Notes under the pieces: generated by a model
What the model saw: only the letters and a program-made list of their open reading frames with translations
The model's database searches: none
Told to the model about the DNA's origin: nothing
Translations under genes and position numbers: made by a program
Part shown: positions 1-64,000 of the stretch, piece after piece
How the letters are laid out: the number at the start of each line of letters is the position of its first letter
How positions within the stretch are numbered: position 1 is the stretch's first letter
From: Nitrospirota bacterium
GTDB lineage: Bacteria; Nitrospirota; Nitrospiria; Nitrospirales; Nitrospiraceae
DNA length: 64,000 nt
Direction: 5' to 3'
NCBI GenBank assembly: GCA_030684575.1
Contig: JAUXVD010000014.1
Location: 186,001 to 250,000, forward strand

Positions 1-1
1 G

Positions 2-694
2 GGACTGCATGTGATCGATGCCACCTGTCCGTTGGTCATCAAAGTGCATAACGAGGTTAATCGCGACTATACGCAGGGGTACGATCTCATTCTGATCGGC
101 CATGCCGGCCATCCCGAAGTGATCGGGACGCTCGGGCAGATTCCGGACAAGTTCCACCTGGTTTCGTCGGTAGAGGATGTCAAGAAGCTGCAGGTCGATC
201 AAACGCATGATCTTTCGTACGTTACCCAAACGACGTTGAGTGTCGATGAATGTCGGGATATCGTCGGGGCGCTTCATGAACGGTTCCCGCATATCAAGGG
301 ACCTCACCAAGAAGACATCTGTTATGCGACACAGAATCGGCAGAATGCGGTGAAGGAGCTATCCTTGTTGGTGGATGTCATCCTGGTCATCGGTTCCCCC
401 AATAGTTCGAACTCCAACCGGTTGCGAGAGCTGGGGGAGCGGTGCGGGATTGCGTCCTACCTGATCGACGCCGCCTCCGACATCAACCCTGAATGGCTTG
501 CCAATGTGAAAGCGATCGGGATTACGGCCGGCGCCTCGGCTCCGGAGGTTCTGGTTGAAGAGGTCGTGACCTACCTCAAGACCTTTGGGCCTGCCGAGGT
601 CGAAGACCTGACGGTGATCGAAGAGGACGTTGAGTTTCTCCTCCCTAAGGAACTGATTACCATCGAGTCTTCCAACAGATCTGTCGAGGCGTAG
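2..694 (+). CDS. ispH: 4-hydroxy-3-methylbut-2-enyl diphosphate reductase, 5'-truncated by window edge
   Basis: Last step of the MEP pathway: a 4Fe-4S enzyme that reduces HMBPP to IPP and DMAPP in the cytoplasm. The reading frame is open to the left edge (codons G-L-H precede the first GTG), so the true start lies outside the window. About 230 of the usual ~300 residues are visible. Family motifs seen: DATCPLV with a cluster cysteine, GHAGHPEVIG, YVTQTTLSVDE, DICYATQNRQ with the second cysteine, and IGSPNSSNSNRL with the substrate-binding Ser/Asn. The third cluster-region cysteine is probably upstream or at RCG. Other MEP genes (dxs, ispG) and hopanoid genes follow within 16 kb, so this is part of an isoprenoid neighbourhood. 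Identity is secure; only the N-terminus is missing. Confidence 0.96.
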   Translation, partial: GLHVIDATCPLVIKVHNEVNRDYTQGYDLILIGHAGHPEVIGTLGQIPDKFHLVSSVEDVKKLQVDQTHDLSYVTQTTLSVDECRDIVGALHERFPHIKGPHQEDICYATQNRQNAVKELSLLVDVILVIGSPNSSNSNRLRELGERCGIASYLIDAASDINPEWLANVKAIGITAGASAPEVLVEEVVTYLKTFGPAEVEDLTVIEEDVEFLLPKELITIESSNRSVEA

Positions 695-753
695 GCGGGT
701 AATCGTTCCGCAGCCCCATTGCCCCACTCCCTAAGTATTGTAGGTTCCTCTAT

Positions 754-779
754 CCGGTCCTACCACCGGCAGTGTTTTT
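754..779 (+). terminator. weak intrinsic terminator after ispH
   Basis: CCGGT (754-758) pairs with ACCGG (765-769) over a 6-base loop, and T5 follows at 775-779. The stem is short, so termination may be partial. The position 60 bases after the ispH stop and before smc fits. Confidence 0.4.
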
Positions 780-781
780 CT

Positions 782-811
782 TTGATTTTTTCCGTTGGCC
801 TATGTTACAAA
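782..811 (+). promoter_or_regulatory. candidate sigma-70 promoter for smc
   Basis: TTGATT at 782-787 and TACAAA at 806-811 with an 18-base spacer, about 50 bases before the smc start. Each box has two mismatches to consensus, so this is only a candidate. Confidence 0.35.
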
Positions 812-867
812 TCCGGGCATTCTTTCCCTGTGATTTTTCTTGATACACGCTACCGAAGGAGTCGCCG

Positions 868-3800
868 ATGTATTTGAAATCCCTTGAAATGGCGGGGTTT
901 AAGTCGTTCGCGGAGGCCCGGATCGAATTTCCCGATGGCGTCACGGCTATTGTGGGACCCAACGGAAGCGGAAAGAGTAATGTCGTCGATGCGATTCTCT
1001 GGGTACTCGGGGAACAGAGCACCAAGGCGCTGCGCAGCGAGAAGATGGAAGATGTGATTTTTAACGGGACCGAGATGCGCAAGCCTCTTGGCCTGGCCGA
1101 AGTATCGCTCGTAATCAGTGGCCTTGATCGGATCAATGTGGATCCCCTGTCCGGGCTTTCCAGTCAGCTGTCCGAATATCAAGAGCTCATGATCACCCGC
1201 CGCCTCTACCGCAATGGCGATAGTGAATACCTCATCAATAAGACCGTCTGCCGGTTGAAGGATGTCCGGAGCATCCTGCTGGATACCAGGGCCGGAACCA
1301 AGGGGCACACGGTGATCGCTCAGGGGCAAATCGATCAAATTCTCAACGCCTCGCCGCAAGATCGGCGCGAGTTGATCGAAGAAACGGCCGGGATCGTTCG
1401 TTATAAAAAGCAGAAGGCCGAAGCGTTACGCAAGTTGGATGCGACACAGCAGAATCTCTTGCGCGTGCGGGACATTATTGCCGAGGTGAAGAAACAGTTG
1501 AATTCGCTTGAGCGTCAAGCCAGGCAGGCACGGTCCTATCAGGCATTGCACCAGGAGTCCAAATCGCTGGAGATTCAGCTGCTCACGAATGAGTATCGCA
1601 TGCTTCGAACGACGATCGCGGAAGTCGAGGAGGAGCTGCAACAGCTGGGGGATCGCGAGTCCGAACAGGCCGCCGGCTTGGCACGCTTGAGCGCAGAACT
1701 TGAGCAGGTCAAATTCGCGATGGCCACGGCGAGCGAGGCGATCGGGCAGCGGCGCGAGGAACTGTCGAAAGTTGAGCAGCAACAGGCGCAGGCCTTGACG
1801 GCCGCAGAAGTCGAGCGTAATCGCGGTGAGCTCTACGTGCAGCAGCAGAGCCAGGGCGGGCAGGAGCTCGAGCGCCTCAGCCAGGAGCAAGCGCAGGGCA
1901 CGGCGGAAATTACGGCTCTGGAGGGTATGCTGGTCGCGCTCGAGCGTGAATGTGCGGAGCGTGAGCAGGCCTTCGCGACACTTGAGCAGGAGATGAAAGG
2001 GCTGGTTCATCAGCGCACTGCGGCCATGGCAGAGGAAGAGCGAGGGCGCCGGGACGTCCTGAATCTGGCGGTATTGGTCGCCAATACCGAGCAGACATTG
2101 GTTCAATTGGCTACTCGTATTCAAGAGGCGACGGATCGTGAGGGCCGTCTAGCCCGCGAGCGGGAAGACTTTCAGCTGCAGCATGTCACGACAACGGACA
2201 AGCGTGAGGCACTCAAGCAGGCCTGCCAGGAGGCAGAGCAGCTGGTGGCCGATCTGCGACGGCAGAAGCAGGGCGTTGAAGAGGAAAGCGAGCGGGTATC
2301 GGCAGAATTGGTCGAGGTCGATCAGTTGGTTCTTCGTCAGTCGGAAGAGTTGGCGGCGGTGGATTCCCATCTCCGGGCGTTGGAAGGTGTGCTGCAGGAA
2401 GATATGGGTTATGGGCGGCGTGGCGATGAAGAATCGACGGCGCTCAAAGCTTGTAGCGGAGTCCGCGATGCCATTGCCGAATGGTTGGCTGTGCCGGCTG
2501 GATGGGATCGGGCCGTGGAAGCGATTTTGAGTGAGCGGGTCAGAGGCTGGTTCGTCGATAGTCCCGCCGCCGCTTGTGACGCGATTGAGTTTCTCAAGGG
2601 AAAAGATCTTGGGCGGGGTACGTTTATTCCTCAGCATCCTCGTTGGACAGCTCGGGATGCTGCCTCTCAGCAGTGGTGGCCTGCGGTACAGGGTCAGCCT
2701 GGTGTGGTGGGCCGTGCGGTCGATTTAATCCCTGTCCAGGGCGAACGGGAAGCGGCGCGCAACTATCTTTTCGACCGGATCGTATTTATCGACAGCCTTC
2801 AGGATGCAACGACCTTGTGGTCTCAGTTATCCATAGGGGCTCCCGATGGACCGGTTCTCGTCACCCGTGCAGGCGAAATCCTGGATGCGGCCGGGACGAT
2901 CACCGGTGGACAGGTCAGTGCGACGGGAGGTGTGCTGCAACGGCGACGAGAGGTCTTGCAGCTGGATGCCCAGCGCCTATCGCTGACGGGGTCTGTTGAC
3001 GAGGGCAAGCAGCGGCGGGAGCGATTGCTGGCGCAAGGGCAGGAGTTGCGTGAGCAGGGCCGACAACTCGTCGAGTCGCTCCGCGACGCAGAAATGCGCG
3101 GGCTCTCGTTGCAAAAAGATGAAGCAGGGCTTCAGCACGTGCTGGGGAATCTCTCCCAACGAATCGACACGTTAATGAGTGATGCCCAGCGCGGTTTGGC
3201 GGAGGTGGAGCGGCTCATGCATGACATGCGTTCCTCCGAAGCACAGCTCGCGCAGTGGATGGCGGAGAAGGCCGGCCAGGAAGGCGAGCTCACTCGCGCG
3301 CGTGAACGGGTGGGACAGATCGATCAGGACAAGCAGGGGCTTCAGGAGCGATTCACCGAGGCGCAGTTGGTTGCGCAGAATCTCAGGACGACTCGCGAGC
3401 ATCATCGCCGCGACCTTCTCCGGGTTGAGCAGGAGCAACAGGCCGCGATCGCACGGATTGAGATCGTGACGCGCCAGGTCGAAGGGCTGACGGCTTCGAT
3501 TGAGCAGAGCCGGGCTGAGCGGGAACATCAGGAAACGCGTTGTCGCGAGTTCGGCGAATCGGCTGACCAGGTGAAGACACAGTTGGTCGAATTGCAAGAA
3601 TCTCAGGCGCAGGATATGGCGGCGGCCCAACAGCTCGATGCCGGGTTGGAGGACGTTCGCCGTGCGGTGTCGTCGCTTCGTGAGTCCCGCTTGGCGGTGG
3701 AGGTCAAGAAAGCAGAAGTCCGAATGCAATTGGGGACGGTCGAGTCCACGCTCTCCGGCACATACCAGGTCGATCTCACGACGCTGCTCGATGCGCGGGT

Positions 3801-4554
3801 TGGGGAAATGACGGCCGAACAACTGTCACTAGGCGAGGCGCCGATTTCAGAAGACCGTTCAGCCGTGAATGAGATGGCGATGAGGGAGCAACTGCAGAAA
3901 CTTCGCGAGAAGCTCGATCGCCTGGGACCGATCAATTTGGCCGCGATTCAGGAGCATCAAGAATTGGATCAGCGGTATCAATTTCTCACGACGCAGGAAC
4001 AGGATCTCTCCACCTCTATCAGCTCGCTCAAGGAAATCATTCAGCGGGTCAACCTCACCACGAAGGATATGTTTGCCAGCACCTTTGCCGAGCTCCAGCA
4101 GAAATTCAGCGAGGTATTCGTGAAGTTCTTTCCTGGGGGCCGTGCTGAGCTGCAATTGGTCGAGGTCCCGGCGGATGAGACGACAGAGAGCTCTGGACAA
4201 CAGGATCCCGGCGTCGACATCGTGGTGCAACCGCCTGGGAAACGCCTGAAGAGTATGACCATGCTCTCGGGTGGCGAGAAAACCTTAACGGCGATGGCCC
4301 TGCTTTTCGCGAGCTTTCTGATCAGGCCGACGCCGTTCTGTATCCTCGACGAAATCGACGCACCGCTGGACGAAGAGAATATCGGGCGCTTTACCAGCGT
4401 CTTGCGGGAACTCTCCGCGAGTGCTCAGTTCATGGTCATCACGCATAACAAGCGGACGATGGCCATTGCAGATTCCTTGTTTGGCGTCACGATGGAAGAA
4501 CCGGGTATTTCAAAAATCGTGTCGGTGAGACTGGCGAATTTGCAACCGGTCTAA
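868..4554 (+). CDS. smc: chromosome segregation protein SMC
   Basis: SMC ATPase that forms the condensin core and organises and segregates the chromosome with ScpA/ScpB. At 1228 residues it is of normal length. Walker A GPNGSGKSN lies at residues 30-38. Two long Glu/Gln-rich coiled-coil arms (about 170-490 and 690-1020) flank a hinge near 500-690 with a typical FIPQHP/GEILDAAGTITGG stretch. The ABC signature LSGGEKTLTAMAL (about 1133) and Walker B CILDEIDAPLDEEN (about 1158) close the C-terminal head. The start is the ATG at 868, with AAGGAG 7 bases upstream. It is an isolated gene between ispH and the hopanoid operon. Several long minus-strand frames inside it are shadows of the coiled-coil codon pattern. 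Confidence 0.97.
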   Translation: MYLKSLEMAGFKSFAEARIEFPDGVTAIVGPNGSGKSNVVDAILWVLGEQSTKALRSEKMEDVIFNGTEMRKPLGLAEVSLVISGLDRINVDPLSGLSSQLSEYQELMITRRLYRNGDSEYLINKTVCRLKDVRSILLDTRAGTKGHTVIAQGQIDQILNASPQDRRELIEETAGIVRYKKQKAEALRKLDATQQNLLRVRDIIAEVKKQLNSLERQARQARSYQALHQESKSLEIQLLTNEYRMLRTTIAEVEEELQQLGDRESEQAAGLARLSAELEQVKFAMATASEAIGQRREELSKVEQQQAQALTAAEVERNRGELYVQQQSQGGQELERLSQEQAQGTAEITALEGMLVALERECAEREQAFATLEQEMKGLVHQRTAAMAEEERGRRDVLNLAVLVANTEQTLVQLATRIQEATDREGRLAREREDFQLQHVTTTDKREALKQACQEAEQLVADLRRQKQGVEEESERVSAELVEVDQLVLRQSEELAAVDSHLRALEGVLQEDMGYGRRGDEESTALKACSGVRDAIAEWLAVPAGWDRAVEAILSERVRGWFVDSPAAACDAIEFLKGKDLGRGTFIPQHPRWTARDAASQQWWPAVQGQPGVVGRAVDLIPVQGEREAARNYLFDRIVFIDSLQDATTLWSQLSIGAPDGPVLVTRAGEILDAAGTITGGQVSATGGVLQRRREVLQLDAQRLSLTGSVDEGKQRRERLLAQGQELREQGRQLVESLRDAEMRGLSLQKDEAGLQHVLGNLSQRIDTLMSDAQRGLAEVERLMHDMRSSEAQLAQWMAEKAGQEGELTRARERVGQIDQDKQGLQERFTEAQLVAQNLRTTREHHRRDLLRVEQEQQAAIARIEIVTRQVEGLTASIEQSRAEREHQETRCREFGESADQVKTQLVELQESQAQDMAAAQQLDAGLEDVRRAVSSLRESRLAVEVKKAEVRMQLGTVESTLSGTYQVDLTTLLDARVGEMTAEQLSLGEAPISEDRSAVNEMAMREQLQKLREKLDRLGPINLAAIQEHQELDQRYQFLTTQEQDLSTSISSLKEIIQRVNLTTKDMFASTFAELQQKFSEVFVKFFPGGRAELQLVEVPADETTESSGQQDPGVDIVVQPPGKRLKSMTMLSGGEKTLTAMALLFASFLIRPTPFCILDEIDAPLDEENIGRFTSVLRELSASAQFMVITHNKRTMAIADSLFGVTMEEPGISKIVSVRLANLQPV

Positions 4555-4610
4555 GTCGCGTAACGTAGCTAAAACATGCATACTTCAGAGGACTTCTGCC
4601 TCTCTGTTTC

Positions 4611-4639
4611 TTGACTCGGGGTAGGGTGTCTGTTATATA
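4611..4639 (+). promoter_or_regulatory. sigma-70 promoter for the hopanoid/Mla operon
   Basis: TTGACT (4611-4616) and TATATA (4634-4639) are separated by 17 bases, 5/6 and 4/6 matches to consensus. The predicted transcription start is near 4646, giving a leader of about 100 bases before shc. No terminator is visible from here to 11669, so one transcript could cover shc to the outer-membrane barrel gene. Confidence 0.6.
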
Positions 4640-4749
4640 CCCACAACGGGTAGTATTACGGGCATACGGCTCGTAGTTCGAGCTCATACGGGACGAAGCG
4701 AGTCATTCGTATTGTCCCATCCACCCGCAGCTTTCCACAGAACAATATA

Positions 4750-6930
4750 ATGAATCTGATTCGAGCGTTTCTGGGTCGTCTATCGGACAGTCTCTTCGTC
4801 TCCGTGCCGGAGAAGTTGGGGTTGGCGACCGAATTGTCCAAGGCTCCATCGCTACGTCTGGTGTCGGACAAGCCCCTGATGTCCACGCCAATCGATCCTG
4901 CGATGCGCCGCCCACCTAGCCATTCCGTGAGTCCCGTGGATGCGATCGACGACGCGGTTCGGCGCAGCCAAGCCTGGTTCTTATCCAAACAAGATGCCTC
5001 CGAAGGCTATTGGGTTGCGGAACTTGAAGCCGATACGACTCTGACCTCCGAATATCTGTTGCTGCGGAGATTTTTGGATCGGGTCGATCCGGAACGCGAG
5101 CGCAAGGCGGTGCGCTACCTCCGCGCCATGCAATTGCCCGATGGCGGCTGGCCGATTTTTCATGGTGGCCCTTCGGAGATCAGCGCCTCGGTCAAAGCCT
5201 ATTTCGCCTTGAAGTTGAGCGGTATGTCAGCCGACGAGCCCTACATGCTCCGTGCCCGTGACTGTATTCATGCCAAGGGTGGCGTGGTCTGTGCGAATGT
5301 CTTCACGAAAATCACCTTGGCCCTGTTTGAACAGTACGATTGGGAAGGCCTTCCGAGTATGCCGCCGGAGATCATGCTCCTGCCGAAGCGGTTCTACTTC
5401 AGTATCTATGCGATTTCTTATTGGTCGCGTGCCGTCCTGATTCCTCTGTTGGTGGTGTTTGCGAATCAGCCTGTCTGCCGTATTCCCAAAGAGCAGGGAA
5501 TCGACGAACTCTACGTCTTCCCCAGGGCGGAGATTCGCTATCGCGACGTGCCACCGTTCAATAAGGATCAACGGTGGCTTACCCCGCATAATTTCTTCGT
5601 CCAATTGGACGGGGTGCTCAAACTCTACGACCGGATGCCGCTGAGTTGGTTGCGCGAGAAGGCCTTGCATAAGGCAGCCACCTGGATGTTGGACCATATC
5701 AAGGGCAGTGGTGGGTTGGGGGCAATCTATCCGGCCATGGCGAACTCGATCGTGGCCCTTCGCTGCCTCGGCTACCAGGTCGACGATCCCTTGGTCCGGA
5801 AGGCATTTCAGGAAATCGAATCGCTGGAAGTCTACAGCATCGTGTCGATCGGCGATCAGCGCGTCGAGGCTCTCCATCTCCAGCCCTGTCACTCTCCCAT
5901 CTGGGACACGGCATTACTCATGAATGCGTTCATTGAAACCGGGATGCCGCAGGACCACCCCTCTCTCCAAAAGGCGGCTTCCTACTTGGCTTCCCGTCAG
6001 ACAAAAACGGTTGGAGATTGGAAGTTCTCGGCCCCCAATGCAGAACCCGGAGGCTGGTACTTCCAGTTTGAGAACGAGCTCTATCCTGATGTGGATGACT
6101 CGGCCGTCGTGTTGATGGCGTTGTCGAAAGTTCGAATGGCTCAGGCTTCTGAACTGCAAGAGTCGATTCAACGGGGAACGAATTGGGTGCTCGCTATGCA
6201 AGGGTCCGATGGAGGCTGGGGCGCGTACGACAAGGATAATAATCGCATCGTGTTCAACTATATCCCCTTTGCCGATCACCATGCTTTGCTCGATCCCAGT
6301 ACGTCAGACCTGACTGGACGTTGTCTCGAGATGCTTGCAGCGCTGGGCTACGATCAGAGACACCCAGCTGTGGGGCCGGCGCTCCGGTTTCTGAAGCGAG
6401 AGCAGGAAGCCGATGGCAGTTGGTACGGCCGGTGGGGCGTCAATTACATCTATGGTACCTGGTCCGTTCTGGCAGGCCTGCGAGCGATCGGGGTGGATCT
6501 TTCGGAGCCCTATATTCAGCGTGCGGTCGCCTGGCTTGAGTCGAAACAGAATCCCGATGGCGGCTGGGGCGAGTCCTGTCATTCGTACGACGACGACCCT
6601 GCGTGGAGCGGGAAGGGAGACAGTACCCCGTCTCAAACGGCTTGGGCCATCATGGGCCTGATGTCGGCCGGGATGACCGACGCCTTCAGCGTCGCTCGAG
6701 GCATCCAGTATCTGCTCCGCCATCAACTGAAGGATGGTTCGTGGGAAGAGGTTCGCCATACAGGCACCGGTTTCCCCCGGGTGTTTTATCTCCGCTACCA
6801 TTGGTACTGCCAATATTTCCCGCTGTGGGCCTTGGCCATGTATCGAAACTTACGGACGCGCGGACACATGCGGGCCGATGAAGTCCGTGAGCAGGTCTTG
6901 GCATCCGGGTGTCATCGAGTCGACCGGTGA
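4750..6930 (+). CDS. shc: squalene-hopene cyclase
   Basis: Cyclises squalene to hopene/hopanol at the inner membrane, the committed step of hopanoid synthesis. The catalytic acid motif D-x-D-D is seen as DVDD at residues 447-450. Several QW repeats are visible (MQLPDGGWP, GSDGGWGAYD, EADGSWYGRWG, NPDGGWGESC, LKDGSWEE), as is the conserved GTWSVLAGLRAIG block. At 726 residues it is about 50 longer than most SHCs. The extra N-terminus (MNLIRAFLGRLSD...) may be real, or translation may begin at the ATG at 4879; neither has a good ribosome site. It heads a tandem set with HpnG and the Mla genes, and a promoter precedes it. Confidence 0.95.
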   Translation: MNLIRAFLGRLSDSLFVSVPEKLGLATELSKAPSLRLVSDKPLMSTPIDPAMRRPPSHSVSPVDAIDDAVRRSQAWFLSKQDASEGYWVAELEADTTLTSEYLLLRRFLDRVDPERERKAVRYLRAMQLPDGGWPIFHGGPSEISASVKAYFALKLSGMSADEPYMLRARDCIHAKGGVVCANVFTKITLALFEQYDWEGLPSMPPEIMLLPKRFYFSIYAISYWSRAVLIPLLVVFANQPVCRIPKEQGIDELYVFPRAEIRYRDVPPFNKDQRWLTPHNFFVQLDGVLKLYDRMPLSWLREKALHKAATWMLDHIKGSGGLGAIYPAMANSIVALRCLGYQVDDPLVRKAFQEIESLEVYSIVSIGDQRVEALHLQPCHSPIWDTALLMNAFIETGMPQDHPSLQKAASYLASRQTKTVGDWKFSAPNAEPGGWYFQFENELYPDVDDSAVVLMALSKVRMAQASELQESIQRGTNWVLAMQGSDGGWGAYDKDNNRIVFNYIPFADHHALLDPSTSDLTGRCLEMLAALGYDQRHPAVGPALRFLKREQEADGSWYGRWGVNYIYGTWSVLAGLRAIGVDLSEPYIQRAVAWLESKQNPDGGWGESCHSYDDDPAWSGKGDSTPSQTAWAIMGLMSAGMTDAFSVARGIQYLLRHQLKDGSWEEVRHTGTGFPRVFYLRYHWYCQYFPLWALAMYRNLRTRGHMRADEVREQVLASGCHRVDR

Positions 6931-6983
6931 TCGCTCCTTCAGCCTCTCCCGCTGGCGAGGGACAGCCTGCTGTAGGATCTTCG

Positions 6984-7757
6984 ATGCATCCCATCGCCAT
7001 CTTTGTCGCGACTCGCTGGGAACTCCAGGCCGTTCAGCGTGCAATTATCACGGATCGTGTGACGACCATTGCCGGAGTTCGTTGCCAGATTGGGCACCAT
7101 GGGCAGCGTGCCTACTGGCTCATTCAAACCGGCGTCGGTCCTGTTGCGGCCCGCGCGGTTGCTGGAAAGGTATTGAAGGCGCAGCCGATGTCCTTGGTCA
7201 TATCTACGGGTTTTGCCTGCGCCCTTATACCGGCTGAAGTGGGAGACCTCATCGTTGGGACCGCTGTGTCGTCTGTGCTGAATGACGGAGCGGAGGCGAC
7301 AGGGCATGATTCGATATTGTGCGACGAGGCTGTGCGCTCAGATCTTCTTGCCGTGGCACAGGATGCCGGGATGGTCGTGCGAGTGGGACCCATCGTGTCA
7401 GGACCGACCGTGGTATGGCAGGCCGAGGGCAAGCGCCGGCTGCGTCATTTGACTGACGCGACGGGGCTCGATATGGAAAGTGCCGCGCTGGCATCGGTGG
7501 CTCGCGAACGCGGTGTGCCGATGGCGATCGTGCGGACAGTTTCCGATCTCGTGGATGAAGATCTCCCTCTTGACTTCAACCTCTTTCTCAGGCCCACTGG
7601 CTGGATGAAAGGCTTGTGGGCGCTCATCCGCCACCCCACCGGCTTCGTAGGGCTGAATCGGCTGCGAAAACAGAGTCGAGTGGCTGCGGGTCGATTGACC
7701 GAATGGTTTCAACATTATGCAAATTCAGACATCGAATCTCTTCGCTTGCCTGGGTAA
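6984..7757 (+). CDS. hpnG: hopanoid-associated phosphorylase (adenosylhopane nucleosidase)
   Basis: Nucleoside phosphorylase-type enzyme of 257 residues. HpnG proteins remove adenine from adenosylhopane to give ribosylhopane on the way to bacteriohopanetetrol. The fold is recognised from FVATRWELQAVQ at the N-terminus, the nucleobase pocket TGLDMESAALASVA, and the purine-contact Asp in RTVSDLVDED. The ATG at 6984 (MHPIAIF) is preferred because it starts at the first beta strand. A longer frame from GTG 6909 would overlap the end of shc and adds a low-complexity tail. The substrate assignment rests on the neighbouring shc and on HpnH further downstream. A general MTA/SAH nucleosidase is the alternative. 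Confidence 0.85.
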   Translation: MHPIAIFVATRWELQAVQRAIITDRVTTIAGVRCQIGHHGQRAYWLIQTGVGPVAARAVAGKVLKAQPMSLVISTGFACALIPAEVGDLIVGTAVSSVLNDGAEATGHDSILCDEAVRSDLLAVAQDAGMVVRVGPIVSGPTVVWQAEGKRRLRHLTDATGLDMESAALASVARERGVPMAIVRTVSDLVDEDLPLDFNLFLRPTGWMKGLWALIRHPTGFVGLNRLRKQSRVAAGRLTEWFQHYANSDIESLRLPG

Positions 7758-7760
7758 CTA

Positions 7761-8531
7761 ATGACGAATGTGATTGAACAGCTGGGTGCGCGGGCCATCC
7801 TCCGTATCCAGGAGATGGGCCGCATGTTGTTGTTTGTGCTGTCGGCCTGTGCCTGGCTGGTGCGGCCTCCGTTTCGATTTCATCAAATCATGAAACAGCT
7901 CCACTTCATCGGGTATAAATCCGTGTTTGTCGTCGTGCTGACGGCAGGGTTTACGGGGATGGTGCTGGCGCTGCAAGGCTATTACAGCTTGCGGAAGTTC
8001 GGCTCCGAGGGGTTGCTGGGTTCTGCGGTGGCGTTGAGCATGATCCGGGAGTTGGGACCAGTGTTGGCGGCGTTGATGGTGACTGCGCGGGCCGGTTCAG
8101 CCATGACCGCTGAGATCGGCATCATGCGGATCACGGAGCAGATCGATGCGCTCGATACGATGGCGATTAATCCGATGCAATATCTGATCGCACCGAAACT
8201 GGTGGCGGGCGTGATCGGAGTCCCGTTGCTGGTGGCGATCTTTGATGTGGTCGGTATCTATGGCGGTTCCCTCGTCGGCGTGGACCTGTTGGGTGTGAGT
8301 GAAGGCGCCTACTGGAACTCGATTGAATCAGCGGTGGAATGGAAAGATATCTACGGCGGCATTCTCAAGTCGATCAGCTTCGGGCTGATCGTCAGTTGGA
8401 TCTGTTGTTATAAAGGATTCTATACGAGACACAGCGCCGAAGGGCTTGGACGCGCGACGACTGAGGCGGTGGTCTTGTCGTCGGTGCTTATCCTCGTGTG
8501 GGACTATTTTCTCACGTCGGTTTTGCTCTAA
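7761..8531 (+). CDS. mlaE: MlaE-family lipid ABC transporter permease
   Basis: Inner-membrane permease of an Mla/Ttg2-type lipid transporter, 256 residues with about five to six membrane helices. The family signature region IRELGPVLAALMVTARAGSAMTAEIG and the following EQIDALDTMAINPMQYL are intact. The start ATG lies 3 bases after the hpnG stop, so the two are probably translationally coupled. In other bacteria MlaE works with MlaF (ATPase), MlaD (MCE ring) and MlaC (periplasmic carrier), all encoded next in that order. The direction and substrate (phospholipid or hopanoid) cannot be read from the sequence. Confidence 0.94.
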   Translation: MTNVIEQLGARAILRIQEMGRMLLFVLSACAWLVRPPFRFHQIMKQLHFIGYKSVFVVVLTAGFTGMVLALQGYYSLRKFGSEGLLGSAVALSMIRELGPVLAALMVTARAGSAMTAEIGIMRITEQIDALDTMAINPMQYLIAPKLVAGVIGVPLLVAIFDVVGIYGGSLVGVDLLGVSEGAYWNSIESAVEWKDIYGGILKSISFGLIVSWICCYKGFYTRHSAEGLGRATTEAVVLSSVLILVWDYFLTSVLL

Positions 8532-8536
8532 CACCC

Positions 8537-9292
8537 ATGATCAGGCTAATCGGCGTCGAAAAGCAATTTGGAGATCAGCGCGTCTTAGGAGGCGTTGATC
8601 TTGCGATCCCCGTCGGTAAGCTGACGACTATCATCGGTGGCAGCGGATCGGGAAAGAGTGTGCTGCTCAAGCACATGATCGGGCTCCTGCAGCCGGATCG
8701 CGGCGAGGTATGGGTGGACGATGTAGAGATCTCCCGGCTGTCCGGCACACGCTTGAATGACGTGCGGAAACGATTTGCGATGCTTTTTCAGGGCGCCGCG
8801 TTGTTCGATTCCCTGTCGGTCTTCGAGAACGTGGCGTTCCCGTTGCGCGAAAAATTGCGCATGAAGGGCTCGGCGGTGATCAAACGGGTTGAGGAAAAGC
8901 TCGGGGAAGTCGGGCTGGCGGGGATGGGGCACAAGTTTCCTGCCGAGTTGAGCGGGGGTATGCGAAAACGGGCTGGATTGGCGCGGGCGTTGGTCATGGA
9001 GCCGGAGATTATCCTTTTTGATGAGCCGACGACAGGGTTGGACCCTCTGCTGGCGAAGTCGATTCACGATTTGATTGTAAGCATGCAGCGGCGGTTCGGT
9101 TTTACGGCAGTGATGGTCAGTCATGAAATTCCTGAAATCTTCGCGATTTCAGACTGGGTGGCGATGCTTCGGGACGGAAAGATTGTATTGATGGCTCAGT
9201 CTGCCGAGTTTCAGCGAACCACCGACCCTGAGATCCATGAGTTTATTTCAGTCGGTGGGACTGTGGCGTTGCCGGGATCGCCCGTTGGGTGA
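8537..9292 (+). CDS. mlaF: MlaF-family ABC transporter ATPase
   Basis: ATP-binding subunit for the MlaE permease, 251 residues. Walker A GGSGSGKS is at residues 34-41, the Q-loop at FQGAALFDSL, the signature at ELSGGMRKRAGLARAL, Walker B at IILFDEPTTGLD, and the H-loop at MVSHEIPE. The signature form LSGGM is typical of MlaF/Ttg2A. The ATG at 8537 (MIRLIGVEKQF) is chosen: the longer frame from 8498 would overlap mlaE and has no homology-like N-terminus. It lies 5 bases after mlaE. Confidence 0.94.
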   Translation: MIRLIGVEKQFGDQRVLGGVDLAIPVGKLTTIIGGSGSGKSVLLKHMIGLLQPDRGEVWVDDVEISRLSGTRLNDVRKRFAMLFQGAALFDSLSVFENVAFPLREKLRMKGSAVIKRVEEKLGEVGLAGMGHKFPAELSGGMRKRAGLARALVMEPEIILFDEPTTGLDPLLAKSIHDLIVSMQRRFGFTAVMVSHEIPEIFAISDWVAMLRDGKIVLMAQSAEFQRTTDPEIHEFISVGGTVALPGSPVG

Positions 9293-9309
9293 GAGGGGGA
9301 GTACTAAGG

Positions 9310-9753
9310 ATGGAAAAAGCCAAACTAGAGATGGTGGTCGGTATGTTCGTACTCGTCGGCATCTTGTGTCTCGGGTATCTGGCAGTCAAGCTCGGGAAGC
9401 TCGAACTGGTCAGCGGCGACGTCTATGAAGTCGACGCGCAGTTCAATACGGCCTCGGGGCTTAAGCCCGGCTCGACGGTCGAAATCGCTGGCGTCGAAGT
9501 CGGTCGGGTTCGCGGGATTGTGCTCAAAGAGGATCGCGCGATGGTGAAGCTGGCAGTCAATAATACCGTCAAGCTCTACACCGACACGATTGCGTCCATC
9601 AAGACTCGGGGCATCATTGGAGAGAAATTTTTGGCACTGTCCCCTGGGGGGGGTGGCGATCCACTGAAGGCGGGAGATACGATCCGCGATACCGAATCGG
9701 GTCTCGATCTTGAGGAGTTAGTGAGTCAGTACGTGCATGGCAAAGTGAACTGA
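9310..9753 (+). CDS. mlaD: MlaD-like MCE-domain protein
   Basis: Membrane-anchored periplasmic MCE protein of 147 residues that forms the ring through which lipids pass between MlaFE and the periplasm. One N-terminal membrane helix (VVGMFVLVGILCLGYLAV) is followed by one MCE domain containing AQFNTASGLKPGSTVEIAGV and IKTRGIIGEKFLALSPG. The ATG at 9310 follows GGGGAG; the upstream GTG at 9289 overlaps mlaF. The protein ends shortly after the MCE domain, as in E. coli-type MlaD rather than the long MCE proteins. Confidence 0.92.
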   Translation: MEKAKLEMVVGMFVLVGILCLGYLAVKLGKLELVSGDVYEVDAQFNTASGLKPGSTVEIAGVEVGRVRGIVLKEDRAMVKLAVNNTVKLYTDTIASIKTRGIIGEKFLALSPGGGGDPLKAGDTIRDTESGLDLEELVSQYVHGKVN

Positions 9754-9797
9754 AGATCCGGGTGGAGACAATACCGGTGTATAGAAGGGGGGGCTAC

Positions 9798-10448
9798 ATG
9801 GAGATCAAGGGATCTACCGTCGCACAAGACTTGAAAACGGGTTGGGGGATGGTGGTGAGCGGAATTGGCTGCCTGCTACTGCTTGGTGCGGTTGCCATTC
9901 AGCCGGCGGTGGCTGGTGGCGCGACGGAGGCCATGAAAGGCACTATCGACGAGGTGCTGAGAATCATTCAGGACAAGGACCTCAAACAGCCGGGGAAATC
10001 GGAAGAGCGACGGCAGCGGTTGGAACGGGCTGTCGGGGACCGGTTCGACTATCCAGAAATGTCGAGGCGGGCGCTCGGTGCTCCGTGGAATACGCTGTCT
10101 GAAAAGGACAAACAAGAATTCGTCTCGCTGTTTCAGACACTCTTGACTAATTCCTATTCGGACAAGGTCGAGACCTATTCCGGTGAGGGAGTGCAGTACA
10201 TCAATGAACGGACGGAAAAGGACTTTGCCGAAGTGAGGACGAAGGTCCTCACAGGTAAGACCGAAATCCCTCTCGACTACCGCCTGCTCAACAAGGGTGT
10301 GGAGTGGCGAGTGTACGATGTGGTGGTGGACGGCGTAAGTTTGGTGAGTAATTACCGTGGACAGTTCACAAAGATTCTCCGCTCCTCAGGCTACGCCGAT
10401 CTCGTGGATCAGCTTCGCAAGAAATCCGACAAGATCAAAGCCCCGTAG
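9798..10448 (+). CDS. mlaC: MlaC/HpnM-like periplasmic lipid carrier
   Basis: Soluble periplasmic lipid-binding protein of the Ttg2D/MlaC family, 216 residues. A signal-type hydrophobic stretch (VVSGIGCLLLLGAVAIQPAVA) is followed by family features: DEVLRIIQDKDL, RFDYPEMSRRALGAPWN, FVSLFQTLLTNSYSDKVETY and YRLLNKGVEWRVYDVVVDGVSL. The ATG at 9798 follows a G-rich Shine-Dalgarno; an upstream GTG at 9762 is less likely. Hopanoid clusters elsewhere encode a relative called HpnM, so a hopanoid cargo is plausible here but unproven. Confidence 0.9.
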   Translation: MEIKGSTVAQDLKTGWGMVVSGIGCLLLLGAVAIQPAVAGGATEAMKGTIDEVLRIIQDKDLKQPGKSEERRQRLERAVGDRFDYPEMSRRALGAPWNTLSEKDKQEFVSLFQTLLTNSYSDKVETYSGEGVQYINERTEKDFAEVRTKVLTGKTEIPLDYRLLNKGVEWRVYDVVVDGVSLVSNYRGQFTKILRSSGYADLVDQLRKKSDKIKAP

Positions 10449-10466
10449 AGATCTCCAGGAAACTCC

Positions 10467-11669
10467 ATGACAAGCTTGCGCGGCTGTATCGCCGTTGCCC
10501 TCCTGTTTCTTGCGGCGAATGTCGTCTCGTTGCCTGAGGACGCACGAGCTGACGTTCAATACTTCCCGGTTCCGTCCGTGTCGACCAGCAAGAACGATGG
10601 GAGCGATGTTGGACTAATCACGCCGATTTTGATTACAGATCCCGATGGGGAGCTGAAATATATCGTCGCGCCGATGATCGTTCGCAACTCCATCGTGGGG
10701 ACGCGCGGGGCGCTCAATCTGTTCCGGTATGAACCGGGGGGGCGTGAGATTCGTTTCACCGGTTCATTTACGGAGCGGATCGAACGGAAGCTGGTCTTCA
10801 GTTATGCCGATCCAGCCTTCAGCCAGGGGCGCTACTCCCTGAATTTCGGTGCTTCGTTTTTCAAAAATGCCACCTCTCGGTTTTTCGGATTAGGAGAAGC
10901 GACCTCTGAACCGCAACAGACGAACTATACGGCGCGTGAGGGGAGAGCGAATTGGCGATTCGGGGTCTATGCCAACGAAGTGACCCAGATTTCCGTCGGG
11001 CAGCGTTTCCGCGACGTGCGTCTGCAGAAGGGGGCCACCGATCTTCCCTTTACCGGTGACCGATTTTCGACGGTGGATGGTGTGCGGGGGGAGTCGATCA
11101 TTCTCGGCCACCGGGCGACGTTTTATTATGATACGCGCAACAACCTCGTCTCGCCGACCGATGGAATGGCCGTAACGGCTTACGCCGAAGTGAATCAGAA
11201 TATTCGCAACGGAGATCATCCCGTCTACTCTCGCTACGAAGTCGAGGTTAAGAAGCTCTTCCCGAGCGAGTCGAAGCGCGCGATCCTCGTCGTGCGGGCG
11301 GATCTTCAGGCGACAATCGGGACACAGGTTCCGTTCTTCGAGCAAAGCTCCTTGGGTGGACAAAACAACCTCCGGGGGTTCGGCGGCGATCGGTTCATCG
11401 ACAAGCACCTTGTGTCGCTCAGCGTCGAGGAGCGGATCCATTTGGCGAGGACGAGAGTTGCAGGCGTCATCGCGGATTTCGAAGTCGCGCCGTTCCTGGA
11501 TACCGGACAGGTCTTCAACGACTATAAGGACGTCAGCTTTAAGAGTTATCGTATGACTCCCGGTGTCGGATTCCGCGGCATCGTGCGACCCAATGTCGTC
11601 GGACGTGTCGACTACGGCTATAGCCGGGAAGGCGGCGCGATCTATGCGGGATTGGATTTTCCCTACTAG
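10467..11669 (+). CDS. BamA/TamA-type outer-membrane beta-barrel (surface antigen D15 domain)
   Basis: Predicted outer-membrane protein of 400 residues with a cleavable signal peptide ending near PEDARA. The rest is beta-rich and ends in the barrel signal GGAIYAGLDFPY with an aromatic C-terminus. The D15-like part includes GHRATFYYDTRNNLVSPTDG, SLGGQNNLRGFGGDRF (the RGF element of the barrel) and PGVGFRGIVRPNVVGRVDYG. There is no obvious POTRA domain before the barrel. The gene lies 18 bases after mlaC as the last member of the operon, so it may act with the Mla system at the outer membrane. That link is inference from position only. Confidence 0.82.
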   Translation: MTSLRGCIAVALLFLAANVVSLPEDARADVQYFPVPSVSTSKNDGSDVGLITPILITDPDGELKYIVAPMIVRNSIVGTRGALNLFRYEPGGREIRFTGSFTERIERKLVFSYADPAFSQGRYSLNFGASFFKNATSRFFGLGEATSEPQQTNYTAREGRANWRFGVYANEVTQISVGQRFRDVRLQKGATDLPFTGDRFSTVDGVRGESIILGHRATFYYDTRNNLVSPTDGMAVTAYAEVNQNIRNGDHPVYSRYEVEVKKLFPSESKRAILVVRADLQATIGTQVPFFEQSSLGGQNNLRGFGGDRFIDKHLVSLSVEERIHLARTRVAGVIADFEVAPFLDTGQVFNDYKDVSFKSYRMTPGVGFRGIVRPNVVGRVDYGYSREGGAIYAGLDFPY

Positions 11670-12100
11670 CCTTGACGGCCGTTGCGTCTATCTAGTCGGA
11701 ACTGGTGTCCGTTGCGGAGGAGTTCAACGAAGACCCTTCAGCGACTCATGGAGCGGGGCGTAAGGTCCATCATTGAGGCGCGACAGAAGTGGCTCTTGGA
11801 TGTACCGATCAACTGCACCCACAGCTGCTTTGGCCGGTCTCAAGCGTCGAGCATGTGGACCTCATCACTGGTGGGGTGGAAGACTGTTCGCTCTCGACGG
11901 TCTTCACCCATCGATTCGAGTCATGAGTGAGAGGAGAAGTGCGGGGGCATCTGGCTAACCACTTGACAACATGGGGGTTCCATGTGAAAATCTGAGCCGT
12001 TAACCTATAAGCTGCTACGTTACTTCGTTGCTTCGCCAGTACGTACCTGAACCCAGCTCGTTGTTACAGACCCATGCATTCATGCAAAGGAGCATCTGCT
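11670..12100 (+). other. intergenic stretch before dxs
   Basis: About 430 bases with no convincing gene; the short frames here have no recognisable protein character. The only structured signal is a promoter-like pair at 11963-11991, listed separately. Confidence 0.6.
11963..11991 (+). promoter_or_regulatory. candidate promoter for dxs-ispG
   Basis: Perfect TTGACA (11963-11968), 17-base spacer, then GAAAAT (11986-11991), which matches four of six -10 positions. It lies about 110 bases before the dxs ATG. Confidence 0.45.
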
Positions 12101-14050
12101 ATGTCGATCTTGAAGACCATTCACAGCCCGGCTGATCTAAAACGGCTCTCACCGGCGCAGTTTCCTGTTTTGTGCCAGGAGCTGCGGGAACAGATTATCG
12201 GCGTGGTCTCTAATGTCGGAGGGCATCTGGCTTCGAACCTCGGAGTGATTGAACTGACGGTCGCGTTACACTATCTGCTCGATACGCCACAAGATAAAAT
12301 CGTTTGGGATACCAGCAATCAAGCCTATGCGCATAAGCTCCTCACCGGGCGCCGGGAACAGTTTCACACGCTCCGTCAGTACGGGGGAATGAGTGGTTTC
12401 ACCAAGCGCGAGGAGAGTGTCTACGATACGTTCAATGCAGGCCATGCTGGTACCGGCGTGTCCGCCGCTTTTGGGCTGGTCGCGGCCCGTGAGCAATTAG
12501 CGCAGCATCATAAGGTCGTCTGTGTCGTCGGGGATGGCGCCATGACCGCCGGGATGACGCTGGAAGGGCTGCATCATGCTGGAGGGTTGGGGAAAGACTT
12601 CCTGGTTATTCTGAACGACAATCAAATGTCCATTTCGAAGAATGTCGGCGCCATTTCCTCATATTTGAACCGGACCTTTACCGGAGAGTTTTATACCAAG
12701 ATGCGCGAGGAAACGGGGCAACTGTTGGGGAAGATTCCCCATATTGGGCAGGATATGCAGAAGTGGGCTCGCCGGGCAGAAGAATTGGCCAAGGGTGCGA
12801 TCCTCCCCGGACTGCTTTTTGAAGAGCTTGGGTTTAGGTATGCCGGACCGATCGACGGCCATAACTTTGAGCATCTGCTGCCGACCTTGGAGAACGTGTT
12901 GAAGATGAGGGGCCCGGTGTTGCTCCATGTCATCACGAAAAAAGGATTGGGCTACGAGCCTGCCGTGAATAATCCGGTGTGGTTCCATGCCTGTCCGCCT
13001 TTTGTACGGGAAACCGGGGCACCGGCTAAGAAGGCGGCTCGACCGTCCTATACGCAAATCGCCATCGAATCATTGGTGAAGTTGGCCCGTCATGATAAGC
13101 GCATCGTCGCAATTACGGCTGCGATGTGTGAAGGGACCGGCCTGAATATTTTCGAGAAGGAGTTTCCGGACCGGATCTATGATGTAGGTATTGCCGAACA
13201 ACATGCGGTGACGTTTGCGGCTGGTCTTGCGACGCAGGGCCTCCGCCCGGTGGTGGCCATGTATTCCACCTTCTTGCAGCGGGCGTACGACCAGGTGGTG
13301 CACGACGTTGCGACCCAAAATCTTCCGGTGACTTTTTGCATCGATCGCGGCGGGTTAGTGGCGGAAGACGGGACGACGCACCATGGGGCGTTCGATTATG
13401 CGTTCCTGCGCCACATGCCGAATATGGTGGTCATGGCGCCGAAGGATGAAAATGAGTTGCAGCATATGATGAAAACCTGCGTCGAACATGATGGGCCTGC
13501 CTCAGTGCGGTATCCTCGAGGGCTGACCCTGGGCGTGACGATGGATCAGGAACCGAAGGCCTTGCCAATGGGGAAGGGTGAGCTCTTGCAGGAAGGCACA
13601 GATGTCGCGATCGTCGCGATCGGTGTGTCGGTCTTGCATGCGGTGACGGCTGCAAAACGGCTAGAAGCCGAAGGCATTTCAACAGCGGTCGTGAATGGGC
13701 GTTTTGTGAAGCCGTTGGATCAGGACTTGATCGTCGGGGTCGCGAAAAAAGTTCGTTATGTCGTGACCGTTGAAGAAGGCAGTAAAATGGGCGGGTTCGG
13801 TTCAGCAGTACTCGAAGCCCTGTCGGACGGCGGCGTGACGGATGTGAGAACGAAGGTGATTGGGCTGCCCGATTGGTATATCGAGCAAGGACCACAGGAT
13901 TTCTTGCGAGAACGGTACGGGCTTACGGCGGAAGGTATCTATCAGAGCGTGAAGGAGTTGATCGGTCAGGCGCCGGCTCCTGCGCGAGAGCAACGCCCGC
14001 TCGCTACATTGGCAGATCGGTTGCCGCATGGAGACGAGCAGGGGAGCTAA
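12101..14050 (+). CDS. dxs: 1-deoxy-D-xylulose-5-phosphate synthase
   Basis: First and flux-controlling enzyme of the MEP pathway: thiamine-diphosphate-dependent condensation of pyruvate and glyceraldehyde-3-phosphate. The protein has 649 residues, normal for the family. Features seen: SNVGGHLASNLGVIELTVALH, VWDTSNQAYAHKLLTGR, the ThDP motif GDGAMTAGMTLEGLHHAG...NDNQMSIS, the transketolase block DVGIAEQHAVTFAAGLA, and DRGGLVAEDGTTHHGAFD. The ATG at 12101 is chosen because AAAGGAGC lies 7 bases upstream; an upstream in-frame ATG at 12074 has no such site. It is followed 24 bases later by ispG, giving two MEP genes in one unit. Confidence 0.96.
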   Translation: MSILKTIHSPADLKRLSPAQFPVLCQELREQIIGVVSNVGGHLASNLGVIELTVALHYLLDTPQDKIVWDTSNQAYAHKLLTGRREQFHTLRQYGGMSGFTKREESVYDTFNAGHAGTGVSAAFGLVAAREQLAQHHKVVCVVGDGAMTAGMTLEGLHHAGGLGKDFLVILNDNQMSISKNVGAISSYLNRTFTGEFYTKMREETGQLLGKIPHIGQDMQKWARRAEELAKGAILPGLLFEELGFRYAGPIDGHNFEHLLPTLENVLKMRGPVLLHVITKKGLGYEPAVNNPVWFHACPPFVRETGAPAKKAARPSYTQIAIESLVKLARHDKRIVAITAAMCEGTGLNIFEKEFPDRIYDVGIAEQHAVTFAAGLATQGLRPVVAMYSTFLQRAYDQVVHDVATQNLPVTFCIDRGGLVAEDGTTHHGAFDYAFLRHMPNMVVMAPKDENELQHMMKTCVEHDGPASVRYPRGLTLGVTMDQEPKALPMGKGELLQEGTDVAIVAIGVSVLHAVTAAKRLEAEGISTAVVNGRFVKPLDQDLIVGVAKKVRYVVTVEEGSKMGGFGSAVLEALSDGGVTDVRTKVIGLPDWYIEQGPQDFLRERYGLTAEGIYQSVKELIGQAPAPAREQRPLATLADRLPHGDEQGS

Positions 14051-14074
14051 GAGGAAAACGGCAAGAAGAACACG

Positions 14075-15256
14075 ATGCATATTACTAGACGAAAAACCAG
14101 GCAGATCACGGTTGGCAAGCTCAAGATCGGCGGAGATGCGCCCGTGTCCGTGCAGTCGATGTGCTCGACCGACACGAGAGATGTCGTCGCAACGATCGAG
14201 CAGATCCGCCAGCTGGAAGCTGCCGGTTGTGAAGTGATCCGTGTGGCCGTGCCAGACGACGAAGCGGCGGCAGTACTGCCCAAGATCAAAGCGGCGATGA
14301 CCGTACCGCTGGTCGCGGATATCCATTTCGACCATCGGCTGGCATTGAAAGCTGCCGAGGTCGTCGACTGCGTCAGGATCAACCCCGGCAACATCGGAGC
14401 CTGGTGGAAAGTCGAAGAAGTTATTAAGGCGGTGAACGAGCGGGGCATTCCCTTGCGCATCGGCGTGAACGGCGGGTCGCTCGAGCGGCCGTTGTTGGAC
14501 AAGTATGGCTGGCCATCACCCGAAGCCTTGGCTGAATCGGCGCTCAACGCCGTCCATGCGTTGGAAGATGTTGGCTTTACGAATATGAAAGTGTCGTTGA
14601 AGGCATCCGATGTGCACCATGCCATTGATGCCTATTGGTTATTTGCCCACCAGTCCGACTATCCCTTGCACATCGGGATTACCGAGGCGGGCACGTTGAT
14701 GACCGGTGCCGTTAAGTCGACCATGGGGCTTGGATACTTGCTCTCCCAGGGGATCGGCGACACGCTGCGCGTGTCGCTGGCGGCTGATCCGGTTGAAGAA
14801 GTCAAAGTAGGGTTCGAGATCTTGAAGTCGCTCGAACTTCGCCACCGAGGGATCAATGTCATCGCCTGCCCAACCTGTGGCCGAGTTGAGATCGATGTGG
14901 TGAAGCTGGCCAACGAATTGGAAAAGAAGCTCGGTCATATCACGACTCCGTTGAATGTGTCGGTCCTTGGCTGTGTCGTGAACGGGATTGGCGAGGGGAA
15001 GGAAGCGGATATCGGGATTGCCGGCGGTGAAGGCAAGGGGATCCTCTTCAAAAAGGGCAAACTCGTTCGCAAGGTGCCCATCGAAGAGTTGATGGACACG
15101 CTGATCCAAGAGGTCGAGTTGATGGCCAAGGAAAAGGAAGCTGAAGGGAATGGGACGGTCGTGGTCCCTTCGAACGAAGGATGGGAATCGATGAGTTCAC
15201 AGTCGGATGAGCCCACCACGCTTGGAAAAGAAATCCCTGTGTTGCCCAACCGTTGA
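14075..15256 (+). CDS. ispG: 4-hydroxy-3-methylbut-2-en-1-yl diphosphate synthase
   Basis: 4Fe-4S enzyme that converts MEcPP to HMBPP, the substrate of IspH, encoded at the start of the window. The protein has 393 residues in the short two-domain form. The TIM-barrel part begins RRKTRQITVGKLKIGGDAPVSVQSM. The cluster ligands lie in CPTCGRVEIDV and LGCVVNGIGEGKEADIGIAGG. The C-terminal 40 residues after LIQEVELMAKEKEAEG are polar and variable. The gene lies just downstream of dxs. Confidence 0.96.
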   Translation: MHITRRKTRQITVGKLKIGGDAPVSVQSMCSTDTRDVVATIEQIRQLEAAGCEVIRVAVPDDEAAAVLPKIKAAMTVPLVADIHFDHRLALKAAEVVDCVRINPGNIGAWWKVEEVIKAVNERGIPLRIGVNGGSLERPLLDKYGWPSPEALAESALNAVHALEDVGFTNMKVSLKASDVHHAIDAYWLFAHQSDYPLHIGITEAGTLMTGAVKSTMGLGYLLSQGIGDTLRVSLAADPVEEVKVGFEILKSLELRHRGINVIACPTCGRVEIDVVKLANELEKKLGHITTPLNVSVLGCVVNGIGEGKEADIGIAGGEGKGILFKKGKLVRKVPIEELMDTLIQEVELMAKEKEAEGNGTVVVPSNEGWESMSSQSDEPTTLGKEIPVLPNR

Positions 15257-15299
15257 GCATCTATTCTTCACGCCTGCGCCGTATTTCTGACATGGCAAG

Positions 15300-15329
15300 T
15301 TGAGATAGAGGAAGAGGGCCCGCTATAAT
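15300..15329 (+). promoter_or_regulatory. promoter of tRNA-Cys
   Basis: TTGAGA (15300-15305), 18-base spacer, perfect TATAAT (15324-15329). The mature tRNA begins only 9 bases after the -10 box, so the primary transcript would have almost no 5' leader. Confidence 0.65.
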
Positions 15330-15337
15330 GCGCGCGG

Positions 15338-15413
15338 GGCGCCGTACCCAAGTGGTTAAGGGAGCAGTCTGCAAAACTGCGATTCGGCGGTTCGAACCCG
15401 CCCGGCGCCTCCA
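15338..15413 (+). tRNA. tRNA-Cys (anticodon GCA)
   Basis: Cloverleaf read directly: acceptor GGCGCCG (15338-15344) pairs with CGGCGCC (15403-15409), followed by U discriminator and encoded CCA. The anticodon arm GCAGT-CTGCAAA-ACTGC carries GCA. The T arm has GGCGG-TTCGAAC-CCGCC. The U discriminator is the usual identity element of tRNA-Cys. Confidence 0.96.
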
Positions 15414-15528
15414 AATTGACGACAGGGGATGAGAGTGTTAGGATCTATGCCGTTTCTTGCTCGCAAGTCCAGCTGCGGTTCGCAGTTGCTCACTACACAG
15501 ACAGCATAAAGTAGAAGGAGAGAGAGGA

Positions 15529-16545
15529 ATGGCCGTTCCACTTTCCCAGATGTTTACAGTCACGAAGTACGTGCTCACCCAGAAAGTTACCAGGGTGAAG
15601 CGGTATCCGCTTGTGTTGATGCTGGAGCCTTTATTCCGGTGTAATTTGGCCTGTGCCGGCTGCGGCAAGATTCAGTACCCGGACCATGTGCTGGATAAGC
15701 GGCTGACTCCGGAGCAATGCTGGGCTGCGGCGGAAGAATGCGGAGCCCCGATCGTCAGCATTCCAGGGGGAGAGCCGATGATCCATCCTGAGATGGCGTC
15801 GATTGTTCGCGGACTGGTCGCACAGAAACGGTACGTGTACCTCTGCACCAATGCGATTCTGATGGAGCGGAAACTCGATGAGTATGAGCCGTCGAAGTTT
15901 CTCACGTTCAGCGTCCATATGGACGGACTGAAAGATGAGCACGATCTGGCGGTGTGTCGGGACGGCGTCTATGACGTCGCGGTGAAGGCCATCAAGGCGG
16001 CGTTGAAGCGGGGCCATCGGGTGACCACCAATACGACGCTCTTCGACGATGCCAACCCTGAACGCGTGCGCAAATTTTTCGATGCGATGATGGAGCTCGG
16101 CGTCGAAGGCATGATGATCTCGCCGGGGTACAGCTACAATAAGGCGCCAGACCAACAGCATTTTTTGAAGCGAGAACGCACACGAGAATTATTCTCCCGT
16201 ATTTTGGGGAGTCCGAAGAAGGGGTGGCAGTTTAATCAGTCACCTCTGTTCCTCGATTTCTTGATGGGGCGCCGGGAGTATGAATGCACGCCCTGGGGCA
16301 ATCCGACCTACAACGTATTCGGGTGGCAGAAGCCCTGCTACTTGCTTCAGGAAGGTTATGCGAAGACGTTCCGTGAGCTGATGGACAGCACGGAATGGGA
16401 TCACTACGGGACGGGGCGGAATGAGAAATGCGCCGATTGTATGGTGCATTGCGGCTATGAAGCCTCGGCAGTCGAAGATACTTTCGGTACGTTGTCCGGG
16501 TTTGGCCGGACTGTGAAGTTAACGATGCTCCCTACCTCGCGATGA
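15529..16545 (+). CDS. hpnH: adenosyl-hopene transferase, radical SAM
   Basis: Radical SAM enzyme that adds the 5'-deoxyadenosyl group of SAM to diploptene, giving adenosylhopane, the substrate of HpnG. The protein has 338 residues. The radical SAM cysteines C38-x3-C42-x2-C45 are in FRCNLACAGCGKIQYP, and the GGEP motif is in SIPGGEPMIHPEM. Further Cys residues near the C-terminus (CADCMVHCGYE) are typical of HpnH. The start ATG at 15529 has AAGGAGAGAG upstream; the frame continues to 15457 but without a ribosome site. It follows tRNA-Cys and probably has its own promoter. Confidence 0.94.
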   Translation: MAVPLSQMFTVTKYVLTQKVTRVKRYPLVLMLEPLFRCNLACAGCGKIQYPDHVLDKRLTPEQCWAAAEECGAPIVSIPGGEPMIHPEMASIVRGLVAQKRYVYLCTNAILMERKLDEYEPSKFLTFSVHMDGLKDEHDLAVCRDGVYDVAVKAIKAALKRGHRVTTNTTLFDDANPERVRKFFDAMMELGVEGMMISPGYSYNKAPDQQHFLKRERTRELFSRILGSPKKGWQFNQSPLFLDFLMGRREYECTPWGNPTYNVFGWQKPCYLLQEGYAKTFRELMDSTEWDHYGTGRNEKCADCMVHCGYEASAVEDTFGTLSGFGRTVKLTMLPTSR

Positions 16546-16600
16546 ACACGACGCATTGCATGCTCTTGTGTGCCCCGTACGGTGCGGCAGGACCCTCGTC

Positions 16601-16993
16601 ATGACCGATACCAAGAATCATAGCGATGATGTCGTTGGCTCGCTGGAGGGCCGTGTGTTTCAGCCTTCTTCTTTTGCTGAGCTGGCGGAAGCCGTGGAGC
16701 TGGCATTCGACTATCGTGGCGATGTGACCGTCGTATTGAAGTCGGGGGAGTCGCTCGGCGGGTATTTGTTCAATCGCCAGGTCAGTGGTTCCGATTCCTA
16801 TCTTGAAGTGTTTCCTTCTGATAGCTCTCCTGCTCGGCGCATCCGTTACGATCAGATCGCCTCCATTGCCTTCACCGGTGAGGATACGGCCACGGGGAAG
16901 TCCTGGGAAACCTGGATTGCGAAGAAGGATTCTGAACGACGATCCGAAGTGGAACGTGTTGCCGCGGACGCGCAAGCGCGCGGAATTCTCTAG
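16601..16993 (+). CDS. conserved small protein of unknown function
   Basis: A 130-residue acidic, soluble protein with no signal peptide. The middle (VTVVLKSGESLGGYLFNRQ, then YLEVFPSDS and RIRYDQIASIAFTGEDTATG) reads like a small beta-barrel, comparable to SH3/LSm-like folds, but this is an impression from the pattern. The C-terminus is a short charged helix. The start is placed at ATG 16601, preceded by AGGA; a frame from 16556 overlaps nothing but has no better site. It lies about 55 bases after hpnH and may be co-transcribed. Confidence 0.65.
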   Translation: MTDTKNHSDDVVGSLEGRVFQPSSFAELAEAVELAFDYRGDVTVVLKSGESLGGYLFNRQVSGSDSYLEVFPSDSSPARRIRYDQIASIAFTGEDTATGKSWETWIAKKDSERRSEVERVAADAQARGIL

Positions 16994-17115
16994 CCCCCTG
17001 TTATTCCAGCTCTATCTTTTTCCCGCTCGTTCTTCTATACAGACATATCTTGAATAGTCCGCTCCTGGCGCAGGGAATAGGGCTTGCTGGCTTGTTGAAT
17101 TGGGCGGTCAATTCG

Positions 17116-17144
17116 TTGACAAAAACTAGGGGCTATGTTAAAAG
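17116..17144 (+). promoter_or_regulatory. candidate promoter for the next exported protein gene
   Basis: Perfect TTGACA (17116-17121), 17-base spacer, TAAAAG (17139-17144). It would give a leader of about 95 bases before the ATG at 17246. The leader holds a hairpin, CTGGAC near 17209 with GTCCAG near 17234. Confidence 0.45.
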
Positions 17145-17245
17145 GGTCGGCCTCAAAATGGCCTGGCTCATTGCAGATCAGACTTTCTGCTGTGTGGGCT
17201 GGACGCAAGAGTCCGGCGACCGAAAAAGGCGTCAGTCCAGAGCTC

Positions 17246-17785
17246 ATGAGGCGTAGACAGATCGCACAGAATGAATCTCGGTGGCGGGAGTGGATCCTGG
17301 CCATAGCCATAGTAGGCGGTCTCCCATCGGTTGTTTCTGCCACGCATGAAGCCGATCACCGATTTACGGTCGAAGGCTTTGTATGCGGGACGGATGGGAG
17401 GGGCAGCGCAAATATAGACGTGCTCGTGAAGGATACGAGAATCTCCTACGGCCAGATCGTGAAGACCGACGGAGATGGGTACTACAAGGCGGCGTTTCAT
17501 CTCCATAACGATAACCTTGGCGATCCGTTGCTGGTTGAAGCCAGGGGGGAGCAGCAGGAGCAGAAGATTTCGTTTGATCCGAAGGATCTGGAGGCAGAGC
17601 GAAAAGTCCAGGTTAACTTTGGGACGGGCTGTATACACGATAGAGAACGCGTTCCAATGTGGGTGTACGGAGGATTGGGCGCCGTTGCTGCAGCTGCCGG
17701 CGGGTTCGTGGGATTGAAGATGATTCGCGCATGGCGGAAGCGGGAACAGAAGCGAGGGACGTCTCAGGGTAAGCGAAAGAAATAG
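17246..17785 (+). CDS. exported membrane-anchored protein with a carboxypeptidase-regulatory/transthyretin-like fold
   Basis: A 179-residue protein. An N-terminal signal segment (WILAIAIVGGLPSVVSA) is followed by a beta-sandwich-like domain with FTVEGFVCGTDGRGSANIDVLVKD and KTDGDGYYKAAFHLHN. This pattern is typical of carboxypeptidase-regulatory-like domains. A C-terminal membrane helix (WVYGGLGAVAAAAGGFVGLK) ends in a very basic tail, RAWRKREQKRGTSQGKRKK. The start at 17246 is preferred to the upstream codon at 17135 because the signal peptide begins there. An intrinsic terminator separates it from the cytochrome cluster, so it is its own unit. The function is unknown. Confidence 0.7.
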   Translation: MRRRQIAQNESRWREWILAIAIVGGLPSVVSATHEADHRFTVEGFVCGTDGRGSANIDVLVKDTRISYGQIVKTDGDGYYKAAFHLHNDNLGDPLLVEARGEQQEQKISFDPKDLEAERKVQVNFGTGCIHDRERVPMWVYGGLGAVAAAAGGFVGLKMIRAWRKREQKRGTSQGKRKK

Positions 17786-17880
17786 CGAAGCGGTCCATGG
17801 GACGGATATGCGTCTCGCTGGATGAGTGGATGGATGTTGATAGGGGGTACGAGTGGCGGTAGAGGACTCGTTGGGATCAG

Positions 17881-17925
17881 CGCTTTTGCAGGGGAGATTA
17901 TCCTCCCGGTGAAAGCGTTTTTTTT
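17881..17925 (+). terminator. intrinsic terminator upstream of the cytochrome cluster
   Basis: The outer stem CGCTTT (17881-17886) pairs with AAAGCG (17912-17917), and the inner stem GGGAG (17892-17896) pairs with CTCCC (17903-17907). Eight T residues follow directly at 17918-17925. It ends the unit of the exported protein and isolates the respiratory operon, which must start between here and 17988. Confidence 0.75.
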
Positions 17926-17987
17926 CGTCTTGGTGCGAAAGTGAAACGTTACCGATATGGTCGCGAAAAAAGGAGTAGGGGATAGAT

Positions 17988-18566
17988 ATGAAACAGATGA
18001 AATTTGCGCAGTTGGCGGTGGTGTTGGGCGCGGGGCTCTTTATGGCGGCGTGCGGTGGTGGAGAGAGTGAAGGGCCGGTCGTTCCGCCGCCTCCAGCGCC
18101 TGCCGAGTATGCAGACAAGCATATGCCTGCCGGTTGGTGGACTGATGCCGCCAAACTGGAAGAGGGCCGGAAGCTTTTCATCGGCGACACGAATCCCGAT
18201 GTGAATTGCGCGAGCTGCCATGGCAAGGACGGCAAGCCGGTCAAGGCTGGTGCGCGTGACTTTCGTAAGGGCGATCGGATGAGCCTCTATTCGGATTCCG
18301 TGTGGTTCTGGAGAATTTCAGAAGGGGTGCCCAATACGAAGATGAAGGCCTGGAAGAGCAAGCTGTCAGACGAAGATCGCTGGAAGCTCGTCTTGTATGA
18401 ACGGAACTTCGGGTTGGCTGGCAAGGGCTGGGATAACGAGAAGAAGTCTTGGGTCGATGCGGCAGGCATGTCGGCTGCTCCTGCAGCTCCGGCCGCGGCT
18501 CCCGCGGCGGCACCAGCTGCAGCTCCGGTAGCAGCTCCCGCTGCTCCGGCACCGGCAGGTAAGTAG
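17988..18566 (+). CDS. lipoprotein c-type cytochrome (mono-haem)
   Basis: Periplasmic electron carrier of 192 residues anchored by a lipid: the signal peptide ends in FMAAC with the modified Cys near residue 22. The haem site C74-A-S-C-H78 lies in a class I cytochrome c domain (ARDFRKGDRM, WRISEGVPNTKMKAW as distal region). After about residue 160 the protein becomes an Ala/Pro repeat tail of about 30 residues, probably a flexible linker. An AAGGAG site precedes the start. It is the first gene of the respiratory cluster. The domain resembles the cytochromes at 26709 and 28420. Confidence 0.88.
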   Translation: MKQMKFAQLAVVLGAGLFMAACGGGESEGPVVPPPPAPAEYADKHMPAGWWTDAAKLEEGRKLFIGDTNPDVNCASCHGKDGKPVKAGARDFRKGDRMSLYSDSVWFWRISEGVPNTKMKAWKSKLSDEDRWKLVLYERNFGLAGKGWDNEKKSWVDAAGMSAAPAAPAAAPAAAPAAAPVAAPAAPAPAGK

Positions 18567-18604
18567 GCTGATATCAATCTAGTGAGGAGGGGCGGCGAAA
18601 CATC

Positions 18605-20308
18605 ATGAAAACGTGGCAGCGCAGTCTCATGGCGGCATTCGCGCTTCTGGCGTTGTTCGGAGGCGTGGCGTATGCCCAAGCTCCTGGCGCGCCTCCCGTG
18701 GAGTTCCCTTATACGGGGAATCGGACCGCGGTATGGATCGTCGCCCAGCTTCACATCCTGTTTGCGGGATTCATTCTCGGTGCCCCGATCTTTGTCGTGA
18801 TCTCGGAATGGTTGGGGTACCGGAAGCAGGATCCCCGGTACGATCGTTTGGCAAAAGAGGTGACGAAGGTCACAGTCATTCTCTACAGCATGACCGCCCT
18901 CACGGGGGGGCTCTTTATATTCGTGCTACTCGCGACCTATCCGCAGTTTACGACGTGGCTCATCAACCACTTCTATCTGCTGTTCGCGGTGATCTATCCC
19001 TTGCTCTTCATCAGCGAGACCATCTTGCTGTACATGTATTTCTACACCTGGGATTCCTGGAAGGGTGAGAAGAAGGCCCGGCATATCGCCCTCGGGGTGC
19101 TTCTGAATCTGATCGGCACGATCACGCTCTTCGTCATCGACGGCCCGACTTCGTTTATGAATACGCCGGTGAAGGCCGAGGGGATTTCGCCGCAAGAGTT
19201 TCTCGCGACCGCGAGTTTGTGGGACAAAATCTTCAACTATAGCTGGATGCCGCTCAATCTCCATCGCCTCGTCGGGAATGTGACGTTCGGCGGGTTCGTC
19301 GCCGGGCTGATTGCCGCCTACATGTTCATGGGGGCGAAGAAGGACGAAGAGCGAGCCTACTACGATTGGATGGGGTTTGTCGGCAACCTGATCGGTGTGG
19401 GCGCGTTGTTGTTCCTGCCGTTCATGGGCTATCTGTTGGCCTACGAGCTCTGCGATTACGATGCGTCGATCTGTCCATATATGATGGCCGACCAGCTCTC
19501 GATGTTTTTCGAAATGCAGGGCGCGATGATCGGCCTCATCTTCCTGGCCAGTAATTACTATATTTGGCTCAGCATGAAGCGGATCGAGGGGGTCGAAAAG
19601 GTTCGGATGACGATCCTGGCTCCTGTCGTGATGGTCTTGCTGCCTATCGTGATGACCAAGGTGATGACGGATTATCCGGTTCCTGACCCGACCTCGCTGG
19701 CGTTCCTGCTGCCGATGTTGTTGGCCCCGTTCACCGTAGGCCGGTTCATCCCGCTGACGGTATCTGCACGGACCGTGATCAAGGTCGGATTCTTGATGGT
19801 CGTCGTCGGCGATGCCATCTGGCTGACGCCCCATGGCTTTGTGCCGACAGGGGCCAAGCTGGTGGCGGAGTTGGAGTTGCCGTCAGATTGGAACTTCCTG
19901 GCGTTGATGCCTGCGAAGAATTCTGCCGCATTTACGCTGGTCTTCGTGACGGTCGTCAATTACGTCATTTATAACCGGGCCATCAGTCAGGGCACGATCG
20001 TCTGGGGCAAGATCGATTTCGCCTCCCAGTTCGTGCTGATATTCCTGGCCTTCAGCGCAATTTGGACGATGGGTCTGATGGGTGCGGTCCGCTCGTTGTT
20101 GCGGAAGTACTACCACACCTACAATCTGTTGCCGGACTTCACCGCGGAATCCTTCACGCCGACATTGTCCTATTCCGCCTGGTGGATCACCGGGATTACA
20201 GTCGTCTTTTACGCCGTCGTCAGTTTCGCGATTATCGTAACCCTTCGGCCTTCCGATTCGAAGGGGCATGCACCTGAGAGCAGTCCAGTCCCTGCCGGGA
20301 GTAAGTAG
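18605..20308 (+). CDS. cytochrome bd oxidase subunit I-like membrane protein (first copy)
   Basis: Polytopic membrane protein of 567 residues with a signal-like first segment and about 13-14 hydrophobic helices. It resembles CydA in helix I (VAQLHILFAGFILGAPIF, His50, in the place of the haem-ligand His of CydA) and in NLHRLVGNVTFGGFVAG, which matches the second ligand region. The canonical GRQPW motif and the long Q-loop are not seen, so it is unlikely to be an ordinary bd quinol oxidase. A second, related copy lies at 24265. Similar bd-like proteins have been proposed as oxidase or electron-transfer subunits in Nitrospira. The substrate and haem content here are inference. Confidence 0.75.
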   Translation: MKTWQRSLMAAFALLALFGGVAYAQAPGAPPVEFPYTGNRTAVWIVAQLHILFAGFILGAPIFVVISEWLGYRKQDPRYDRLAKEVTKVTVILYSMTALTGGLFIFVLLATYPQFTTWLINHFYLLFAVIYPLLFISETILLYMYFYTWDSWKGEKKARHIALGVLLNLIGTITLFVIDGPTSFMNTPVKAEGISPQEFLATASLWDKIFNYSWMPLNLHRLVGNVTFGGFVAGLIAAYMFMGAKKDEERAYYDWMGFVGNLIGVGALLFLPFMGYLLAYELCDYDASICPYMMADQLSMFFEMQGAMIGLIFLASNYYIWLSMKRIEGVEKVRMTILAPVVMVLLPIVMTKVMTDYPVPDPTSLAFLLPMLLAPFTVGRFIPLTVSARTVIKVGFLMVVVGDAIWLTPHGFVPTGAKLVAELELPSDWNFLALMPAKNSAAFTLVFVTVVNYVIYNRAISQGTIVWGKIDFASQFVLIFLAFSAIWTMGLMGAVRSLLRKYYHTYNLLPDFTAESFTPTLSYSAWWITGITVVFYAVVSFAIIVTLRPSDSKGHAPESSPVPAGSK

Positions 20309-20347
20309 CCAGGGTGCGGAACGCTTACTGAAGGAAAGAGGATCTGT

Positions 20348-21154
20348 ATGGGGAATGTGATTAAGAAGCTGATGATCGGTTTGGTGGTGGGTGGCGTACT
20401 GGTCGGTGCGACTCGAATGTTCGAGTTTCCCGTCATCTTCCAGATGATGTTCTTCGCCTACGCGATGCTGGGGGCAGTCGTATTCATGATCCTGGATGCG
20501 CCGGCACTCACCCCGATGAGCGGACTGAAGTCCGTCATCGTATTGGTGGTGTTCTATGTCGTGCTCTGCACGGTGTATATCTCCGGCGCCTCGATGTGGC
20601 CGCAGTACGATCCGGAAGATGAGAAGGGCAAGATCGCCAAGATCTTGGGGCCTAAGTATGCGGCGACTCAACAGGGGAAAGCCGAAGAGTTGATCGCGCG
20701 GGCGAAGGCGCTCGATGAGCAAGTAAAAGCTTTAACCGTGCGTCTCAAGGCAGTAGGCGGAGACCAGGCGGCAACGGGCCAGTCGGCAGGGGCTTCAGGA
20801 TCAGTCCCGACAGCATCCGGTGCGGCAACCGGAGATTTCATGAAGCTGGGTGAGGAGCAGTGGCAATTACAAGAATGTTATAACTGCCACAAGCTGAATG
20901 GCGAAGGCGGTAAGAAGCGCGGTCCTGAACTGGATAACATCGCCACCTATCTCTCGGTCGACGAGATCAAGCAGAAGATCCTCGATCCCAAGAGCTTCAT
21001 GGCCGAAGGATTCGAGAAGGAGTACGAGAAGGGTAAGATGCCGGACAAGTACAAGGATCTGATGGAGGAGAAGGACGTCGTAGCGCTCGCCGCCTGGCTC
21101 GGTACATTCAAGAATACAGCAGTGAATACGCCAAAGCCGATTAAGAAGAAGTAG
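20348..21154 (+). CDS. membrane-anchored c-type cytochrome with coiled-coil linker
   Basis: A 268-residue protein. Three hydrophobic segments in the first 85 residues are followed by a Lys/Glu/Gln helix (AEELIARAKALDEQVKALTV) and a Ser/Gly/Ala linker. A C-terminal cytochrome c domain follows, with C177-Y-N-C-H181 in LQECYNCHKLNGEGGKKRGPEL. The candidate distal Met is in GKMPDKYKDL. It is encoded directly before the Rieske and cytochrome b genes (1-base gap to the former), the position of a cytochrome c1 analogue in bc-type complexes. Confidence 0.85.
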   Translation: MGNVIKKLMIGLVVGGVLVGATRMFEFPVIFQMMFFAYAMLGAVVFMILDAPALTPMSGLKSVIVLVVFYVVLCTVYISGASMWPQYDPEDEKGKIAKILGPKYAATQQGKAEELIARAKALDEQVKALTVRLKAVGGDQAATGQSAGASGSVPTASGAATGDFMKLGEEQWQLQECYNCHKLNGEGGKKRGPELDNIATYLSVDEIKQKILDPKSFMAEGFEKEYEKGKMPDKYKDLMEEKDVVALAAWLGTFKNTAVNTPKPIKKK

Positions 21155-21155
21155 C

Positions 21156-22088
21156 ATGCAGCCTAAACTGAAATCCAAAGTCCGCTGTGCGGATCAAGAA
21201 GTCGGTGAAGTGACGAAGATCATCATGGATCCGCTGACCCGTGAGATCAGCCATCTCGTGGTGTCGTTGAACGGTGCAGGTGAGCGGCAAGTCGCGATGG
21301 GCCTGGTGCAGACCGTTACGGACGGGGTGGTGCAGCTACGGTCGTCTGCGTCTGACGTGAGTGCGTTGCCGCCGTTCAAGCGTGATGAGTACGTCACATT
21401 GCATGAGGTGGAGATCCCGCACATTGAAGACCATCTTCACGTGTCGCCGGGCGAAGTTCTGGTGCCGTTTCCTGATTTGGAGAAGAGCGTCAAGCGACGG
21501 ACCTTCTTCGCAAATCTGACCCACGTGGTCGGATTGTTTATTGGATTGCCGCTGGCTTTCCCCGTCTTGAAGTATTTGATGAAGCCGATGTATGCCCCGT
21601 TCGACAACGGATGGCTCAAGATCGGTAACATCGGGAAGATCAAGGCGGACGATGCGGGGACGCAGTTCAAGTTCAAGCGCAAGGTCAAAGAGGCCTATCT
21701 GCCTGAAGCCGAGATCGAGAAAAATGTGTGGATCTTGAAGGCGACGCCCGCAGTCCTCGAAAAGATATACCAGGGAAAAGATATGGACTTCCGGGATGGC
21801 GCCGGGAAAACGATCTGGACCAATAAGAAGGACGTGCCCTACGTCGCCTTTTCTGGTAAGTGTCCTCATCTTGGGTGTGGATTTAAATGGCGTCAGCATA
21901 AAGTGCTGGGACAGGTGTTCTTGTGTCCCTGCCATTTGAGCATCTACGATGCGGCCGGTACGGTGTTGGATGGCCCTGCCCCGCGTCCCCTCGATCCGTT
22001 GCCCATTCAGGTGTCCGCGAGCGGTGAGGTGCAAATTATCGATATGGAATTCAAAGCCGGGACGAAGTCCCAAACGCGGATTGTCTAG
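21156..22088 (+). CDS. qcrA: Rieske iron-sulfur protein with an extra N-terminal PRC-barrel-like domain
   Basis: Rieske [2Fe-2S] subunit of a cytochrome bc/b6f-type complex, 310 residues. Box 1 is C236-P-H-L-G-C241 and box 2 is C257-P-C-H260, both complete. One membrane helix lies at about 115-132 (FANLTHVVGLFIGLPLAFPV). Unusually, about 90 residues precede the helix. They start KSKVRCADQEVGEVTKIIMD, followed by REISHLVVSLNG, a pattern like PRC-barrel domains. Ordinary Rieske proteins have only a short N-terminus. It touches the cytochrome b gene (stop at 22088, ATG at 22089), so the two are coupled. Confidence 0.9.
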   Translation: MQPKLKSKVRCADQEVGEVTKIIMDPLTREISHLVVSLNGAGERQVAMGLVQTVTDGVVQLRSSASDVSALPPFKRDEYVTLHEVEIPHIEDHLHVSPGEVLVPFPDLEKSVKRRTFFANLTHVVGLFIGLPLAFPVLKYLMKPMYAPFDNGWLKIGNIGKIKADDAGTQFKFKRKVKEAYLPEAEIEKNVWILKATPAVLEKIYQGKDMDFRDGAGKTIWTNKKDVPYVAFSGKCPHLGCGFKWRQHKVLGQVFLCPCHLSIYDAAGTVLDGPAPRPLDPLPIQVSASGEVQIIDMEFKAGTKSQTRIV

Positions 22089-23201
22089 ATGAGCCACACC
22101 CCTTTTCCTAGCGCGCCAACCACGATCCTTGAAAAAGTCATCGACTTTGTCGATGAACGAGTCGGCCTGAAGCTGCTTGCCGCCAAGATGCTCAATGAGC
22201 CGGTCCCTGGCGGTTCTCGCTGGGCTTATGTCTTCGGATCGGTATTGTTATTTATCTTCATCATGCAAGCGGTCACGGGCGTGCTGTTGATGTTCTACTA
22301 CGTGCCCACCGCCGACCATGCCTACGCCAGCACTCAATACATCCTGCATGATGTCGACTACGGCTGGTTCCTGTTGAGCTACCATTTCTGGGGCTCCACG
22401 GCCATGGTGGTCTGCGTCTTTGCGCATATCTCTCAAGTCTTTCTCTGGGGCGCCTATAAGAAGCCACGTGAACTGGTTTGGTTAGTCGGGCTCGCGCTCT
22501 TCGGTATCGTCATGGGATTCGGTTTCACGGGTTATTTGCTGCCGTGGGATCAGCGAGCCTACTGGGCCACGACGGTCGGTGTAGAAATTCTGGATAAGAC
22601 GCCGCTGCTCGGCGACTTCATGGCTCGATTCCTCAAGGGGGGCGCGACTCCCGGCCAAATGACGCTGAGCCGGTTCTTCGTCATCCACGTGATGGTGCTC
22701 CCCGCAGCCCTGATGGGACTGGCCGGGTTGCATTTGTTCCTCTTTAGGTCGGCCGGACCGGCTGGTCCATTCCGGGGCACTCCGGAAGAACTGAAGGCGA
22801 AGACCGACTACTTTTTTCCGCGACAAATTTGGAAAGATATCGTCGGCATGGCGGCGGTCTTTGCCTGTATCTGCGCCTTGGCCTTCTGGGAGCCAGTGGT
22901 CTTGTTGGAAGAGGCGACGCCTGATCCTGGCGATTATCATCCGGAGCCGGAATGGTACTTCCTGTTCCTGTTCCAGTTGCTGCGACTCAAGATGTTCTCC
23001 GGAGAGATTGGACAATTGTTTGGCGCGATGGTATTGCCCGGCGCGTTTATGGCGCTGCTGGCCGCCTTGCCATTCTTCGACCGTGATCCTGAACGGAATA
23101 TTTTCAAGCGCCCCATCGCCCTGATCGGATGGGTGGTGGTCATGGCTGCGATCTTGATCTTCACGATCTCTGCCATTATCAACCGAGAGTTTTTGGACTA
23201 G
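22089..23201 (+). CDS. qcrB: cytochrome b, fused b6/subunit IV type
   Basis: Quinol-oxidising cytochrome b of 370 residues with about eight helices, so both the b6-like and the subunit-IV-like parts are in one chain. The four haem ligands are His99 and His113 (14 apart) in helix B, and His200 and His215 (15 apart) in helix D. The Qo-site motif is PEPEWYFLF (residues 285-293). The 15-residue spacing in helix D resembles b6 rather than mitochondrial cytochrome b. It lies between the Rieske gene and a membrane protein gene. Confidence 0.93.
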   Translation: MSHTPFPSAPTTILEKVIDFVDERVGLKLLAAKMLNEPVPGGSRWAYVFGSVLLFIFIMQAVTGVLLMFYYVPTADHAYASTQYILHDVDYGWFLLSYHFWGSTAMVVCVFAHISQVFLWGAYKKPRELVWLVGLALFGIVMGFGFTGYLLPWDQRAYWATTVGVEILDKTPLLGDFMARFLKGGATPGQMTLSRFFVIHVMVLPAALMGLAGLHLFLFRSAGPAGPFRGTPEELKAKTDYFFPRQIWKDIVGMAAVFACICALAFWEPVVLLEEATPDPGDYHPEPEWYFLFLFQLLRLKMFSGEIGQLFGAMVLPGAFMALLAALPFFDRDPERNIFKRPIALIGWVVVMAAILIFTISAIINREFLD

Positions 23202-23231
23202 CGGCCTCTCGCAGAACGGACTCTGTTTGTT

Positions 23232-24239
23232 ATGAGCGACGAACGCGAATCAATGTCTCCTACGAAGCTCGGGCTCGGTATTCTTTGGCCTGCCTTTTGG
23301 ACCGGCTTGCCGATCAAGCTTGCCTTCGTCCTGCTCTTTCTCGCGCTGGGGATGGTGCATTTTGAAACGAGAATAGGCCTCGCATTCCTGATGCTGCTGG
23401 CGAGCCCGGTCACCGTCTTTGCGGTTCCGACGATTACGCTAGGATTGGAATCCCATTTTGGTGAAGGTGTCGGCATCGCGTTGCTGTTTTTGCTGTCGAT
23501 CCCGATCGATATCTGGGCGCTCGGAGTTGTGGGGCGGACATTTTTTCTCGAACGCCTGCGGCGTGAACCGCCAGAGGGATTGGGGCTGACGCTCTGGTGG
23601 AAATGCGCATTGGTCGGAGGCATCTTTCTGCCGATCCTCTGGGTGGCAATGAGTGCCACGACGGATGTCTCGATTGCGTTCGTCCATTCCATGTTTGAGA
23701 TGGAGGCGCTGAAGGGCGTTCCCGTTGCAGAGAAGATCAGCATAGAGCTGGTTCTGTGGGGCGGGGTGGCTACAGGGGTGCTTCTGTTGTTGCTGATCAC
23801 CGGCGTCTCGTTCGTGGGGCGGATGATCCGCAGCACGGTGGCGTCGGCTGAGCATGCGTCGGAAAACTATCAAGGGTTGATTACTCGCTGGGACCTGATG
23901 CGGGTGCCGGCCGATCAAGGATTGATGTTGACAGCCTTGACCGGTGGGGCCGTGATCTTGTCGCTCCTCTTTTGGTCTTCCCTCCCGGTGTTTACGCCGC
24001 ACCCGCACGACTGTTGTAAGAAGCCTGAAGTCAAAGCCGTCCCTGTAGTTAAACCGCTTGAGACGCTGAACAAAAATGAGAAGATGGTGGCGCAGCTGAC
24101 AGCACAGGTTGAGCTGCTGGAAAAACAGCAGGCGGAAGCCGAACTGGAAAAAGGCAAGAGTAAGGGCAAGGCAGGCAAAGATGCAGTGAAAGCGCCGGCG
24201 GCAACCGCACCGGCTCCGCCTGCCGCCAAGAAACCGTAA
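23232..24239 (+). CDS. uncharacterised membrane protein of the respiratory cluster
   Basis: A 335-residue protein not recognised as a known family. It has about five hydrophobic segments in the first 200 residues and a further helix near 240 ([22 protein letters not shown]). A Cys pair follows at HDCCKKPEV. The C-terminus is a predicted coiled coil ([19 protein letters not shown]) ending in a Lys/Ala/Pro tail. No haem or iron-sulfur motif is visible. Its place between cytochrome b and the second bd-like gene suggests a structural or assembly role in the same complex. Confidence 0.75.
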
Positions 24240-24264
24240 CGTGGGAGATGATGAGGTGAGGGGC

Positions 24265-26043
24265 ATGCAACAACAGGGTGGATGGATTCAGAGACTTCTC
24301 CAGGCCGGTCGCGGTCATGGGGGGATGTTCTCAGCGCTGTTGTGGGCCGTGGGCCTGCTCAGCCTTCCCGCGCTGGCCTTTGGTGCAGATGTCGCACCGG
24401 CCGCCGCGACCGAGTATCGCGACATTCCCTATATCGGCAGCCGCAATCTCGTCTGGGTTGTCGCGCAGCTCCATTTGCTGCTCGCAGGGTTCGTTTTGGG
24501 TGTCCCGATCTTCGCCTGGCTCTGCGAAGTCGTGGCCTGGAAGACGGGCGAAAAGCGCTATGACAAACTTGCGAAAGAGTTCACCAAGCTCCTGACATCC
24601 GCCTATGCCACGACGGCGCTCTTCGGCGGAATTCTCTTGTTCCTGCTGATCTCGTTCTATCCCAAGTTGATGAACTATCTGACGGATATTTTCTTCCCGT
24701 CATTCATCGTCTATTGTCTCCTCTTTCTGGTTGAGACCATGACGCTGTATCTCTATTGGTATGGCTGGGATGCGATGCAGGATGGCCACAAGAAGACGTT
24801 CCATATTTTCCTGGGCTTCATGCTGAACTTCTTCGCGTTCTTCATCATGATTGTGCCGAACTCCTGGGCGACCTTCCAGGCCAGTCCGGTCGTGCTCGCG
24901 GAAGGCTCCGATATCGCCAGGGCCTGGGCTGCGACCTGGAATCCAACCTGGTGGCCGGTGAACATTCACCGGTTGATCGCGAACGTGGTCCTCGGAGGTT
25001 ACATCTGCGGCGCCTACGCCGGGATTCGTTATCTGTCTGCCAGAAACTCGGAAGAGCGTGATCACTATGATTGGATGGGCTACGTCGGAAACTTCATCGG
25101 GGTGTTCGGCCTCTTGCCGCTTCCCTTTGCCGGCTACTGGCTCATGCGCGAAATCTATCAGTACAACCAGCAGATGGGCATCACGTTGATGGGCGGCTTT
25201 CTCTCCTGGCTGTTCATCCTGCAAGCCATGCTCATCGGCGTACTGTTTCTCGGGTCGAACTATTATTTCTGGCTGGGAATCACCTATCGGATTCCAGGTT
25301 CGGAGTTGAAGTACCGGAAGTCCATGTTGTCGATGCTGATTATCCTGTTGCTCTGCCTCGGCGTCTGGATGACGCCCCACTCACTCGTGGCGAGTTTGGA
25401 AGAAGCGAGAAAGATGGGTGGAACTCACCATCCGCTGCTTGGCGTGTTCGGCGTCATGTCGGCGAAGATGACAGTCTCGAATCTCATGATTCTCGTCACA
25501 TTCATGAGCTTCATCATGTACTGGCGCGCAGGCAAGGAAGAGACCGCCGGATGGGCAAAGGCCGCAAAAGCGCTGATGAGTGCGTTGCTGGTCCTTGCCG
25601 GTATCGCGGTCGTCGTCTTGGGCGTCTGGGGCTACTTTGTGCCGGCCATCATTCGGATCAATTACTTTTCAACGTCACAGGTCATGATCGTGCTCTTCGT
25701 CATGTTGACGATCACGCCATTAACTGCGCTGCTGCTGAAGAGCGCGAAGACCACGACGGAAATGGTCTGGGGCAAGATGCCTCCGCGGGCCGGGTACGCA
25801 CTGGTCCTCAATGCAATCATGGTCATCCTCCTGATGACATTAATGGGATACGCTCGGTCGTCATCGCGCGTTCATTGGCATGTGTATGGAGTGCTTCGCG
25901 ATTCCTCACAATATGCATTTTCACCGGCGTTGGGTTATGCAGCCGGGATTATGGCCTTGAACACCTTCTTGTTCTGTATGATTGTCGCGTTCATCTTCTG
26001 GGTAGCCACGATGAGCGATAAGGCAAAGGCATCGCACAGTTAA
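24265..26043 (+). CDS. cytochrome bd oxidase subunit I-like membrane protein (second copy)
   Basis: Paralogue of the 18605 gene, 592 residues, with the same plan: signal-like segment, then IPYIGSRNLVWVVAQLHLLLAGFVLG (His70 in the helix I ligand position) and WPVNIHRLIANVVLGGY. It has about 14 membrane helices. As in its paralogue, no GRQPW and no long Q-loop are seen. The ATG at 24265 is chosen after GTGAGGGG; the frame also opens at GTG 24241. The shared motifs suggest duplication within one complex. It may bind haem b, but oxidase activity is not shown by the sequence. Confidence 0.75.
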   Translation: MQQQGGWIQRLLQAGRGHGGMFSALLWAVGLLSLPALAFGADVAPAAATEYRDIPYIGSRNLVWVVAQLHLLLAGFVLGVPIFAWLCEVVAWKTGEKRYDKLAKEFTKLLTSAYATTALFGGILLFLLISFYPKLMNYLTDIFFPSFIVYCLLFLVETMTLYLYWYGWDAMQDGHKKTFHIFLGFMLNFFAFFIMIVPNSWATFQASPVVLAEGSDIARAWAATWNPTWWPVNIHRLIANVVLGGYICGAYAGIRYLSARNSEERDHYDWMGYVGNFIGVFGLLPLPFAGYWLMREIYQYNQQMGITLMGGFLSWLFILQAMLIGVLFLGSNYYFWLGITYRIPGSELKYRKSMLSMLIILLLCLGVWMTPHSLVASLEEARKMGGTHHPLLGVFGVMSAKMTVSNLMILVTFMSFIMYWRAGKEETAGWAKAAKALMSALLVLAGIAVVVLGVWGYFVPAIIRINYFSTSQVMIVLFVMLTITPLTALLLKSAKTTTEMVWGKMPPRAGYALVLNAIMVILLMTLMGYARSSSRVHWHVYGVLRDSSQYAFSPALGYAAGIMALNTFLFCMIVAFIFWVATMSDKAKASHS

Positions 26044-26074
26044 GTAAGGCGATCGATTTCGCAAGAGGAGTCTT

Positions 26075-26698
26075 ATGAGCGAAGTTGTTAAATTGCAGTT
26101 GATCGGGCTGGCGGTCGTCGGAAGCGGGGCCCTAATCCTCCTCCTGGTCCGTGCCCAATTCGTGCGGGTCATCGGATTTGTTGCGATCGTGCTTGGGCTC
26201 TTTACGCTCACCGCGTTATCGGTGCCGCAGATGGCCTCGTTGCCGCCGGTTGAAGAGAAATTCGACATTGCCACGGTTAAGACGCCAACCGATATGGCGA
26301 CCATCGGGCAGAAGATTTTCTTCAGCAAGGGCCAATGCGCGCTCTGCCATACCATCGGCCCGAGCGAGTCCGCCCGATGCCCGGACCTCAAGGGAATCGG
26401 GGCCAAGTTGAGCCGTGAGTTTCTGTTTGAAAGTTTGACGCAGCCGCAGGCCTATATTTATCTCGACTATCGTCATGAAGGACAACCGAAGGAGTATCCG
26501 GCACGGATGCCCTATATCAACAAGAATCCGATCGGGCTGTCGAAGAATGAAATTCTCTCGGTCATCGCATTCCTGCAGCAGATGAGCGGAGAACCAATTT
26601 CTGTCACTGTTGCTGAACTCGAAGTGCCGGGACAGGCGCCTGCCGCTCCGGTGAAGGTCGCTCAATCCGGTCCAGTGGCCGTGGCGCAAGCGCACTGA
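26075..26698 (+). CDS. membrane-anchored c-type cytochrome
   Basis: A 207-residue protein with two N-terminal hydrophobic segments (LQLIGLAVVGSGALILLLV and VIGFVAIVLGLFTLTALSV) and then a cytochrome c domain with C88-A-L-C-H92. The candidate distal Met is in YPARMPYINKN. A short Ala/Pro/Val tail follows. The ribosome site is AGGAG upstream of ATG 26075. It continues the cluster 31 bases after the second bd-like gene. Confidence 0.87.
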   Translation: MSEVVKLQLIGLAVVGSGALILLLVRAQFVRVIGFVAIVLGLFTLTALSVPQMASLPPVEEKFDIATVKTPTDMATIGQKIFFSKGQCALCHTIGPSESARCPDLKGIGAKLSREFLFESLTQPQAYIYLDYRHEGQPKEYPARMPYINKNPIGLSKNEILSVIAFLQQMSGEPISVTVAELEVPGQAPAAPVKVAQSGPVAVAQAH

Positions 26699-26708
26699 GG
26701 AGGAACGT

Positions 26709-27428
26709 ATGGGGGGCTCGTTGCTCAAGCCGGTCATATTGATTGGGATCGTCTATGCGATCTTGAAGTTTGTGGTGCCCAATATCCCAGGATCGGCGCC
26801 GCTGCCGGCCAGCCTCATCTTTCTGTATCTGATGTTGACGACATCGGGCATTGTGATTTTCGCCACGTTGAGCGGAGAGTCGAAGGATGCGTTCTGGAAC
26901 CCGATTCAACGGTTCTTGACGGGAGAGAATATCGGCGGGCTGCAAGTATTGCGGTACGGCGTCCTGCTGCTGTTTCCCTTGATGGTCGGCTGGCAAACCT
27001 ATAGCAGCACCGCAACCAGCGACGCGCCGCCATCGGAAAATCGAACGATTCACCCGGCTCCGCCAGGGGAATACACCGGCTTGTCGAATCCCGTTCCCAA
27101 GACACCCGACACGATCCAGCAGGGGAAGGGCTTCTATGCCGCGTTCTGTTCTCCCTGCCATGGAGGCAATTTCGACGGGAAGGGGCCGGCAGCCAGAGGA
27201 TTCAATCCTCCCCCTGCCAACTTCTCCGATCCGACGACCATCGCCATGCTTCAAGAAAGTTATCTGTTCTGGCGTATCAAGAAGGGCGGCGTCGGCCTCC
27301 CGATCGAAGGTATGCCCTGGAAATCCGCGATGCCTCGCTGGGAAGTCGAGCTTCCTGACGAATGGATCTGGAAAATTATCATGGGCGAGTACGATGGCGC
27401 GCATCAAGCGCCGAGGACCTGGGAGTAG
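26709..27428 (+). CDS. membrane-anchored c-type cytochrome
   Basis: A 239-residue protein with three hydrophobic segments in the first 105 residues, then a mono-haem domain with C147-S-P-C-H151 (FCSPCHGGNFDGKG). The distal region is EGMPWKSAMPRWE. This domain is close in pattern to the 17988 and 28420 proteins (WRIKKGGVGLPIEGMPWKS against WRISEGVPNTKMKAWKS). It starts 10 bases after the previous stop. Confidence 0.87.
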   Translation: MGGSLLKPVILIGIVYAILKFVVPNIPGSAPLPASLIFLYLMLTTSGIVIFATLSGESKDAFWNPIQRFLTGENIGGLQVLRYGVLLLFPLMVGWQTYSSTATSDAPPSENRTIHPAPPGEYTGLSNPVPKTPDTIQQGKGFYAAFCSPCHGGNFDGKGPAARGFNPPPANFSDPTTIAMLQESYLFWRIKKGGVGLPIEGMPWKSAMPRWEVELPDEWIWKIIMGEYDGAHQAPRTWE

Positions 27429-27437
27429 ACGGGAGTA

Positions 27438-27518
27438 GGCGTGCCTGCCTTCTGTGCTCGCACACCGCGCACGTTGAGAAGGTGACCGGTGCATGCGCGC
27501 AGTGGAAGGCCCACCGCC
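27438..27518 (+). repeat. covarying hairpin element, copy A
   Basis: 5' arm TGCTCGCACACCGCGCAC, 3' arm GTGACCGGTGCATGCGCGCA. CACCG pairs with CGGTG where other copies have GAACG with CGTTC, a compensatory change. Weak outer stem GGCG/CGCC and GCCTTC/GAAGGC. It sits between the cytochrome and NxrC-like genes inside the cluster. Confidence 0.75.
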
Positions 27519-27556
27519 GCACCCTCTGAGACGTGAGTAGAGAGAGGACGGAACTT

Positions 27557-28423
27557 ATGACACAGAGACTGAACTACATCGTTCCGACGGTTGCTGTCGG
27601 TGCATGGCTCGCCATGGAATTGCTGGCTGTGCAGCCTGGTTCTGCCGAGGAAAAGTCCGCGGCCACCGTTCAGGCTGAATCAACCTTGCAAAGCGTGTCG
27701 GTCAGTGCCCCGTTGGTGAAGGGCGCTCTGCCGGTCGATGACCCGAATGCGGCGGTATGGAGCAGCGCCACGCTGGCTCGATTCCCGATGTCGCCGCAAG
27801 TTCATTGGCCGAATCGTATTTTGGAAGCGACGGTCAGAGACCTGAACGTGCGCGCCTTACATGACGGAACAAACGTCGCCATTCTCTTGGAGTATACGGA
27901 CCCGACGGAAGATCCGGACGATGCCGCGGCGATTCAATTCATGGTGGGCGACAAGAAAGCTCACTTTGCGCATGGCCAGCCGATGGCGCAGGTAGAGGGC
28001 GGCCCGGTCAATATCTGGTTCTGGAAGAACAAAGACGGCAAAGCGCTGGACATGAATGCCAAGGGTTTTGGCACGCTGAAAGTCCAGTCGCATCAGGACG
28101 TGAAGGCCAAAGGCGCCTATGCCAATGGCACATGGAAGGTCGTCTTTACGCGCCCTCTCTCCACCGAACATGCGGACGAGGATACGCAAATTGCCCAAGG
28201 TGGATTCGTCAATATCGCCTTCGCCGTGTGGGACGGCAAGAAGGACGCAAGCGGCGAACTGAAAGAAAAGGGATCGCAGAAGGCGGTCTCCTCCTGGTGG
28301 TATTTCCGTGCAGAAGCACCCCCGGATTACTCCGGTTATTACTATGCGCTCCTCGCCGTGGGCTTGGCTCTCGGATTTCAGTTCGTACTGATCCGCAAGC
28401 TAAAGAAAGGGCAATCAGCATGA
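27557..28423 (+). CDS. haem-b binding NxrC/ethylbenzene dehydrogenase gamma-like subunit
   Basis: Periplasmic protein of 288 residues. A signal peptide (about 1-30) is followed by a domain of the ethylbenzene-dehydrogenase/DMSO-reductase gamma type, which binds one b haem in type II molybdoenzymes. Visible pattern: DDPNAAVWSSATLARFPM, LHDGTNVAILLEYTDPTEDP, PVNIWFWKNKDG and GGFVNIAFAVWDGKKDASGE. A C-terminal membrane helix (YYYALLAVGLALGFQFVLI) anchors it, which soluble gamma subunits lack. Nitrospira nitrite oxidoreductase has NxrC subunits of this family, so it may pass electrons from NXR to the cytochromes here. ATG 27557 follows AGAGAGGA. Confidence 0.8.
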   Translation: MTQRLNYIVPTVAVGAWLAMELLAVQPGSAEEKSAATVQAESTLQSVSVSAPLVKGALPVDDPNAAVWSSATLARFPMSPQVHWPNRILEATVRDLNVRALHDGTNVAILLEYTDPTEDPDDAAAIQFMVGDKKAHFAHGQPMAQVEGGPVNIWFWKNKDGKALDMNAKGFGTLKVQSHQDVKAKGAYANGTWKVVFTRPLSTEHADEDTQIAQGGFVNIAFAVWDGKKDASGELKEKGSQKAVSSWWYFRAEAPPDYSGYYYALLAVGLALGFQFVLIRKLKKGQSA

Positions 28424-29436
28424 AGGCGGCTCGCCTACAAGTATTAGGAATGGTGGGGGGACTGGTTGGCGTCTGGGCCATGGTGGTCGGGGGCTGTGCC
28501 AACGAGCAGCAGCAGAAGGGCAAGGAACTCTACAGCCACTACTGCATGCATTGTCACGGAGAGAACGGCCGCCAGAACGAGGGTTTCAATTGGTCTTCGA
28601 TGCCGGATCCGAAACCGAAAGACTTGTCGAACAAGTCGGAGATGGGGACCTTCAAAGACGAAGACATTTTCAATACTGTCTCACGCGACATGAAAGATAC
28701 GAGTCCCGGCGGCGACAAGATCGGCGACGACGATTTCGCCGTGCCGACCATGCCGACCTTCAAGTACACCCTCTCCGAGGATGAAATCTGGGCCATCGTG
28801 GGTTATGTCCGAGGCCTCCACGGCATGAAGCTGGAGTTTAAAGTCGAGGAACGGAAGAACGAGTTAACGGCGCTGCTCCAAACGGCGCAAGGCAAGGCCG
28901 ATCAGACCAAGCAGGCCTATGAAGCCGCGGAGAAGAAGGCGAGCGATGAGGCGGAAAAGAAGAGCGCAGAATTGAAGAAGGACGTCGATGCCGACGAATC
29001 CTCCTATGCCAAGGAATTGGCTGCCATGGTGCAGGCCAAGAAAGAACTCGACGCAGCCCAGGCTGCGTTGAATAACTTCTCCACGCGACCAGGCAAAGGT
29101 CTGAATATCGCCCGCCCCGATCTCACGACGAAGCCCGAGCAGGTTGCCGAATTGATAGAGCTGGGCAAGCGGCTCTATTCCAATAAGTATGGCTGCAACG
29201 GTTGCCATAGTCTCGGTGAAGAGGGTGGCAAGGTGGGGCCGGCGCTCGACCGTGCAGGATTCAGATTGAATGGAACCTGGATTTATCGCTGGGTCAAGAA
29301 CCCGCAGGCCATGAAAGCCGAAACCAGGATGCCGGCACTCGGGTTGAGCGATGCCGATGCCAAAGCCGTGACTCTGTACCTCGGGACCTTGCGTGCGCCG
29401 AAGCCGGATGCTCCGATCGAAAAGCCGGCAGGCTGA
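28420..29436 (+). CDS. di-haem c-type cytochrome lipoprotein with central coiled coil
   Basis: A 338-residue protein. The signal peptide ends at the lipobox VVGGC. The first haem site is C42-M-H-C-H46 and the second is C259-N-G-C-H263 (YGCNGCHSLGEEGGKVGPAL). Between the two cytochrome domains, about residues 140-210 form a Lys/Glu/Ala coiled coil (TKQAYEAAEKKASDEAEKKS). The start ATG overlaps the previous stop (ATGA), so it is coupled to the NxrC-like gene. The frame also extends upstream across that gene, but this is out of frame with it and not used. Confidence 0.88.
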   Translation: MKAARLQVLGMVGGLVGVWAMVVGGCANEQQQKGKELYSHYCMHCHGENGRQNEGFNWSSMPDPKPKDLSNKSEMGTFKDEDIFNTVSRDMKDTSPGGDKIGDDDFAVPTMPTFKYTLSEDEIWAIVGYVRGLHGMKLEFKVEERKNELTALLQTAQGKADQTKQAYEAAEKKASDEAEKKSAELKKDVDADESSYAKELAAMVQAKKELDAAQAALNNFSTRPGKGLNIARPDLTTKPEQVAELIELGKRLYSNKYGCNGCHSLGEEGGKVGPALDRAGFRLNGTWIYRWVKNPQAMKAETRMPALGLSDADAKAVTLYLGTLRAPKPDAPIEKPAG

Positions 29437-29438
29437 GC

Positions 29439-30341
29439 TTAGAGTAGAAATCCTGCGAGCAGTCCAGTCAAAATGGCGGCTCCTACCCACACATGTTGTT
29501 GAAACATGTGGAAGGCAGTAGGGGCCGGTATGGCCCCTCTGAGCTTCAGGGCTTGTCTCCCACACCACATTCCCATCGCCATGAGCAGGGCATAGTAGAC
29601 CCAGCCGATGTGGGTCAGCCAGCCTGCGAGTCCCAATAGCAGCAGCATCGCGCCGAAGGCCGTGCCGACGGCGATCCACGTGGACGAACCGAACAACAAC
29701 GCCGAGGATTTCACCCCGATTCGGCGGTCGTCCACGACATCTTGTAAGGCGTAGATCGTGTCGTACCCGATCGCCCAGCAGACCGTCGCCGCGAAGAGGC
29801 ACCAGGCAGGCCCTTCGATCGTTCCTCGCGAGGCGGCCCAGGCCATGACGGTGCCCCAGCCGAAGGCGATCCCCAGCATGGCTTGCGGTACGTGAATGAC
29901 ACGTTTCGCCAAGGGATAGAGGGCGGCTAAAAGGACGGCAATCGGGCTTAAGAGGATCGTGAACGGGTCGAGTAGTAACACCAGTAGGCAGGCCAAGGAG
30001 AGAAAGAAGAGGAGGACCAGCAGGGCATGGGCGATGCTTAGTTCACCGGACGCGAGGGGCCGTATCGACGTGCGCGCCACGTGCCGGTCGAAGGACCGAT
30101 CGGCCAGATCGTTCAGCACCACGCCGGCACTGCGCATCACGAAGGAGCCGGCGACAAAAATCGCGAGTAACCGGAGCGGAGGCAGGCCGCGAGCCGCCAA
30201 GACCAGCGACCAGAGCGTGGGGAACATGAGCAGCCAGGTCCCGGTCTGGTTCTGGAGGCGAATGAGTCTGGTGATGGCCGACCAGGAGAGCCGTGGCGTG
30301 ACAACGGACGATTCCGGTGCCGATGAAGAAGATTCGGTCAT
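29439..30341 (-). CDS. ubiA: UbiA-family prenyltransferase (4-hydroxybenzoate polyprenyltransferase type)
   Basis: Integral membrane enzyme of 300 residues with about nine helices. The first Asp-rich motif is NDLADRSFDRHVARTSIRP and the second is DVVDDRRIGVKSSALLFG. The best family match is UbiA, which attaches a polyprenyl chain to 4-hydroxybenzoate; other quinone or haem prenyltransferases are less likely given SIRPLASGEL. The start is placed at the ATG at 30341 rather than 30428, because the extra residues are basic and Pro-rich without conservation. It converges on the cytochrome cluster with only 2 bases between the stop codons, and no terminator lies between. Confidence 0.88.
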   Translation of the reverse strand: MTESSSSAPESSVVTPRLSWSAITRLIRLQNQTGTWLLMFPTLWSLVLAARGLPPLRLLAIFVAGSFVMRSAGVVLNDLADRSFDRHVARTSIRPLASGELSIAHALLVLLFFLSLACLLVLLLDPFTILLSPIAVLLAALYPLAKRVIHVPQAMLGIAFGWGTVMAWAASRGTIEGPAWCLFAATVCWAIGYDTIYALQDVVDDRRIGVKSSALLFGSSTWIAVGTAFGAMLLLLGLAGWLTHIGWVYYALLMAMGMWCGRQALKLRGAIPAPTAFHMFQQHVWVGAAILTGLLAGFLL

Positions 30342-30394
30342 GCGGGAGAACTTAGCCGAGGGTGGTGGGGCTGTCAACGAGGGGGGGAGGGAGC

Positions 30395-30476
30395 GGCCAG
30401 GTGCCCTTCTTGCTCGCAGAACGCGCACGATGAAACGGTGCTCGTTCGATGCGCGCAGACAAGGGCAACCTTGGCC
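30395..30476. repeat. covarying hairpin element, copy B (best preserved)
   Basis: Core 5' arm TGCTCGCAGAACGCGCAC (30411-30428), loop, 3' arm GTGCTCGTTCGATGCGCGCA (30438-30457). The outer stem GGCCAGGTGCCCTT pairs with AAGGGCAACCTTGGCC. It sits between the divergent ubiA and lipoprotein genes. Confidence 0.85.
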
Positions 30477-30565
30477 ACTCCCTTGATGAGAGATGATGAG
30501 ATTGAAAGACTCTCGCCAGGTTACGGACAGGCTTCGGCGAGCCAGTCGCTGGTTGTGCTGGTTGG

Positions 30566-32536
30566 ATGCTTTTCTGTATAAGAATGATGGTGCATGTCAT
30601 TGATTCCGCGCATTCCTCCTTTCTATTTCGCACAGCCTCATGGGTTGTTGCAGGGTTCTGTGTTGGGGCGTTGACGAGCTGCGGGCTCTTCTCCAGCCGA
30701 AACGGCGATACGATCGGCTATTATCTCCCCTTGACCGTCCAACTTCGTTCTGCTCCCAGTATCGCTGCGTCGCAGCTTACCTATCAGGATGCTTGTGGCC
30801 AGCAGCAATCCTTGTCGCTGGGCGGTCCCTTGCAGGAACAGCTCACACGAAAAACGGGCCGCGTCTTTGAAAAGGTCCTGACGGGAGAGACCGCATCCCC
30901 CGCGATCGTGGATGGGTATGTCGATGCGTCGTTGGGCCTGGCCCATGTCGATCTGGCGATCGTGCGAAAGGCCAATAAGAATTATCCGGCGATGGTTTCA
31001 GTGGGGTTGGATTTTTCCTATACGGCGGCAGATGGTACGCTCCTCTATAGCAAGAAAATCCAAAGCATCGGCCGCGGAGAAGTCGAAGTCAGCGCCTCCT
31101 CCTGTGACGTGACGGGACTTGAGAAGATTGCCCAGGAGGCCGTGAGCCTCGTCACAGACGGGATGGCCAAGCATCTCGGGACATCGACGAAGATCATCGT
31201 CGCTGCCGAAACTAGAAAGGCTGGTGGCGCCAAGGCGCCGGTGGCGACCGTTCCGCCCCCCTCTCCGATTGCAACCGGGGGAGTATCCTCTGCGGTAAAG
31301 CAGCCCGTCGCGCCGCAATCGTCAGCAGCGGTTCCGGCGCCACAGCAAGTCGATGAGCCGGCCACGATCATTTTCCGTGCGATTGTTCGCGATGAAAATC
31401 GCAATCAGGTGCTGCATGCCGGTGAAGCCATCGCGATCGAGGTCGAAGTGAAAAACGAAGGGCCGGGGATGGCACGGGCCATGGAACTGTCGATGACCGC
31501 GACGCCGCCCTTAGTCGAGCAGATTCCCGGTCTGGTCTCCGTCGGCGATCTGCAGCCAGGCGAAGTCAAACGCCTGACGTTGGACGGCAAAGTCGGCGAG
31601 GTTCCAGCTGCTGTGCAGGCGGAGCTCACGTTGATGTTGCGTGCCGGATCTCCAACGGTCCAGCTGCCCTCTGCCAAAAAGTTTCTCGTGGCGATGAAGC
31701 CTGCCTCTGCGCCGGGGGCCCAGTCTCTGCCGGTCGACGTCGATCAGCTGCCGACAAAAACAGGTCTGCTCAAGCAACCGAAGGCTATCGGGATCGTCGT
31801 CGGCGTGGGGCAGTTTCGTGAGAGCGGTATCGCCCGGGTCAAGTATGCGACGCGGGATGCGGAGCAGACCGCCATCTACTTGCGATCGATCGGTGGGATT
31901 CCTCACGCGCGTATGCGTACGCTGCTCGATGGCCATGCCCTCAAGAGCGACCTGGCCGAGGCCCTGGAGGAATGGCTGCCGAGACTGGCCGACCCCACCA
32001 CCGTGGTCTATATCTCGGTCACGGGACGGGGCGTGGTCGATCCGATTACCGGCGCCGTGTCGATGCTGTTGTTCGACAGTATGGCGACAACCGGGACACG
32101 CCTCTACTCGCTGCGCCGGCTGCAGGAATCGTTGGAGAGGTTGCCCATTCAGCAGGCTATCGTGATGCTCGACCTCTCGCTTGAGTCGGCGTCCGGCGCG
32201 GAGTCGGCAGCCCTGGCCGTTCCTCTGTGGGGGCAGGAGGGGGCGGTCAAAGACAAGATTATGTGGATGATCGGCAACCGGGGACTTCAAGCATCCCATA
32301 GTTATGACCCGGGCCAGCATGGGCTTTTTGCCTATCAATGGCTCAAGGGCCTGGGCGGGGCCGCAGATCTCGATAAGGACGGGACGATCTTGGCTGGTGA
32401 GCTCTGCGCCTATACCAAGGGGCAGGTCCTCAAGATATCTCAAGAGCAGTACGTCAAGGAGCAGGAGCCCCTCTGTCTTCCAGGGCCGGGCCAGGGGGCC
32501 ATGGTCAGGCTGCAGCCTCTGGCCCGGTTTAAATAA
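30566..32536 (+). CDS. lipoprotein with CARDB-like and degenerate caspase-like (peptidase C14) domains
   Basis: A 656-residue envelope protein. The lipobox is ALTSC after a hydrophobic segment. Residues about 55-215 form a domain reminiscent of outer-membrane lipoproteins of unknown role. Residues about 265-375 (AIAIEVEVKNEGPGMARAMEL) look like a CARDB/Ig-type adhesive fold. Residues 405-650 follow the caspase p20 plan (AIGIVVGVGQFRESGI, YATRDAEQTAIYL). In the His-motif position there is T-G-R488-G instead of SGHG, and in the Cys-motif position D536-L-S538 instead of DAC. It is therefore probably a catalytically dead scaffold. The start is uncertain (30566, or ATG 30584); no clear ribosome site is seen. 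Confidence 0.7.
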   Translation: MLFCIRMMVHVIDSAHSSFLFRTASWVVAGFCVGALTSCGLFSSRNGDTIGYYLPLTVQLRSAPSIAASQLTYQDACGQQQSLSLGGPLQEQLTRKTGRVFEKVLTGETASPAIVDGYVDASLGLAHVDLAIVRKANKNYPAMVSVGLDFSYTAADGTLLYSKKIQSIGRGEVEVSASSCDVTGLEKIAQEAVSLVTDGMAKHLGTSTKIIVAAETRKAGGAKAPVATVPPPSPIATGGVSSAVKQPVAPQSSAAVPAPQQVDEPATIIFRAIVRDENRNQVLHAGEAIAIEVEVKNEGPGMARAMELSMTATPPLVEQIPGLVSVGDLQPGEVKRLTLDGKVGEVPAAVQAELTLMLRAGSPTVQLPSAKKFLVAMKPASAPGAQSLPVDVDQLPTKTGLLKQPKAIGIVVGVGQFRESGIARVKYATRDAEQTAIYLRSIGGIPHARMRTLLDGHALKSDLAEALEEWLPRLADPTTVVYISVTGRGVVDPITGAVSMLLFDSMATTGTRLYSLRRLQESLERLPIQQAIVMLDLSLESASGAESAALAVPLWGQEGAVKDKIMWMIGNRGLQASHSYDPGQHGLFAYQWLKGLGGAADLDKDGTILAGELCAYTKGQVLKISQEQYVKEQEPLCLPGPGQGAMVRLQPLARFK

Positions 32537-32628
32537 CGGCCTTGAGAAGGTCGGAATTCTTGATAATCCTGTGGCGTTGAACGAAAAACCTCTTGAGGCT
32601 GAGAAAAAACCCGTGTAAGTTGTGGGTT

Positions 32629-32747
32629 CTCTCGCGAGGGCCGGCGTAGCTCAGTTGGTAGAGCAGCTGTTTCGTAAACAGCAGGTCGTCCGTTCAATCC
32701 GGATCGCCGGCTCCATATTCTCAGTGGCTGAGAGAAACCTCGCGAGA
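32629..32747. repeat. inverted repeat bracketing tRNA-Thr
   Basis: CTCTCGCGAGG just before the tRNA (about 32629-32639) and CCTCGCGAGAG after it (about 32737-32747) are exact complements. Each half also contains the palindrome CTCGCGAG. The precursor could form an outer helix around the tRNA. Confidence 0.55.
32640..32715 (+). tRNA. tRNA-Thr (anticodon CGT)
   Basis: Acceptor GCCGGCG (32640-32646) pairs with CGCCGGC (32705-32711), with T discriminator and encoded CCA. The D arm starts GCTCAGTTGGTAGAGC, and the anticodon arm GCTGT-TTCGTAA-ACAGC has CGT. The T arm holds GTTCAATCC. Confidence 0.95.
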
Positions 32748-33090
32748 GCTAGCCTGCAGCTGTGCAGAATGTGTGCGAACCGACCGCCCTGCTTCCAACA
32801 CCTCCACCTCAGTTCGCCGGGAGTCACAGGCTTCCGACAATACTAACCACTGAAAGTCTCTTGAGTCCAAAAGGGCTGCGGGATGATGGGTTTTTCAGCC
32901 CGTTCATGCTTGTCTGGATGCGTCAGACTTATTTTGGTGTAGCCGAATGCCGCACCGCAGCCAGGCCCTTCCCATCAACCAGGCCGGGTCACGGTATCGA
33001 CTGCCATGACCGAGCCTGGACTCCTTCGTTCCGATGGTTGTCTCTCTCCCGCACGTGCGCATCACCCTGTCTGATCTCCCTGCTCGCGGT
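32748..33090. other. intergenic stretch after tRNA-Thr
   Basis: About 340 bases before the 3' end of the minus-strand barrel gene. No gene, tRNA or clear terminator was found. A loose GGGCTG...CAGCCC pair near 32872-32900 has a 17-base loop with T5 and is too weak to call. Confidence 0.5.
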
Positions 33091-34398
33091 TTAGAAGTAC
33101 TGGGTGATACCGAATTGAACGAGGGAGTTCGGGCTCGGCGAAAACAGATGGGCCAGGTCGATTCGCAGTATCGTATTGGAGAGAAACGTGGGCACAAGAC
33201 GCAGGCCGGTCCCCACGTTCACAGCTCCCCGCCAGTCTCGAAGTCTTCCATCTTCGGTGAAGGACTGGAACGTGCCAAAGTCGGAGAAGAGCACCCCTTG
33301 CACCGCCCAGCGAGGCGCAACTTGAATCGCATGCCGGAATTCCAGGTTGGTATAGGCCTGCGCGCGGTTGCGATAGAGATTGTCGGACAGCCCTCGTATG
33401 CCGGTGATACTCCCGATGAGGAGACTGTGATTCGCGTTGCCTGAGTTATTGACCGCTTCCGCCACGCTGTTGATCATCAGCACAGTGGTTGGCGCGAGCG
33501 GGATGCCCTGGAGGTAGCGCAACTTGAATTCATGGCGCTGTTGATTCGCGCCGAAGAAGAAGCCGGGGCGGAGTTCCAGCGCGATTCGGTACCCGCTCGG
33601 CACCAGATCGTGCCAATGGTACTTGTCCCAGGTCAGTTCAGGAATCAGGCCGACGTAATAGCCGTCAGGCGGACGTTGCACGCCTTTCTCGTCGTCGATC
33701 TGTTCGCGGTAAAACTTCACGACCACCTCATATCGCAAGGGTGAGCCATATCGGTACGGCCCTTTCAGTTCCAACTCGCTCCCGATGCGATTACGATTCC
33801 ACGTGGAGGCTGAGTCGGCGAACCGGATGCCATTCACGTTGTAGTTTCCTTTGATCTCTTTAGCCCACCGATCCGGTTCGAAGGCATGTTGCGAGAGCCA
33901 GAGGTCGACGTTGGGCCCTCGCTGGCTGTAGCTGAACTGGCCCCCGAGCTGTGTGCCGGTGCCGAACAGATTGTATTCCACCAGCCCCATGGTGGCGTTC
34001 AGATCCTTCACGCTGCTGCCGCTCGTAAAGTTGAGGATCGGCGCCAGGGTGATTTTTTCCTGCACCTCGACCGTCATCTTCTTGTCGGCCCGCGTCACCT
34101 GGACGCGATCGAAGAGGCTCAGGTTCCGCACCCGCCGCTCGAACTCTTCGACCTCGGCCTTGGTGAACTCGGCAGGAAGGGATCGAGGCAACAACCGGAT
34201 GATGGTGTCCCGCGTCGTATGGACCAGTCCATCGATCTGAACCCCTTCGATCAAGACGGTTTCGTTGTCGGCGATGCCGGTTGCCCCCAGAGCGGATGGG
34301 GGGGCAGCCTGGTCGTTCAGCGCAAGAACGAGACAGGTCGTCAGGATCAGACGAACGAATGTAGCCGAAGCACATGAACAGATAGAGCCGTACTGCAT
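33091..34398 (-). CDS. BamA/TamA-type outer-membrane protein with one POTRA-like domain
   Basis: Predicted outer-membrane protein of 435 residues. A signal peptide (to about GALGA) is followed by a POTRA-like segment (VLIEGVQIDGLVHTTRDTIIR, EEFERRVRNLSLFDRVQVTR). A beta-barrel of the D15/Omp85 type follows, with SYSQRGPNVDLWLS and ITGIRGLSDNLYRNR (IRGL where the family usually has RGF). It ends ...VQFGITQYF with a terminal Phe. ATG 34398 is chosen: GGAGG lies 7 bases upstream. It is the last gene of a minus-strand group with the sortase system, suggesting export of surface proteins. That role is inference. Confidence 0.8.
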   Translation of the reverse strand: MQYGSICSCASATFVRLILTTCLVLALNDQAAPPSALGATGIADNETVLIEGVQIDGLVHTTRDTIIRLLPRSLPAEFTKAEVEEFERRVRNLSLFDRVQVTRADKKMTVEVQEKITLAPILNFTSGSSVKDLNATMGLVEYNLFGTGTQLGGQFSYSQRGPNVDLWLSQHAFEPDRWAKEIKGNYNVNGIRFADSASTWNRNRIGSELELKGPYRYGSPLRYEVVVKFYREQIDDEKGVQRPPDGYYVGLIPELTWDKYHWHDLVPSGYRIALELRPGFFFGANQQRHEFKLRYLQGIPLAPTTVLMINSVAEAVNNSGNANHSLLIGSITGIRGLSDNLYRNRAQAYTNLEFRHAIQVAPRWAVQGVLFSDFGTFQSFTEDGRLRDWRGAVNVGTGLRLVPTFLSNTILRIDLAHLFSPSPNSLVQFGITQYF

Positions 34399-34473
34399 CA
34401 CAGACCTCCGTGGACATAGGACATACCCGTCGATCGATCGAACGACGGTCTGACTTGGAGATGCTGGATGGGT

Positions 34474-34827
34474 CTAGATGCGAAGGGAGAGCAACGGGGA
34501 CAGGGAACCAGTGGGAGGCGGTTGATGATCAGACAAAGAGACTCGTAACGATGCGTGATCCGGCAATGTGAAGCTCGTAGAGAGAAGCGCAATGGCGACT
34601 GCCGGAGCCGCGACGAAGACGTCCGCGACCGAGTGGACCGCTCGCTGCGAGGGCATGAGCAGATGCTCGGCAGCATTGCCAGGTTCTTCGGACGGCACAG
34701 AGGCATCGGCTGTCACGTCCGGCTCTTCAAACACCAGGTCGACGACCAGGTCTCCCGTGCTCCAGAAACAGAGTAGGAGCGTGAGCCACCCGATGACTTT
34801 CATATGCCGTGTGAACAGAAAAGACAT
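34474..34827 (-). CDS. small exported protein of unknown function
   Basis: 117 residues: an N-terminal hydrophobic segment (KVIGWLTLLLCFWSTGDLVVDLVF) serves as signal or anchor, then an acidic Pro/Glu/Ser stretch, then a second hydrophobic patch (VFVAAPAVAIALLST). It is not recognised as a family. It may begin at the ATG at 34827 or at 34803 (MKVIGW). The upstream TATACT box near the start suggests a short leader. It lies between the barrel and sortase genes in the same direction. Confidence 0.5.
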   Translation of the reverse strand: MSFLFTRHMKVIGWLTLLLCFWSTGDLVVDLVFEEPDVTADASVPSEEPGNAAEHLLMPSQRAVHSVADVFVAAPAVAIALLSTSFTLPDHASLRVSLSDHQPPPTGSLSPLLSLRI

Positions 34828-34966
34828 GGGGCAAGTATAGCAGAAGAACGAGTGATGTCCACATGTGCCTGTCGCGGGGGTTGAGCAGAGGAGCCTGTCC
34901 TTGCTGCGGCAGCCTTCCGGTCATCCTTCATGGATCGACCGATATCACCGTCGTCTCGTCGGAGCG

Positions 34967-35554
34967 TCACGGCTCCTCTATGGCCGATACCACATAGCGC
35001 AGCGGTCCCCCTGGCACGATGGCATCGAACGGATAGCAGGTTATCAGGACTACCTGTCGTTCATCATCATCGGAACGAATCCAGGCGCTTCGAGAGTCGA
35101 CGACCTGGCGATTCCGTACCGTGAATTGCAGCCACCGACCTGAGGACTGTTGAAGCCGGATGGTCTCGCCTGGTTGAAGCCTCTCGAGAAACCTGAAATG
35201 GGTATCGCGGTGTCCGGTGAGGATCGTGGTCCCAATCGAGCCGGGAGCGGCGCTCGATTCCAGATGGCCTGGTCCGAAGGCCAATGTCCGGCCATAGGCG
35301 CCGTTCAACACAATGAGATCGATATCCTTCGAGGGAACCGTGAGCCTGGCCACTGGCCAGGTATCGGCCCAGGGCCAGGGCTTCATCTGTCCTTGGCCTG
35401 CCCGCGTGTCGGCCCAAGCCCGTTGGAGCAGGGCTTGGGCCAGTTCGGCCTTCACATAGATCCAGGCGCCGCTTCCACATTGCCAGAGGCCGAGCAGGAC
35501 CAGGGTGAGGACCAGCCCTGTCACCACCCTGGTCTTGATATGCGGCAGGGTCAT
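34967..35554 (-). CDS. class GN sortase
   Basis: Membrane-bound transpeptidase of 195 residues that cleaves a sorting signal and attaches the substrate to an acceptor in the envelope. One N-terminal helix (VTGLVLTLVLLGLWQC) is followed by the sortase barrel. The catalytic residues are His115 in TILTGHRDTHF, Cys173 in LITCYPFDA and Arg186 in GGPLRYVVS. Class GN sortases occur in Gram-negative bacteria beside a single dedicated LPxTG substrate. Here the start codon overlaps the stop of the LPKTG protein gene (ATGA), making the pair translationally coupled. Confidence 0.92.
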   Translation of the reverse strand: MTLPHIKTRVVTGLVLTLVLLGLWQCGSGAWIYVKAELAQALLQRAWADTRAGQGQMKPWPWADTWPVARLTVPSKDIDLIVLNGAYGRTLAFGPGHLESSAAPGSIGTTILTGHRDTHFRFLERLQPGETIRLQQSSGRWLQFTVRNRQVVDSRSAWIRSDDDERQVVLITCYPFDAIVPGGPLRYVVSAIEEP

Positions 35555-37665
35555 GCGACCACTTTCTGTCTTTTCCAGAGCAGGCCCGCTGCCGCCAGCA
35601 GCAACAGCCCGAACAGCAATTGGATCTGTCCATTCGTCCCGGTCTTCGGCAGACCGAGCATCGCCTGGGAATCCTGTCCGTCCGGCAGATTGGTCTTCAT
35701 CGCATGGCCGATCAGGCTCTTGTCGAGGGGACGAACCGGCGTGACATCGACCGCGATCAAGCTGCTGTACTTGCTCACAAGATGATGGGGCAGCGCGACA
35801 TCGAGCACCGCCTGGCGCAGGGTTGCATCAGCCTGGCCGGAGCGTTCGTGATCCATCAGCGCGGCGATCTTCTGCCTCGCCCAATAGACCGACAATCCGT
35901 CGCGCGATTGGCTCTGTGTCAGCGTGAGCGTTGCCTTCCAGGGCGTCGCTCCCTCCTTCCCCTGGATCGTCACCTCGTCAGGCAACGACGAGGTCTTGAT
36001 CGCCACCACGATCGGCTCACCGTCGTAGAGGTCCGGAATGCGGGAGGGAAAGAGTTCGGCGTGATCCAGGCCGGTGCCTGCTAGACGAATCTCCGTCAGG
36101 ACCGGATGTTCCAGTTTGCGGAAGAGCGCATCCATCTTGTCCTTCACCTCGTTCACATTGCCGATGTGGGTGAAGGTTCCCCTGCCGAACTCGGAGGCCT
36201 TCCGCATGAAGTGGCTGTTGGGTGCCGAGCCGATGCCGACCGTAAAGAGTCGGCGTGGACCCAGCCGTTGCCGGATCAACTCGAAGAGCTCGGTGTCGTT
36301 GCCCACCTGTCCGTCGGTGAGAAAGATCACTTGCTGGATTCGGTTCTCGTCGGCCGGAGCCTTCAGCGCCTGCGTCAGCGCCGGCAGCATTTCCGTTCCG
36401 CCGTTGGCTGCGAGGCGGTCGACGAACCTCATGGCCTTCCGCATCGTCGTAGTCGTCACCGGTTGCGGCGCGGGGAAGAGGGCATGGACGATGCTGTTGA
36501 ATTCGATCACATTGAACGTATCGCGTGACGTCAGCCGGGGGAGCGCCATCAACAATGCGGCGCGGGCCTGTTCGATCGAGGTGCCGGACATCGAGCCGGA
36601 CGTGTCGATGATGAAGATCGTTTCACGCGGCAGACCAACCGTTTCTTTTTCCACCCTGGCCGGTGGCATCACCATCATGAAGGCATAGGTGGCTCCTTGC
36701 TGTTGCTGGGTAAAGAGGGTTGCGGTGGGGCTCTGTCCGGGGGCCGGTTGCCAGGTCAGTTGAAAGTCCCGGTCGGTCGGGACGGTATCCTCGCGCAATG
36801 TGATGTGCCGCCGTCCGTCGGATTCGGGAATGACAAGAATCGAATGAGATGCCGATTCCAGTTTGCCGAGCGGAAACCCTGGCGCCAGATCCACCGAGAG
36901 ACCGACGGGGTTGATCGAGCCATAGTCCAGATGTTCGGCCGGCGGCGTCACGCGCGAGGCGTCCGGCACGCGATCCGTATCCAGCGCCATGCCCTGACCG
37001 GCCTGCGGTTGGTTCTCGACAAGGACTGCTGTGCCGGGGATGTAGCGGGGTCCAACGACCATGGGGAAGCGGAGCGAAAAGGTGCCCTGGTCGAATCGAA
37101 CCGTTTCCTGATATTCGATTTCAATCGTGATGCGGTCGCGCGGCGCGATGTTCGCGATGGATGTCGTAAACATATTCGGCCGTTCCTGCTCCACCAGGCT
37201 CGCCCGTTTCCCATCCTGTTTGGCCTGCTCATAGACCTTCTTCGCCTCGCCCCGTTCCTTGATCTGGCCTTCGATGATGCGTTCGCCGATCTTCATGCGG
37301 AGGTGATCGACGGCGGCGCTGTCGGGAAGCGGAAACACATAGATGCCTTCTGCCCAATCCTTGCCGGGGTTCGTAAACTCCTGTGTGACGATGGCTCGCG
37401 CGATCACGCCGGTCACGGTGATCTGCACGTCGGTCTTCAGGGTGGGCGCCGGGATAAAGCGCCCGGCTTGACCGGTGCGAAAGAGCAGCCGGCCCTGCGT
37501 CACATCGCTCAGGCCGACGGTCCCTTCAAGGGGAGCCGGTTCCTCTCCACAGGCATGCAGGATCGGGAGCCCGCCGGCCCAGGAGAAGAGGGTGAAGAAC
37601 AGCGTGATCCAGAGAGTCGGCAGGTGGTTGATGGTGCGGGGTTTGTCACTCGCGATCCAGGTCAT
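35551..37665 (-). CDS. sortase substrate with VIT and vWA domains and LPKTG signal
   Basis: Cell-surface protein of 704 residues. A signal peptide (to about ACGEEPAP) is followed by a VIT domain (TGVIARAIVTQEFTNPG, YVFPLPDSAAVDHL). A von Willebrand A domain carries the MIDAS motif DTSGSMS in FIIDTSGSMSGTSIEQ. The C-terminus has the complete sorting signal: LPKTG, a hydrophobic helix (IQLLFGLLLLAAAGLLW) and the basic end KRQKVVA. This matches the single substrate normally paired with a class GN sortase. A 364-codon plus-strand frame over the same DNA is a shadow. Metal-dependent adhesion is the likely activity. Confidence 0.93.
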   Translation of the reverse strand: MTWIASDKPRTINHLPTLWITLFFTLFSWAGGLPILHACGEEPAPLEGTVGLSDVTQGRLLFRTGQAGRFIPAPTLKTDVQITVTGVIARAIVTQEFTNPGKDWAEGIYVFPLPDSAAVDHLRMKIGERIIEGQIKERGEAKKVYEQAKQDGKRASLVEQERPNMFTTSIANIAPRDRITIEIEYQETVRFDQGTFSLRFPMVVGPRYIPGTAVLVENQPQAGQGMALDTDRVPDASRVTPPAEHLDYGSINPVGLSVDLAPGFPLGKLESASHSILVIPESDGRRHITLREDTVPTDRDFQLTWQPAPGQSPTATLFTQQQQGATYAFMMVMPPARVEKETVGLPRETIFIIDTSGSMSGTSIEQARAALLMALPRLTSRDTFNVIEFNSIVHALFPAPQPVTTTTMRKAMRFVDRLAANGGTEMLPALTQALKAPADENRIQQVIFLTDGQVGNDTELFELIRQRLGPRRLFTVGIGSAPNSHFMRKASEFGRGTFTHIGNVNEVKDKMDALFRKLEHPVLTEIRLAGTGLDHAELFPSRIPDLYDGEPIVVAIKTSSLPDEVTIQGKEGATPWKATLTLTQSQSRDGLSVYWARQKIAALMDHERSGQADATLRQAVLDVALPHHLVSKYSSLIAVDVTPVRPLDKSLIGHAMKTNLPDGQDSQAMLGLPKTGTNGQIQLLFGLLLLAAAGLLWKRQKVVA

Positions 37666-37765
37666 GATTGGTGCCTCGTGATTCGTCAGGAATGGTGGTG
37701 CTACTCGTCGATCAACCGGCCCTGGCGGAGCCTATCGTCTCCGCCAGGGGCACAGGCTGCTCCGG

Positions 37766-38506
37766 TTAGCTGCCGGAGGTGTAGTCGATGAGGGGGATGG
37801 AAGGGTCAGTTCCGCTGGGTTCGTCAGTGGAGGGGAGGAGGCTCTCCTGGGCCTGCGTGGCAACGGTCGGCACGATCATGTGTGCCTGTCCGATCTTCCG
37901 CATCTCCAAATGCACCCGCCGATTCATATTCCGGCAGACATCGCTGGTATCGAGGCAGAGCACGCCTTCTTCACCCAGGCTGACCGTCTTGATCTGGTTC
38001 TCGGCAACGCCGGCGTTCACGAGTTCCGCTTTCACCGTCTCCGCCCGCTTCAGACCCAGCTTCTTGTTGTAGCTGGCCGACCCCTGTTGGTCCGTATAGC
38101 CCTGGATCAGCAGGCCCCAGTCCCCGTTCTTTTTGAGGATGTCGGCCTGCGCCGCGAGGATCGACTTGGCCTCGTCCGTCAGGCCCTTCCGTCCGACTTC
38201 AAAGTAGAGATCCGTATGGACGGTGTCACCGGTTCCGGTGGCGGCCAACTTGGTGAGGGGCTCGCTGAGGGGGTTGGGGGGAGTCTGGTTCTGGAGCAGG
38301 GTCGTGACCTGACTGTCGGTCAGCTGGTCGTTGGAGCTAGTGGCCGATGAGACGGCCAGGTCTTGGGAGTAGAACCAGAAGGCGGCGATGACGATAGCCA
38401 GGCTGAAGACCAGCCCGCTGAGGAGATAGACCTCCTTCGTGTCCCTGCTCGGTCCCACGATGGCGGGGGAGATGTTGCCTGACGAAACGGACGAGGGCTT
38501 TTGCAT
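37766..38506 (-). CDS. OmpA-family protein of the sortase system (PdsO-like)
   Basis: A 246-residue protein with one membrane helix near residues 27-47 (VYLLSGLVFSLAIVIAAFWF) and a C-terminal OmpA-type peptidoglycan-binding domain. The domain shows DLYFEVGRKGLTDEAKSIL, IQGYTDQQGSASYNKKLGLKRAE and NRRVHLEMRK. A Cys pair (CLDTSDVC) lies in the last loop. The ATG at 38506 has AAGGAG upstream. An OmpA-family member (PdsO) is a known companion of class GN sortases. The two-component regulators of that system are not in the window. Confidence 0.87.
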   Translation of the reverse strand: MQKPSSVSSGNISPAIVGPSRDTKEVYLLSGLVFSLAIVIAAFWFYSQDLAVSSATSSNDQLTDSQVTTLLQNQTPPNPLSEPLTKLAATGTGDTVHTDLYFEVGRKGLTDEAKSILAAQADILKKNGDWGLLIQGYTDQQGSASYNKKLGLKRAETVKAELVNAGVAENQIKTVSLGEEGVLCLDTSDVCRNMNRRVHLEMRKIGQAHMIVPTVATQAQESLLPSTDEPSGTDPSIPLIDYTSGS

Positions 38507-39215
38507 GATGGCACTCCTTCTTGGGTAACGGTTCTGGGTCATGGGTCAATGGTTATCGGGCTTTGAGTCTTTCGGGATGTCGCATCGCGCTGAATCCACC
38601 TCCTTTCTCATCCGCGATCGACTCGCCCGTTGGCCAGATGCTTGAGCAACCGGAATGCCGACGTTGGAAAGAGGAAATGGCTGACGAGAAGTGAGGGAAA
38701 TTCAGGGGTTGAGAAGGAATGGGAGAGTTACGGTCGATGCGGGGAAAGGAAGCCCTTCATTGCATGCGGGGATGGCCCCTCAAGAAAAGAGGGGGCCTGG
38801 CAGAGAGCGGTCGCGTCCTCACCTCCCGGAGCGACCCTATCGGACTCAGCCAGGTGGAAGATCCGCCTCGGCTGATGAAGGGTGGGCAGCTCCGGCTTCG
38901 CCATGATGCGATGGATCGAGACGCGACATGATCGTTGTACTATTGGCCGTGCGCCTGACCGGACTAGCAGAGCGGCGCCACGGCACCTGGTGTGCCAACT
39001 GACTGGCATCTGGCGCTATGTCGAAAGTCTCCGTGCCCAACCCTTCCATCCGAGGCAGAGTGAAAGAAGGGGGATGGGGCCCCGCTCCTCCGGTGAAGTT
39101 GCTCCGCTCTCTGCCAGGCCCTTGGAGGTGGAAAGGCGATAAGGTTTTAGAGAATGAATGGGCCGTATCTGCTATCCTTGAAGTGACGAGCGCATGAGAT
39201 GAAAGGGAGAGAAAA
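38507..39215. other. 700-base non-coding region
   Basis: No convincing gene. It contains the upstream region of the OmpA-like gene and an inverted-repeat element (38793-39121). A small palindrome GGCAC-CTG-GTGTGCC lies near 38980. Confidence 0.55.
38793..39121. repeat. 329-base element with 18-base perfect inverted ends
   Basis: GGGCCTGGCAGAGAGCGG at 38793-38810 is exactly complementary to 39104-39121. Beyond the perfect part, the halves stay loosely similar (CCTCACC/TTCACCGG, then GGAGCG). There is no transposase inside, so it could be a MITE-like remnant or a very long hairpin. Confidence 0.6.
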
Positions 39216-39437
39216 TTGGCTGAGTGGGTGACGTACAAAAATCATCAGATTAAAGCCTGTTCCCAATCTCTCGGAGATGACCGATGGATGCCAAAGGCGC
39301 TCGCATGGCTTTCAATGGGCGGCCGGGCGCCGATGAAAACTCTCCAGGGTGAGTCGCATGAGGTCAGCAGTACGGAAAGTAAGGCGAATGTGATTGCGCT
39401 TGGGAAAGCCAAGAAATGGGTCGATCAACATCAATAG
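39216..39437 (+). CDS. small protein of unknown function, TTG start
   Basis: 73 residues starting at TTG 39216 with AAGGGAGAG upstream. The sequence (AEWVTYKNHQIKACSQSLGDDRW, then NVIALGKAKKWVDQHQ) looks like a compact soluble alpha/beta protein with a final amphipathic helix. No family was recognised. It stands alone between two repeat-rich regions. The good ribosome site and even amino-acid composition support a real gene. Confidence 0.55.
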   Translation: MAEWVTYKNHQIKACSQSLGDDRWMPKALAWLSMGGRAPMKTLQGESHEVSSTESKANVIALGKAKKWVDQHQ

Positions 39438-39568
39438 GTTGAACCGGATTCACTCCTCCATCAGACTATTCTTCTTGTTCGCAGACTTCCCACGATAAAC
39501 TGGCCTGATTAAGACCCTTGCTGATCTTTTGCGCTCGGAGCAGAGGGGAAGGGGGATCCGCCAGACCA

Positions 39569-39804
39569 TCCTTCTTGCTCGCGGAACGCGCGTGGGTTCG
39601 TCTGTCTGGTTAGATGGTCTTTCTGGTCTATCTGGTTCTTCTGATGAGGGTTTCGGTCCGACCAGCCAGTAAACGAGACAGACAAGATAGACCAGGCAGA
39701 CCTCCCCCTGTCCGATCAACCAGACAAACCAGATAGACGAGATAGACCAGATGAACCAGATTTCGTTCGACGCGCGCAGTGAAGGACAGTCTGGCGACTC
39801 CCCT
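39569..39804. repeat. 237-base direct repeat, copy C, a nested hairpin
   Basis: Almost identical to 40904-41141. It carries the conserved core arms (TGCTCGCGGAACGCGCG and CGTTCGACGCGCGCA) with a 170-base insert between them. The insert's two ends, built from TCTGG/TCTATCTGG steps, are themselves complementary over about 40 bases. The outer stem GCCAGAC/GTCTGGC extends to about 39560. Confidence 0.85.
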
Positions 39805-39835
39805 GGTGATACGGGAAGGTTACTGGTTATGAATA

Positions 39836-39925
39836 GGGCCTCGCTCGACGGCCGCAGTCAAAAGCTCCTCACGCCCTTACTTGCTGAGCAAGGAACAGCG
39901 AGCACGAGTGGACGCGCGCAGTAGG
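39836..39925. repeat. dispersed repeat, related in reverse to 43868-43960
   Basis: CTCGCTCGACGGCCGCAG, TCAAAAGCTCCT and GTGGACGCGCGCAGT are shared, in the same order, with the reverse complement of the second location. It is a degenerate relative of the hairpin family. Confidence 0.6.
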
Positions 39926-39953
39926 GGATTAACCAGACGTGGTACAGTGGGCC

Positions 39954-40766
39954 ATGTCCATCCTGCCGTTCACTCCTTGCCCCGCCACGGGAGACGCATT
40001 CATTGGTCGGCAAGGGCTTGTCAGGAACCTGCGTGGGCGCATCGCGAGGGGCGAATCGCTGGCGGTGATCGGCGGGCCGAAGCTGGGGAAGACCTCGCTG
40101 GTTCGCACCGCCTTGAAGGGACTGTCGGACCGCACAGTGGTCGAGGTGGATTGTGGCATATATCCGTCACTCCGGTTCGATGTGCTGCCCGGATCGATCG
40201 TGGTCCTGGACAATCTGGACGATGCCGACGGCCAGGCGATTGCACCGTTACTCGCGCGCCTGTCGGCGGAGGGAACAGCCGGCCTCGTCGTAACCGGTGG
40301 CCGCCGACTACGGACGCTGCTGGGCCATTCCGGGACAGAGGGCGGCCTGAATTTTCGCCTGTTTCCCCTGTCAGTCCTGCTCGATGGGGAGACGCGACGA
40401 CTGATCGGCAAAGACACGAGTCCTCACCTGGCCGCCTGGACGGGGAACCACCCCTACCTGACGAAGCTGCTTCTCCACTATGGGAGCGATGCCGTCGCGG
40501 TGGGTCGGTGTCAGTGGGAGCCATTCGTGCAGCGTCTGGCGGCGGAAATCGGCGAGGGCCCCGAGCGGCGGCTGTTGTGCTACCTGATCGAGTGCGGGAA
40601 GCCCGTGAATCCCATCAAGGCCCAATCCGACACCGGAATCCGAGACATCAAGGCGGTCGCGGACACACTCACCTACCTGGGTGTCATCAGTCGCTGGATT
40701 CGGAATGAAGAGGCAACGATCTTCGCTGGTTGTCGGCTGCTCAACAACTACATCACCGCGGTCTGA
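39954..40766 (+). CDS. AAA/STAND-type P-loop ATPase
   Basis: A 270-residue soluble ATP-binding protein. It opens with FIGRQGLVRNLRGRIARGES, the usual lead-in of STAND and ORC-like ATPases. Walker A GGPKLGKTSLV lies at about 41-51, Walker B IVVLDNLDD at about 87-95, and TGGRRLRTLLG at about 125 fits a sensor strand. The C-terminal third (LLCYLIECGKPVNPIKAQSD, VADTLTYLGVISRWIRNEEAT) looks like a winged helix. No effector domain is fused. ATG 39954 is used; GTG 39939 is also possible. The gene is enclosed by the 237-base direct repeats, so it may be a mobile or recently duplicated unit. Confidence 0.72.
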   Translation: MSILPFTPCPATGDAFIGRQGLVRNLRGRIARGESLAVIGGPKLGKTSLVRTALKGLSDRTVVEVDCGIYPSLRFDVLPGSIVVLDNLDDADGQAIAPLLARLSAEGTAGLVVTGGRRLRTLLGHSGTEGGLNFRLFPLSVLLDGETRRLIGKDTSPHLAAWTGNHPYLTKLLLHYGSDAVAVGRCQWEPFVQRLAAEIGEGPERRLLCYLIECGKPVNPIKAQSDTGIRDIKAVADTLTYLGVISRWIRNEEATIFAGCRLLNNYITAV

Positions 40767-41244
40767 ATTGGCGACGATAGGTAGCAACCAGGCCGCCCTT
40801 CTTGCTCGCAGATCGCGCACACAAAACGGATGGGAAGGGTGGCCCGTTGATCTCCTGTGCTCGCGCAACGCGCGGCCTCAGACAGGCAGGGGGGCAGCCT
40901 GGTCGTCCTCCTGCTCGCGGAACGCGCGTGGGCTCGTCTGTCTGGTTAGATGGTCTTTCTGGTCTATCTGGTTCTTCTGATGAGGGTTTCGGTCCGACCA
41001 GCCAGGTAAACGAGACAGACAGGATAGACCAGGCAGACCTCCCCCTGTCCGATCAACCAGACAAACCAGATAGACGAGATAGACCAGATGAACCAGATTT
41101 CGTTCGACGCGCGCAGTGAAGGACAGTCTGGCGACTCCCCTATGTGGATAAGAGCAGGCGGTTGCAGTAAACTCGCCCACGAGATCCTGCCATGCTGTAA
41201 TGGCGGGCTGCGGCAGACTTATTAGTTATGCATATGGTGCACAC
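40767..41244. other. repeat-rich region downstream of the ATPase gene
   Basis: No gene. Three successive 5' arm copies occur near 40802 (TTGCTCGCAGATCGCGCAC), 40857 (TGCTCGCGCAACGCGCGGCC) and 40911 (TGCTCGCGGAACGCGCG). Only the last has a 3' arm, at about 41100-41117, as part of direct repeat D. Confidence 0.65.
40904..41141. repeat. 237-base direct repeat, copy D
   Basis: Same as copy C except for a few substitutions and one inserted base (CCAGGTAAACG instead of CCAGTAAACG). It lies 1.1 kb after copy C, in the same orientation, across the ATPase gene. Confidence 0.85.
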
Positions 41245-42093
41245 ATGACCTCGGCCACGATCAAACTCTTCCTTCCACGCGGAGATGCGAAGAGCCTGCG
41301 CACTGCCGAAATCTCTAACTGGACTGGCAAGGCTGTCGCCGCGCCCCGCACAGAACTAGACGAGCTTCTAGCTCGCGAGGAACTCGAAAAGGCCGGCGTC
41401 TATATCCTCATTGGCAGCGACCCTCTTACCAATGCGGCCCGTGCTTATATTGGGGAGGCGGAGATTATTCGTGAACGACTCAAGCAGCACAAGACTAAGG
41501 AGTTCTGGGTCTCGGCAATCGTTTTTGTGAGTAAGGACGAGAACCTGACAAAGGCACATGTGAGATATCTTGAGAGCCGCCTCCTAACAGAGGCCACTGA
41601 GGTCGGTAGGTTTACGCTAGAGCAGAATCAGGCTGGGGGCTCGAAGCTTCCTGAATCTGACCGTGAAGACATGGAAGTCTTTCTGTCGCGAATTCGACAG
41701 CTTCTTCCCGTCCTCGGCTCCGACATTCTTGCCCCGATTGCTCAACCCGCTGCGAGACCTCAACCAGGGGGTGTGCTCTTTTGTCGGATTAAAGGGGCCG
41801 AGGCGCGAGGTCAACGAACCGCGAACGGCTTCGTCATATTCCACGGCTCCACGGCTGTTTTAGAGGAACGCCCATCTGCCGAGAGTTATCCCTATGTCAT
41901 AGCCCAGCGCAAACAACTCATCGCCGATGGTACGCTCATTGAGAAAGACGGCTTCTTGGTGTTGACCAAGGATGCGGAGTTTTCTAGTCCATCTGCTGCA
42001 GCGGTAGTTATTCACGGTGGGAATGCCAACGGACTTACCGCCTGGAAAACCAAGGATGGAAAATCACTCAAACAACTCGACGAACAGGCCTAA
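41245..42093 (+). CDS. GIY-YIG nuclease-family protein with C-terminal DUF4357
   Basis: A 282-residue protein. The N-terminal GIY-YIG-like part has GVYILIGSDP, ARAYIGEAEIIRERLKQH and the Glu-bearing helix RYLESRLLTEATE. The C-terminal DUF4357 is seen as SSPSAAAVVIHGGNANGLTAWKTKDG. Proteins of this form are found in accessory regions and near restriction or defence genes; their targets are mostly unknown. ATG 41245 (MTSATIKLFL) is preferred to the frame opening at 41200. Codon use and base composition are more AT-rich than in the flanking core genes, suggesting transfer. Confidence 0.82.
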   Translation: MTSATIKLFLPRGDAKSLRTAEISNWTGKAVAAPRTELDELLAREELEKAGVYILIGSDPLTNAARAYIGEAEIIRERLKQHKTKEFWVSAIVFVSKDENLTKAHVRYLESRLLTEATEVGRFTLEQNQAGGSKLPESDREDMEVFLSRIRQLLPVLGSDILAPIAQPAARPQPGGVLFCRIKGAEARGQRTANGFVIFHGSTAVLEERPSAESYPYVIAQRKQLIADGTLIEKDGFLVLTKDAEFSSPSAAAVVIHGGNANGLTAWKTKDGKSLKQLDEQA

Positions 42094-42196
42094 GCACACC
42101 TAGAAGGAATAAATGTGTCAGGCGCCTTTACTCTCTCAATCCTTGCTCCTGCGAGTCGTCATGCATTGCACCTAAACCCTCCGTAGGTACTTGGAT

Positions 42197-43093
42197 ATGC
42201 CATTACCACCCGTGCCATTTTTCATGGATGGGCCGTGTCACGATCTGGGGTATCTGAATACACGAGATCATCCTCGTGGTGCCGACCACAAACGCTTTGT
42301 CGAAGATCTCTGGGGGCGGTATTATCCACTCGCCGATATCCATTTTCGTGAAGATGCACGCAACCATTTTCTCCAGAGATTCTGGGAGATGTATCTCGCT
42401 GTTGCCTTACTTGAGCATGGGTTCGAACTCCACCGTCACGGAGATGAGGGTCCGGAGTTCTATTCCTATCTCGGGCGTGAGCGTGTCTGGTTTGAGGCAG
42501 TTGCGCCTGATTCCGGCAATGGGCCTGACCAAGTTCCACAGCTTGTTTTTGGCGAGGCGACCAATGTTCCAACCGAACAGATTCTCTTGCGTTTCACGAA
42601 TGCGCTCTCTGAAAAGCGAAAAAAATATACTGCTGCATTGGCCAAAGGAATCGTCTCCGCTGAAGACCACTATGTTCTCGCTATTAACTCTCGAGGGATT
42701 CGGCACGCTCCCTATGGAAACTCGATACCGTATTTTATCCAAGCTTTTCTCCCCTTTGGCCCGCTTACTATTTCGATCGACGTGAAGACCTTTGAGCAGA
42801 AAGATTCTTTCTATGCATATCGGCCAGAGGTCTCAAAATCTAACGGCTCCCCAGTCTCAACGCGAACCTTTCTCGACGAAGAGTCTTCGTTCTGTTCCGC
42901 CGTATTGCACTCAGGAGTAGACTGTGCAAATCACCCTGAACAACTCGGTGGTGATTTCTCTGTTCTTCACAACCCTCGAGCACGGTGTCCTCTCGATGTA
43001 ACAGTATTGGGCCGATGTGAACAGTTCTCGTTACAAGATAATCAGCTGCATCGATCAAACCCTAGCCAGGCGTTTGGTTCGGACACACGATAA
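42197..43093 (+). CDS. uncharacterised protein, possibly a nuclease-like partner of the GIY-YIG gene
   Basis: A 298-residue soluble protein without a recognised family. The middle shows EFYSYLGRERVWFEAVAP followed by predicted helices (EQILLRFTNALSEKRKKYTAA), which could fit a PD-(D/E)xK-like core, but this is speculative. The C-terminal 80 residues are Cys/His-rich (SFCSAVLHSGVDCANHPEQL). It is AT-richer than core genes, like its upstream neighbour, and lies 100 bases after it. The start is ATG 42197, or TTG 42191 two codons earlier. Confidence 0.6.
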   Translation: MPLPPVPFFMDGPCHDLGYLNTRDHPRGADHKRFVEDLWGRYYPLADIHFREDARNHFLQRFWEMYLAVALLEHGFELHRHGDEGPEFYSYLGRERVWFEAVAPDSGNGPDQVPQLVFGEATNVPTEQILLRFTNALSEKRKKYTAALAKGIVSAEDHYVLAINSRGIRHAPYGNSIPYFIQAFLPFGPLTISIDVKTFEQKDSFYAYRPEVSKSNGSPVSTRTFLDEESSFCSAVLHSGVDCANHPEQLGGDFSVLHNPRARCPLDVTVLGRCEQFSLQDNQLHRSNPSQAFGSDTR

Positions 43094-43168
43094 GAGCAAA
43101 GAAGCAGAGATAAAGGGGTCTGACCTCTTAAATTCCTTCCGTGAACCCATTCACCGCGAGGTGCATCG

Positions 43169-43828
43169 TTGAAGCCAACGTGGAGAACACCGCATCTGAT
43201 TAGCCGCCTAGGATTTGCGGCGGCGTTGGTTGTGACGATGGTCGCCGTGGGTCAGCTGCTTCACGTCGCAGGCGGAGGTCAGGCGAGGTTCCAGCGCATG
43301 CCGACGCAGTTCATCGCGGCGTTGGGTGATCCAGGTGCGACCTCCGGGAGCGGCGCGCAATTGTGGGGTCTGTGGCGTCTGGACCCCGGCCCTCGCGGCG
43401 TGAATCTGAACAACTATGGTCGGTTGAAGGATGCGGGTGGAGTCGCCCTAGCTGGCTGGAGATTCGACGAGGCAGACTGGTGGCTTGAGGAACATGGCTT
43501 GATCATGGAGTCGCCGGACTTCCCGGTCCCTCCTCGCAAATACTTGGTCACGGGTAACCGCGCGGTGACGGCTGTGCTGACCGTGTATCCCGCCGACAAG
43601 AATGGTGATAGCCGCTGGGAGCTCGATAACGGCGCGACGCTCTATGATGTGACGCACCTGGCCTGCCGCTCAGCGCGCTATAGACCGGCGGCGGGTGATG
43701 GATCCTGTTCGCCGGAAAAGGTACAGAAGTTTGCGTTTCCCGTTGCTCCAGGAGGGGCGATGCCTCCAGTCGAGGACTGCAAGAAGCAAGACTATACGGT
43801 TCTCCTCGTGATCGGTGTGGAAGACTGA
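43169..43828 (+). CDS. exported protein of unknown function
   Basis: 219 residues starting at TTG 43169. An N-terminal hydrophobic segment (LGFAAALVVTMVAVGQLLHVAGG) looks like a signal or anchor. The remainder is Trp/Gly-rich (LWGLWRLDPGPRGVNLNNYG, AGWRFDEADWWLEEHG) with Cys residues near the C-terminus (HLACRSARY, DGSCSPEK, VEDCKKQDY) that could form disulfides. No family was recognised. It is flanked by a GGGGTCTGACC-type motif upstream and by a repeat downstream. Confidence 0.6.
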   Translation: MKPTWRTPHLISRLGFAAALVVTMVAVGQLLHVAGGGQARFQRMPTQFIAALGDPGATSGSGAQLWGLWRLDPGPRGVNLNNYGRLKDAGGVALAGWRFDEADWWLEEHGLIMESPDFPVPPRKYLVTGNRAVTAVLTVYPADKNGDSRWELDNGATLYDVTHLACRSARYRPAAGDGSCSPEKVQKFAFPVAPGGAMPPVEDCKKQDYTVLLVIGVED

Positions 43829-43867
43829 ACGCCGGTGGCGCTTTTTCAGGATGGTCGGGATGCGTCC

Positions 43868-43975
43868 CTCACTGCGCGCGTCCATTCCTGCTCGCTTTCC
43901 CCATTCAATAGCCATCAAAGCAAGGGCATCAGGAGCTTTTGATTGCGGCCGTCGAGCGAGCACAGGTCACTCAAC
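43868..43975 (-). repeat. reverse-oriented member of the dispersed repeat family
   Basis: The reverse complement carries GCTCGCTCGACGGCCGCA, ATCAAAAGCTCCT and TGGACGCGCGCAGTGAGGG, in the same order as 39836-39925. It lies just after the exported protein gene, at the 3' end of the histone-like gene. Confidence 0.6.
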
Positions 43976-44282
43976 GGAATTTGTTTTTAGCAGCCGCAAC
44001 CGTTTGGTCGATCATGTTTTCGGTCGTTCCGATCATTTTCCCGATCAGTTTCCCGATCGCTCTACCGGTCTTGCGCGCTTTGGCCTTTGCGGCGCTCTGA
44101 GCGCTCGTGGCTTTCCGCTTGACGACGTCGGCTCCTTTACGTGCCCTCGTACTTGACGCTTTGGCGAGGCTGCTCGTCTTCGATGCCACGGCAGCGCCCT
44201 TCTTTTTGACGTTCCGTTTGACGCTGGAGGCTTTCCGGACCACCTTCTTGCCGATTTTCTTCGCTGCTTTCTTCACCTTCAT
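43971..44282 (-). CDS. histone H1-like basic DNA-binding protein
   Basis: A 103-residue protein made largely of Lys, Ala, Arg and Ser (KVKKAAKKIGKKVVRKASS, KAKARKTGRAIGKLIGKMIG), typical of eukaryote-like H1 tails in bacteria that bind and compact DNA. The C-terminal 25 residues (TTENMIDQTVAAAKNKFR) form an amphipathic helix. The ribosome site is excellent: AAGGAGGTGTC 5 bases before the ATG. It is transcribed against its neighbours. Confidence 0.8.
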   Translation of the reverse strand: MKVKKAAKKIGKKVVRKASSVKRNVKKKGAAVASKTSSLAKASSTRARKGADVVKRKATSAQSAAKAKARKTGRAIGKLIGKMIGTTENMIDQTVAAAKNKFR

Positions 44283-44658
44283 GACACCTCCTTGATATGT
44301 GGATGGTGGTTTTCTGCCTCATCTCATCGAGGCCGGCTAGCTGAGCCTGCTAGCGTGACGTACAGTCTACGTATTAAACACGAAAAGGGGTCGAAAGTCT
44401 TTTCTTGATTCGTCGGGGGTAACTGGGTCAGACCCCTTAAGTTTGATCTCATTCAAGCGCGATGACGGATCGAATGGTGGATAAACCTTGAATGTTTCAG
44501 TAGACTTATCTTCGACCGCTTGTGGCGCTGGCGAATGATGGGGGACTGGCGCGATGAGCGGGGCAAGCGAGACGCAAGAAGCCTGGCCGCGATGAATAGA
44601 TGCCGGTTGTTGTAGGGGTTCTTGTGTTGAGGGAGAGAGAACAGGAAGAGGAGACGCC
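44283..44658. other. intergenic region between histone-like and HicB genes
   Basis: About 375 bases. It holds the palindromic GGGTCAGACCCC motif near 44427 and a stretch (CACGAAAA...TCTTGATTCGT, about 44377-44411) that recurs near 45970-46005. The 15-mer TTTCAGTAGACTTAT (44495-44509) also occurs before the DUF433 gene. No gene was found. Confidence 0.5.
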
Positions 44659-44865
44659 ATGAAGTTTACGATTACCATTACGCGCGACGAGGATGGGGTC
44701 TATATCGCTGAATGCCCCGCTATTCCTGGATGCGTCAGTCAAGGTAAGACGGAGGCGGACGCGCAAACCAATGTGCAGGATGCGATCAAGCAGTGCCTTG
44801 AAGCGCGTGCTGAGATGGGGATGCCGCTGACCGTTCTTACTCGTCAAGTGGAAGTCATCGCGTAA
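44659..44865 (+). CDS. hicB: HicB-family antitoxin
   Basis: A 68-residue antitoxin with the partial RNase H-like fold of HicB: FTITITRDEDGVYIAECPAIPGCVSQG, then a helix (EADAQTNVQDAIKQCLEARAE). There is no C-terminal DNA-binding domain, so it belongs to the short HicB type. AGGAG precedes the ATG. Its stop overlaps the HicA start (TAATG), so synthesis is coupled, antitoxin first. Confidence 0.88.
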   Translation: MKFTITITRDEDGVYIAECPAIPGCVSQGKTEADAQTNVQDAIKQCLEARAEMGMPLTVLTRQVEVIA

Positions 44866-45092
44866 TGCCGCCGGTTCCCCTTCTCTCTCCATCCGACGTC
44901 ATCAAGATTTTTCAGAGTCTTGGTTGGCAGATGGTTCGCCAGAAAGGCAGTCATATCATCATGACTAGGCCAGGCCACATCGCCACTCTCTCGATACCCA
45001 ATCACGCGGAAGTTGCACGGGGCACGCTACGCAGTCTGATCGCTAAAGCGGGGCTGACGGTTGAGCAATTCATTGCAGCCTCGAACAAGTAG
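44865..45092 (+). CDS. hicA: HicA-family mRNA interferase toxin
   Basis: A 75-residue toxin with the double-stranded-RNA-binding-like fold. The catalytic His lies in RQKGSHIIMTRPG. PNHAEVARGTLRSLIAKAGLT is typical of HicA/YcfA. It cleaves mRNA when not neutralised by HicB, which is encoded immediately upstream. Confidence 0.9.
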   Translation: MPPVPLLSPSDVIKIFQSLGWQMVRQKGSHIIMTRPGHIATLSIPNHAEVARGTLRSLIAKAGLTVEQFIAASNK

Positions 45093-45197
45093 TTCATCGA
45101 ACCTCCGCATGGCCCTCTGCGGGATCAGGGAGCATCGGAGGCAGTCTTCTCCAAGATATTATTGCTACCTGCCTTGAACAAGAAGAGTTCCCTCCCG

Positions 45198-45302
45198 TAG
45201 GATGCTCAAACAGTCCGTCCAGCAAGGCCGCAGGCGTGCCCCTCAGGGGTACGTTGAGGATTTCGACGAGCTGAGAACGAAGCTGGCGGACTGTTTCAGT
45301 AT
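45198..45302. repeat. palindromic GGATGC element, shorter copy
   Basis: The ends GGATGCTCAAACAGTCCG and CGGACTGTTTCAGTATCC form a terminal inverted repeat of about 18 bases. Internal CCCCTCAGGGGTACG hairpin. It is 105 bases long, lacks 16 bases present in the second copy, and separates the HicBA and AbrB-VapC pairs. Confidence 0.85.
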
Positions 45303-45381
45303 CCGTCCAGGAAGAGGGTTGTCTTGACCTAGAGCGTACGACGATATTATGATCGATCGTGAATTGGTATGGAGGTCCATC

Positions 45382-45591
45382 ATGGCCATGACGACGATTT
45401 CACCGAAATTTCAAATTGTGATTCCCAAGGAAGTGCGGGAAAAGCTTCATCTTGCCCCGAGCCAGCGGTTGCAGATTGTGGAAAAGGGCGGAGTCATCAC
45501 CCTGGTGCCGGAAGTCCCTCTGAAATCACTCAAGGGCGCGCTCAAGGGCATGTCTAAAACGGATCTTCGGGAGAAGAAGGACCGATTGTGA
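45382..45591 (+). CDS. AbrB-type antitoxin
   Basis: 69 residues, swapped-hairpin AbrB fold: TTISPKFQIVIPKEVREKLH and then QRLQIVEKGGVITLVP. The C-terminal part (LKGALKGMSKTDLREKKDRL) would wrap the toxin. ATG 45382 follows GGAGG; a frame from 45349 adds 11 residues without support. Its stop overlaps the toxin start (GTGA). Confidence 0.87.
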   Translation: MAMTTISPKFQIVIPKEVREKLHLAPSQRLQIVEKGGVITLVPEVPLKSLKGALKGMSKTDLREKKDRL

Positions 45592-45959
45592 AGGTCTTGC
45601 TGGATTCCAGCGGATGGATTGAATTCTTCACGGGTGGACCACTCGCCGAAAAATATGCGCCTTATCTCACCTCCCGGTATCAGCTCATCACGCCGACCAT
45701 CGTGCTGTATGAGGTCTACAAAAAGATCAAGCGGGAACGAGGGGAGGAGACGGCATTATTGTTCGCGGGACGGCTCAGCGCCACCCAGGTGGTTCAATTG
45801 ACAGAGTCGATTGCCCTCCTCGCTGCCGATGTGAGCTTGAAGCATGGTTTAGCGATGGCCGACGCGATTGTGTATGCCACTGCTCGGGACCAAGAAGCTG
45901 AGGTCGTCACAGGGGACGCGGACTTGAAGGATTTGCCTGGAGTGGTTTACGTCAAGTAG
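45588..45959 (+). CDS. vapC: VapC-type PIN-domain toxin
   Basis: A 123-residue ribonuclease toxin starting at GTG. The four acidic PIN residues are visible: Asp6 in LLDSSGWIEF, Glu in VLYEVYKKIK, Asp in MADAIVYATA and Asp in VVTGDADLKDLPGV. It is translationally coupled to the AbrB-type antitoxin. Confidence 0.9.
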   Translation: MKVLLDSSGWIEFFTGGPLAEKYAPYLTSRYQLITPTIVLYEVYKKIKRERGEETALLFAGRLSATQVVQLTESIALLAADVSLKHGLAMADAIVYATARDQEAEVVTGDADLKDLPGVVYVK

Positions 45960-46006
45960 ATATCCGAGGACACGAAAATTTGGCGGAAGTTTTTTCTTGA
46001 TTCGTA

Positions 46007-46127
46007 GGATGCTCAAACAGTCCGTCCAGCAAGGCCGCAGGCGAGTCGAAACCGGAGGCGTACCCTCAGGGGTACGTTGAGGATTTCGACGAGCTGAGAA
46101 CGAAGCTGGCGGACTGTTTCAGCATCC
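46007..46127. repeat. palindromic GGATGC element, full-length copy
   Basis: 121 bases, same as 45198-45302 but with the extra AGTCGAAACCGGAGG block. This gives a second internal pairing: GTCGAAA with TTTCGAC and CGTACCC with GGGTACG. The ends GGATGCT...AGCATCC are complementary. Confidence 0.87.
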
Positions 46128-46145
46128 GATTAAAGGAGAGACGTC

Positions 46146-46571
46146 ATGGCGAATGAAGTTACGCGCAAAGCTTGGCGCGAGTTGGGGTTTTATTGCGGGA
46201 AAAGCGATGCGGCGAAGGAATGGCGTATTGTCGGGTCGGTGGCGGGGTTGCGGAAGTTCGCGGCTGAGATCCGGGCCTATGCGTCCAATCCGGCGAACGA
46301 TCGGCTGTCGGAATATGCTCAGTTCGGACCGGCGATGAATCTCGAAATCGGCACCTCGCATCAACCGGAAATTACCGAGCAGTGGATCGGCGGCCCGGTG
46401 GTGGACCTGCTCCGGCTGGCGACGTTTATCGAGCGGAGCGTGCAAGCCAATGTGGTCGGGAAGTCCGTGGCCCTGCGCTCGAATTTCTCGCCCATGGCTC
46501 CCTATGAACTCGTCCTGGACGTGCGCGATGACGAGTTTGACCCTGCCTCCGCTGACCCAACCTGTCAGTGA
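46146..46571 (+). CDS. conserved protein of unknown function
   Basis: A 141-residue acidic soluble protein. AAAGGAGAG precedes its ATG. The body (WRELGFYCGKSDAAKEWRIVG, LSEYAQFGPAMNLEIGTSHQ, GPVVDLLRLATFIERSV) suggests a mixed alpha/beta fold. No family or catalytic motif was recognised. It lies directly after the GGATGC element and before the third toxin pair, so an orphan immunity-type or antitoxin-like role is conceivable but not supported by sequence. Confidence 0.65.
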   Translation: MANEVTRKAWRELGFYCGKSDAAKEWRIVGSVAGLRKFAAEIRAYASNPANDRLSEYAQFGPAMNLEIGTSHQPEITEQWIGGPVVDLLRLATFIERSVQANVVGKSVALRSNFSPMAPYELVLDVRDDEFDPASADPTCQ

Positions 46572-46692
46572 ACGGGGGGATGGGGAAAGGGGCCTGGGTG
46601 GTAGATATAGGACCGGATTTTCAGTAGACTTATTCCTCGGCCTTGGGATCTGTCAGTATCTAGGCTACGGATCTGCTCAGGAGGTTTTGATT

Positions 46693-46917
46693 ATGGCTGA
46701 ACTCGCAGAACGTATTACCGTCAATCCTGCACAGTGCGGAGGGCGGCCCTGTATCCGTGGTATGCGGATTCGGGTGATCGACGTCCTGGACCTGCTTGCC
46801 ACAGGACTCACTCAGCAGCAAGTCCTCAAGGAACTGCCGGACCTCGAAGCGGAAGATATCCCGGCTTGTCTTCGCTTTGCCAGTAGTCGGCTCAATCACC
46901 CAATCCTCGCTGCGTGA
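46693..46917 (+). CDS. DUF433 antitoxin
   Basis: A 74-residue protein of the DUF433 family: ERITVNPAQCGGRPCIRGMRIRVIDVLDLLATGLT, then QQVLKELPDLEAEDIPACLRFA, a winged-helix type DNA-binding antitoxin. The start is ATG 46693. The longer frame from 46450 covers the end of the previous gene. Its stop overlaps the GTG of the toxin (GTGA). Confidence 0.9.
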   Translation: MAELAERITVNPAQCGGRPCIRGMRIRVIDVLDLLATGLTQQQVLKELPDLEAEDIPACLRFASSRLNHPILAA

Positions 46918-47258
46918 AGATCTGGCTCGACGCGCAGATTTCTCCTGATATCGCTCAATGGTTTCGCGTGACATACGGCGTTGAGGCCTTGCCGGTCAAG
47001 GCCTTGGGATTTCGCGACGCAACAGATCGCAACATCTTTCTTGCCGCGCGCGAGGCGCGAGCCGTTGTGCTGACGAAAGACCGCGATCTGGTCGATCTTG
47101 TCACCCAACTCGGCTCACCACCCCAGATCTTGTGGGTCACTTGCAGGAACACATCGAATGCAAAGCTGAAGTCGATACTCACGCAGGCTTGGCCTTCAGT
47201 CGTCATTCTTCTCGTGGCAGGCGAAGCAGTTATTGAAATCAGTGACATAACGGTTTAA
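46914..47258 (+). CDS. DUF5615 PIN-like toxin
   Basis: 114 residues, GTG start. DUF5615 is a Mut7-C/PIN-like nuclease family. IWLDAQISPDIAQWF carries the first Asp, and VLTKDRDLVDLVTQLG the second acidic motif. It usually pairs with DUF433, as here. It completes a run of three toxin-antitoxin operons in 2.6 kb. Confidence 0.9.
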   Translation: MKIWLDAQISPDIAQWFRVTYGVEALPVKALGFRDATDRNIFLAAREARAVVLTKDRDLVDLVTQLGSPPQILWVTCRNTSNAKLKSILTQAWPSVVILLVAGEAVIEISDITV

Positions 47259-47480
47259 TCGACCCGCTATACAGATCCTGTCTATTACGCACAGTGCCCA
47301 CAAAATATCGCCTTGGGAAGGCTGCGAAGGAGCTGCTCAAGATTTCATCTTCATAGACGAAATCCATTCGGCGATATTTCTGCCAGAGCCCGCCCAGCGG
47401 CATGTTCCATATCTAGCCGCACGATATGCCTGAGCACGAGCGTGTGATCCTGTTGATGGGGGTTGGGCTCGCGGACTGAA
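47239..47480 (-). pseudogene. degraded coding remnant
   Basis: On the minus strand two adjacent frames read as protein-like: DHTLVLRHIVRLDMEHAAGRALAEIS in one, then LGGLWQKYRRMDFVYEDEIL and AFPRRYFVGTVRNRQDLYSG in the other, ending at a TGA that overlaps the DUF5615 gene. One frameshift near 47380-47400 would join them. No start is evident, and no family was recognised. Confidence 0.4.
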
Positions 47481-47503
47481 AATCCTGAGGATCGGGGTTT
47501 CGA

Positions 47504-47910
47504 TTACTGCTTGCTGCAGTTCGGACTGCCGCGATAGGAAAATAGCAGGTCCAGATTGTTCAGCCGGGTTATTTCGAGAGGTGTAAGCCCGTGAAGTGGA
47601 ACGTCATAGGCATATGCATATCGTTTCCTGCCTAATGCCACCCATTCCCGATAGAGCCCGCAGATTTCAGCCTGAGCCCCAGCAGATCCCTGCGGCCAGG
47701 GCCCGGTCTTGCCTCGATACCCTTCCCTGTAAAGATTCGCTCGTAGACTAACGCAGGCGGTTGGATGTCGAGGAAGCGGCAGTCCGGCCGCTGCGGACTT
47801 TCAGTATAGGTATCGCCGTCGACATTGGGGTAGGCGTAGACCTCAGCCGATGATTCGTTCGGTGTCAGGAATAGGAATAGGAGAAAGAAGACGTACCTAG
47901 AAGGTACCAG
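47504..47910 (-). pseudogene. frameshifted gene for a small secreted protein
   Basis: The minus strand reads a signal-like N-terminus (YVFFLLFLFLTPNESSA) followed by EVYAYPNVDGDTYTESPQRP and CRFLDIQPPALVYERIF. The sense then continues in another frame as LYREGYRGKTGPWPQGSAGA and EICGLYREWVALGRKRYAYA, then VPLHGLTPLEITRLNNLDLL, to a stop at 47504-47506. The switch lies near 47740. The start codon is also unclear. The protein-like composition in both halves argues for a recently broken gene. Confidence 0.6.
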
Positions 47911-47963
47911 TATTTATCTATTCAGGAATCCCGAAGGCGTCGTTCTCGTTTAGCACCATATGG

Positions 47964-50573
47964 TCAGTTGGCTTTCTGTGCGTAGGCCTGTTTGACCAAT
48001 ATTTCAACCGACTTGAAATGTCGATCCGGCAGGTTCTTGAAGCGTCTCTTGCAGTCGGCTAGTGCCTCCTCCACTGTCGCGAATGGTTGGATCGTGGCCA
48101 GGAGATGTTCGTAGTAGTCCATGAGTTTGAGTTCGACCGTTCTCGTGAGGGAGGGGTCGCCCGCCAACGTGGCAGCAGCCTGGGCTTTGTCGCCGCTTGT
48201 GTCGACCAGCGCCTGGAAGCAGAGACCCTTGAGCCGCTGGGTCACTGTGCTCCTGTCCCACCCAAGGGCCTTGGCGGTCGCCTGCATGTCGAAGCCATTG
48301 AGGCGCAGGCAATCGAGGACGGCGGCATCGCCGGCTGGCTCCGGCAATATTTTTGGTGTGCGCGCGCGATCTGACGATGTGGTGGCTGTTGCCTGCTGCA
48401 ATCGAAGATCGTCCTTCGTCAGCAGGGGCCCCTCGGCGAGTGCGACCGCCTGTTCGAGGCATTGTCGCAATTCGCGGACGTTCCCTTTCCACTCATGCTG
48501 CAGCAGCGCGTCGAGCGCGTCCTGCGTGAGCCTCGGGGCTTCCCGTCCCAGTTGCTGGGCTTGGCCGGTCAGGTAATGTTCGGCCAACAGGCCGATATCG
48601 TCCTTCCGGTCCTGCAATGGTGGGAGCCGAAACACCAGTCCCTTCAGTCTGAAATACAAATCTTCGCGGAACCAGCCTTCGGACACGCCTCGCTGCAGAT
48701 CGCGATTCGTCGCGGCCACTACGCGGACATCGACCGTCGTTGGGGTCGTTGCGCCGACGCGATAGAAGGTCTTTTCTTGCAGCACGCGAAGCAGCTTGCC
48801 TTGATGTTCCAGCCGCAGATCGCCGATTTCGTCGAGGAAGAGCGTACCGTGATGCGCCAGTTCGAAGTAGCCGCGCCGATCCATCGTCGCGCCGGTGAAG
48901 CTGCCGCGTACATGGCCGAACAGTTCGCTCTCAAAGAGCTCCGGTGAGATGGCCGCCATGTTGACGGCGATGAAAGGTTTGCCGGATCTTGGACTCAGCA
49001 GATGGATCGCGCGCGCAAATAGTTCTTTGCCCGTGCCGGCCTCACCCAGCAAGAGTGCGGGCAACTGAGACTTGGCACCTTTTTTTAGATCGCGGAAGAG
49101 TCCGAGCAGGTGATGGTTCTGCGTGACGATGCCCAGTTTGCGGCATTCGTCGCGCAGTTGCTCCAGTTCTGCATCCCCCGGCTTGCGGCTGCTTTCGGTG
49201 ACGGCGCGTAGCCCTGCCAATTCCAGACCCAAGTCCTGTAGTTGTTGTCTGGCGGCTTCTTCCTGCGCCTGCACCTCGGTCAATTCTGTTCGCAATGTTT
49301 CTGCAGAGCGTGAGAGGTCTTGCTGGCGGCCGGTCGACTGGGCGACGGCGGCTCGTGCCTGATCCAGGTCTTCTTGCAGCGCTTCGGCCCGGTTCTCACG
49401 CAGGACCAGGGCCTCGCGGACTGCCACGGCTTCCTGCTGGACGCGCAGCATGTCCCGTTCGAGGAGGACCATCCGTTGGCCTGCCGTGAGGTGAGTCCAG
49501 ACGGTGGCGCCGACGAACACAAGGGCCAAGGCACTGAGTGGCAGGGCCAGGGGAAGCACCAGATGCGCGAGGGCTAATGCCGCCACCAGCAGGCATCCGT
49601 AGACGAGGACGACGGCTCCTGCGAAGAGGAAGGACCGTGAGCCACCTGCATGCAGCAGAAACCAGGCGACGAGGCTTGCGAGCAGGAGGGTGACGAGGCC
49701 GCTGTTCAGCAGGCCAAGCCGACAGACCCGGTTGTCGGTCAGGAGCATGTTGAGCAGATGGAGGTGGATCGCAGATCCGGAGACGGACTGGCCCGTCGGC
49801 AAGAGCCATGTGGCCGCTGGTGTTGGATCGGGTAGGAAGACGACGACCTTGTCTTTGAACCAGCTGTCGAGCCGTTCATCGTGATGGGTTTCCAGGGCTT
49901 CCCAGAGGGCAGCAAATGACAGGGTCGGCAGGTTTCCAAGGGTGCCGTCTCCTGCATAGTTCACGAGGGCGATGGTGCCGGTCTGGTTCGCCTGGGGTTG
50001 CGTCAGCTTATAGAGTGCCAGTCCGAATGCTGGAACAGACTCTGTGCCCAGCTCTGCAGACAGAGGCACGGTACGCGTGACATGGTCCTGGCTTGGGGAA
50101 ACCAGGAGATGGCTGAGGACCATCGCCTCCGAGGTTAGCGGCGACTCGGTCTCATAGGGATAGACGACAGGCCCTGCGTTTCTGGTGGCTTCCAGGAGCA
50201 ACGCGTCGCTGGCGGCGCCGCCGAGCTGTGCCTGGCTGGGCTGCGCGATACGATGGTCCAGGCCGATCGCTGTCGCTCCGCTGTTATGTGCGGCAGTGAT
50301 GAAGCGGGCGAGGACCGCCCGATCCCATGGGCCGGTTCCAAATTTTGTTTCGCTGGCTTGATCGCGCGTGATGAGGAGGAGCGAGGGACTAATCTGAACG
50401 GGTGCGCGCTGCCGGAGCCAGGTATCGTAGGCCGTCCAGTCGAGTGCGGTGAATGTCGCAGGAGCGAGGCCCCCGAGGCTGAGCGCCAGAATCGTCGCGC
50501 CCAATCCCATGGCACCGGCTTGGAGCCAGACTGACTGGAGGAAGAGGCGCCAGGTTTGAGAGAGGTCTGACAT
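47964..50573 (-). CDS. CHASE2-domain sigma-54-dependent transcriptional activator
   Basis: 869 residues. N-terminal helix, then a periplasmic CHASE2 sensor (about 40-280: FTALDWTAYDTWLRQRAPV, LLITRDQASETKFG), then about three membrane helices (295-370) and a coiled coil (380-475). The AAA+ domain has Walker A GEAGTGKE and Walker B TLFLDEIGDL. The sigma-54 contact loop is GSFTGA in place of GAFTGA. WKGNVRELRQ ends the AAA+ part, and a Fis-type helix-turn-helix (ATAKALGWDRSTVTQRLKG) and a helical tail follow. It is unusual for an enhancer-binding protein to carry its own membrane sensor. It is the last gene of a minus-strand operon. Confidence 0.9.
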   Translation of the reverse strand: MSDLSQTWRLFLQSVWLQAGAMGLGATILALSLGGLAPATFTALDWTAYDTWLRQRAPVQISPSLLLITRDQASETKFGTGPWDRAVLARFITAAHNSGATAIGLDHRIAQPSQAQLGGAASDALLLEATRNAGPVVYPYETESPLTSEAMVLSHLLVSPSQDHVTRTVPLSAELGTESVPAFGLALYKLTQPQANQTGTIALVNYAGDGTLGNLPTLSFAALWEALETHHDERLDSWFKDKVVVFLPDPTPAATWLLPTGQSVSGSAIHLHLLNMLLTDNRVCRLGLLNSGLVTLLLASLVAWFLLHAGGSRSFLFAGAVVLVYGCLLVAALALAHLVLPLALPLSALALVFVGATVWTHLTAGQRMVLLERDMLRVQQEAVAVREALVLRENRAEALQEDLDQARAAVAQSTGRQQDLSRSAETLRTELTEVQAQEEAARQQLQDLGLELAGLRAVTESSRKPGDAELEQLRDECRKLGIVTQNHHLLGLFRDLKKGAKSQLPALLLGEAGTGKELFARAIHLLSPRSGKPFIAVNMAAISPELFESELFGHVRGSFTGATMDRRGYFELAHHGTLFLDEIGDLRLEHQGKLLRVLQEKTFYRVGATTPTTVDVRVVAATNRDLQRGVSEGWFREDLYFRLKGLVFRLPPLQDRKDDIGLLAEHYLTGQAQQLGREAPRLTQDALDALLQHEWKGNVRELRQCLEQAVALAEGPLLTKDDLRLQQATATTSSDRARTPKILPEPAGDAAVLDCLRLNGFDMQATAKALGWDRSTVTQRLKGLCFQALVDTSGDKAQAAATLAGDPSLTRTVELKLMDYYEHLLATIQPFATVEEALADCKRRFKNLPDRHFKSVEILVKQAYAQKAN

Positions 50574-50577
50574 GCGG

Positions 50578-51813
50578 CTATGGCTGCAAGGAGAGTTCGT
50601 CCATCACCGCTTTAACTTCCTGCTTCGGTAATCCCCGAACGGCGGTGATCGCTTTCTGTCTGTCGGGCTTCATGCCGAGGCCCTTGCCGTAGATACGAGC
50701 CAGAATTTTCTTGGCCGGTCCGAATCCCTCGCCGGCCGTGGCCTCGAAGCAGGCCAGGATTTTCTTGTCGAAGGGAGGCAGGGATGGTTCCCAGCCTGTT
50801 TCATAGAGTCGGGCGAGTTCGGTCTGCGCCATGTCGCTGAGGGCATAACATTCTTGGAGCAGTACTGGGATGGCATGGTCCGTTCGATTTTGCTTCAGCA
50901 ACGTTGTCCCTAGCGTCTCGCTGTCGCCGTTGTGCGCGAGGTCTGGAAAGCGCTCCCAGATCTTTTCCCGATAGCCTTGAAAGGCCTTCAAGGCTTCAAG
51001 GCGGTTCTGTTCCGGCTGGACCGGCGAGAGGGCTTGGCGGCGGAGGATGGACAGGGCGGAGGCGGCCGGTTGATGTCCGAATTCAATCGCTTTGGTCCAC
51101 CAATAGACGGCGAGCGTTCCGCTCTTGGTCACACCCTGGCCTGCACGATAGGCATTGCCAAGAAAGAACTGCGCCTGCGGGATGCCGCTCGCGGCCGCTT
51201 CCTCCATGAATTGCGCGGACTCCTGGTCTCGCTTGGCTAACTTGAGTACGAGTGCCAGGCGGTAGCGGGCGTCGGGAAAGGAGGGCTGCAGCTCCAGCGC
51301 TTGCTGGTACGACTGAATCGCTCCTTTGATATTGCCGGTGGTGTAGTAGGCGGTGCCGAGATTGTAGTGGGCTTGCGTCAACTCCGGATTGAGTCTGGCC
51401 GCTTCCTTCAATTCCATGACCGATGCGCGCCAGTCTTGTTTGGCCATCAAGGCTCTGCCGAGCTGGAGATGTGCCAGGGCATGATCGGGCTTCAGCGCAA
51501 TGGCGATGCGGCATTCGTCGATCGCGGTATCCAGATCGCCGATTCGATAGAGCGCCTCGGCCAACTTGAGCCGGTCGTCAGCGTTCTGCGGAGACAGGCG
51601 GACGGTCTCGCGCAGTTCGCCCAGCAGACTGACGGCATCGTCTCGTTCGTGAGGCCGCAATTCTGGAAGCTGGAGAGGCGGTGTTGACGAGGGCGGCTCC
51701 GTCGAAACCGGTGGCGTCTGATTGTCAGGCGTCTCCGCCAACGACGAATCGATTGAGTGAAGCCAGGCGCAGGATGCAAGGAAGAGGATCGCGAGAACCA
51801 ATCGGCGCTTCAT
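50578..51813 (-). CDS. exported TPR/Sel1-repeat protein
   Basis: 411 residues with a signal peptide (LVLAILFLASCAWLHSIDSSLA). TPR repeats (KLAEALYRIGDLDTAIDECR, ALAHLQLGRALMAKQDWRAS, AHYNLGTAYYTTGNIKGAIQ) lead into Sel1-type repeats (QAQFFLGNAYRAGQGVTKSG, LARLYETGWEPSLPPFDKK). It is probably a periplasmic interaction scaffold. ATG 51813 is preferred to 51900 because the signal peptide starts there. Its gene ends 4 bases before the CHASE2 gene, so it may work with that sensor. Confidence 0.85.
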   Translation of the reverse strand: MKRRLVLAILFLASCAWLHSIDSSLAETPDNQTPPVSTEPPSSTPPLQLPELRPHERDDAVSLLGELRETVRLSPQNADDRLKLAEALYRIGDLDTAIDECRIAIALKPDHALAHLQLGRALMAKQDWRASVMELKEAARLNPELTQAHYNLGTAYYTTGNIKGAIQSYQQALELQPSFPDARYRLALVLKLAKRDQESAQFMEEAAASGIPQAQFFLGNAYRAGQGVTKSGTLAVYWWTKAIEFGHQPAASALSILRRQALSPVQPEQNRLEALKAFQGYREKIWERFPDLAHNGDSETLGTTLLKQNRTDHAIPVLLQECYALSDMAQTELARLYETGWEPSLPPFDKKILACFEATAGEGFGPAKKILARIYGKGLGMKPDRQKAITAVRGLPKQEVKAVMDELSLQP

Positions 51814-51904
51814 TGAATCGTGCGGTCCTCCAGCTGTTGTGACGAGGTCGATAGTATATCGTATTGGAATGAGCGGGAATAGCTCCCGGCCTGCAGCCAC
51901 ACCA

Positions 51905-52357
51905 CTAGGGGAGATCCGGCGTGGGTAGGCCAGGTGAGCGTCTGAGCTCTATCTGAATTCGATGGATCTGCTGCTGCAAGTCGGGCGGCGTCAATGGTGC
52001 GACGTCATGCGTGACCCGCCAGACCGGCTCAAGCGGGGCCGGGTCGGTATGCAGCCTGGGAATCACATGCCAGTGGATGTGGGGGAGTTGATTGCCGAGG
52101 AGTTCGTAATTGATCTTCTTGGCCTCATAGACCTGCGCGACGACTTTGGCGACGAGGTTCACTTCCTCCATCAGCATAATTCGTTCCGTGGGAGCCAGAT
52201 GAAATAACTCTGTTGCATGGCGTTTGAAGACGATGACGGTCCAGCCAGGGAAAAATTGATCCTCATGTAGATAGGCGTTGGCGAGGCCGAGATCGACGAT
52301 GAAATGGTCTTCTCTGGGCCAGGCGCCCTGGCAGGCCTTGCACGTCGGGTCGGTCAT
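51905..52357 (-). CDS. HIT-family hydrolase
   Basis: A 150-residue nucleotide hydrolase/transferase of the histidine-triad family. The triad lies in LPHIHWHVIPRLHTDP. An N-terminal Cys pair (CKACQG) may bind zinc. The start overlaps the stop of the upstream gene (ATGA). The substrate is unknown. Confidence 0.92.
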   Translation of the reverse strand: MTDPTCKACQGAWPREDHFIVDLGLANAYLHEDQFFPGWTVIVFKRHATELFHLAPTERIMLMEEVNLVAKVVAQVYEAKKINYELLGNQLPHIHWHVIPRLHTDPAPLEPVWRVTHDVAPLTPPDLQQQIHRIQIELRRSPGLPTPDLP

Positions 52358-52998
52358 GGCTGGCTGGCTTTACGCCATTCCTCTTCCGTGACCACACCTT
52401 TTTTAATGAGCAGTTGAATCAGCTTGTCGACGGAATTACGGCTGGCTGTTGCCGGACTCGTTCCCGGCTGAGACGAGGCAGCCTGAGGTTGTTTGGGTTC
52501 GGGCGTCGGTCGTTTGAGTCCGAACACTTTGAACGAGGGGGTGAAGACGATCATGTAATCTTTATTGCGGAGGCGTACGCTGGCCGGGAGGCTGAGACCA
52601 TGGGGCAGCAGGTTCGGCGTCGACCCAGCCGGGATTTGGAAATAGGGTTTCCCGTCCTGCGTTTCTCCATCCTGCCCCAGGACGTCCATGCGGCTCAGGA
52701 TGGTATCGTTGTTTAAGTTCTCCCGGGATTCCCCTCCGATGTTCGTGACCTTGTCGAGGACGATGAACAGGGAATCGCTGATGAGTGTCTCGGCAGAGAG
52801 GTTCTTGACGCTCACATCGTAGCGGTACTCGCTGTTGAAGTTATCCCGTCCCTTGAGGGTAATCACGACGGTGGCTTTGTCGGTGAGATCCGTGAGTTGA
52901 TCCAGCGGGCTGGCGTGGCACGTTGGTGCCAGTGGCCAGGATAGACTGAGGAGAATCGCGGCCACTGTCAGCGGCCAGACGGTCCTGTGTCTCGACAT
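52354..52998 (-). CDS. exported protein of unknown function
   Basis: 214 residues with a signal peptide (VWPLTVAAILLSLSWPLAPTCHA). A beta-rich middle follows (KATVVITLKGRDNFNSEYRYDVSVKNLS cut short here), with RLRNKDYMIVFTPSFKVFG. The end is a helix like a SHOCT motif (DKLIQLLIKKGVVTEEEW). ATG 52998 is used; the frame continues to 53055 without a signal peptide. It heads the minus-strand operon with HIT, TPR and CHASE2 genes and is divergent from the HD protein gene. Confidence 0.72.
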   Translation of the reverse strand: MSRHRTVWPLTVAAILLSLSWPLAPTCHASPLDQLTDLTDKATVVITLKGRDNFNSEYRYDVSVKNLSAETLISDSLFIVLDKVTNIGGESRENLNNDTILSRMDVLGQDGETQDGKPYFQIPAGSTPNLLPHGLSLPASVRLRNKDYMIVFTPSFKVFGLKRPTPEPKQPQAASSQPGTSPATASRNSVDKLIQLLIKKGVVTEEEWRKASQP

Positions 52999-53168
52999 CG
53001 TTGCTTCTCCGGATCGTGCGGCGTGATGCGCGCGTGCCTGGGTTGAGCATAACAAAGATCGCGGCGTTGGGCGAGCCTTTGTTGCCCTGTGCGCCTTGAC
53101 AGGCTCTTTCCGCGAACGCTATCCTCGCAACAGTATCCGTTGCGCTCAACCCTTCCCCGTCACGACAC

Positions 53169-54035
53169 ATGACATCCATTTCACGACGCGCTCCGCTGTT
53201 GGTTCCCCGTGCTCTTGTCACGCAGCTCATGGCGCTCTACGATTACCCGCATCCGCTTCATCCTGGCCGGATCATTCGCGGGTACGATCGCCCACATGCC
53301 ATTCGAACGGCGCGGATGTGTGCCGCGGTCGCTGCGGCGCTGGGCCATGGGCCTGAGCGGGTCCGCCAATATCAGATCGCCTGTTTGTTACATGACCTGG
53401 GCCGCGCCGGGCTCGATCGTCAACTCTTCGGGAAGATCTGGTCTTGGGCCAAGGAGCGAGGGATTCCGACGAGACCGCGGGAATGGAGAGCGGTCCATCA
53501 CTACACGTCCTACGGACGCGAGACGGAGGCCTTTCTCCGTTGCTATGGACAGGATCTTGAAGCCGACGGCATCCCGATGACCGCGTGGGCGAAGGAGCAG
53601 GTTGAGATGAGGCTGGGCTATGCGCGGCGGCTGGCCCGCCGGCTGCGGATGGTTCGGCCTGCCATCACGCAGATGGGGATCACGTGGGCGCCTTGGATGC
53701 AGCAGGTGATGCTCTATTATTATTACCCCGAGAAACTGGCGGCGGCCAAGCCCTGGGTGCGGCAGTTGGCGGAGATTCTCGTCGCTTGCGAGCAATTTGA
53801 AGCCTACAGCAATCAGCGGCGCGGCAGGGACTATTATGTGAGGAACAAGGAAACGCTGGTCGATGCCTTTGCCTATTTGGAGACGTTGCGGGCGGAGGGT
53901 ATTTTGAGCAGCGCAGTGATGGAGGCGTTACGCCGGTTGACGGCGCAAGGCGAGTTCGATGCAATTCTGGAGGAGGCTCGCGGCTGTGCCTTCACGAGCG
54001 GCGAGCGACGAGCCCTCCGGGCGATGGAGGCATAA
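53169..54035 (+). CDS. HD-domain phosphohydrolase
   Basis: A 288-residue protein. An HD domain has the metal motif CLLHDLGRAG, preceded by RPHAIRTARMCAAVAAALG and followed by VHHYTSYGRETE. The C-terminal half is helical (LAEILVACEQFEAYSNQR) and carries a compact DYYVRN motif. HD proteins hydrolyse nucleotides or phosphodiesters, and the actual substrate is not evident. It begins a plus-strand series with YjbQ and HtrA, two bases before the former. Confidence 0.82.
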   Translation: MTSISRRAPLLVPRALVTQLMALYDYPHPLHPGRIIRGYDRPHAIRTARMCAAVAAALGHGPERVRQYQIACLLHDLGRAGLDRQLFGKIWSWAKERGIPTRPREWRAVHHYTSYGRETEAFLRCYGQDLEADGIPMTAWAKEQVEMRLGYARRLARRLRMVRPAITQMGITWAPWMQQVMLYYYYPEKLAAAKPWVRQLAEILVACEQFEAYSNQRRGRDYYVRNKETLVDAFAYLETLRAEGILSSAVMEALRRLTAQGEFDAILEEARGCAFTSGERRALRAMEA

Positions 54036-54036
54036 C

Positions 54037-54459
54037 ATGGCGGTGAAAACGGTCTCCTTGCGTCTCCCCATGCAGGGAAACAGCCAGGTCGAAAATCTGA
54101 CGAAAGCCGTGACCGACGCCCTCGCCGGCACGAAGTTGCTGGCCGGGATCGTGACGGTGTTTGTGAAGCACACGACGGCGTCGGTGATGATCATTGAAGA
54201 TGAACCGGGGATCAGGGCCGATACGAAAGTCTTCTGGGATCGGGCGGTGCCGGCCGATCCGGCCTGGCAGCACAATACGAGAAATGCCGGGGAAGACAAC
54301 GGGCACAGTCATCTGCGAGGTCAGCTCCAAGGGCCGTCGGTCACCATTCCCTTCCTGGATGGCGCGATGTTGCTGGGGGCCTGGCAACAGGTCGTCCTCG
54401 TCGATTTTGACACTAAGCCGCGCACCAGGGAACTCATTATCCAGATCATGGGTGAATGA
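54037..54459 (+). CDS. YjbQ/UPF0047 family protein
   Basis: A 140-residue protein of a widespread family with unclear biochemistry (thiamine phosphate synthase-like activity has been reported for relatives). Signature features: VFVKHTTASVMIIEDEPGI, NAGEDNGHSHLRGQLQGPS with the conserved His, and LGAWQQVVLVDFDTKPRTRE. The ATG lies 2 bases after the HD gene. Its stop overlaps the next start (ATGATGG), so the three genes are co-translated. Confidence 0.92.
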   Translation: MAVKTVSLRLPMQGNSQVENLTKAVTDALAGTKLLAGIVTVFVKHTTASVMIIEDEPGIRADTKVFWDRAVPADPAWQHNTRNAGEDNGHSHLRGQLQGPSVTIPFLDGAMLLGAWQQVVLVDFDTKPRTRELIIQIMGE

Positions 54460-55577
54460 TGGCGATGCAGGGGCGAGTCGTGATCTCGGGACTCTTGCTC
54501 GTCAGCCTCTGGCCTGCCCTGTCGATGGCGGAGTGGGGGAAGCCGCTGGGCGGGACCTACGACGGGCCTGAAGGCAAGCCGCGCCTGGTGACACCCTTGC
54601 CCGCCGAGTTGGGCGCGGATGAACGGGCCACCATGGCCGTGTTCGAGCGGGCGACCAAATCCGTGGTCTTCATCGCCAACACCGCGATCCAACGAGACCC
54701 CTGGTCGTTCAATCTGTTTGAAACCCCGCAAGGATCCGGAACGGGATTCGTCTGGAATAAGCAGGGGCACATCGTCACCAATTTTCATGTCGTCTACGGG
54801 GCGAACTCGATCACGGTGACCTTGGCCGACCGGACGGAGCATAAGGCCACCCTCATCGGCGCCGATCCCGATCACGATGTGGCGGTGCTGCAGATTCGTG
54901 CAGCGGAAGAGACGCTGTCGCCTCTTACCGTCGGGACGTCGCAGGATCTACGTGTCGGACAGAAAGTTTTGGCGATCGGGAATCCGTTCGGTCTCGATCA
55001 TACGCTCACGACCGGTGTCGTGAGTGCGCTGGGTCGGACGATCAAGTCCCTGTCGAATCGGACGATCGAAGGCGTCATTCAGACCGATGCCGCCATCAAT
55101 CCTGGCAACTCAGGCGGGCCGCTCCTCGATAGCGCCGGCCGGTTGATCGGCGTGAATACCCAGATTATGAGCCCCAGCGGGGCCTTCGCGGGAATCGGTT
55201 TTGCCGTGCCGGTCGACACGGTCAACCGTATCGTCCCGGAATTGATCAAGCATGGCAAACTCATCCGCCCGGGGCTCGGGGTCTCGCTCATTCCCGATGC
55301 GATGGCGAAGCGGTGGGGCATCAAAGGGCTGATTATCGGGAAGGTGTCGCGTGGGAGCGGCGCGGAGCAGGCGGGGCTGAAGGGGGCGCGTGAAACCGCC
55401 ACCGGCCGGGTGGAATTGGGTGACATCATCACGGCAGTCGACGGCAAGCCGGTTGGAACCCTGGACGAACTGATGGATGTCATGGAACGGCACAAGGTTA
55501 ACGACCAGGTGACGGTTGAGATCCTGCGGGGAACCAATCGGGACCGTGTCTCCGTGACCCTCCAAGCCGTCAATTGA
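54456..55577 (+). CDS. HtrA/DegP-type serine protease with one PDZ domain
   Basis: A 373-residue periplasmic protease/chaperone. A signal peptide (ISGLLLVSLWPALSMA) is followed by a trypsin-like domain with the triad: His in GHIVTNFHVVYG, Asp in DPDHDVAVLQI, Ser in NPGNSGGPLLD. One PDZ domain follows (VSRGSGAEQAGLKGAR, VELGDIITAVDGKPV). Length and single PDZ fit the DegS/HtrA type, but the cleavable-looking signal suggests a soluble form. It ends 75 bases before the proteasome ATPase gene, a possible grouping of two proteolysis systems. Confidence 0.93.
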   Translation: MMAMQGRVVISGLLLVSLWPALSMAEWGKPLGGTYDGPEGKPRLVTPLPAELGADERATMAVFERATKSVVFIANTAIQRDPWSFNLFETPQGSGTGFVWNKQGHIVTNFHVVYGANSITVTLADRTEHKATLIGADPDHDVAVLQIRAAEETLSPLTVGTSQDLRVGQKVLAIGNPFGLDHTLTTGVVSALGRTIKSLSNRTIEGVIQTDAAINPGNSGGPLLDSAGRLIGVNTQIMSPSGAFAGIGFAVPVDTVNRIVPELIKHGKLIRPGLGVSLIPDAMAKRWGIKGLIIGKVSRGSGAEQAGLKGARETATGRVELGDIITAVDGKPVGTLDELMDVMERHKVNDQVTVEILRGTNRDRVSVTLQAVN

Positions 55578-55651
55578 GCGGCAGTGATAAGCGGTAATCC
55601 GAACGGTGGCTATGCTAGGATCATGGATCTGTTCGGTATGGAGGACCACTG

Positions 55652-57409
55652 ATGAGCGATCGTCGATCAAGTAAGTCACAGGACCCGGAGCCCAACGGGA
55701 AGCCAGGGGAGGTTGCGAGCCCCGCGATGGGTGTTGGACCCGATCCACTTGAACTCTTAGAAGAATGTCTCGCCTTATTTCCCGAGAGTGATCCCCGCCA
55801 GAAGATTCTCTACAAACTGCGCCATACCATGATCCTCGGCCAAGCGGCGCAGCAGCAACGGGACGTCGAATTGAAAAAAGTAGCCGACGTCATTGCCAAG
55901 CTGACGGCACCGGCTAATCGGGTCGGTACCCTGCTCGAGGTGCCAGGTGAAGGCCTCGCGCGAATCCTGGTGGGAGGCGCGGAGTATTATGCGTCGGTCG
56001 ACCCGCGGGTGCAGGCTGTCGAACTGAAGATCGGTGCTCAGATTCTGGTCAACGACGCCTATGCGGTGATCAAGGTCTTGGGATATGACCGCAATGGGCC
56101 GGTGTTCAAAGTGGCGGAAGTGCTGGGGGACGGGCGGCTTCGTTTTGAGCATGAGATGGGGCGGCAGGTCATGATCCTTCAGCGGTCGAGCGACCTTGCC
56201 GGTGTGGATTTGAAGGCCGGCGATGAAGTGCGCATCGACCCCAGCCTCCACGTGGCGATCGAAAAAATGGAGGATCGGAAAGCCAAGTCTCACCTCCTCG
56301 ACGAAGTGCCCACGGTGACCTGGGAGCAGATCGGCGGACAAACGGAAGCCATCGCGGCCATTAAGAAGGCCATCGAGTATCCCTTGCTCCATGCGGACAC
56401 GTTTCAGCGGTTTAAGTTTACGCAACCCAAGGGTTTTTTATTGTACGGCCCGCCCGGCTGCGGAAAGACCTTGATCGGGCAGGCGGCCGCCGCCAGTCTT
56501 TCGAAGCTGGTGGGTGAGTCGATCCAGGCGACAGCCGGTGCGAAGGGGGATAAGCCGCCGGTGACCCGCGGGGCATTCCTCCACATCAAGGGGCCTGAGA
56601 TTCTGAATATGTGGTTGGGGGAATCGGAGCGGATGGTTCGCGATCTCTTTGCCCAAGCCCGTGCCCGCCGGAAAGAAGGGGCCTTGCCCTTCATTTTCAT
56701 CGACGAGGCGGAATCGGTGCTCGGCACGCGGCGGGCGTCTCGTTCATTCAATATTTCCAGTACCCTGGTGCCCATGTTCTGTTCTGAGATGGACGGGATC
56801 GAGTCTCTGCACGATGTGGTGATCATTCTGGCCTCGAACCGCCCGGATCTCATCGATCCGGCTGTGCTGCGGCCTGGGCGTATCGATCGCAAGATTAAGG
56901 TGAGCCGTCCGAATCGTGAGTCGGCAGCTGCGATTCTGAACGTGTACCTGACGGATGATCTGCCGTTGGATCGGCAATGGGTCGATCAACATGGGGGGGA
57001 CCGCAAGAAGGCCTCTGCCGATCTCGTCGAGCATGCGTTGTCCGCGGTGTTCTCGCGCAACGATGAGAATCGGCTGCTGTCGATCCGGCTTCGAAGCGGA
57101 CAGAACAAGGTCCTTTATCGGAGCGATCTGATCAGCGGGGCGATCCTGGCTTCGATCGTTCAGCGCGCCAAGGAACAGGCGATCGAGCGGGTGATTGCGG
57201 CAGGCGGGTCCGAGCAGGGGGGCATGACGCTGGATGATCTGGTCAATTCCGTACATGCAGAATTCCGGGAGGGAGAGATGCTCCCACCTGACGATGCGGC
57301 AGAGGAATGGCTGAAGCTCCTCGATCACCATCCGGAGCAAGTCGTAGGAGTCTCTTCGTTCCGGAGAGGGCGGCAGGCAGAAGAGAAGTTGGTGGGACAG
57401 ATTATCTAA
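55652..57409 (+). CDS. mpa: proteasome-associated AAA ATPase (Mpa/ARC)
   Basis: A 585-residue hexameric unfoldase that recognises pupylated proteins and feeds them to the 20S proteasome. An N-terminal coiled coil (about 30-80) for Pup binding is followed by two OB domains (ILVNDAYAVIKVLGY, EVRIDPSLHVAIEKM). The AAA module has Walker A GPPGCGKT (266-273), Walker B FIFIDEAESVL and arginine-finger region RPGRIDRKIKVSRP. The C-terminus is GQII, whereas actinobacterial Mpa ends in GQYL, whose penultimate Tyr inserts into the alpha ring. GGAGG lies before the ATG. It is the first of six Pup-proteasome genes. Confidence 0.95.
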   Translation: MSDRRSSKSQDPEPNGKPGEVASPAMGVGPDPLELLEECLALFPESDPRQKILYKLRHTMILGQAAQQQRDVELKKVADVIAKLTAPANRVGTLLEVPGEGLARILVGGAEYYASVDPRVQAVELKIGAQILVNDAYAVIKVLGYDRNGPVFKVAEVLGDGRLRFEHEMGRQVMILQRSSDLAGVDLKAGDEVRIDPSLHVAIEKMEDRKAKSHLLDEVPTVTWEQIGGQTEAIAAIKKAIEYPLLHADTFQRFKFTQPKGFLLYGPPGCGKTLIGQAAAASLSKLVGESIQATAGAKGDKPPVTRGAFLHIKGPEILNMWLGESERMVRDLFAQARARRKEGALPFIFIDEAESVLGTRRASRSFNISSTLVPMFCSEMDGIESLHDVVIILASNRPDLIDPAVLRPGRIDRKIKVSRPNRESAAAILNVYLTDDLPLDRQWVDQHGGDRKKASADLVEHALSAVFSRNDENRLLSIRLRSGQNKVLYRSDLISGAILASIVQRAKEQAIERVIAAGGSEQGGMTLDDLVNSVHAEFREGEMLPPDDAAEEWLKLLDHHPEQVVGVSSFRRGRQAEEKLVGQII

Positions 57410-57412
57410 GTG

Positions 57413-57508
57413 GGCAGATGGCAGGGGGCTCTCTTTGCTCCCAGTGCGCGCACGATCAGAATGTGCTCGCTCGATGGGCGCAGTCGAGAGCACCTTAGCC
57501 ATCTGCCG
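57413..57508 (+). repeat. covarying hairpin element, copy F
   Basis: Starts 3 bases after the mpa stop. Outer stem GGCAGATGGC...GGGCTCTC with GAGAGCACC...GCCATCTGCC. Core TGCTCCCAGTGCGCGCAC with GTGCTCGCTCGATGGGCGCA: CCCA/TGGG replaces CGCA/TGCG, a compensatory change. Confidence 0.85.
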
Positions 57509-57548
57509 TGAATCTGTCCTTGAGACGGAGTGGGTGACGGAAACGAAG

Positions 57549-59075
57549 ATGCGACTATACGGGATCGAAACAGAATACGGGATTACCAGGGAAGACCAGG
57601 ACACGGTCGATCCGGTGGTGGAGTCGATGGAGCTGGTTCGGGCCCATCTGACGGCTTCGTTTGAGCGGCGCTGGGACTATGGCGGCGAAGATCCGCACGA
57701 GGATGCTCGGGGATTTCGGGTGCTTGGGTTGCAGCAGGATAAAGAAGAAGACGAGTTCGCCAAGGTCGATGCCCATCGGCCTTTTTCGTTTCATGAGATG
57801 AAGAGCGATCTGGTGCTCCCGAACGGCGCCCGCTTCTACAACGACCATACACATCCGGAATATTCCACGCCTGAATGCCGAACGGTGAGAACGCTCCTTG
57901 CCCACGACCGTGCGGGGGAGCGGATTGCCCAGCGGGCGGCGGAGCGGCGCAATCAGGTGCTCGGCGGGTCCCCCCTGCAGCTCTACAAAAACAATACGGA
58001 TTTTCACGGACATAGCTACGGCTGCCATGACAACTATCTTGTCGCGCGCGCGATTCCATTTTCCTCACTGACTGCAGGGATGTTGCCGTTCCTGGTGAGC
58101 CGGCAGGTCATTGCCGGAGCGGGTAAGGTTGGTGTGGAGGGTCAGGAGAGCGGGTTCGTGCCGGGTCAGTACCAGTTGTCTCAGCGGGCCGACTTCATGG
58201 AGACGGATTTGAGCGTCGACACGATGCACAACCGGCCGATTCTGAATACGCGGGACGAACCTCATGCGGTGCGGGAGAAATACCGGCGGCTCCACCTCAT
58301 CATCGGCGATGCCAATATGTGCGAGTACAGCACGGCGCTGAAAGTCGGGACGACACAATTGGCGCTGGAGTTGATCGCACGCAACGCAGCGCCGGCGCTT
58401 GAATTGGAACATCCGGTCACTGCGGTCAAACAGTTGGCTCGCGATCAGAACCTCAAGGCGACGGTGCGTCAGCGAAATGGCCGCACCATCACAGGCCTCG
58501 AGATTCAAGAACAGTATTATCTCGCGGCGGAGAAGCATTTGGCCGGTGCCGATGCAGAGACCGATTGGGTCCTGTCCGAATGGGCCGACACGCTCCGGCT
58601 CCTTGCCGGCGATCGCCGGCAATTGGTGGGGAAGCTCGATTGGGTCACGAAGCTCTGGCTCTTGGAAACCTTTATGCAGGAAGAGCGGATTGGATGGGAC
58701 GATCCCTGGCTGGCGAGTTTAGATTTGGAGTACCATAATGTGAATCCGGAGCGCGGGCTCTTTCTCGGCCTTGAGGCAGAGGGGAAGGCCTGGCGGATGA
58801 CGTCGGAACAGGACGTTGAATCGGCCCTGGTCGCTGGCCCGATCGATACCAGAGGGGGGATTCGCGGCCTCTGCATCAGGCGGTTTCCGGATCAGATCAA
58901 AACGATGCAGTGGGAGCGGATCCAGTTCAGCGGAGGCTTGCTTCCGCGGACGTTGGAAATGGGCGATCTCTTCGAGCCACAGGCGGTGCAGGCCTGTGCG
59001 AAGATCTTTGAGCAGGCGGTGTCCCCGATGGATGCGTTGAACGCATGGAATAGAGAAATGGAGTCCCGATCATGA
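57549..59075 (+). CDS. dop: deamidase/depupylase Dop
   Basis: A 508-residue enzyme of the PafA/Dop carboxylate-amine ligase-like family. Dop removes Pup from substrates and, where needed, converts C-terminal Gln of Pup to Glu. The N-terminus MRLYGIETEYGI carries the catalytic-metal Glu, and LVLPNGARFYNDHTHPEYSTPE and NNTDFHGHSYGCHDNYL follow the family. The residues between FRVLGLQQDKEEDEF and ARFYND include the Dop-specific loop region. ATG 57549 is preferred; the frame continues upstream into hairpin copy F, which makes an earlier start unlikely. Confidence 0.93.
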   Translation: MRLYGIETEYGITREDQDTVDPVVESMELVRAHLTASFERRWDYGGEDPHEDARGFRVLGLQQDKEEDEFAKVDAHRPFSFHEMKSDLVLPNGARFYNDHTHPEYSTPECRTVRTLLAHDRAGERIAQRAAERRNQVLGGSPLQLYKNNTDFHGHSYGCHDNYLVARAIPFSSLTAGMLPFLVSRQVIAGAGKVGVEGQESGFVPGQYQLSQRADFMETDLSVDTMHNRPILNTRDEPHAVREKYRRLHLIIGDANMCEYSTALKVGTTQLALELIARNAAPALELEHPVTAVKQLARDQNLKATVRQRNGRTITGLEIQEQYYLAAEKHLAGADAETDWVLSEWADTLRLLAGDRRQLVGKLDWVTKLWLLETFMQEERIGWDDPWLASLDLEYHNVNPERGLFLGLEAEGKAWRMTSEQDVESALVAGPIDTRGGIRGLCIRRFPDQIKTMQWERIQFSGGLLPRTLEMGDLFEPQAVQACAKIFEQAVSPMDALNAWNREMESRS

Positions 59076-59266
59076 ACTACAGCTCAATGCCGGAACGTCG
59101 TGAAGGGCCAGGCAGCCCGATGCCGAAGGCGCCGAGTCCGTCCGAAGAGGGCGGCGGGCCGAAACGGCCGGAGACCGGGTCGCCGGACAAAGATAATCTG
59201 CTCAAGCGTATGCGCAAGGTCGATCCGAAGCAGGCTGAGCGGTATCGGCAGAGAACAGGGGAGTGA
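59072..59266 (+). CDS. pup: prokaryotic ubiquitin-like protein Pup
   Basis: A 64-residue intrinsically disordered modifier. The N-terminal half is Pro/Gly/Ser-rich (EGPGSPMPKAPSPSEEGG); the C-terminal half is helical and Lys/Arg-rich (KDNLLKRMRKVDPKQAERY). It ends RTGE, already with a C-terminal Glu, so no deamidation by Dop would be needed before ligation by PafA. Most actinobacterial Pups end GGQ or GGE. The ATG overlaps the dop stop (ATGA). Confidence 0.9.
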   Translation: MNYSSMPERREGPGSPMPKAPSPSEEGGGPKRPETGSPDKDNLLKRMRKVDPKQAERYRQRTGE

Positions 59267-59363
59267 GGATGGGCGCCGAGTCTGGGTTTGTGCTCGCGCA
59301 ACGCGCGGCCTAGGAAGGCCCTCGTTGGACGCGCGCAGTGAACCGTGACGTCGGTACCCATCC
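59267..59363 (+). repeat. covarying hairpin element, copy G
   Basis: Starts directly after the pup stop. Outer stem GGATGGGCGCCGAGTC...GGTT with AACC...GACGTCGGTACCCATCC. Core TGCTCGCGCAACGCGCGGCC with GGCCCTCGTTGGACGCGCGCA: CAACG/CGTTG replaces GAACG/CGTTC. Confidence 0.87.
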
Positions 59364-59405
59364 AGATTATGTGGAGTGCGATACGAATAAAGGTGAGGTA
59401 AAGAG

Positions 59406-60179
59406 ATGGGGATGCAAGGGGACTTTCTTCAGCTGTTGAAGGAACAGGGCTACACGTTGGGCGTACCGGCAGCGGTGGGGACCGGCCATGCGCTGACGAA
59501 TGCCACGACGATTTTGGCGTTTAAGTATCGCGATGGTGTCCTGGTGGCCGGCGATCGTCGCGCAACCGCCGGCAATATGGTGATGTACGATCGGACGGAC
59601 AAGGTGTTAGAGATCGATCGGCACAGTGTGATGGCGATTGCCGGCGTGCCGGCGACCGCCTATGAAATGGTGCGGGTCCTGGAGCATTCCTTCAAATATT
59701 ACCGGAGAACGCAGCTCCAGGAGTTGAGTTTCGACGGCAAACTGCGCGCGATCTCCAAGCTCTTAAAGGATAATGTGCCTGCGGCCTTAGCCGGGACTGG
59801 TGCGGTGGTTCCGGTGTTTGCCGGCTACGATTTAGAGCAGGGCTCGGCCAAGATCTATTTCTACGATATTCTGGGGGCGGAGTTTGAAGGTGTGGAGTAT
59901 GCGGTGTCCGGCTCCGGTTCTCCGACGATCCGGGGCATTTTACACTACCTGAATACCTGGGGCGATCAGCCCCTCAATCGGCTCCCTGAAGAGCAGGCCA
60001 TGGTGCAGGCCTTACGGTTGCTCACGAGCGCGGCAGAGTTCGACTCGGCGACCGGCGGTGTCAATCGGGAGGCGAGTCTCTATCCCGTGATCAAGTTGAT
60101 TACCGGGGCCGGCGTGCAGACGGTGCCGGACGCGACCTTGAAACCCCTCTATGAATCACAGGTGGTGCGTTATGTATGA
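59406..60179 (+). CDS. prcB: proteasome beta subunit
   Basis: A 257-residue catalytic subunit of the 20S proteasome. The mature N-terminal Thr is predicted at residue 34 (LTNA/TTILAFKYRDGVL), after a 33-residue propeptide that is shorter than in many actinobacteria. Conserved: VAGDRRATAGNMVMYDRTDK with the active-site Asp and Lys, VMAIAGVPATAYEMVRVLE, and YAVSGSGSPTIRGIL. The start may be ATG 59406 or 59412. Hairpin copy G fills most of the gap to pup. Confidence 0.95.
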   Translation: MGMQGDFLQLLKEQGYTLGVPAAVGTGHALTNATTILAFKYRDGVLVAGDRRATAGNMVMYDRTDKVLEIDRHSVMAIAGVPATAYEMVRVLEHSFKYYRRTQLQELSFDGKLRAISKLLKDNVPAALAGTGAVVPVFAGYDLEQGSAKIYFYDILGAEFEGVEYAVSGSGSPTIRGILHYLNTWGDQPLNRLPEEQAMVQALRLLTSAAEFDSATGGVNREASLYPVIKLITGAGVQTVPDATLKPLYESQVVRYV

Positions 60180-61002
60180 AGAGCCCTATCGCTGGGTCGA
60201 AGCCGTCGGCAATCGACGCCAGTATCTCGATGAACAGTTCAAGCAGGGGAGTCCGGTCGTTGCGTTGACCTATGATGGAGGCATCCTCCTGACGACGGTG
60301 AGCAAAGGAACATCGAAGCTCTACGAGATCTATGACCGATTGGCATTGGGCGGAATGGGGCATCCCACGGATTTGGAAAAGCTTCGCTTTAGCCTGCTTG
60401 AAATGGCGCATGTCGAAGGATTCAACCGTTCGCCCTCCGATGTGACGGGATCGAGGTTGGTGAAATACGGCATCGCCCCTGTCATTAAGCAGGCGTTTGA
60501 GGAAGTGTATAAGGCGCCGTTCATCGTGCGTATTCTTGTGGCCGAGTTGGGGGTGAAGCCGGAGAAGGATGCGATCCTGACGATCAACTACGATGGTACG
60601 TTTGAGGAGTTGACCGGTTGTGCGGTCTTGGCGGCCACTCCAGCTGCCCAGACGAAGATGACGGCCTATCTAAGAGAACAGACGCCTGCCACGCTGTCGT
60701 TGGAGCAGGCCTTGGATCTGGCGCTGCGCGCCTGGGCCATCGGCTCCCTCGCGCATCAACAGGAAGAGACGGATCAACAGGCTGAGCCCGATCCATCTGC
60801 CGGCAACGCTGGTGCAGTGACCTCTCCGGTCCCTAGTGCCGACGTGCTGATGGCGCATGTGCGTGGCATTGCCGGAGGGCGGTCCCTTGAATGTGCCGTT
60901 CTTGAGCGCCAGGCTCCCGGTACGTCCAAGTATCGGGCGTTGAAGCCGTCCGATCTGGCACGACTTCTCCCGAAGTCACTTCAATCCGCCGTGGCGAACT
61001 GA
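60172..61002 (+). CDS. prcA: proteasome alpha subunit
   Basis: A 276-residue structural ring subunit that gates the 20S core and docks the ATPase. Proteasome-fold features: VVALTYDGGILLTTVSKGTSKLYEIYDRLALGGMG and LVAELGVKPEKDAILTINYDG. There is no catalytic N-terminal Thr. The last 80 residues (EETDQQAEPDPSAGNAGAVT onward) are an acidic, low-complexity tail and a short helix, longer than usual. The start ATG 60172 overlaps prcB by 8 bases. The alpha N-terminus MYEEPYRWVEAVGN would form the gate. Confidence 0.93.
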   Translation: MYEEPYRWVEAVGNRRQYLDEQFKQGSPVVALTYDGGILLTTVSKGTSKLYEIYDRLALGGMGHPTDLEKLRFSLLEMAHVEGFNRSPSDVTGSRLVKYGIAPVIKQAFEEVYKAPFIVRILVAELGVKPEKDAILTINYDGTFEELTGCAVLAATPAAQTKMTAYLREQTPATLSLEQALDLALRAWAIGSLAHQQEETDQQAEPDPSAGNAGAVTSPVPSADVLMAHVRGIAGGRSLECAVLERQAPGTSKYRALKPSDLARLLPKSLQSAVAN

Positions 61003-61003
61003 G

Positions 61004-62488
61004 ATGTTGAACCGTATTTTCGGACTTGAAACCGAGTACGGACTCTTGGTGAACCAAGAGCTGCCCGATCATACGCCTACCTGGTTTGCCCACAAGATTC
61101 GAGACCATCTGTTTCACGTCCAACGGCGTGGGGTGCTGGATCTGCACCATCGTGGGCACGATGAACCGCCGGGTAACGGAGGATTTCTCACCAACGCCGG
61201 GCGCATGTACCTCGACATGGGACATCTGGAATGGGCCTCGCCGGAATGTGAGTCGCTCAGCGATGTCGTGGCTGCCGACCGTGCCGGCGATCAGTTGCTG
61301 CAGGATGCCGTTGAAGACCTCGGTCTGGCCGATCAGGTGTCGTTGATCAAAAACAATGTGGACCATGAAACCGATGCGACCTTCGGGTCGCACGAGAACT
61401 TTCTCGTGTCGAGACGGTTCCCCTTTACCAGGCGCGGCCTTGGGCCCCTGGTCACCTTTCTCGTCACCAGACAGATTTTTACGGGAGCCGGGCGTGTCGG
61501 GACCGCCGGGCCCCAGGACGCGTGGATTCAGATGGACCGGCTCATCGTGCCGCGGGGCGCGAATCAGCGCCATGGGCAGCATCCTGCCATGCCGTTTCAG
61601 ATTTCTCAGCGCGCCGATTACATCGTGAATGATTTCTTCGAATGGGTGCAGCAGAATCGTGCCATTGTGAATACGAGAGATGAACCGCTGGCAGACCCGA
61701 ATCAATACCGCCGTATTCATCTCCTCCTCGGTGATTCCAATATGGCGGAGGTGGCGACGGCCTTGAAGTTGGGTACAACAGGGTTGGTGCTGCAACTGAT
61801 CGAAGAGGGCCATGCCCCGATCGACCTGGAGCTCCATGAGCCGGTTGAAACCATGCAGGAACTGTCTCAGGATCAGGACCGGCAATGGATTGTGCAGCTG
61901 CAATCGGGGAAGTCGATTTCCGCCATCGACATTCAGGAGGCCTTTCTCGCCGCGGCGCAAGCCCACTATCGTGGGCAGGACGGCGAAACCGATTGGGTGC
62001 TCGATCAATGGGAAGCGGTGTTGCAGGACCTCCGCGGGGATTACACCAAGCTAGTCGGTCGGGTTGATTGGGCCTCGAAGCTCTGGCTGCTTGACACCTT
62101 CCGGGAGGCGGAGCAGTTGACCTGGGCGGATCCGGCGTTGAAGAGCCTCGATCTGGAATATCACAATCTCCATCAAGGCAAGGGGCTCTACTTTGGACTT
62201 ATGGAGGAAGGCCGGGTTCCGCGCCTCACCACCGACAAGGCGATTGCCTTGGCCATGGACCATCCGCCCCGCAATACCAGAGCCTTTGGTCGCGGCGAAC
62301 TCGTTCGGCATTTGCTGGCCAGTGGACTGCCCGATGAACCGGCAGATTCCAGTCCGGAAGAGCGATTCTCCCCATCCTATGTGATCAACTGGTCGATCTT
62401 CCAATTGCGCGGGCAGGCGCCTTTCCCCATGCCGGATCCCTTCAAAACCTACGTGCAGGAAGTACGGACGCATCTGCAATCGGTGTAG
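61004..62488 (+). CDS. pafA: Pup--protein ligase PafA
   Basis: A 494-residue ATP-dependent ligase joining the C-terminal Glu of Pup to lysines of target proteins. NRIFGLETEYGLLVNQE gives the catalytic Glu; YLDMGHLEWASPECES, KNNVDHETDATFGSHENFLV and RGANQRHGQHPAM follow the family. It is homologous to Dop, encoded earlier in the same operon. It starts 2 bases after prcA and is the last gene of the proteasome set. Confidence 0.95.
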   Translation: MLNRIFGLETEYGLLVNQELPDHTPTWFAHKIRDHLFHVQRRGVLDLHHRGHDEPPGNGGFLTNAGRMYLDMGHLEWASPECESLSDVVAADRAGDQLLQDAVEDLGLADQVSLIKNNVDHETDATFGSHENFLVSRRFPFTRRGLGPLVTFLVTRQIFTGAGRVGTAGPQDAWIQMDRLIVPRGANQRHGQHPAMPFQISQRADYIVNDFFEWVQQNRAIVNTRDEPLADPNQYRRIHLLLGDSNMAEVATALKLGTTGLVLQLIEEGHAPIDLELHEPVETMQELSQDQDRQWIVQLQSGKSISAIDIQEAFLAAAQAHYRGQDGETDWVLDQWEAVLQDLRGDYTKLVGRVDWASKLWLLDTFREAEQLTWADPALKSLDLEYHNLHQGKGLYFGLMEEGRVPRLTTDKAIALAMDHPPRNTRAFGRGELVRHLLASGLPDEPADSSPEERFSPSYVINWSIFQLRGQAPFPMPDPFKTYVQEVRTHLQSV

Positions 62489-62624
62489 TCTGATTGGGCC
62501 TGCCTGCTTTCTCCATTTCGTCGCAGAACAGATTGAATACGTGGATAAGTTGCCGAGGTGCTATGCTTCTCTATGGCGTAACCCCACTGGGCTGATGGTA
62601 TAGGCGCGATTGAGGGAGGGCAGC

Positions 62625-63086
62625 ATGAAGGCACGTAAATGGATGATGGAATATGGAGTGGCGATGGCGCTGACGTTTTTGTTCGCTGTGATACTGGGGC
62701 ATATCCCGCTGTTTCGTGAGACCACCGTGGGGAAGCTGCGGGCCTCAGATCTGGTGCAATGTATCGGATATGGGGGTGTACTGGTGATTGCTTGGCTCGG
62801 AGCCCGTCAATTGACCGCAGAGCCACCGGATGAGTGGAAGTGGATCATGCCCTACCGGGCATTAATTTTACCGGTGACGACCTTCGCAATTGTGTCGATG
62901 GCCCATGGTGTGTTGCTCTACGTCTGTGATCCGTTTCTCAGCAAGTCAGGAAAAGGGATCTATAACTGGATGTTTATCGCCGGCATTATGGCGACCAGTG
63001 CCTGGCTCATTGTGACGTGGGTCAGGAAGTGCGCACATCAGGTCGCTGAAGTGGAGTCCCGACGATTGAACAAGCAAGCAGCCTAG
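62625..63086 (+). CDS. membrane protein of unknown function
   Basis: A 153-residue protein with four hydrophobic helices (VAMALTFLFAVILGHIPLF, VQCIGYGGVLVIAWLGA, ALILPVTTFAIVSMAHGVLL, WMFIAGIMATSAWLIVTW) and a basic C-terminus. No family was recognised. ATG 62625 follows GAGGGAGGG; a TTG five codons earlier is less likely. It lies 136 bases after pafA and may or may not be co-transcribed. Confidence 0.7.
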   Translation: MKARKWMMEYGVAMALTFLFAVILGHIPLFRETTVGKLRASDLVQCIGYGGVLVIAWLGARQLTAEPPDEWKWIMPYRALILPVTTFAIVSMAHGVLLYVCDPFLSKSGKGIYNWMFIAGIMATSAWLIVTWVRKCAHQVAEVESRRLNKQAA

Positions 63087-63105
63087 CTTCTCGTCAGTTT
63101 TTCGG

Positions 63106-64000
63106 TTACCTGGTTGGACGAGGCCGCCTGGCAGTTCCTGCTCCGGACAGTCCTATCGATTCGACAATTCTATTTTCTACCCAGAATCGGTCTTCATCCC
63201 GCCGGTATTGCTGAACGAATCCGCAATGGCCGCCATAGTAGGGTGCAGCCAGTTGAATGTGCTGGTTCTGGTGGATGGCCGGGAGCGAAAACATCGAGTA
63301 GGGAATGAACGGATCGTCTTGTGCCGTGACGATGATGGTTGGCACGGCGATCTTCCCTATTACATGCTGCGAGCCGGCCAGATTGTAGTAGTCAGCGCCA
63401 CTCGCATATCCTCCGTCTTCGGCGGTGTAACGGTCGTCGAAGTCGCTGATGGTACGGATACGATCGAGTCCTGTGAGGCTCCATTTTCCTGGAAAGAGCG
63501 CGGCCTTGCGCTTCATGCGCGATTTGAGCTTGCTCAAGAAGTGATTGTGGTAGATCCAGTTTCTTGGCTCTTCCAACGCTTTGGCACATTGCGCTGGATC
63601 GATATTCGGGCACACGGCGATCGTGCCGGCCAATGCTGACTCCGACGAGCCGAATTCTCCAGCTGCTTTGAGGACGAGGTTTCCTCCCATCGAATAGCCG
63701 ACAAGCCAGATGCGATTGAGTCCATCGGACTGCGCCAATTCATGGACGACGGCTCGAAAGTCCTGGCTTAATCCGCTGTTATAGAGCGTCGACGTCAGGT
63801 GTTCGGTTCCGCCACATGTTCGCTGGTTCAGGCGTATGACATTGAAGCCTGTGCGATAGGCTTTTGCGGCAATCCCATGCATATAGTGCGACTCGCTACT
63901 GCCTTCAAGTCCGTGCACGAGTACGACGGTCTGACAATCGGCTCTGGCTGTCTGCCAGTGGCAGAAGCCGAGTATTTGGGTATGAGGTTCTGTGGTGAAG
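63106..64000 (-). CDS. YheT-type alpha/beta hydrolase, N-terminus cut by window edge
   Basis: An alpha/beta hydrolase of the YheT/embryogenesis-associated EMB8 group. The visible 298 residues cover most of the ~320-residue family length. Features: VLVHGLEGSSESHYM (oxyanion region), nucleophile Ser in LVGYSMGGNLVLK, Asp in VTAQDDPFIPY and His in YYGGHCGFVQQ. The frame remains open to the right edge (FTTEPHTQILGFCHWQTARA), so the start is outside. Relatives act on lipid or acetyl esters; the substrate is unknown. A 143-codon plus-strand frame over it is a shadow. Confidence 0.9.
   Translation of the reverse strand, partial: FTTEPHTQILGFCHWQTARADCQTVVLVHGLEGSSESHYMHGIAAKAYRTGFNVIRLNQRTCGGTEHLTSTLYNSGLSQDFRAVVHELAQSDGLNRIWLVGYSMGGNLVLKAAGEFGSSESALAGTIAVCPNIDPAQCAKALEEPRNWIYHNHFLSKLKSRMKRKAALFPGKWSLTGLDRIRTISDFDDRYTAEDGGYASGADYYNLAGSQHVIGKIAVPTIIVTAQDDPFIPYSMFSLPAIHQNQHIQLAAPYYGGHCGFVQQYRRDEDRFWVENRIVESIGLSGAGTARRPRPTR

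Follow-up and report, generated by a model that had tools for sequence, protein, structure and literature searches.

Does a proteasome operon found outside Actinobacteria encode a transferred Pup-proteasome or a system of another kind? The question is raised by positions 55652-62488 of the window, a stretch of 64,000 nucleotides from a Nitrospirota genome that was analysed as a whole. Six intact ORFs were read there on the + strand in the order mpa-dop-ubact-prcB-prcA-pafA, and the profile search gave domain matches to a proteasomal ATPase, two Pup_ligase proteins and two proteasome subunits, which bears out the claim of an earlier note that the region holds a complete tag-proteasome operon. 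Its features are:

55652..57409, + strand: mpa, UBact-type proteasomal ATPase of 585 aa (AAA domain PF00004, 6e-29; proteasomal OB domains PF17758, 6e-17, and PF16450, 2.5e-10)
57395..57406, + strand: codons of the C-terminal tail of Mpa, GQII, lacking the penultimate Tyr of GQYL/HbYX tails (read from the DNA)
57549..59075, + strand: dop-type depupylase/deamidase homologue of the UBact system (PF03136, 3e-161; TIGR03688, 456 bits)
59072..59266, + strand: ubact, tag of 64 aa ending RTGE (PF20513, 7.3e-22; NF033388, 81.3 bits)
59406..60179, + strand: prcB, catalytic subunit of the UBact 20S, with codon 34 for the mature Thr1 (PF00227, 1.3e-25)
60172..61002, + strand: prcA, alpha subunit of the UBact 20S (PF00227, 2.8e-8; TIGR03691, 83 bits, under its cut-off)
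61004..62488, + strand: pafA-type ligase homologue of the UBact system, without a Dop-type loop (PF03136, 9e-130)

The dop gene most likely starts at ATG 57549 and not at TTG 57435, 114 bases upstream in a frame that is also open; its stop codon overlaps the ubact start (ATGA). The start of prcA was placed at 60172, where the protein begins with MYEEPYRW as in relatives. This is the most likely position, and 60151, which overlaps prcB, is also possible. Scanning of 55400-62700 for sigma-70 sites gave one where 2.5 were expected, and thus no promoter evidence, and the seven terminator-like sites of the same interval (5.1 expected) provided nothing usable.

The tag of the operon is UBact. It matches the UBact models PF20513 (E 7e-22, 77.3 bits, cut-off 27.8) and NF033388 (E 4e-23, 81.3 bits, cut-off 35) and gives no match up to E 1 with the Pup model PF05639, whose only match in the whole genome is a different gene on contig C8. 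The final codons ACA GGG GAG TGA (59255-59266) read TGE and not the GGQ or GGE of Pup. Matches of 30 bits or more were used for counting tag and tail ends: UBact terminates in RTGE in 38 of 49 loci and in RTGQ in 11, Gly-Glu and Gly-Gln ends that suit PF03136 enzymes, and Pup-type tags in GGE (33/41) or GGQ (8/41). The "Pup ending TGE" of the earlier note was therefore right about the end and wrong about the tag. A sequencing or frameshift artefact is refuted by the 80 named loci, of which 79 have a tag ending in TGE (57) or TGQ (22). In the operon UBact is encoded together with two PF03136 enzymes, a proteasomal ATPase and 20S subunits, and each of the 49 loci that have a UBact-type dop contains the tag. 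The UBact conjugation-proteasome system reportedly goes back to Lehmann et al. 2017 (BBRC 483:946), the family being named in 2017. The operon is of this known kind and not a new type; in annotation, such operons should carry the label UBact, not Pup.

The genome of the window encodes a second complete set, of Pup type. It lies on a different contig, where pup is separated from the other genes of the set by about 50 kb. There are exactly one UBact, one Pup, four PF03136 genes and four PF00227 subunits, and two proteins score as proteasomal ATPases (737 and 436 bits, the next best reaching 149). The ordinary reading, close to that of the earlier note, is a single Pup-proteasome operon of actinobacterial type, acquired by transfer, with a diverged Pup and Mpa tail. 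The gene order is indeed as in actinobacterial Pup operons and the enzymes belong to PF03136, but this reading is refuted by the family of the tag and by the genuine Pup with its second full set in the same genome. UBact-type proteins moreover fall outside Pup-type plus actinobacterial ones in every tree, and we find the single-operon reading hardly credible. We consider it quite probable that the operon is a complete UBact-proteasome system in an organism that also has a complete Pup-proteasome system, each most likely serving its own pathway.

Both tags are present in 123 of 395 Nitrospirota genomes; 60 genomes have Pup only and 10 UBact only. Nitrospira moscoviensis and Ca. N. defluvii carry both tags on their chromosomes. 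Exactly four PF03136 (PafA/Dop) genes were counted in 117 of the 123. No mixed-type operon was seen among 105 loci read. Four of the loci (L111, L113, L169, L178) are cut by contig ends, which explains or may explain why genes are missing from them; at locus L077 (genome G129) a UBact-type PrcB was not seen and PrcA is a piece of 35 bits, and this locus was retained in the remaining counts. The last residues of the two tags of one genome show no coupling (UBact/Pup: 19 E/E, 7 Q/E, 5 E/Q). In a profile scan of contigs, the best 80 of 293 UBact-like places carry the titles Nitrospira, Nitrospiraceae, Nitrospirae or Nitrospirota, with two exceptions. These two are titled 'uncultured Nitrosospira'.

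Trees were built from selected genomes, 27 or 16 of those read. UBact-type Mpa separates from Pup-type plus actinobacterial Mpa with support 100, and UBact-type PrcA and PrcB do so with 100/100. In the ligase-family tree the two UBact enzymes group together, apart from Pup-type plus actinobacterial enzymes (99/97). An independent origin of the UBact and Pup ligases is a possibility, with a long PafA-type stem and a single ligase clade that the AU test does not reject (p 0.092). The UBact and Pup sets, both of them old, co-diverge: for five proteins compared over 37 to 39 genomes, Mantel r lies between 0.78 and 0.96.

The Mpa of the window has two OB domains and an AAA domain with Walker A, an acidic Walker B and a pore loop. 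GPPGCGKT is found in 47/47 UBact-type Mpa, whose pore loop is NMW(L/V)G and which share about 33% identity with their Pup-type counterparts in the same genomes. Against TIGR03689 the window protein scores 436 bits, the equivalog cut-off being 505; it is not of the same equivalog, though its mode of action is probably that of an Mpa. Its last codons, GGA CAG ATT ATC TAA (57395-57409), encode GQII. None of the 47 UBact-type Mpa (that of the window and 46 others) has a penultimate Tyr, the residue being Ile (40), Val (6) or Lys (1); 17 end in QII and most others in two aliphatic residues or I-E. All 56 Pup-type Mpa of the phylum end in GHYL or GHYF, and in the 37 genomes where both proteins were read the tail Tyr is present in 37 Pup-type and 0 UBact-type Mpa. 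Of the 78 Mpa tails read in the 80 named loci, 77 end in -II. Codons and relatives thus confirm the tail without docking Tyr announced in the earlier note, and the aligned tails dispose of an artefact of sequencing or frameshift. Tails without Tyr occur also in the UBact-only genomes G019, G066 and G097 (completeness 99, 80 and 64%), where Pup was not found; the tail is therefore not just a remnant tolerated thanks to the second ATPase. The suggestion that this ATPase may engage the alpha ring differently is reasonable. AlphaFold models of UBact-type Mpa (pLDDT 57) and PafA (pLDDT 47) are poor and support nothing.

Absence of the Tyr from every UBact-type tail would also suit a free unfoldase that does not dock at all, the UBact 20S then working alone or with another activator; in the excerpt considered of PMC3511204, ATPases of actinobacteria without 20S genes are likewise devoid of a docking motif. 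However, the aliphatic tail is itself conserved, in particular its penultimate Ile, and the 20S genes share the operon with mpa. Their product has the residues of an active 20S: Thr1, Asp17 and Lys33 of PrcB are present in 48/48 aligned UBact-type and 55/55 Pup-type subunits (PrcA and PrcB rows longer than 180 aa entered the alignments and tree). We regard a free unfoldase as quite improbable and retain docking of the UBact-type Mpa on its own 20S as the more likely reading.

The same alignments bear on whether proteolysis is shared. The tagging arms could be separate while both ATPases or both 20S types combine, making the Mpa and 20S of the window partly interchangeable with the other set. 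Both PrcA types retain the Lys of the pocket into which ATPase tails insert (48/48 UBact-type, 55/55 Pup-type), and the pore loops of both Mpa types keep an aromatic-hydrophobic-Gly pattern, as sharing would have it. On the other hand, the two PrcA types have different N-terminal gate regions (EEPYRW in UBact-type, PYYVSPEQ in Pup-type), the 20S trees split, the Mpa tails differ in all 37 paired genomes, and three complete UBact-type operons (L119, L127, L128) come from genomes where Pup was not found. Shared proteolysis appears rather unlikely to us, and two pathways with their own proteasomes remain the preferred reading.

Alignment of enzyme rows longer than 350 aa informs on the conjugation chemistry. 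In UBact-type Dop, a stretch resembling the Dop-loop, with DARGF, is retained, as is the DHTHPEYS strand. UBact-type PafA has the equivalents of C. glutamicum PafA D64, R137, R201, R207, R218, R418 and W440 in 49/49 sequences and no Dop-type loop in any of the 49, and its alpha-loop differs, FFEWVQ replacing SSATT. R201 and further active-site residues are identical in UBact-type and Pup-type enzymes; like the alpha-ring pocket Lys common to both sets, this would be compatible with cross-talk. The window PafA scores alike against TIGR03686 and TIGR03688 (327 and 320 bits), both times under the cut-offs. Of the 49 UBact, 11 end in Gln; Glu forms occur in the same families, as in family f1 with 10 Glu and 7 Gln C-termini, so the Dop of the UBact family very likely keeps deamidation. 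A Dop confined to depupylation, as the earlier note proposed, is possible in the species of the window but hardly across the family.

The two tags are oppositely charged: the net charge of residues -30 to -2 is +3 to +6 in UBact (n=49) and -8 to -3 in Pup (n=41). UBact-type enzymes are more acidic than their Pup-type counterparts in 36/39 (Dop) and 38/39 (PafA) paired genomes, and charge is reversed in both at C. glutamicum positions 345 and 362 (fragment numbers 340 and 357, plus five). This acidic shift gives a hint only of a match to tag charge. PrcA shares it (33/38 paired genomes), the shift is reversed in Mpa, where the UBact-type is more acidic in only 3/37, and an inversion of charge in the Mpa helices matching the tags was not seen (mean -0.2 versus -1.2). 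Charge complementarity between tag and partners was set aside on these grounds.

We infer the chemistry, the docking mode and the separateness of the pathways as follows. The PafA-type enzyme of the operon would activate the C-terminal Glu of UBact and link UBact to lysines, and the Dop-type enzyme would take it off, after deamidating it first in relatives whose UBact ends in Gln. N-terminal helices of the UBact-type Mpa may catch the tag, the substrate being unfolded and fed to the 20S of the operon's PrcA and PrcB, on which the ATPase would dock by its aliphatic tail instead of the HbYX Tyr. The Pup set would act likewise, with Pup and a GHYL/GHYF tail, the two pathways being mostly insulated from each other. 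A tentative extension, possible but on balance doubtful, is that most Nitrospiraceae and many other Nitrospirota have two insulated ubiquitin-like tagging/proteasome pathways with opposite-charge tags, two docking codes (HbYX and an aliphatic, Tyr-free one) and a UBact ligase/depupylase split separate from the PafA/Dop split, the ligase having arisen twice.

Nitrospira play a central part as nitrite oxidisers and comammox bacteria, and having two routes of degradation may be relevant to how they respond to stress. With two complete proteasome pathways per cell, the partner fidelity of tag, ligase, unfoldase and proteasome can be asked directly, which organisms with a single system cannot reveal. 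The Tyr-free tail, constant in the UBact-type ATPases read, offers a natural test of the need for HbYX in 20S docking and opening. The UBact machine was already known; what its pairing with Pup and its distinct docking tail add is a way to test for separate tagging pathways in bacteria.

The operon of the window shares with the UBact system of Lehmann et al. 2017 the tag family, homologous conjugation enzymes and proteasome, and occurrence in Gram-negative bacteria. It resembles the actinobacterial Pup-proteasome (Mpa/ARC, Dop, Pup, PrcBA, PafA) in gene order, roles, catalytic residues of PafA, Dop and PrcB, and the Mpa pore-loop pattern, but differs from it by tag family, tag charge and the lack of a GQYL/HbYX tail; identity to M. 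tuberculosis Mpa is about 34% for the UBact-type and 56% for the Pup-type of the same phylum. Compared with HbYX/GQYL docking as treated in the excerpt of PMC8755798, the short C-terminal tail with its free carboxylate and the alpha-ring pocket Lys are alike, whereas the penultimate residue is aliphatic, not Tyr, in 46/47 UBact-type Mpa. Two copies of the system, L1 and L2, were reported in 2012 in Leptospirillum ferrooxidans, where, in the excerpt of that report (PMC3511204), the L2 tag has no terminal GGE, which fits UBact. That report, as far as its excerpt goes, deals with one species and predates the UBact name; the present analysis extends the pairing to 123/395 genomes with matched partner counts, tails and co-divergence.

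The window carries a single cluster of six intact ORFs at 55652-62488, all on the + strand:

55652-57409, + strand: mpa, intact ORF
57549-59075, + strand: dop, intact ORF; a longer frame starts from TTG at 57435
59072-59266, + strand: tag gene (ubact), intact ORF
59406-60179, + strand: prcB, intact ORF
60172-61002, + strand: prcA, intact ORF; alternative start at 60151
61004-62488, + strand: pafA, intact ORF

The earlier note described these genes as a complete Pup-proteasome operon. Domain searches bear it out for all genes except the tag, which matches UBact (PF20513, 7.3e-22; NF033388, 4.3e-23), a tag whose name reportedly comes from Lehmann et al. 2017, and does not match any Pup model. 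The label Pup is wrong; as UBact operons go, this one is ordinary. The GQII end of Mpa and the TGE end of the tag are real, as the terminal codons of both genes, read directly, show. Directly upstream of mpa (53959-55577) lie a YjbQ/UPF0047 gene and a gene for a trypsin-like protease with a PDZ domain; within the window's family (f1) they are retained near the UBact operon in 11 and 13 of 16 stretches, respectively. Both are present in 50/50 named stretches longer than 12 kb, and outside f1 they hardly ever occur near a UBact operon. Between ubact and prcB lies an intergenic repeat some 52 bases long (59289-59340). Contig C8 of the same assembly has near copies of it, four of them in fetched stretch L070 and a fifth in L071, and 23 bases of it recur at window 40856.

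The Pup model, run against the assembly that holds the window (99.84% complete, 23 contigs), finds one gene, on contig C8, and none in the window:

C8, 792129-792317 (L070, 7124-7321): pup, match to the Pup model, 65 aa, ending VQKGGE

It is flanked by the H+-pyrophosphatase gene hppA and by recJ. About 50 kb away on C8, behind a thiamine-phosphate synthase gene, sits an mpa-dop-prcB-prcA-pafA set that has no tag gene within it and whose Mpa ends in TGHYL. The whole genome holds exactly four PF03136 genes (PafA/Dop enzymes), four PF00227 subunits (20S), one UBact and one Pup. Two proteasomal ATPases score 737 and 436 bits, the next AAA protein 149.

This pairing is widespread. One set of 395 Nitrospirota genomes, searched alike for the three families, gives Pup in 183, UBact in 133 and PF03136 in 196; both tags occur in 123, Pup only in 60, UBact only in 10 and neither in 202 (Fisher odds ratio 41, for genomes that are related and hence not independent). 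Two-tag genomes have exactly four PF03136 genes in 117 cases, three in four and two in two. Two such genes are found in 45/60 Pup-only genomes and in six UBact-only ones, the other four of which have four; these counts indicate that in some single-tag genomes the other tag has probably been lost or goes unseen. Several single-contig assemblies, including G055, hold UBact and Pup on one chromosome, and Pup is also present in the genomes from which the UBact loci of Nitrospira moscoviensis, Ca. Nitrospira defluvii and Nitrospira sp. UBC2 come (3/3); contamination is therefore ruled out as the source of two-tag genomes. Another single-contig genome, G139, has a full UBact and a second, weak UBact-like match (C1:1039919-1040017; 26 bits, under the cut-off).

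Each ORF of 120 stretches fetched around tag or proteasome genes was scored against the window set (UBact-type) and the C8 set (Pup-type). None is of mixed type, whether among the 49 loci that have a UBact-type dop or among the 56 that have a Pup-type dop plus its mpa or prcB. The UBact gene is present in 49/49. In the Pup-type loci pup is present in 25 and missing from 31, namely every one of the 21 in f1 and of the 7 in f2, and the only locus each from f3, f4 and f11, the f11 stretch having nothing visible after dop. It lies between hppA and recJ in 11/11 f1 stretches examined and adjoins recJ or relA in all four examined of f2. In these two families pup has moved out of its operon, uncoupling Pup supply from its enzymes, and UBact is still in its own. 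One UBact operon (L077, contig C37 of genome G129) has no readable PrcB, only a piece of PrcA and the Mpa tail APKN; it is a defective system or was misassembled.

The GQII tail is no artefact either when C-termini are compared across Nitrospirota: the penultimate Tyr is found in 0/47 UBact-type Mpa (NQII 11, RAIE 7, GQII 4, RTIE 3, the rest various) versus 56/56 of the Pup-type (GHYL 43, GHYF 13). Where both Mpa of a genome were read (37 genomes), Tyr is in none of the UBact-type and all of the Pup-type tails, and it is also absent in three genomes where UBact alone was found. In 80 named loci, which overlap with the first set, 77 of 78 Mpa end in -II, the exception being RRSG. In the first set UBact ends in RTGE (38 of 49) or RTGQ (11), Pup in GGE (33 of 41) or GGQ (8). 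Within f1 the last UBact residue varies (10 Glu versus 7 Gln), and no coupling is seen between the Glu/Gln states of UBact and Pup of the same genome. A Gln-ending tag requires a deamidase in known Pup chemistry, according to the available part of PMC7947786, and by this analogy the UBact-family Dop very likely retains deamidase activity.

In trees, one branch parts UBact-type proteins from Pup-type Nitrospirota and actinobacterial ones (support 100 for Mpa, 100/100 for PrcA and PrcB, 99/97 for the enzymes), and the families of the phylum reappear inside both sets. UBact-set and Pup-set distances over 37 to 39 genomes correlate (Mantel r 0.96 for Mpa, 0.94 for Dop, 0.89 for PrcB, 0.78 for PrcA, 0.87 for PafA; 0.62 to 0.72 within f1 alone). 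The two systems have therefore long been inherited together. Recent duplication is ruled out, the two Mpa of one genome being 33% identical. Window dop and pafA types group together and not with the C8 Dop and PafA, respectively (99/97), a grouping that would imply two separate ligase/depupylase splits; one ligase clade is not rejected by an AU test (p 0.092). The tree thus gives a hint of separate splits.

We infer that the two sets form parallel pathways. Their insulation is favoured by one-type operons, matched gene counts, separate descent, Mpa tails and gate regions that differ between the sets, and C-terminal tag parts of opposite charge (UBact +3 to +6; Pup -8 to -3). Against it, or neutral, are the lack of a charge inversion in the Mpa helices to pair with the opposite tags, an acidic shift that is general and includes PrcA, active-site arginines identical in both sets, and structure prediction, which gave no usable model.

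PrcB Thr1, Asp17 and Lys33 and the PrcA pocket Lys (Lys52 of M. tuberculosis), which receives ATPase tails, are kept in 48/48 UBact-type and 55/55 Pup-type proteins. Mpa Walker A does not vary within either set, and the pore loops read NMW(L/V)G in UBact-type and mostly NKYVG in Pup-type Mpa. The UBact PafA-type enzyme has equivalents of C. glutamicum PafA D64, R137, R201, R207, R218, R418 and W440 in 49/49. In the available parts of the respective papers, R137, R207 and R218 serve substrate guidance (PMC10465538), R201 contacts the end of Pup (PMC8599861), and R418 and W440 contact nucleotide (PMC12053664). The Dop-type loop is present in the UBact Dop-type enzyme and absent from the PafA-type one. 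Since the alpha-loop of the latter is unlike that of known PafA, its sequence makes it only a likely ligase.

What stands out is the second system, together with the consistent docking-tail difference. Within the accessible portions of open-access literature, including PMC11475706, PMC8665760, PMC11354881 and PMC12288473, no mention was found of UBact/Pup pairing throughout the genus or of UBact-type tails without the Tyr, a slight indication that both are new. As far as the accessible text of each source goes, Pup in Nitrospirae was reported in 2008 (PMC2588565), a Dop/PafA tree of 2020 includes Nitrospirae and leaves UBact unmentioned (PMC7947786), and a 2012 review describes two systems in L. 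ferrooxidans (PMC3511204). Unlike this account of Leptospirillum ferrooxidans, genome G019 (stretch L119, family f22; a single contig of 2,559,538 bases) has UBact, no Pup match and two PF03136 genes.
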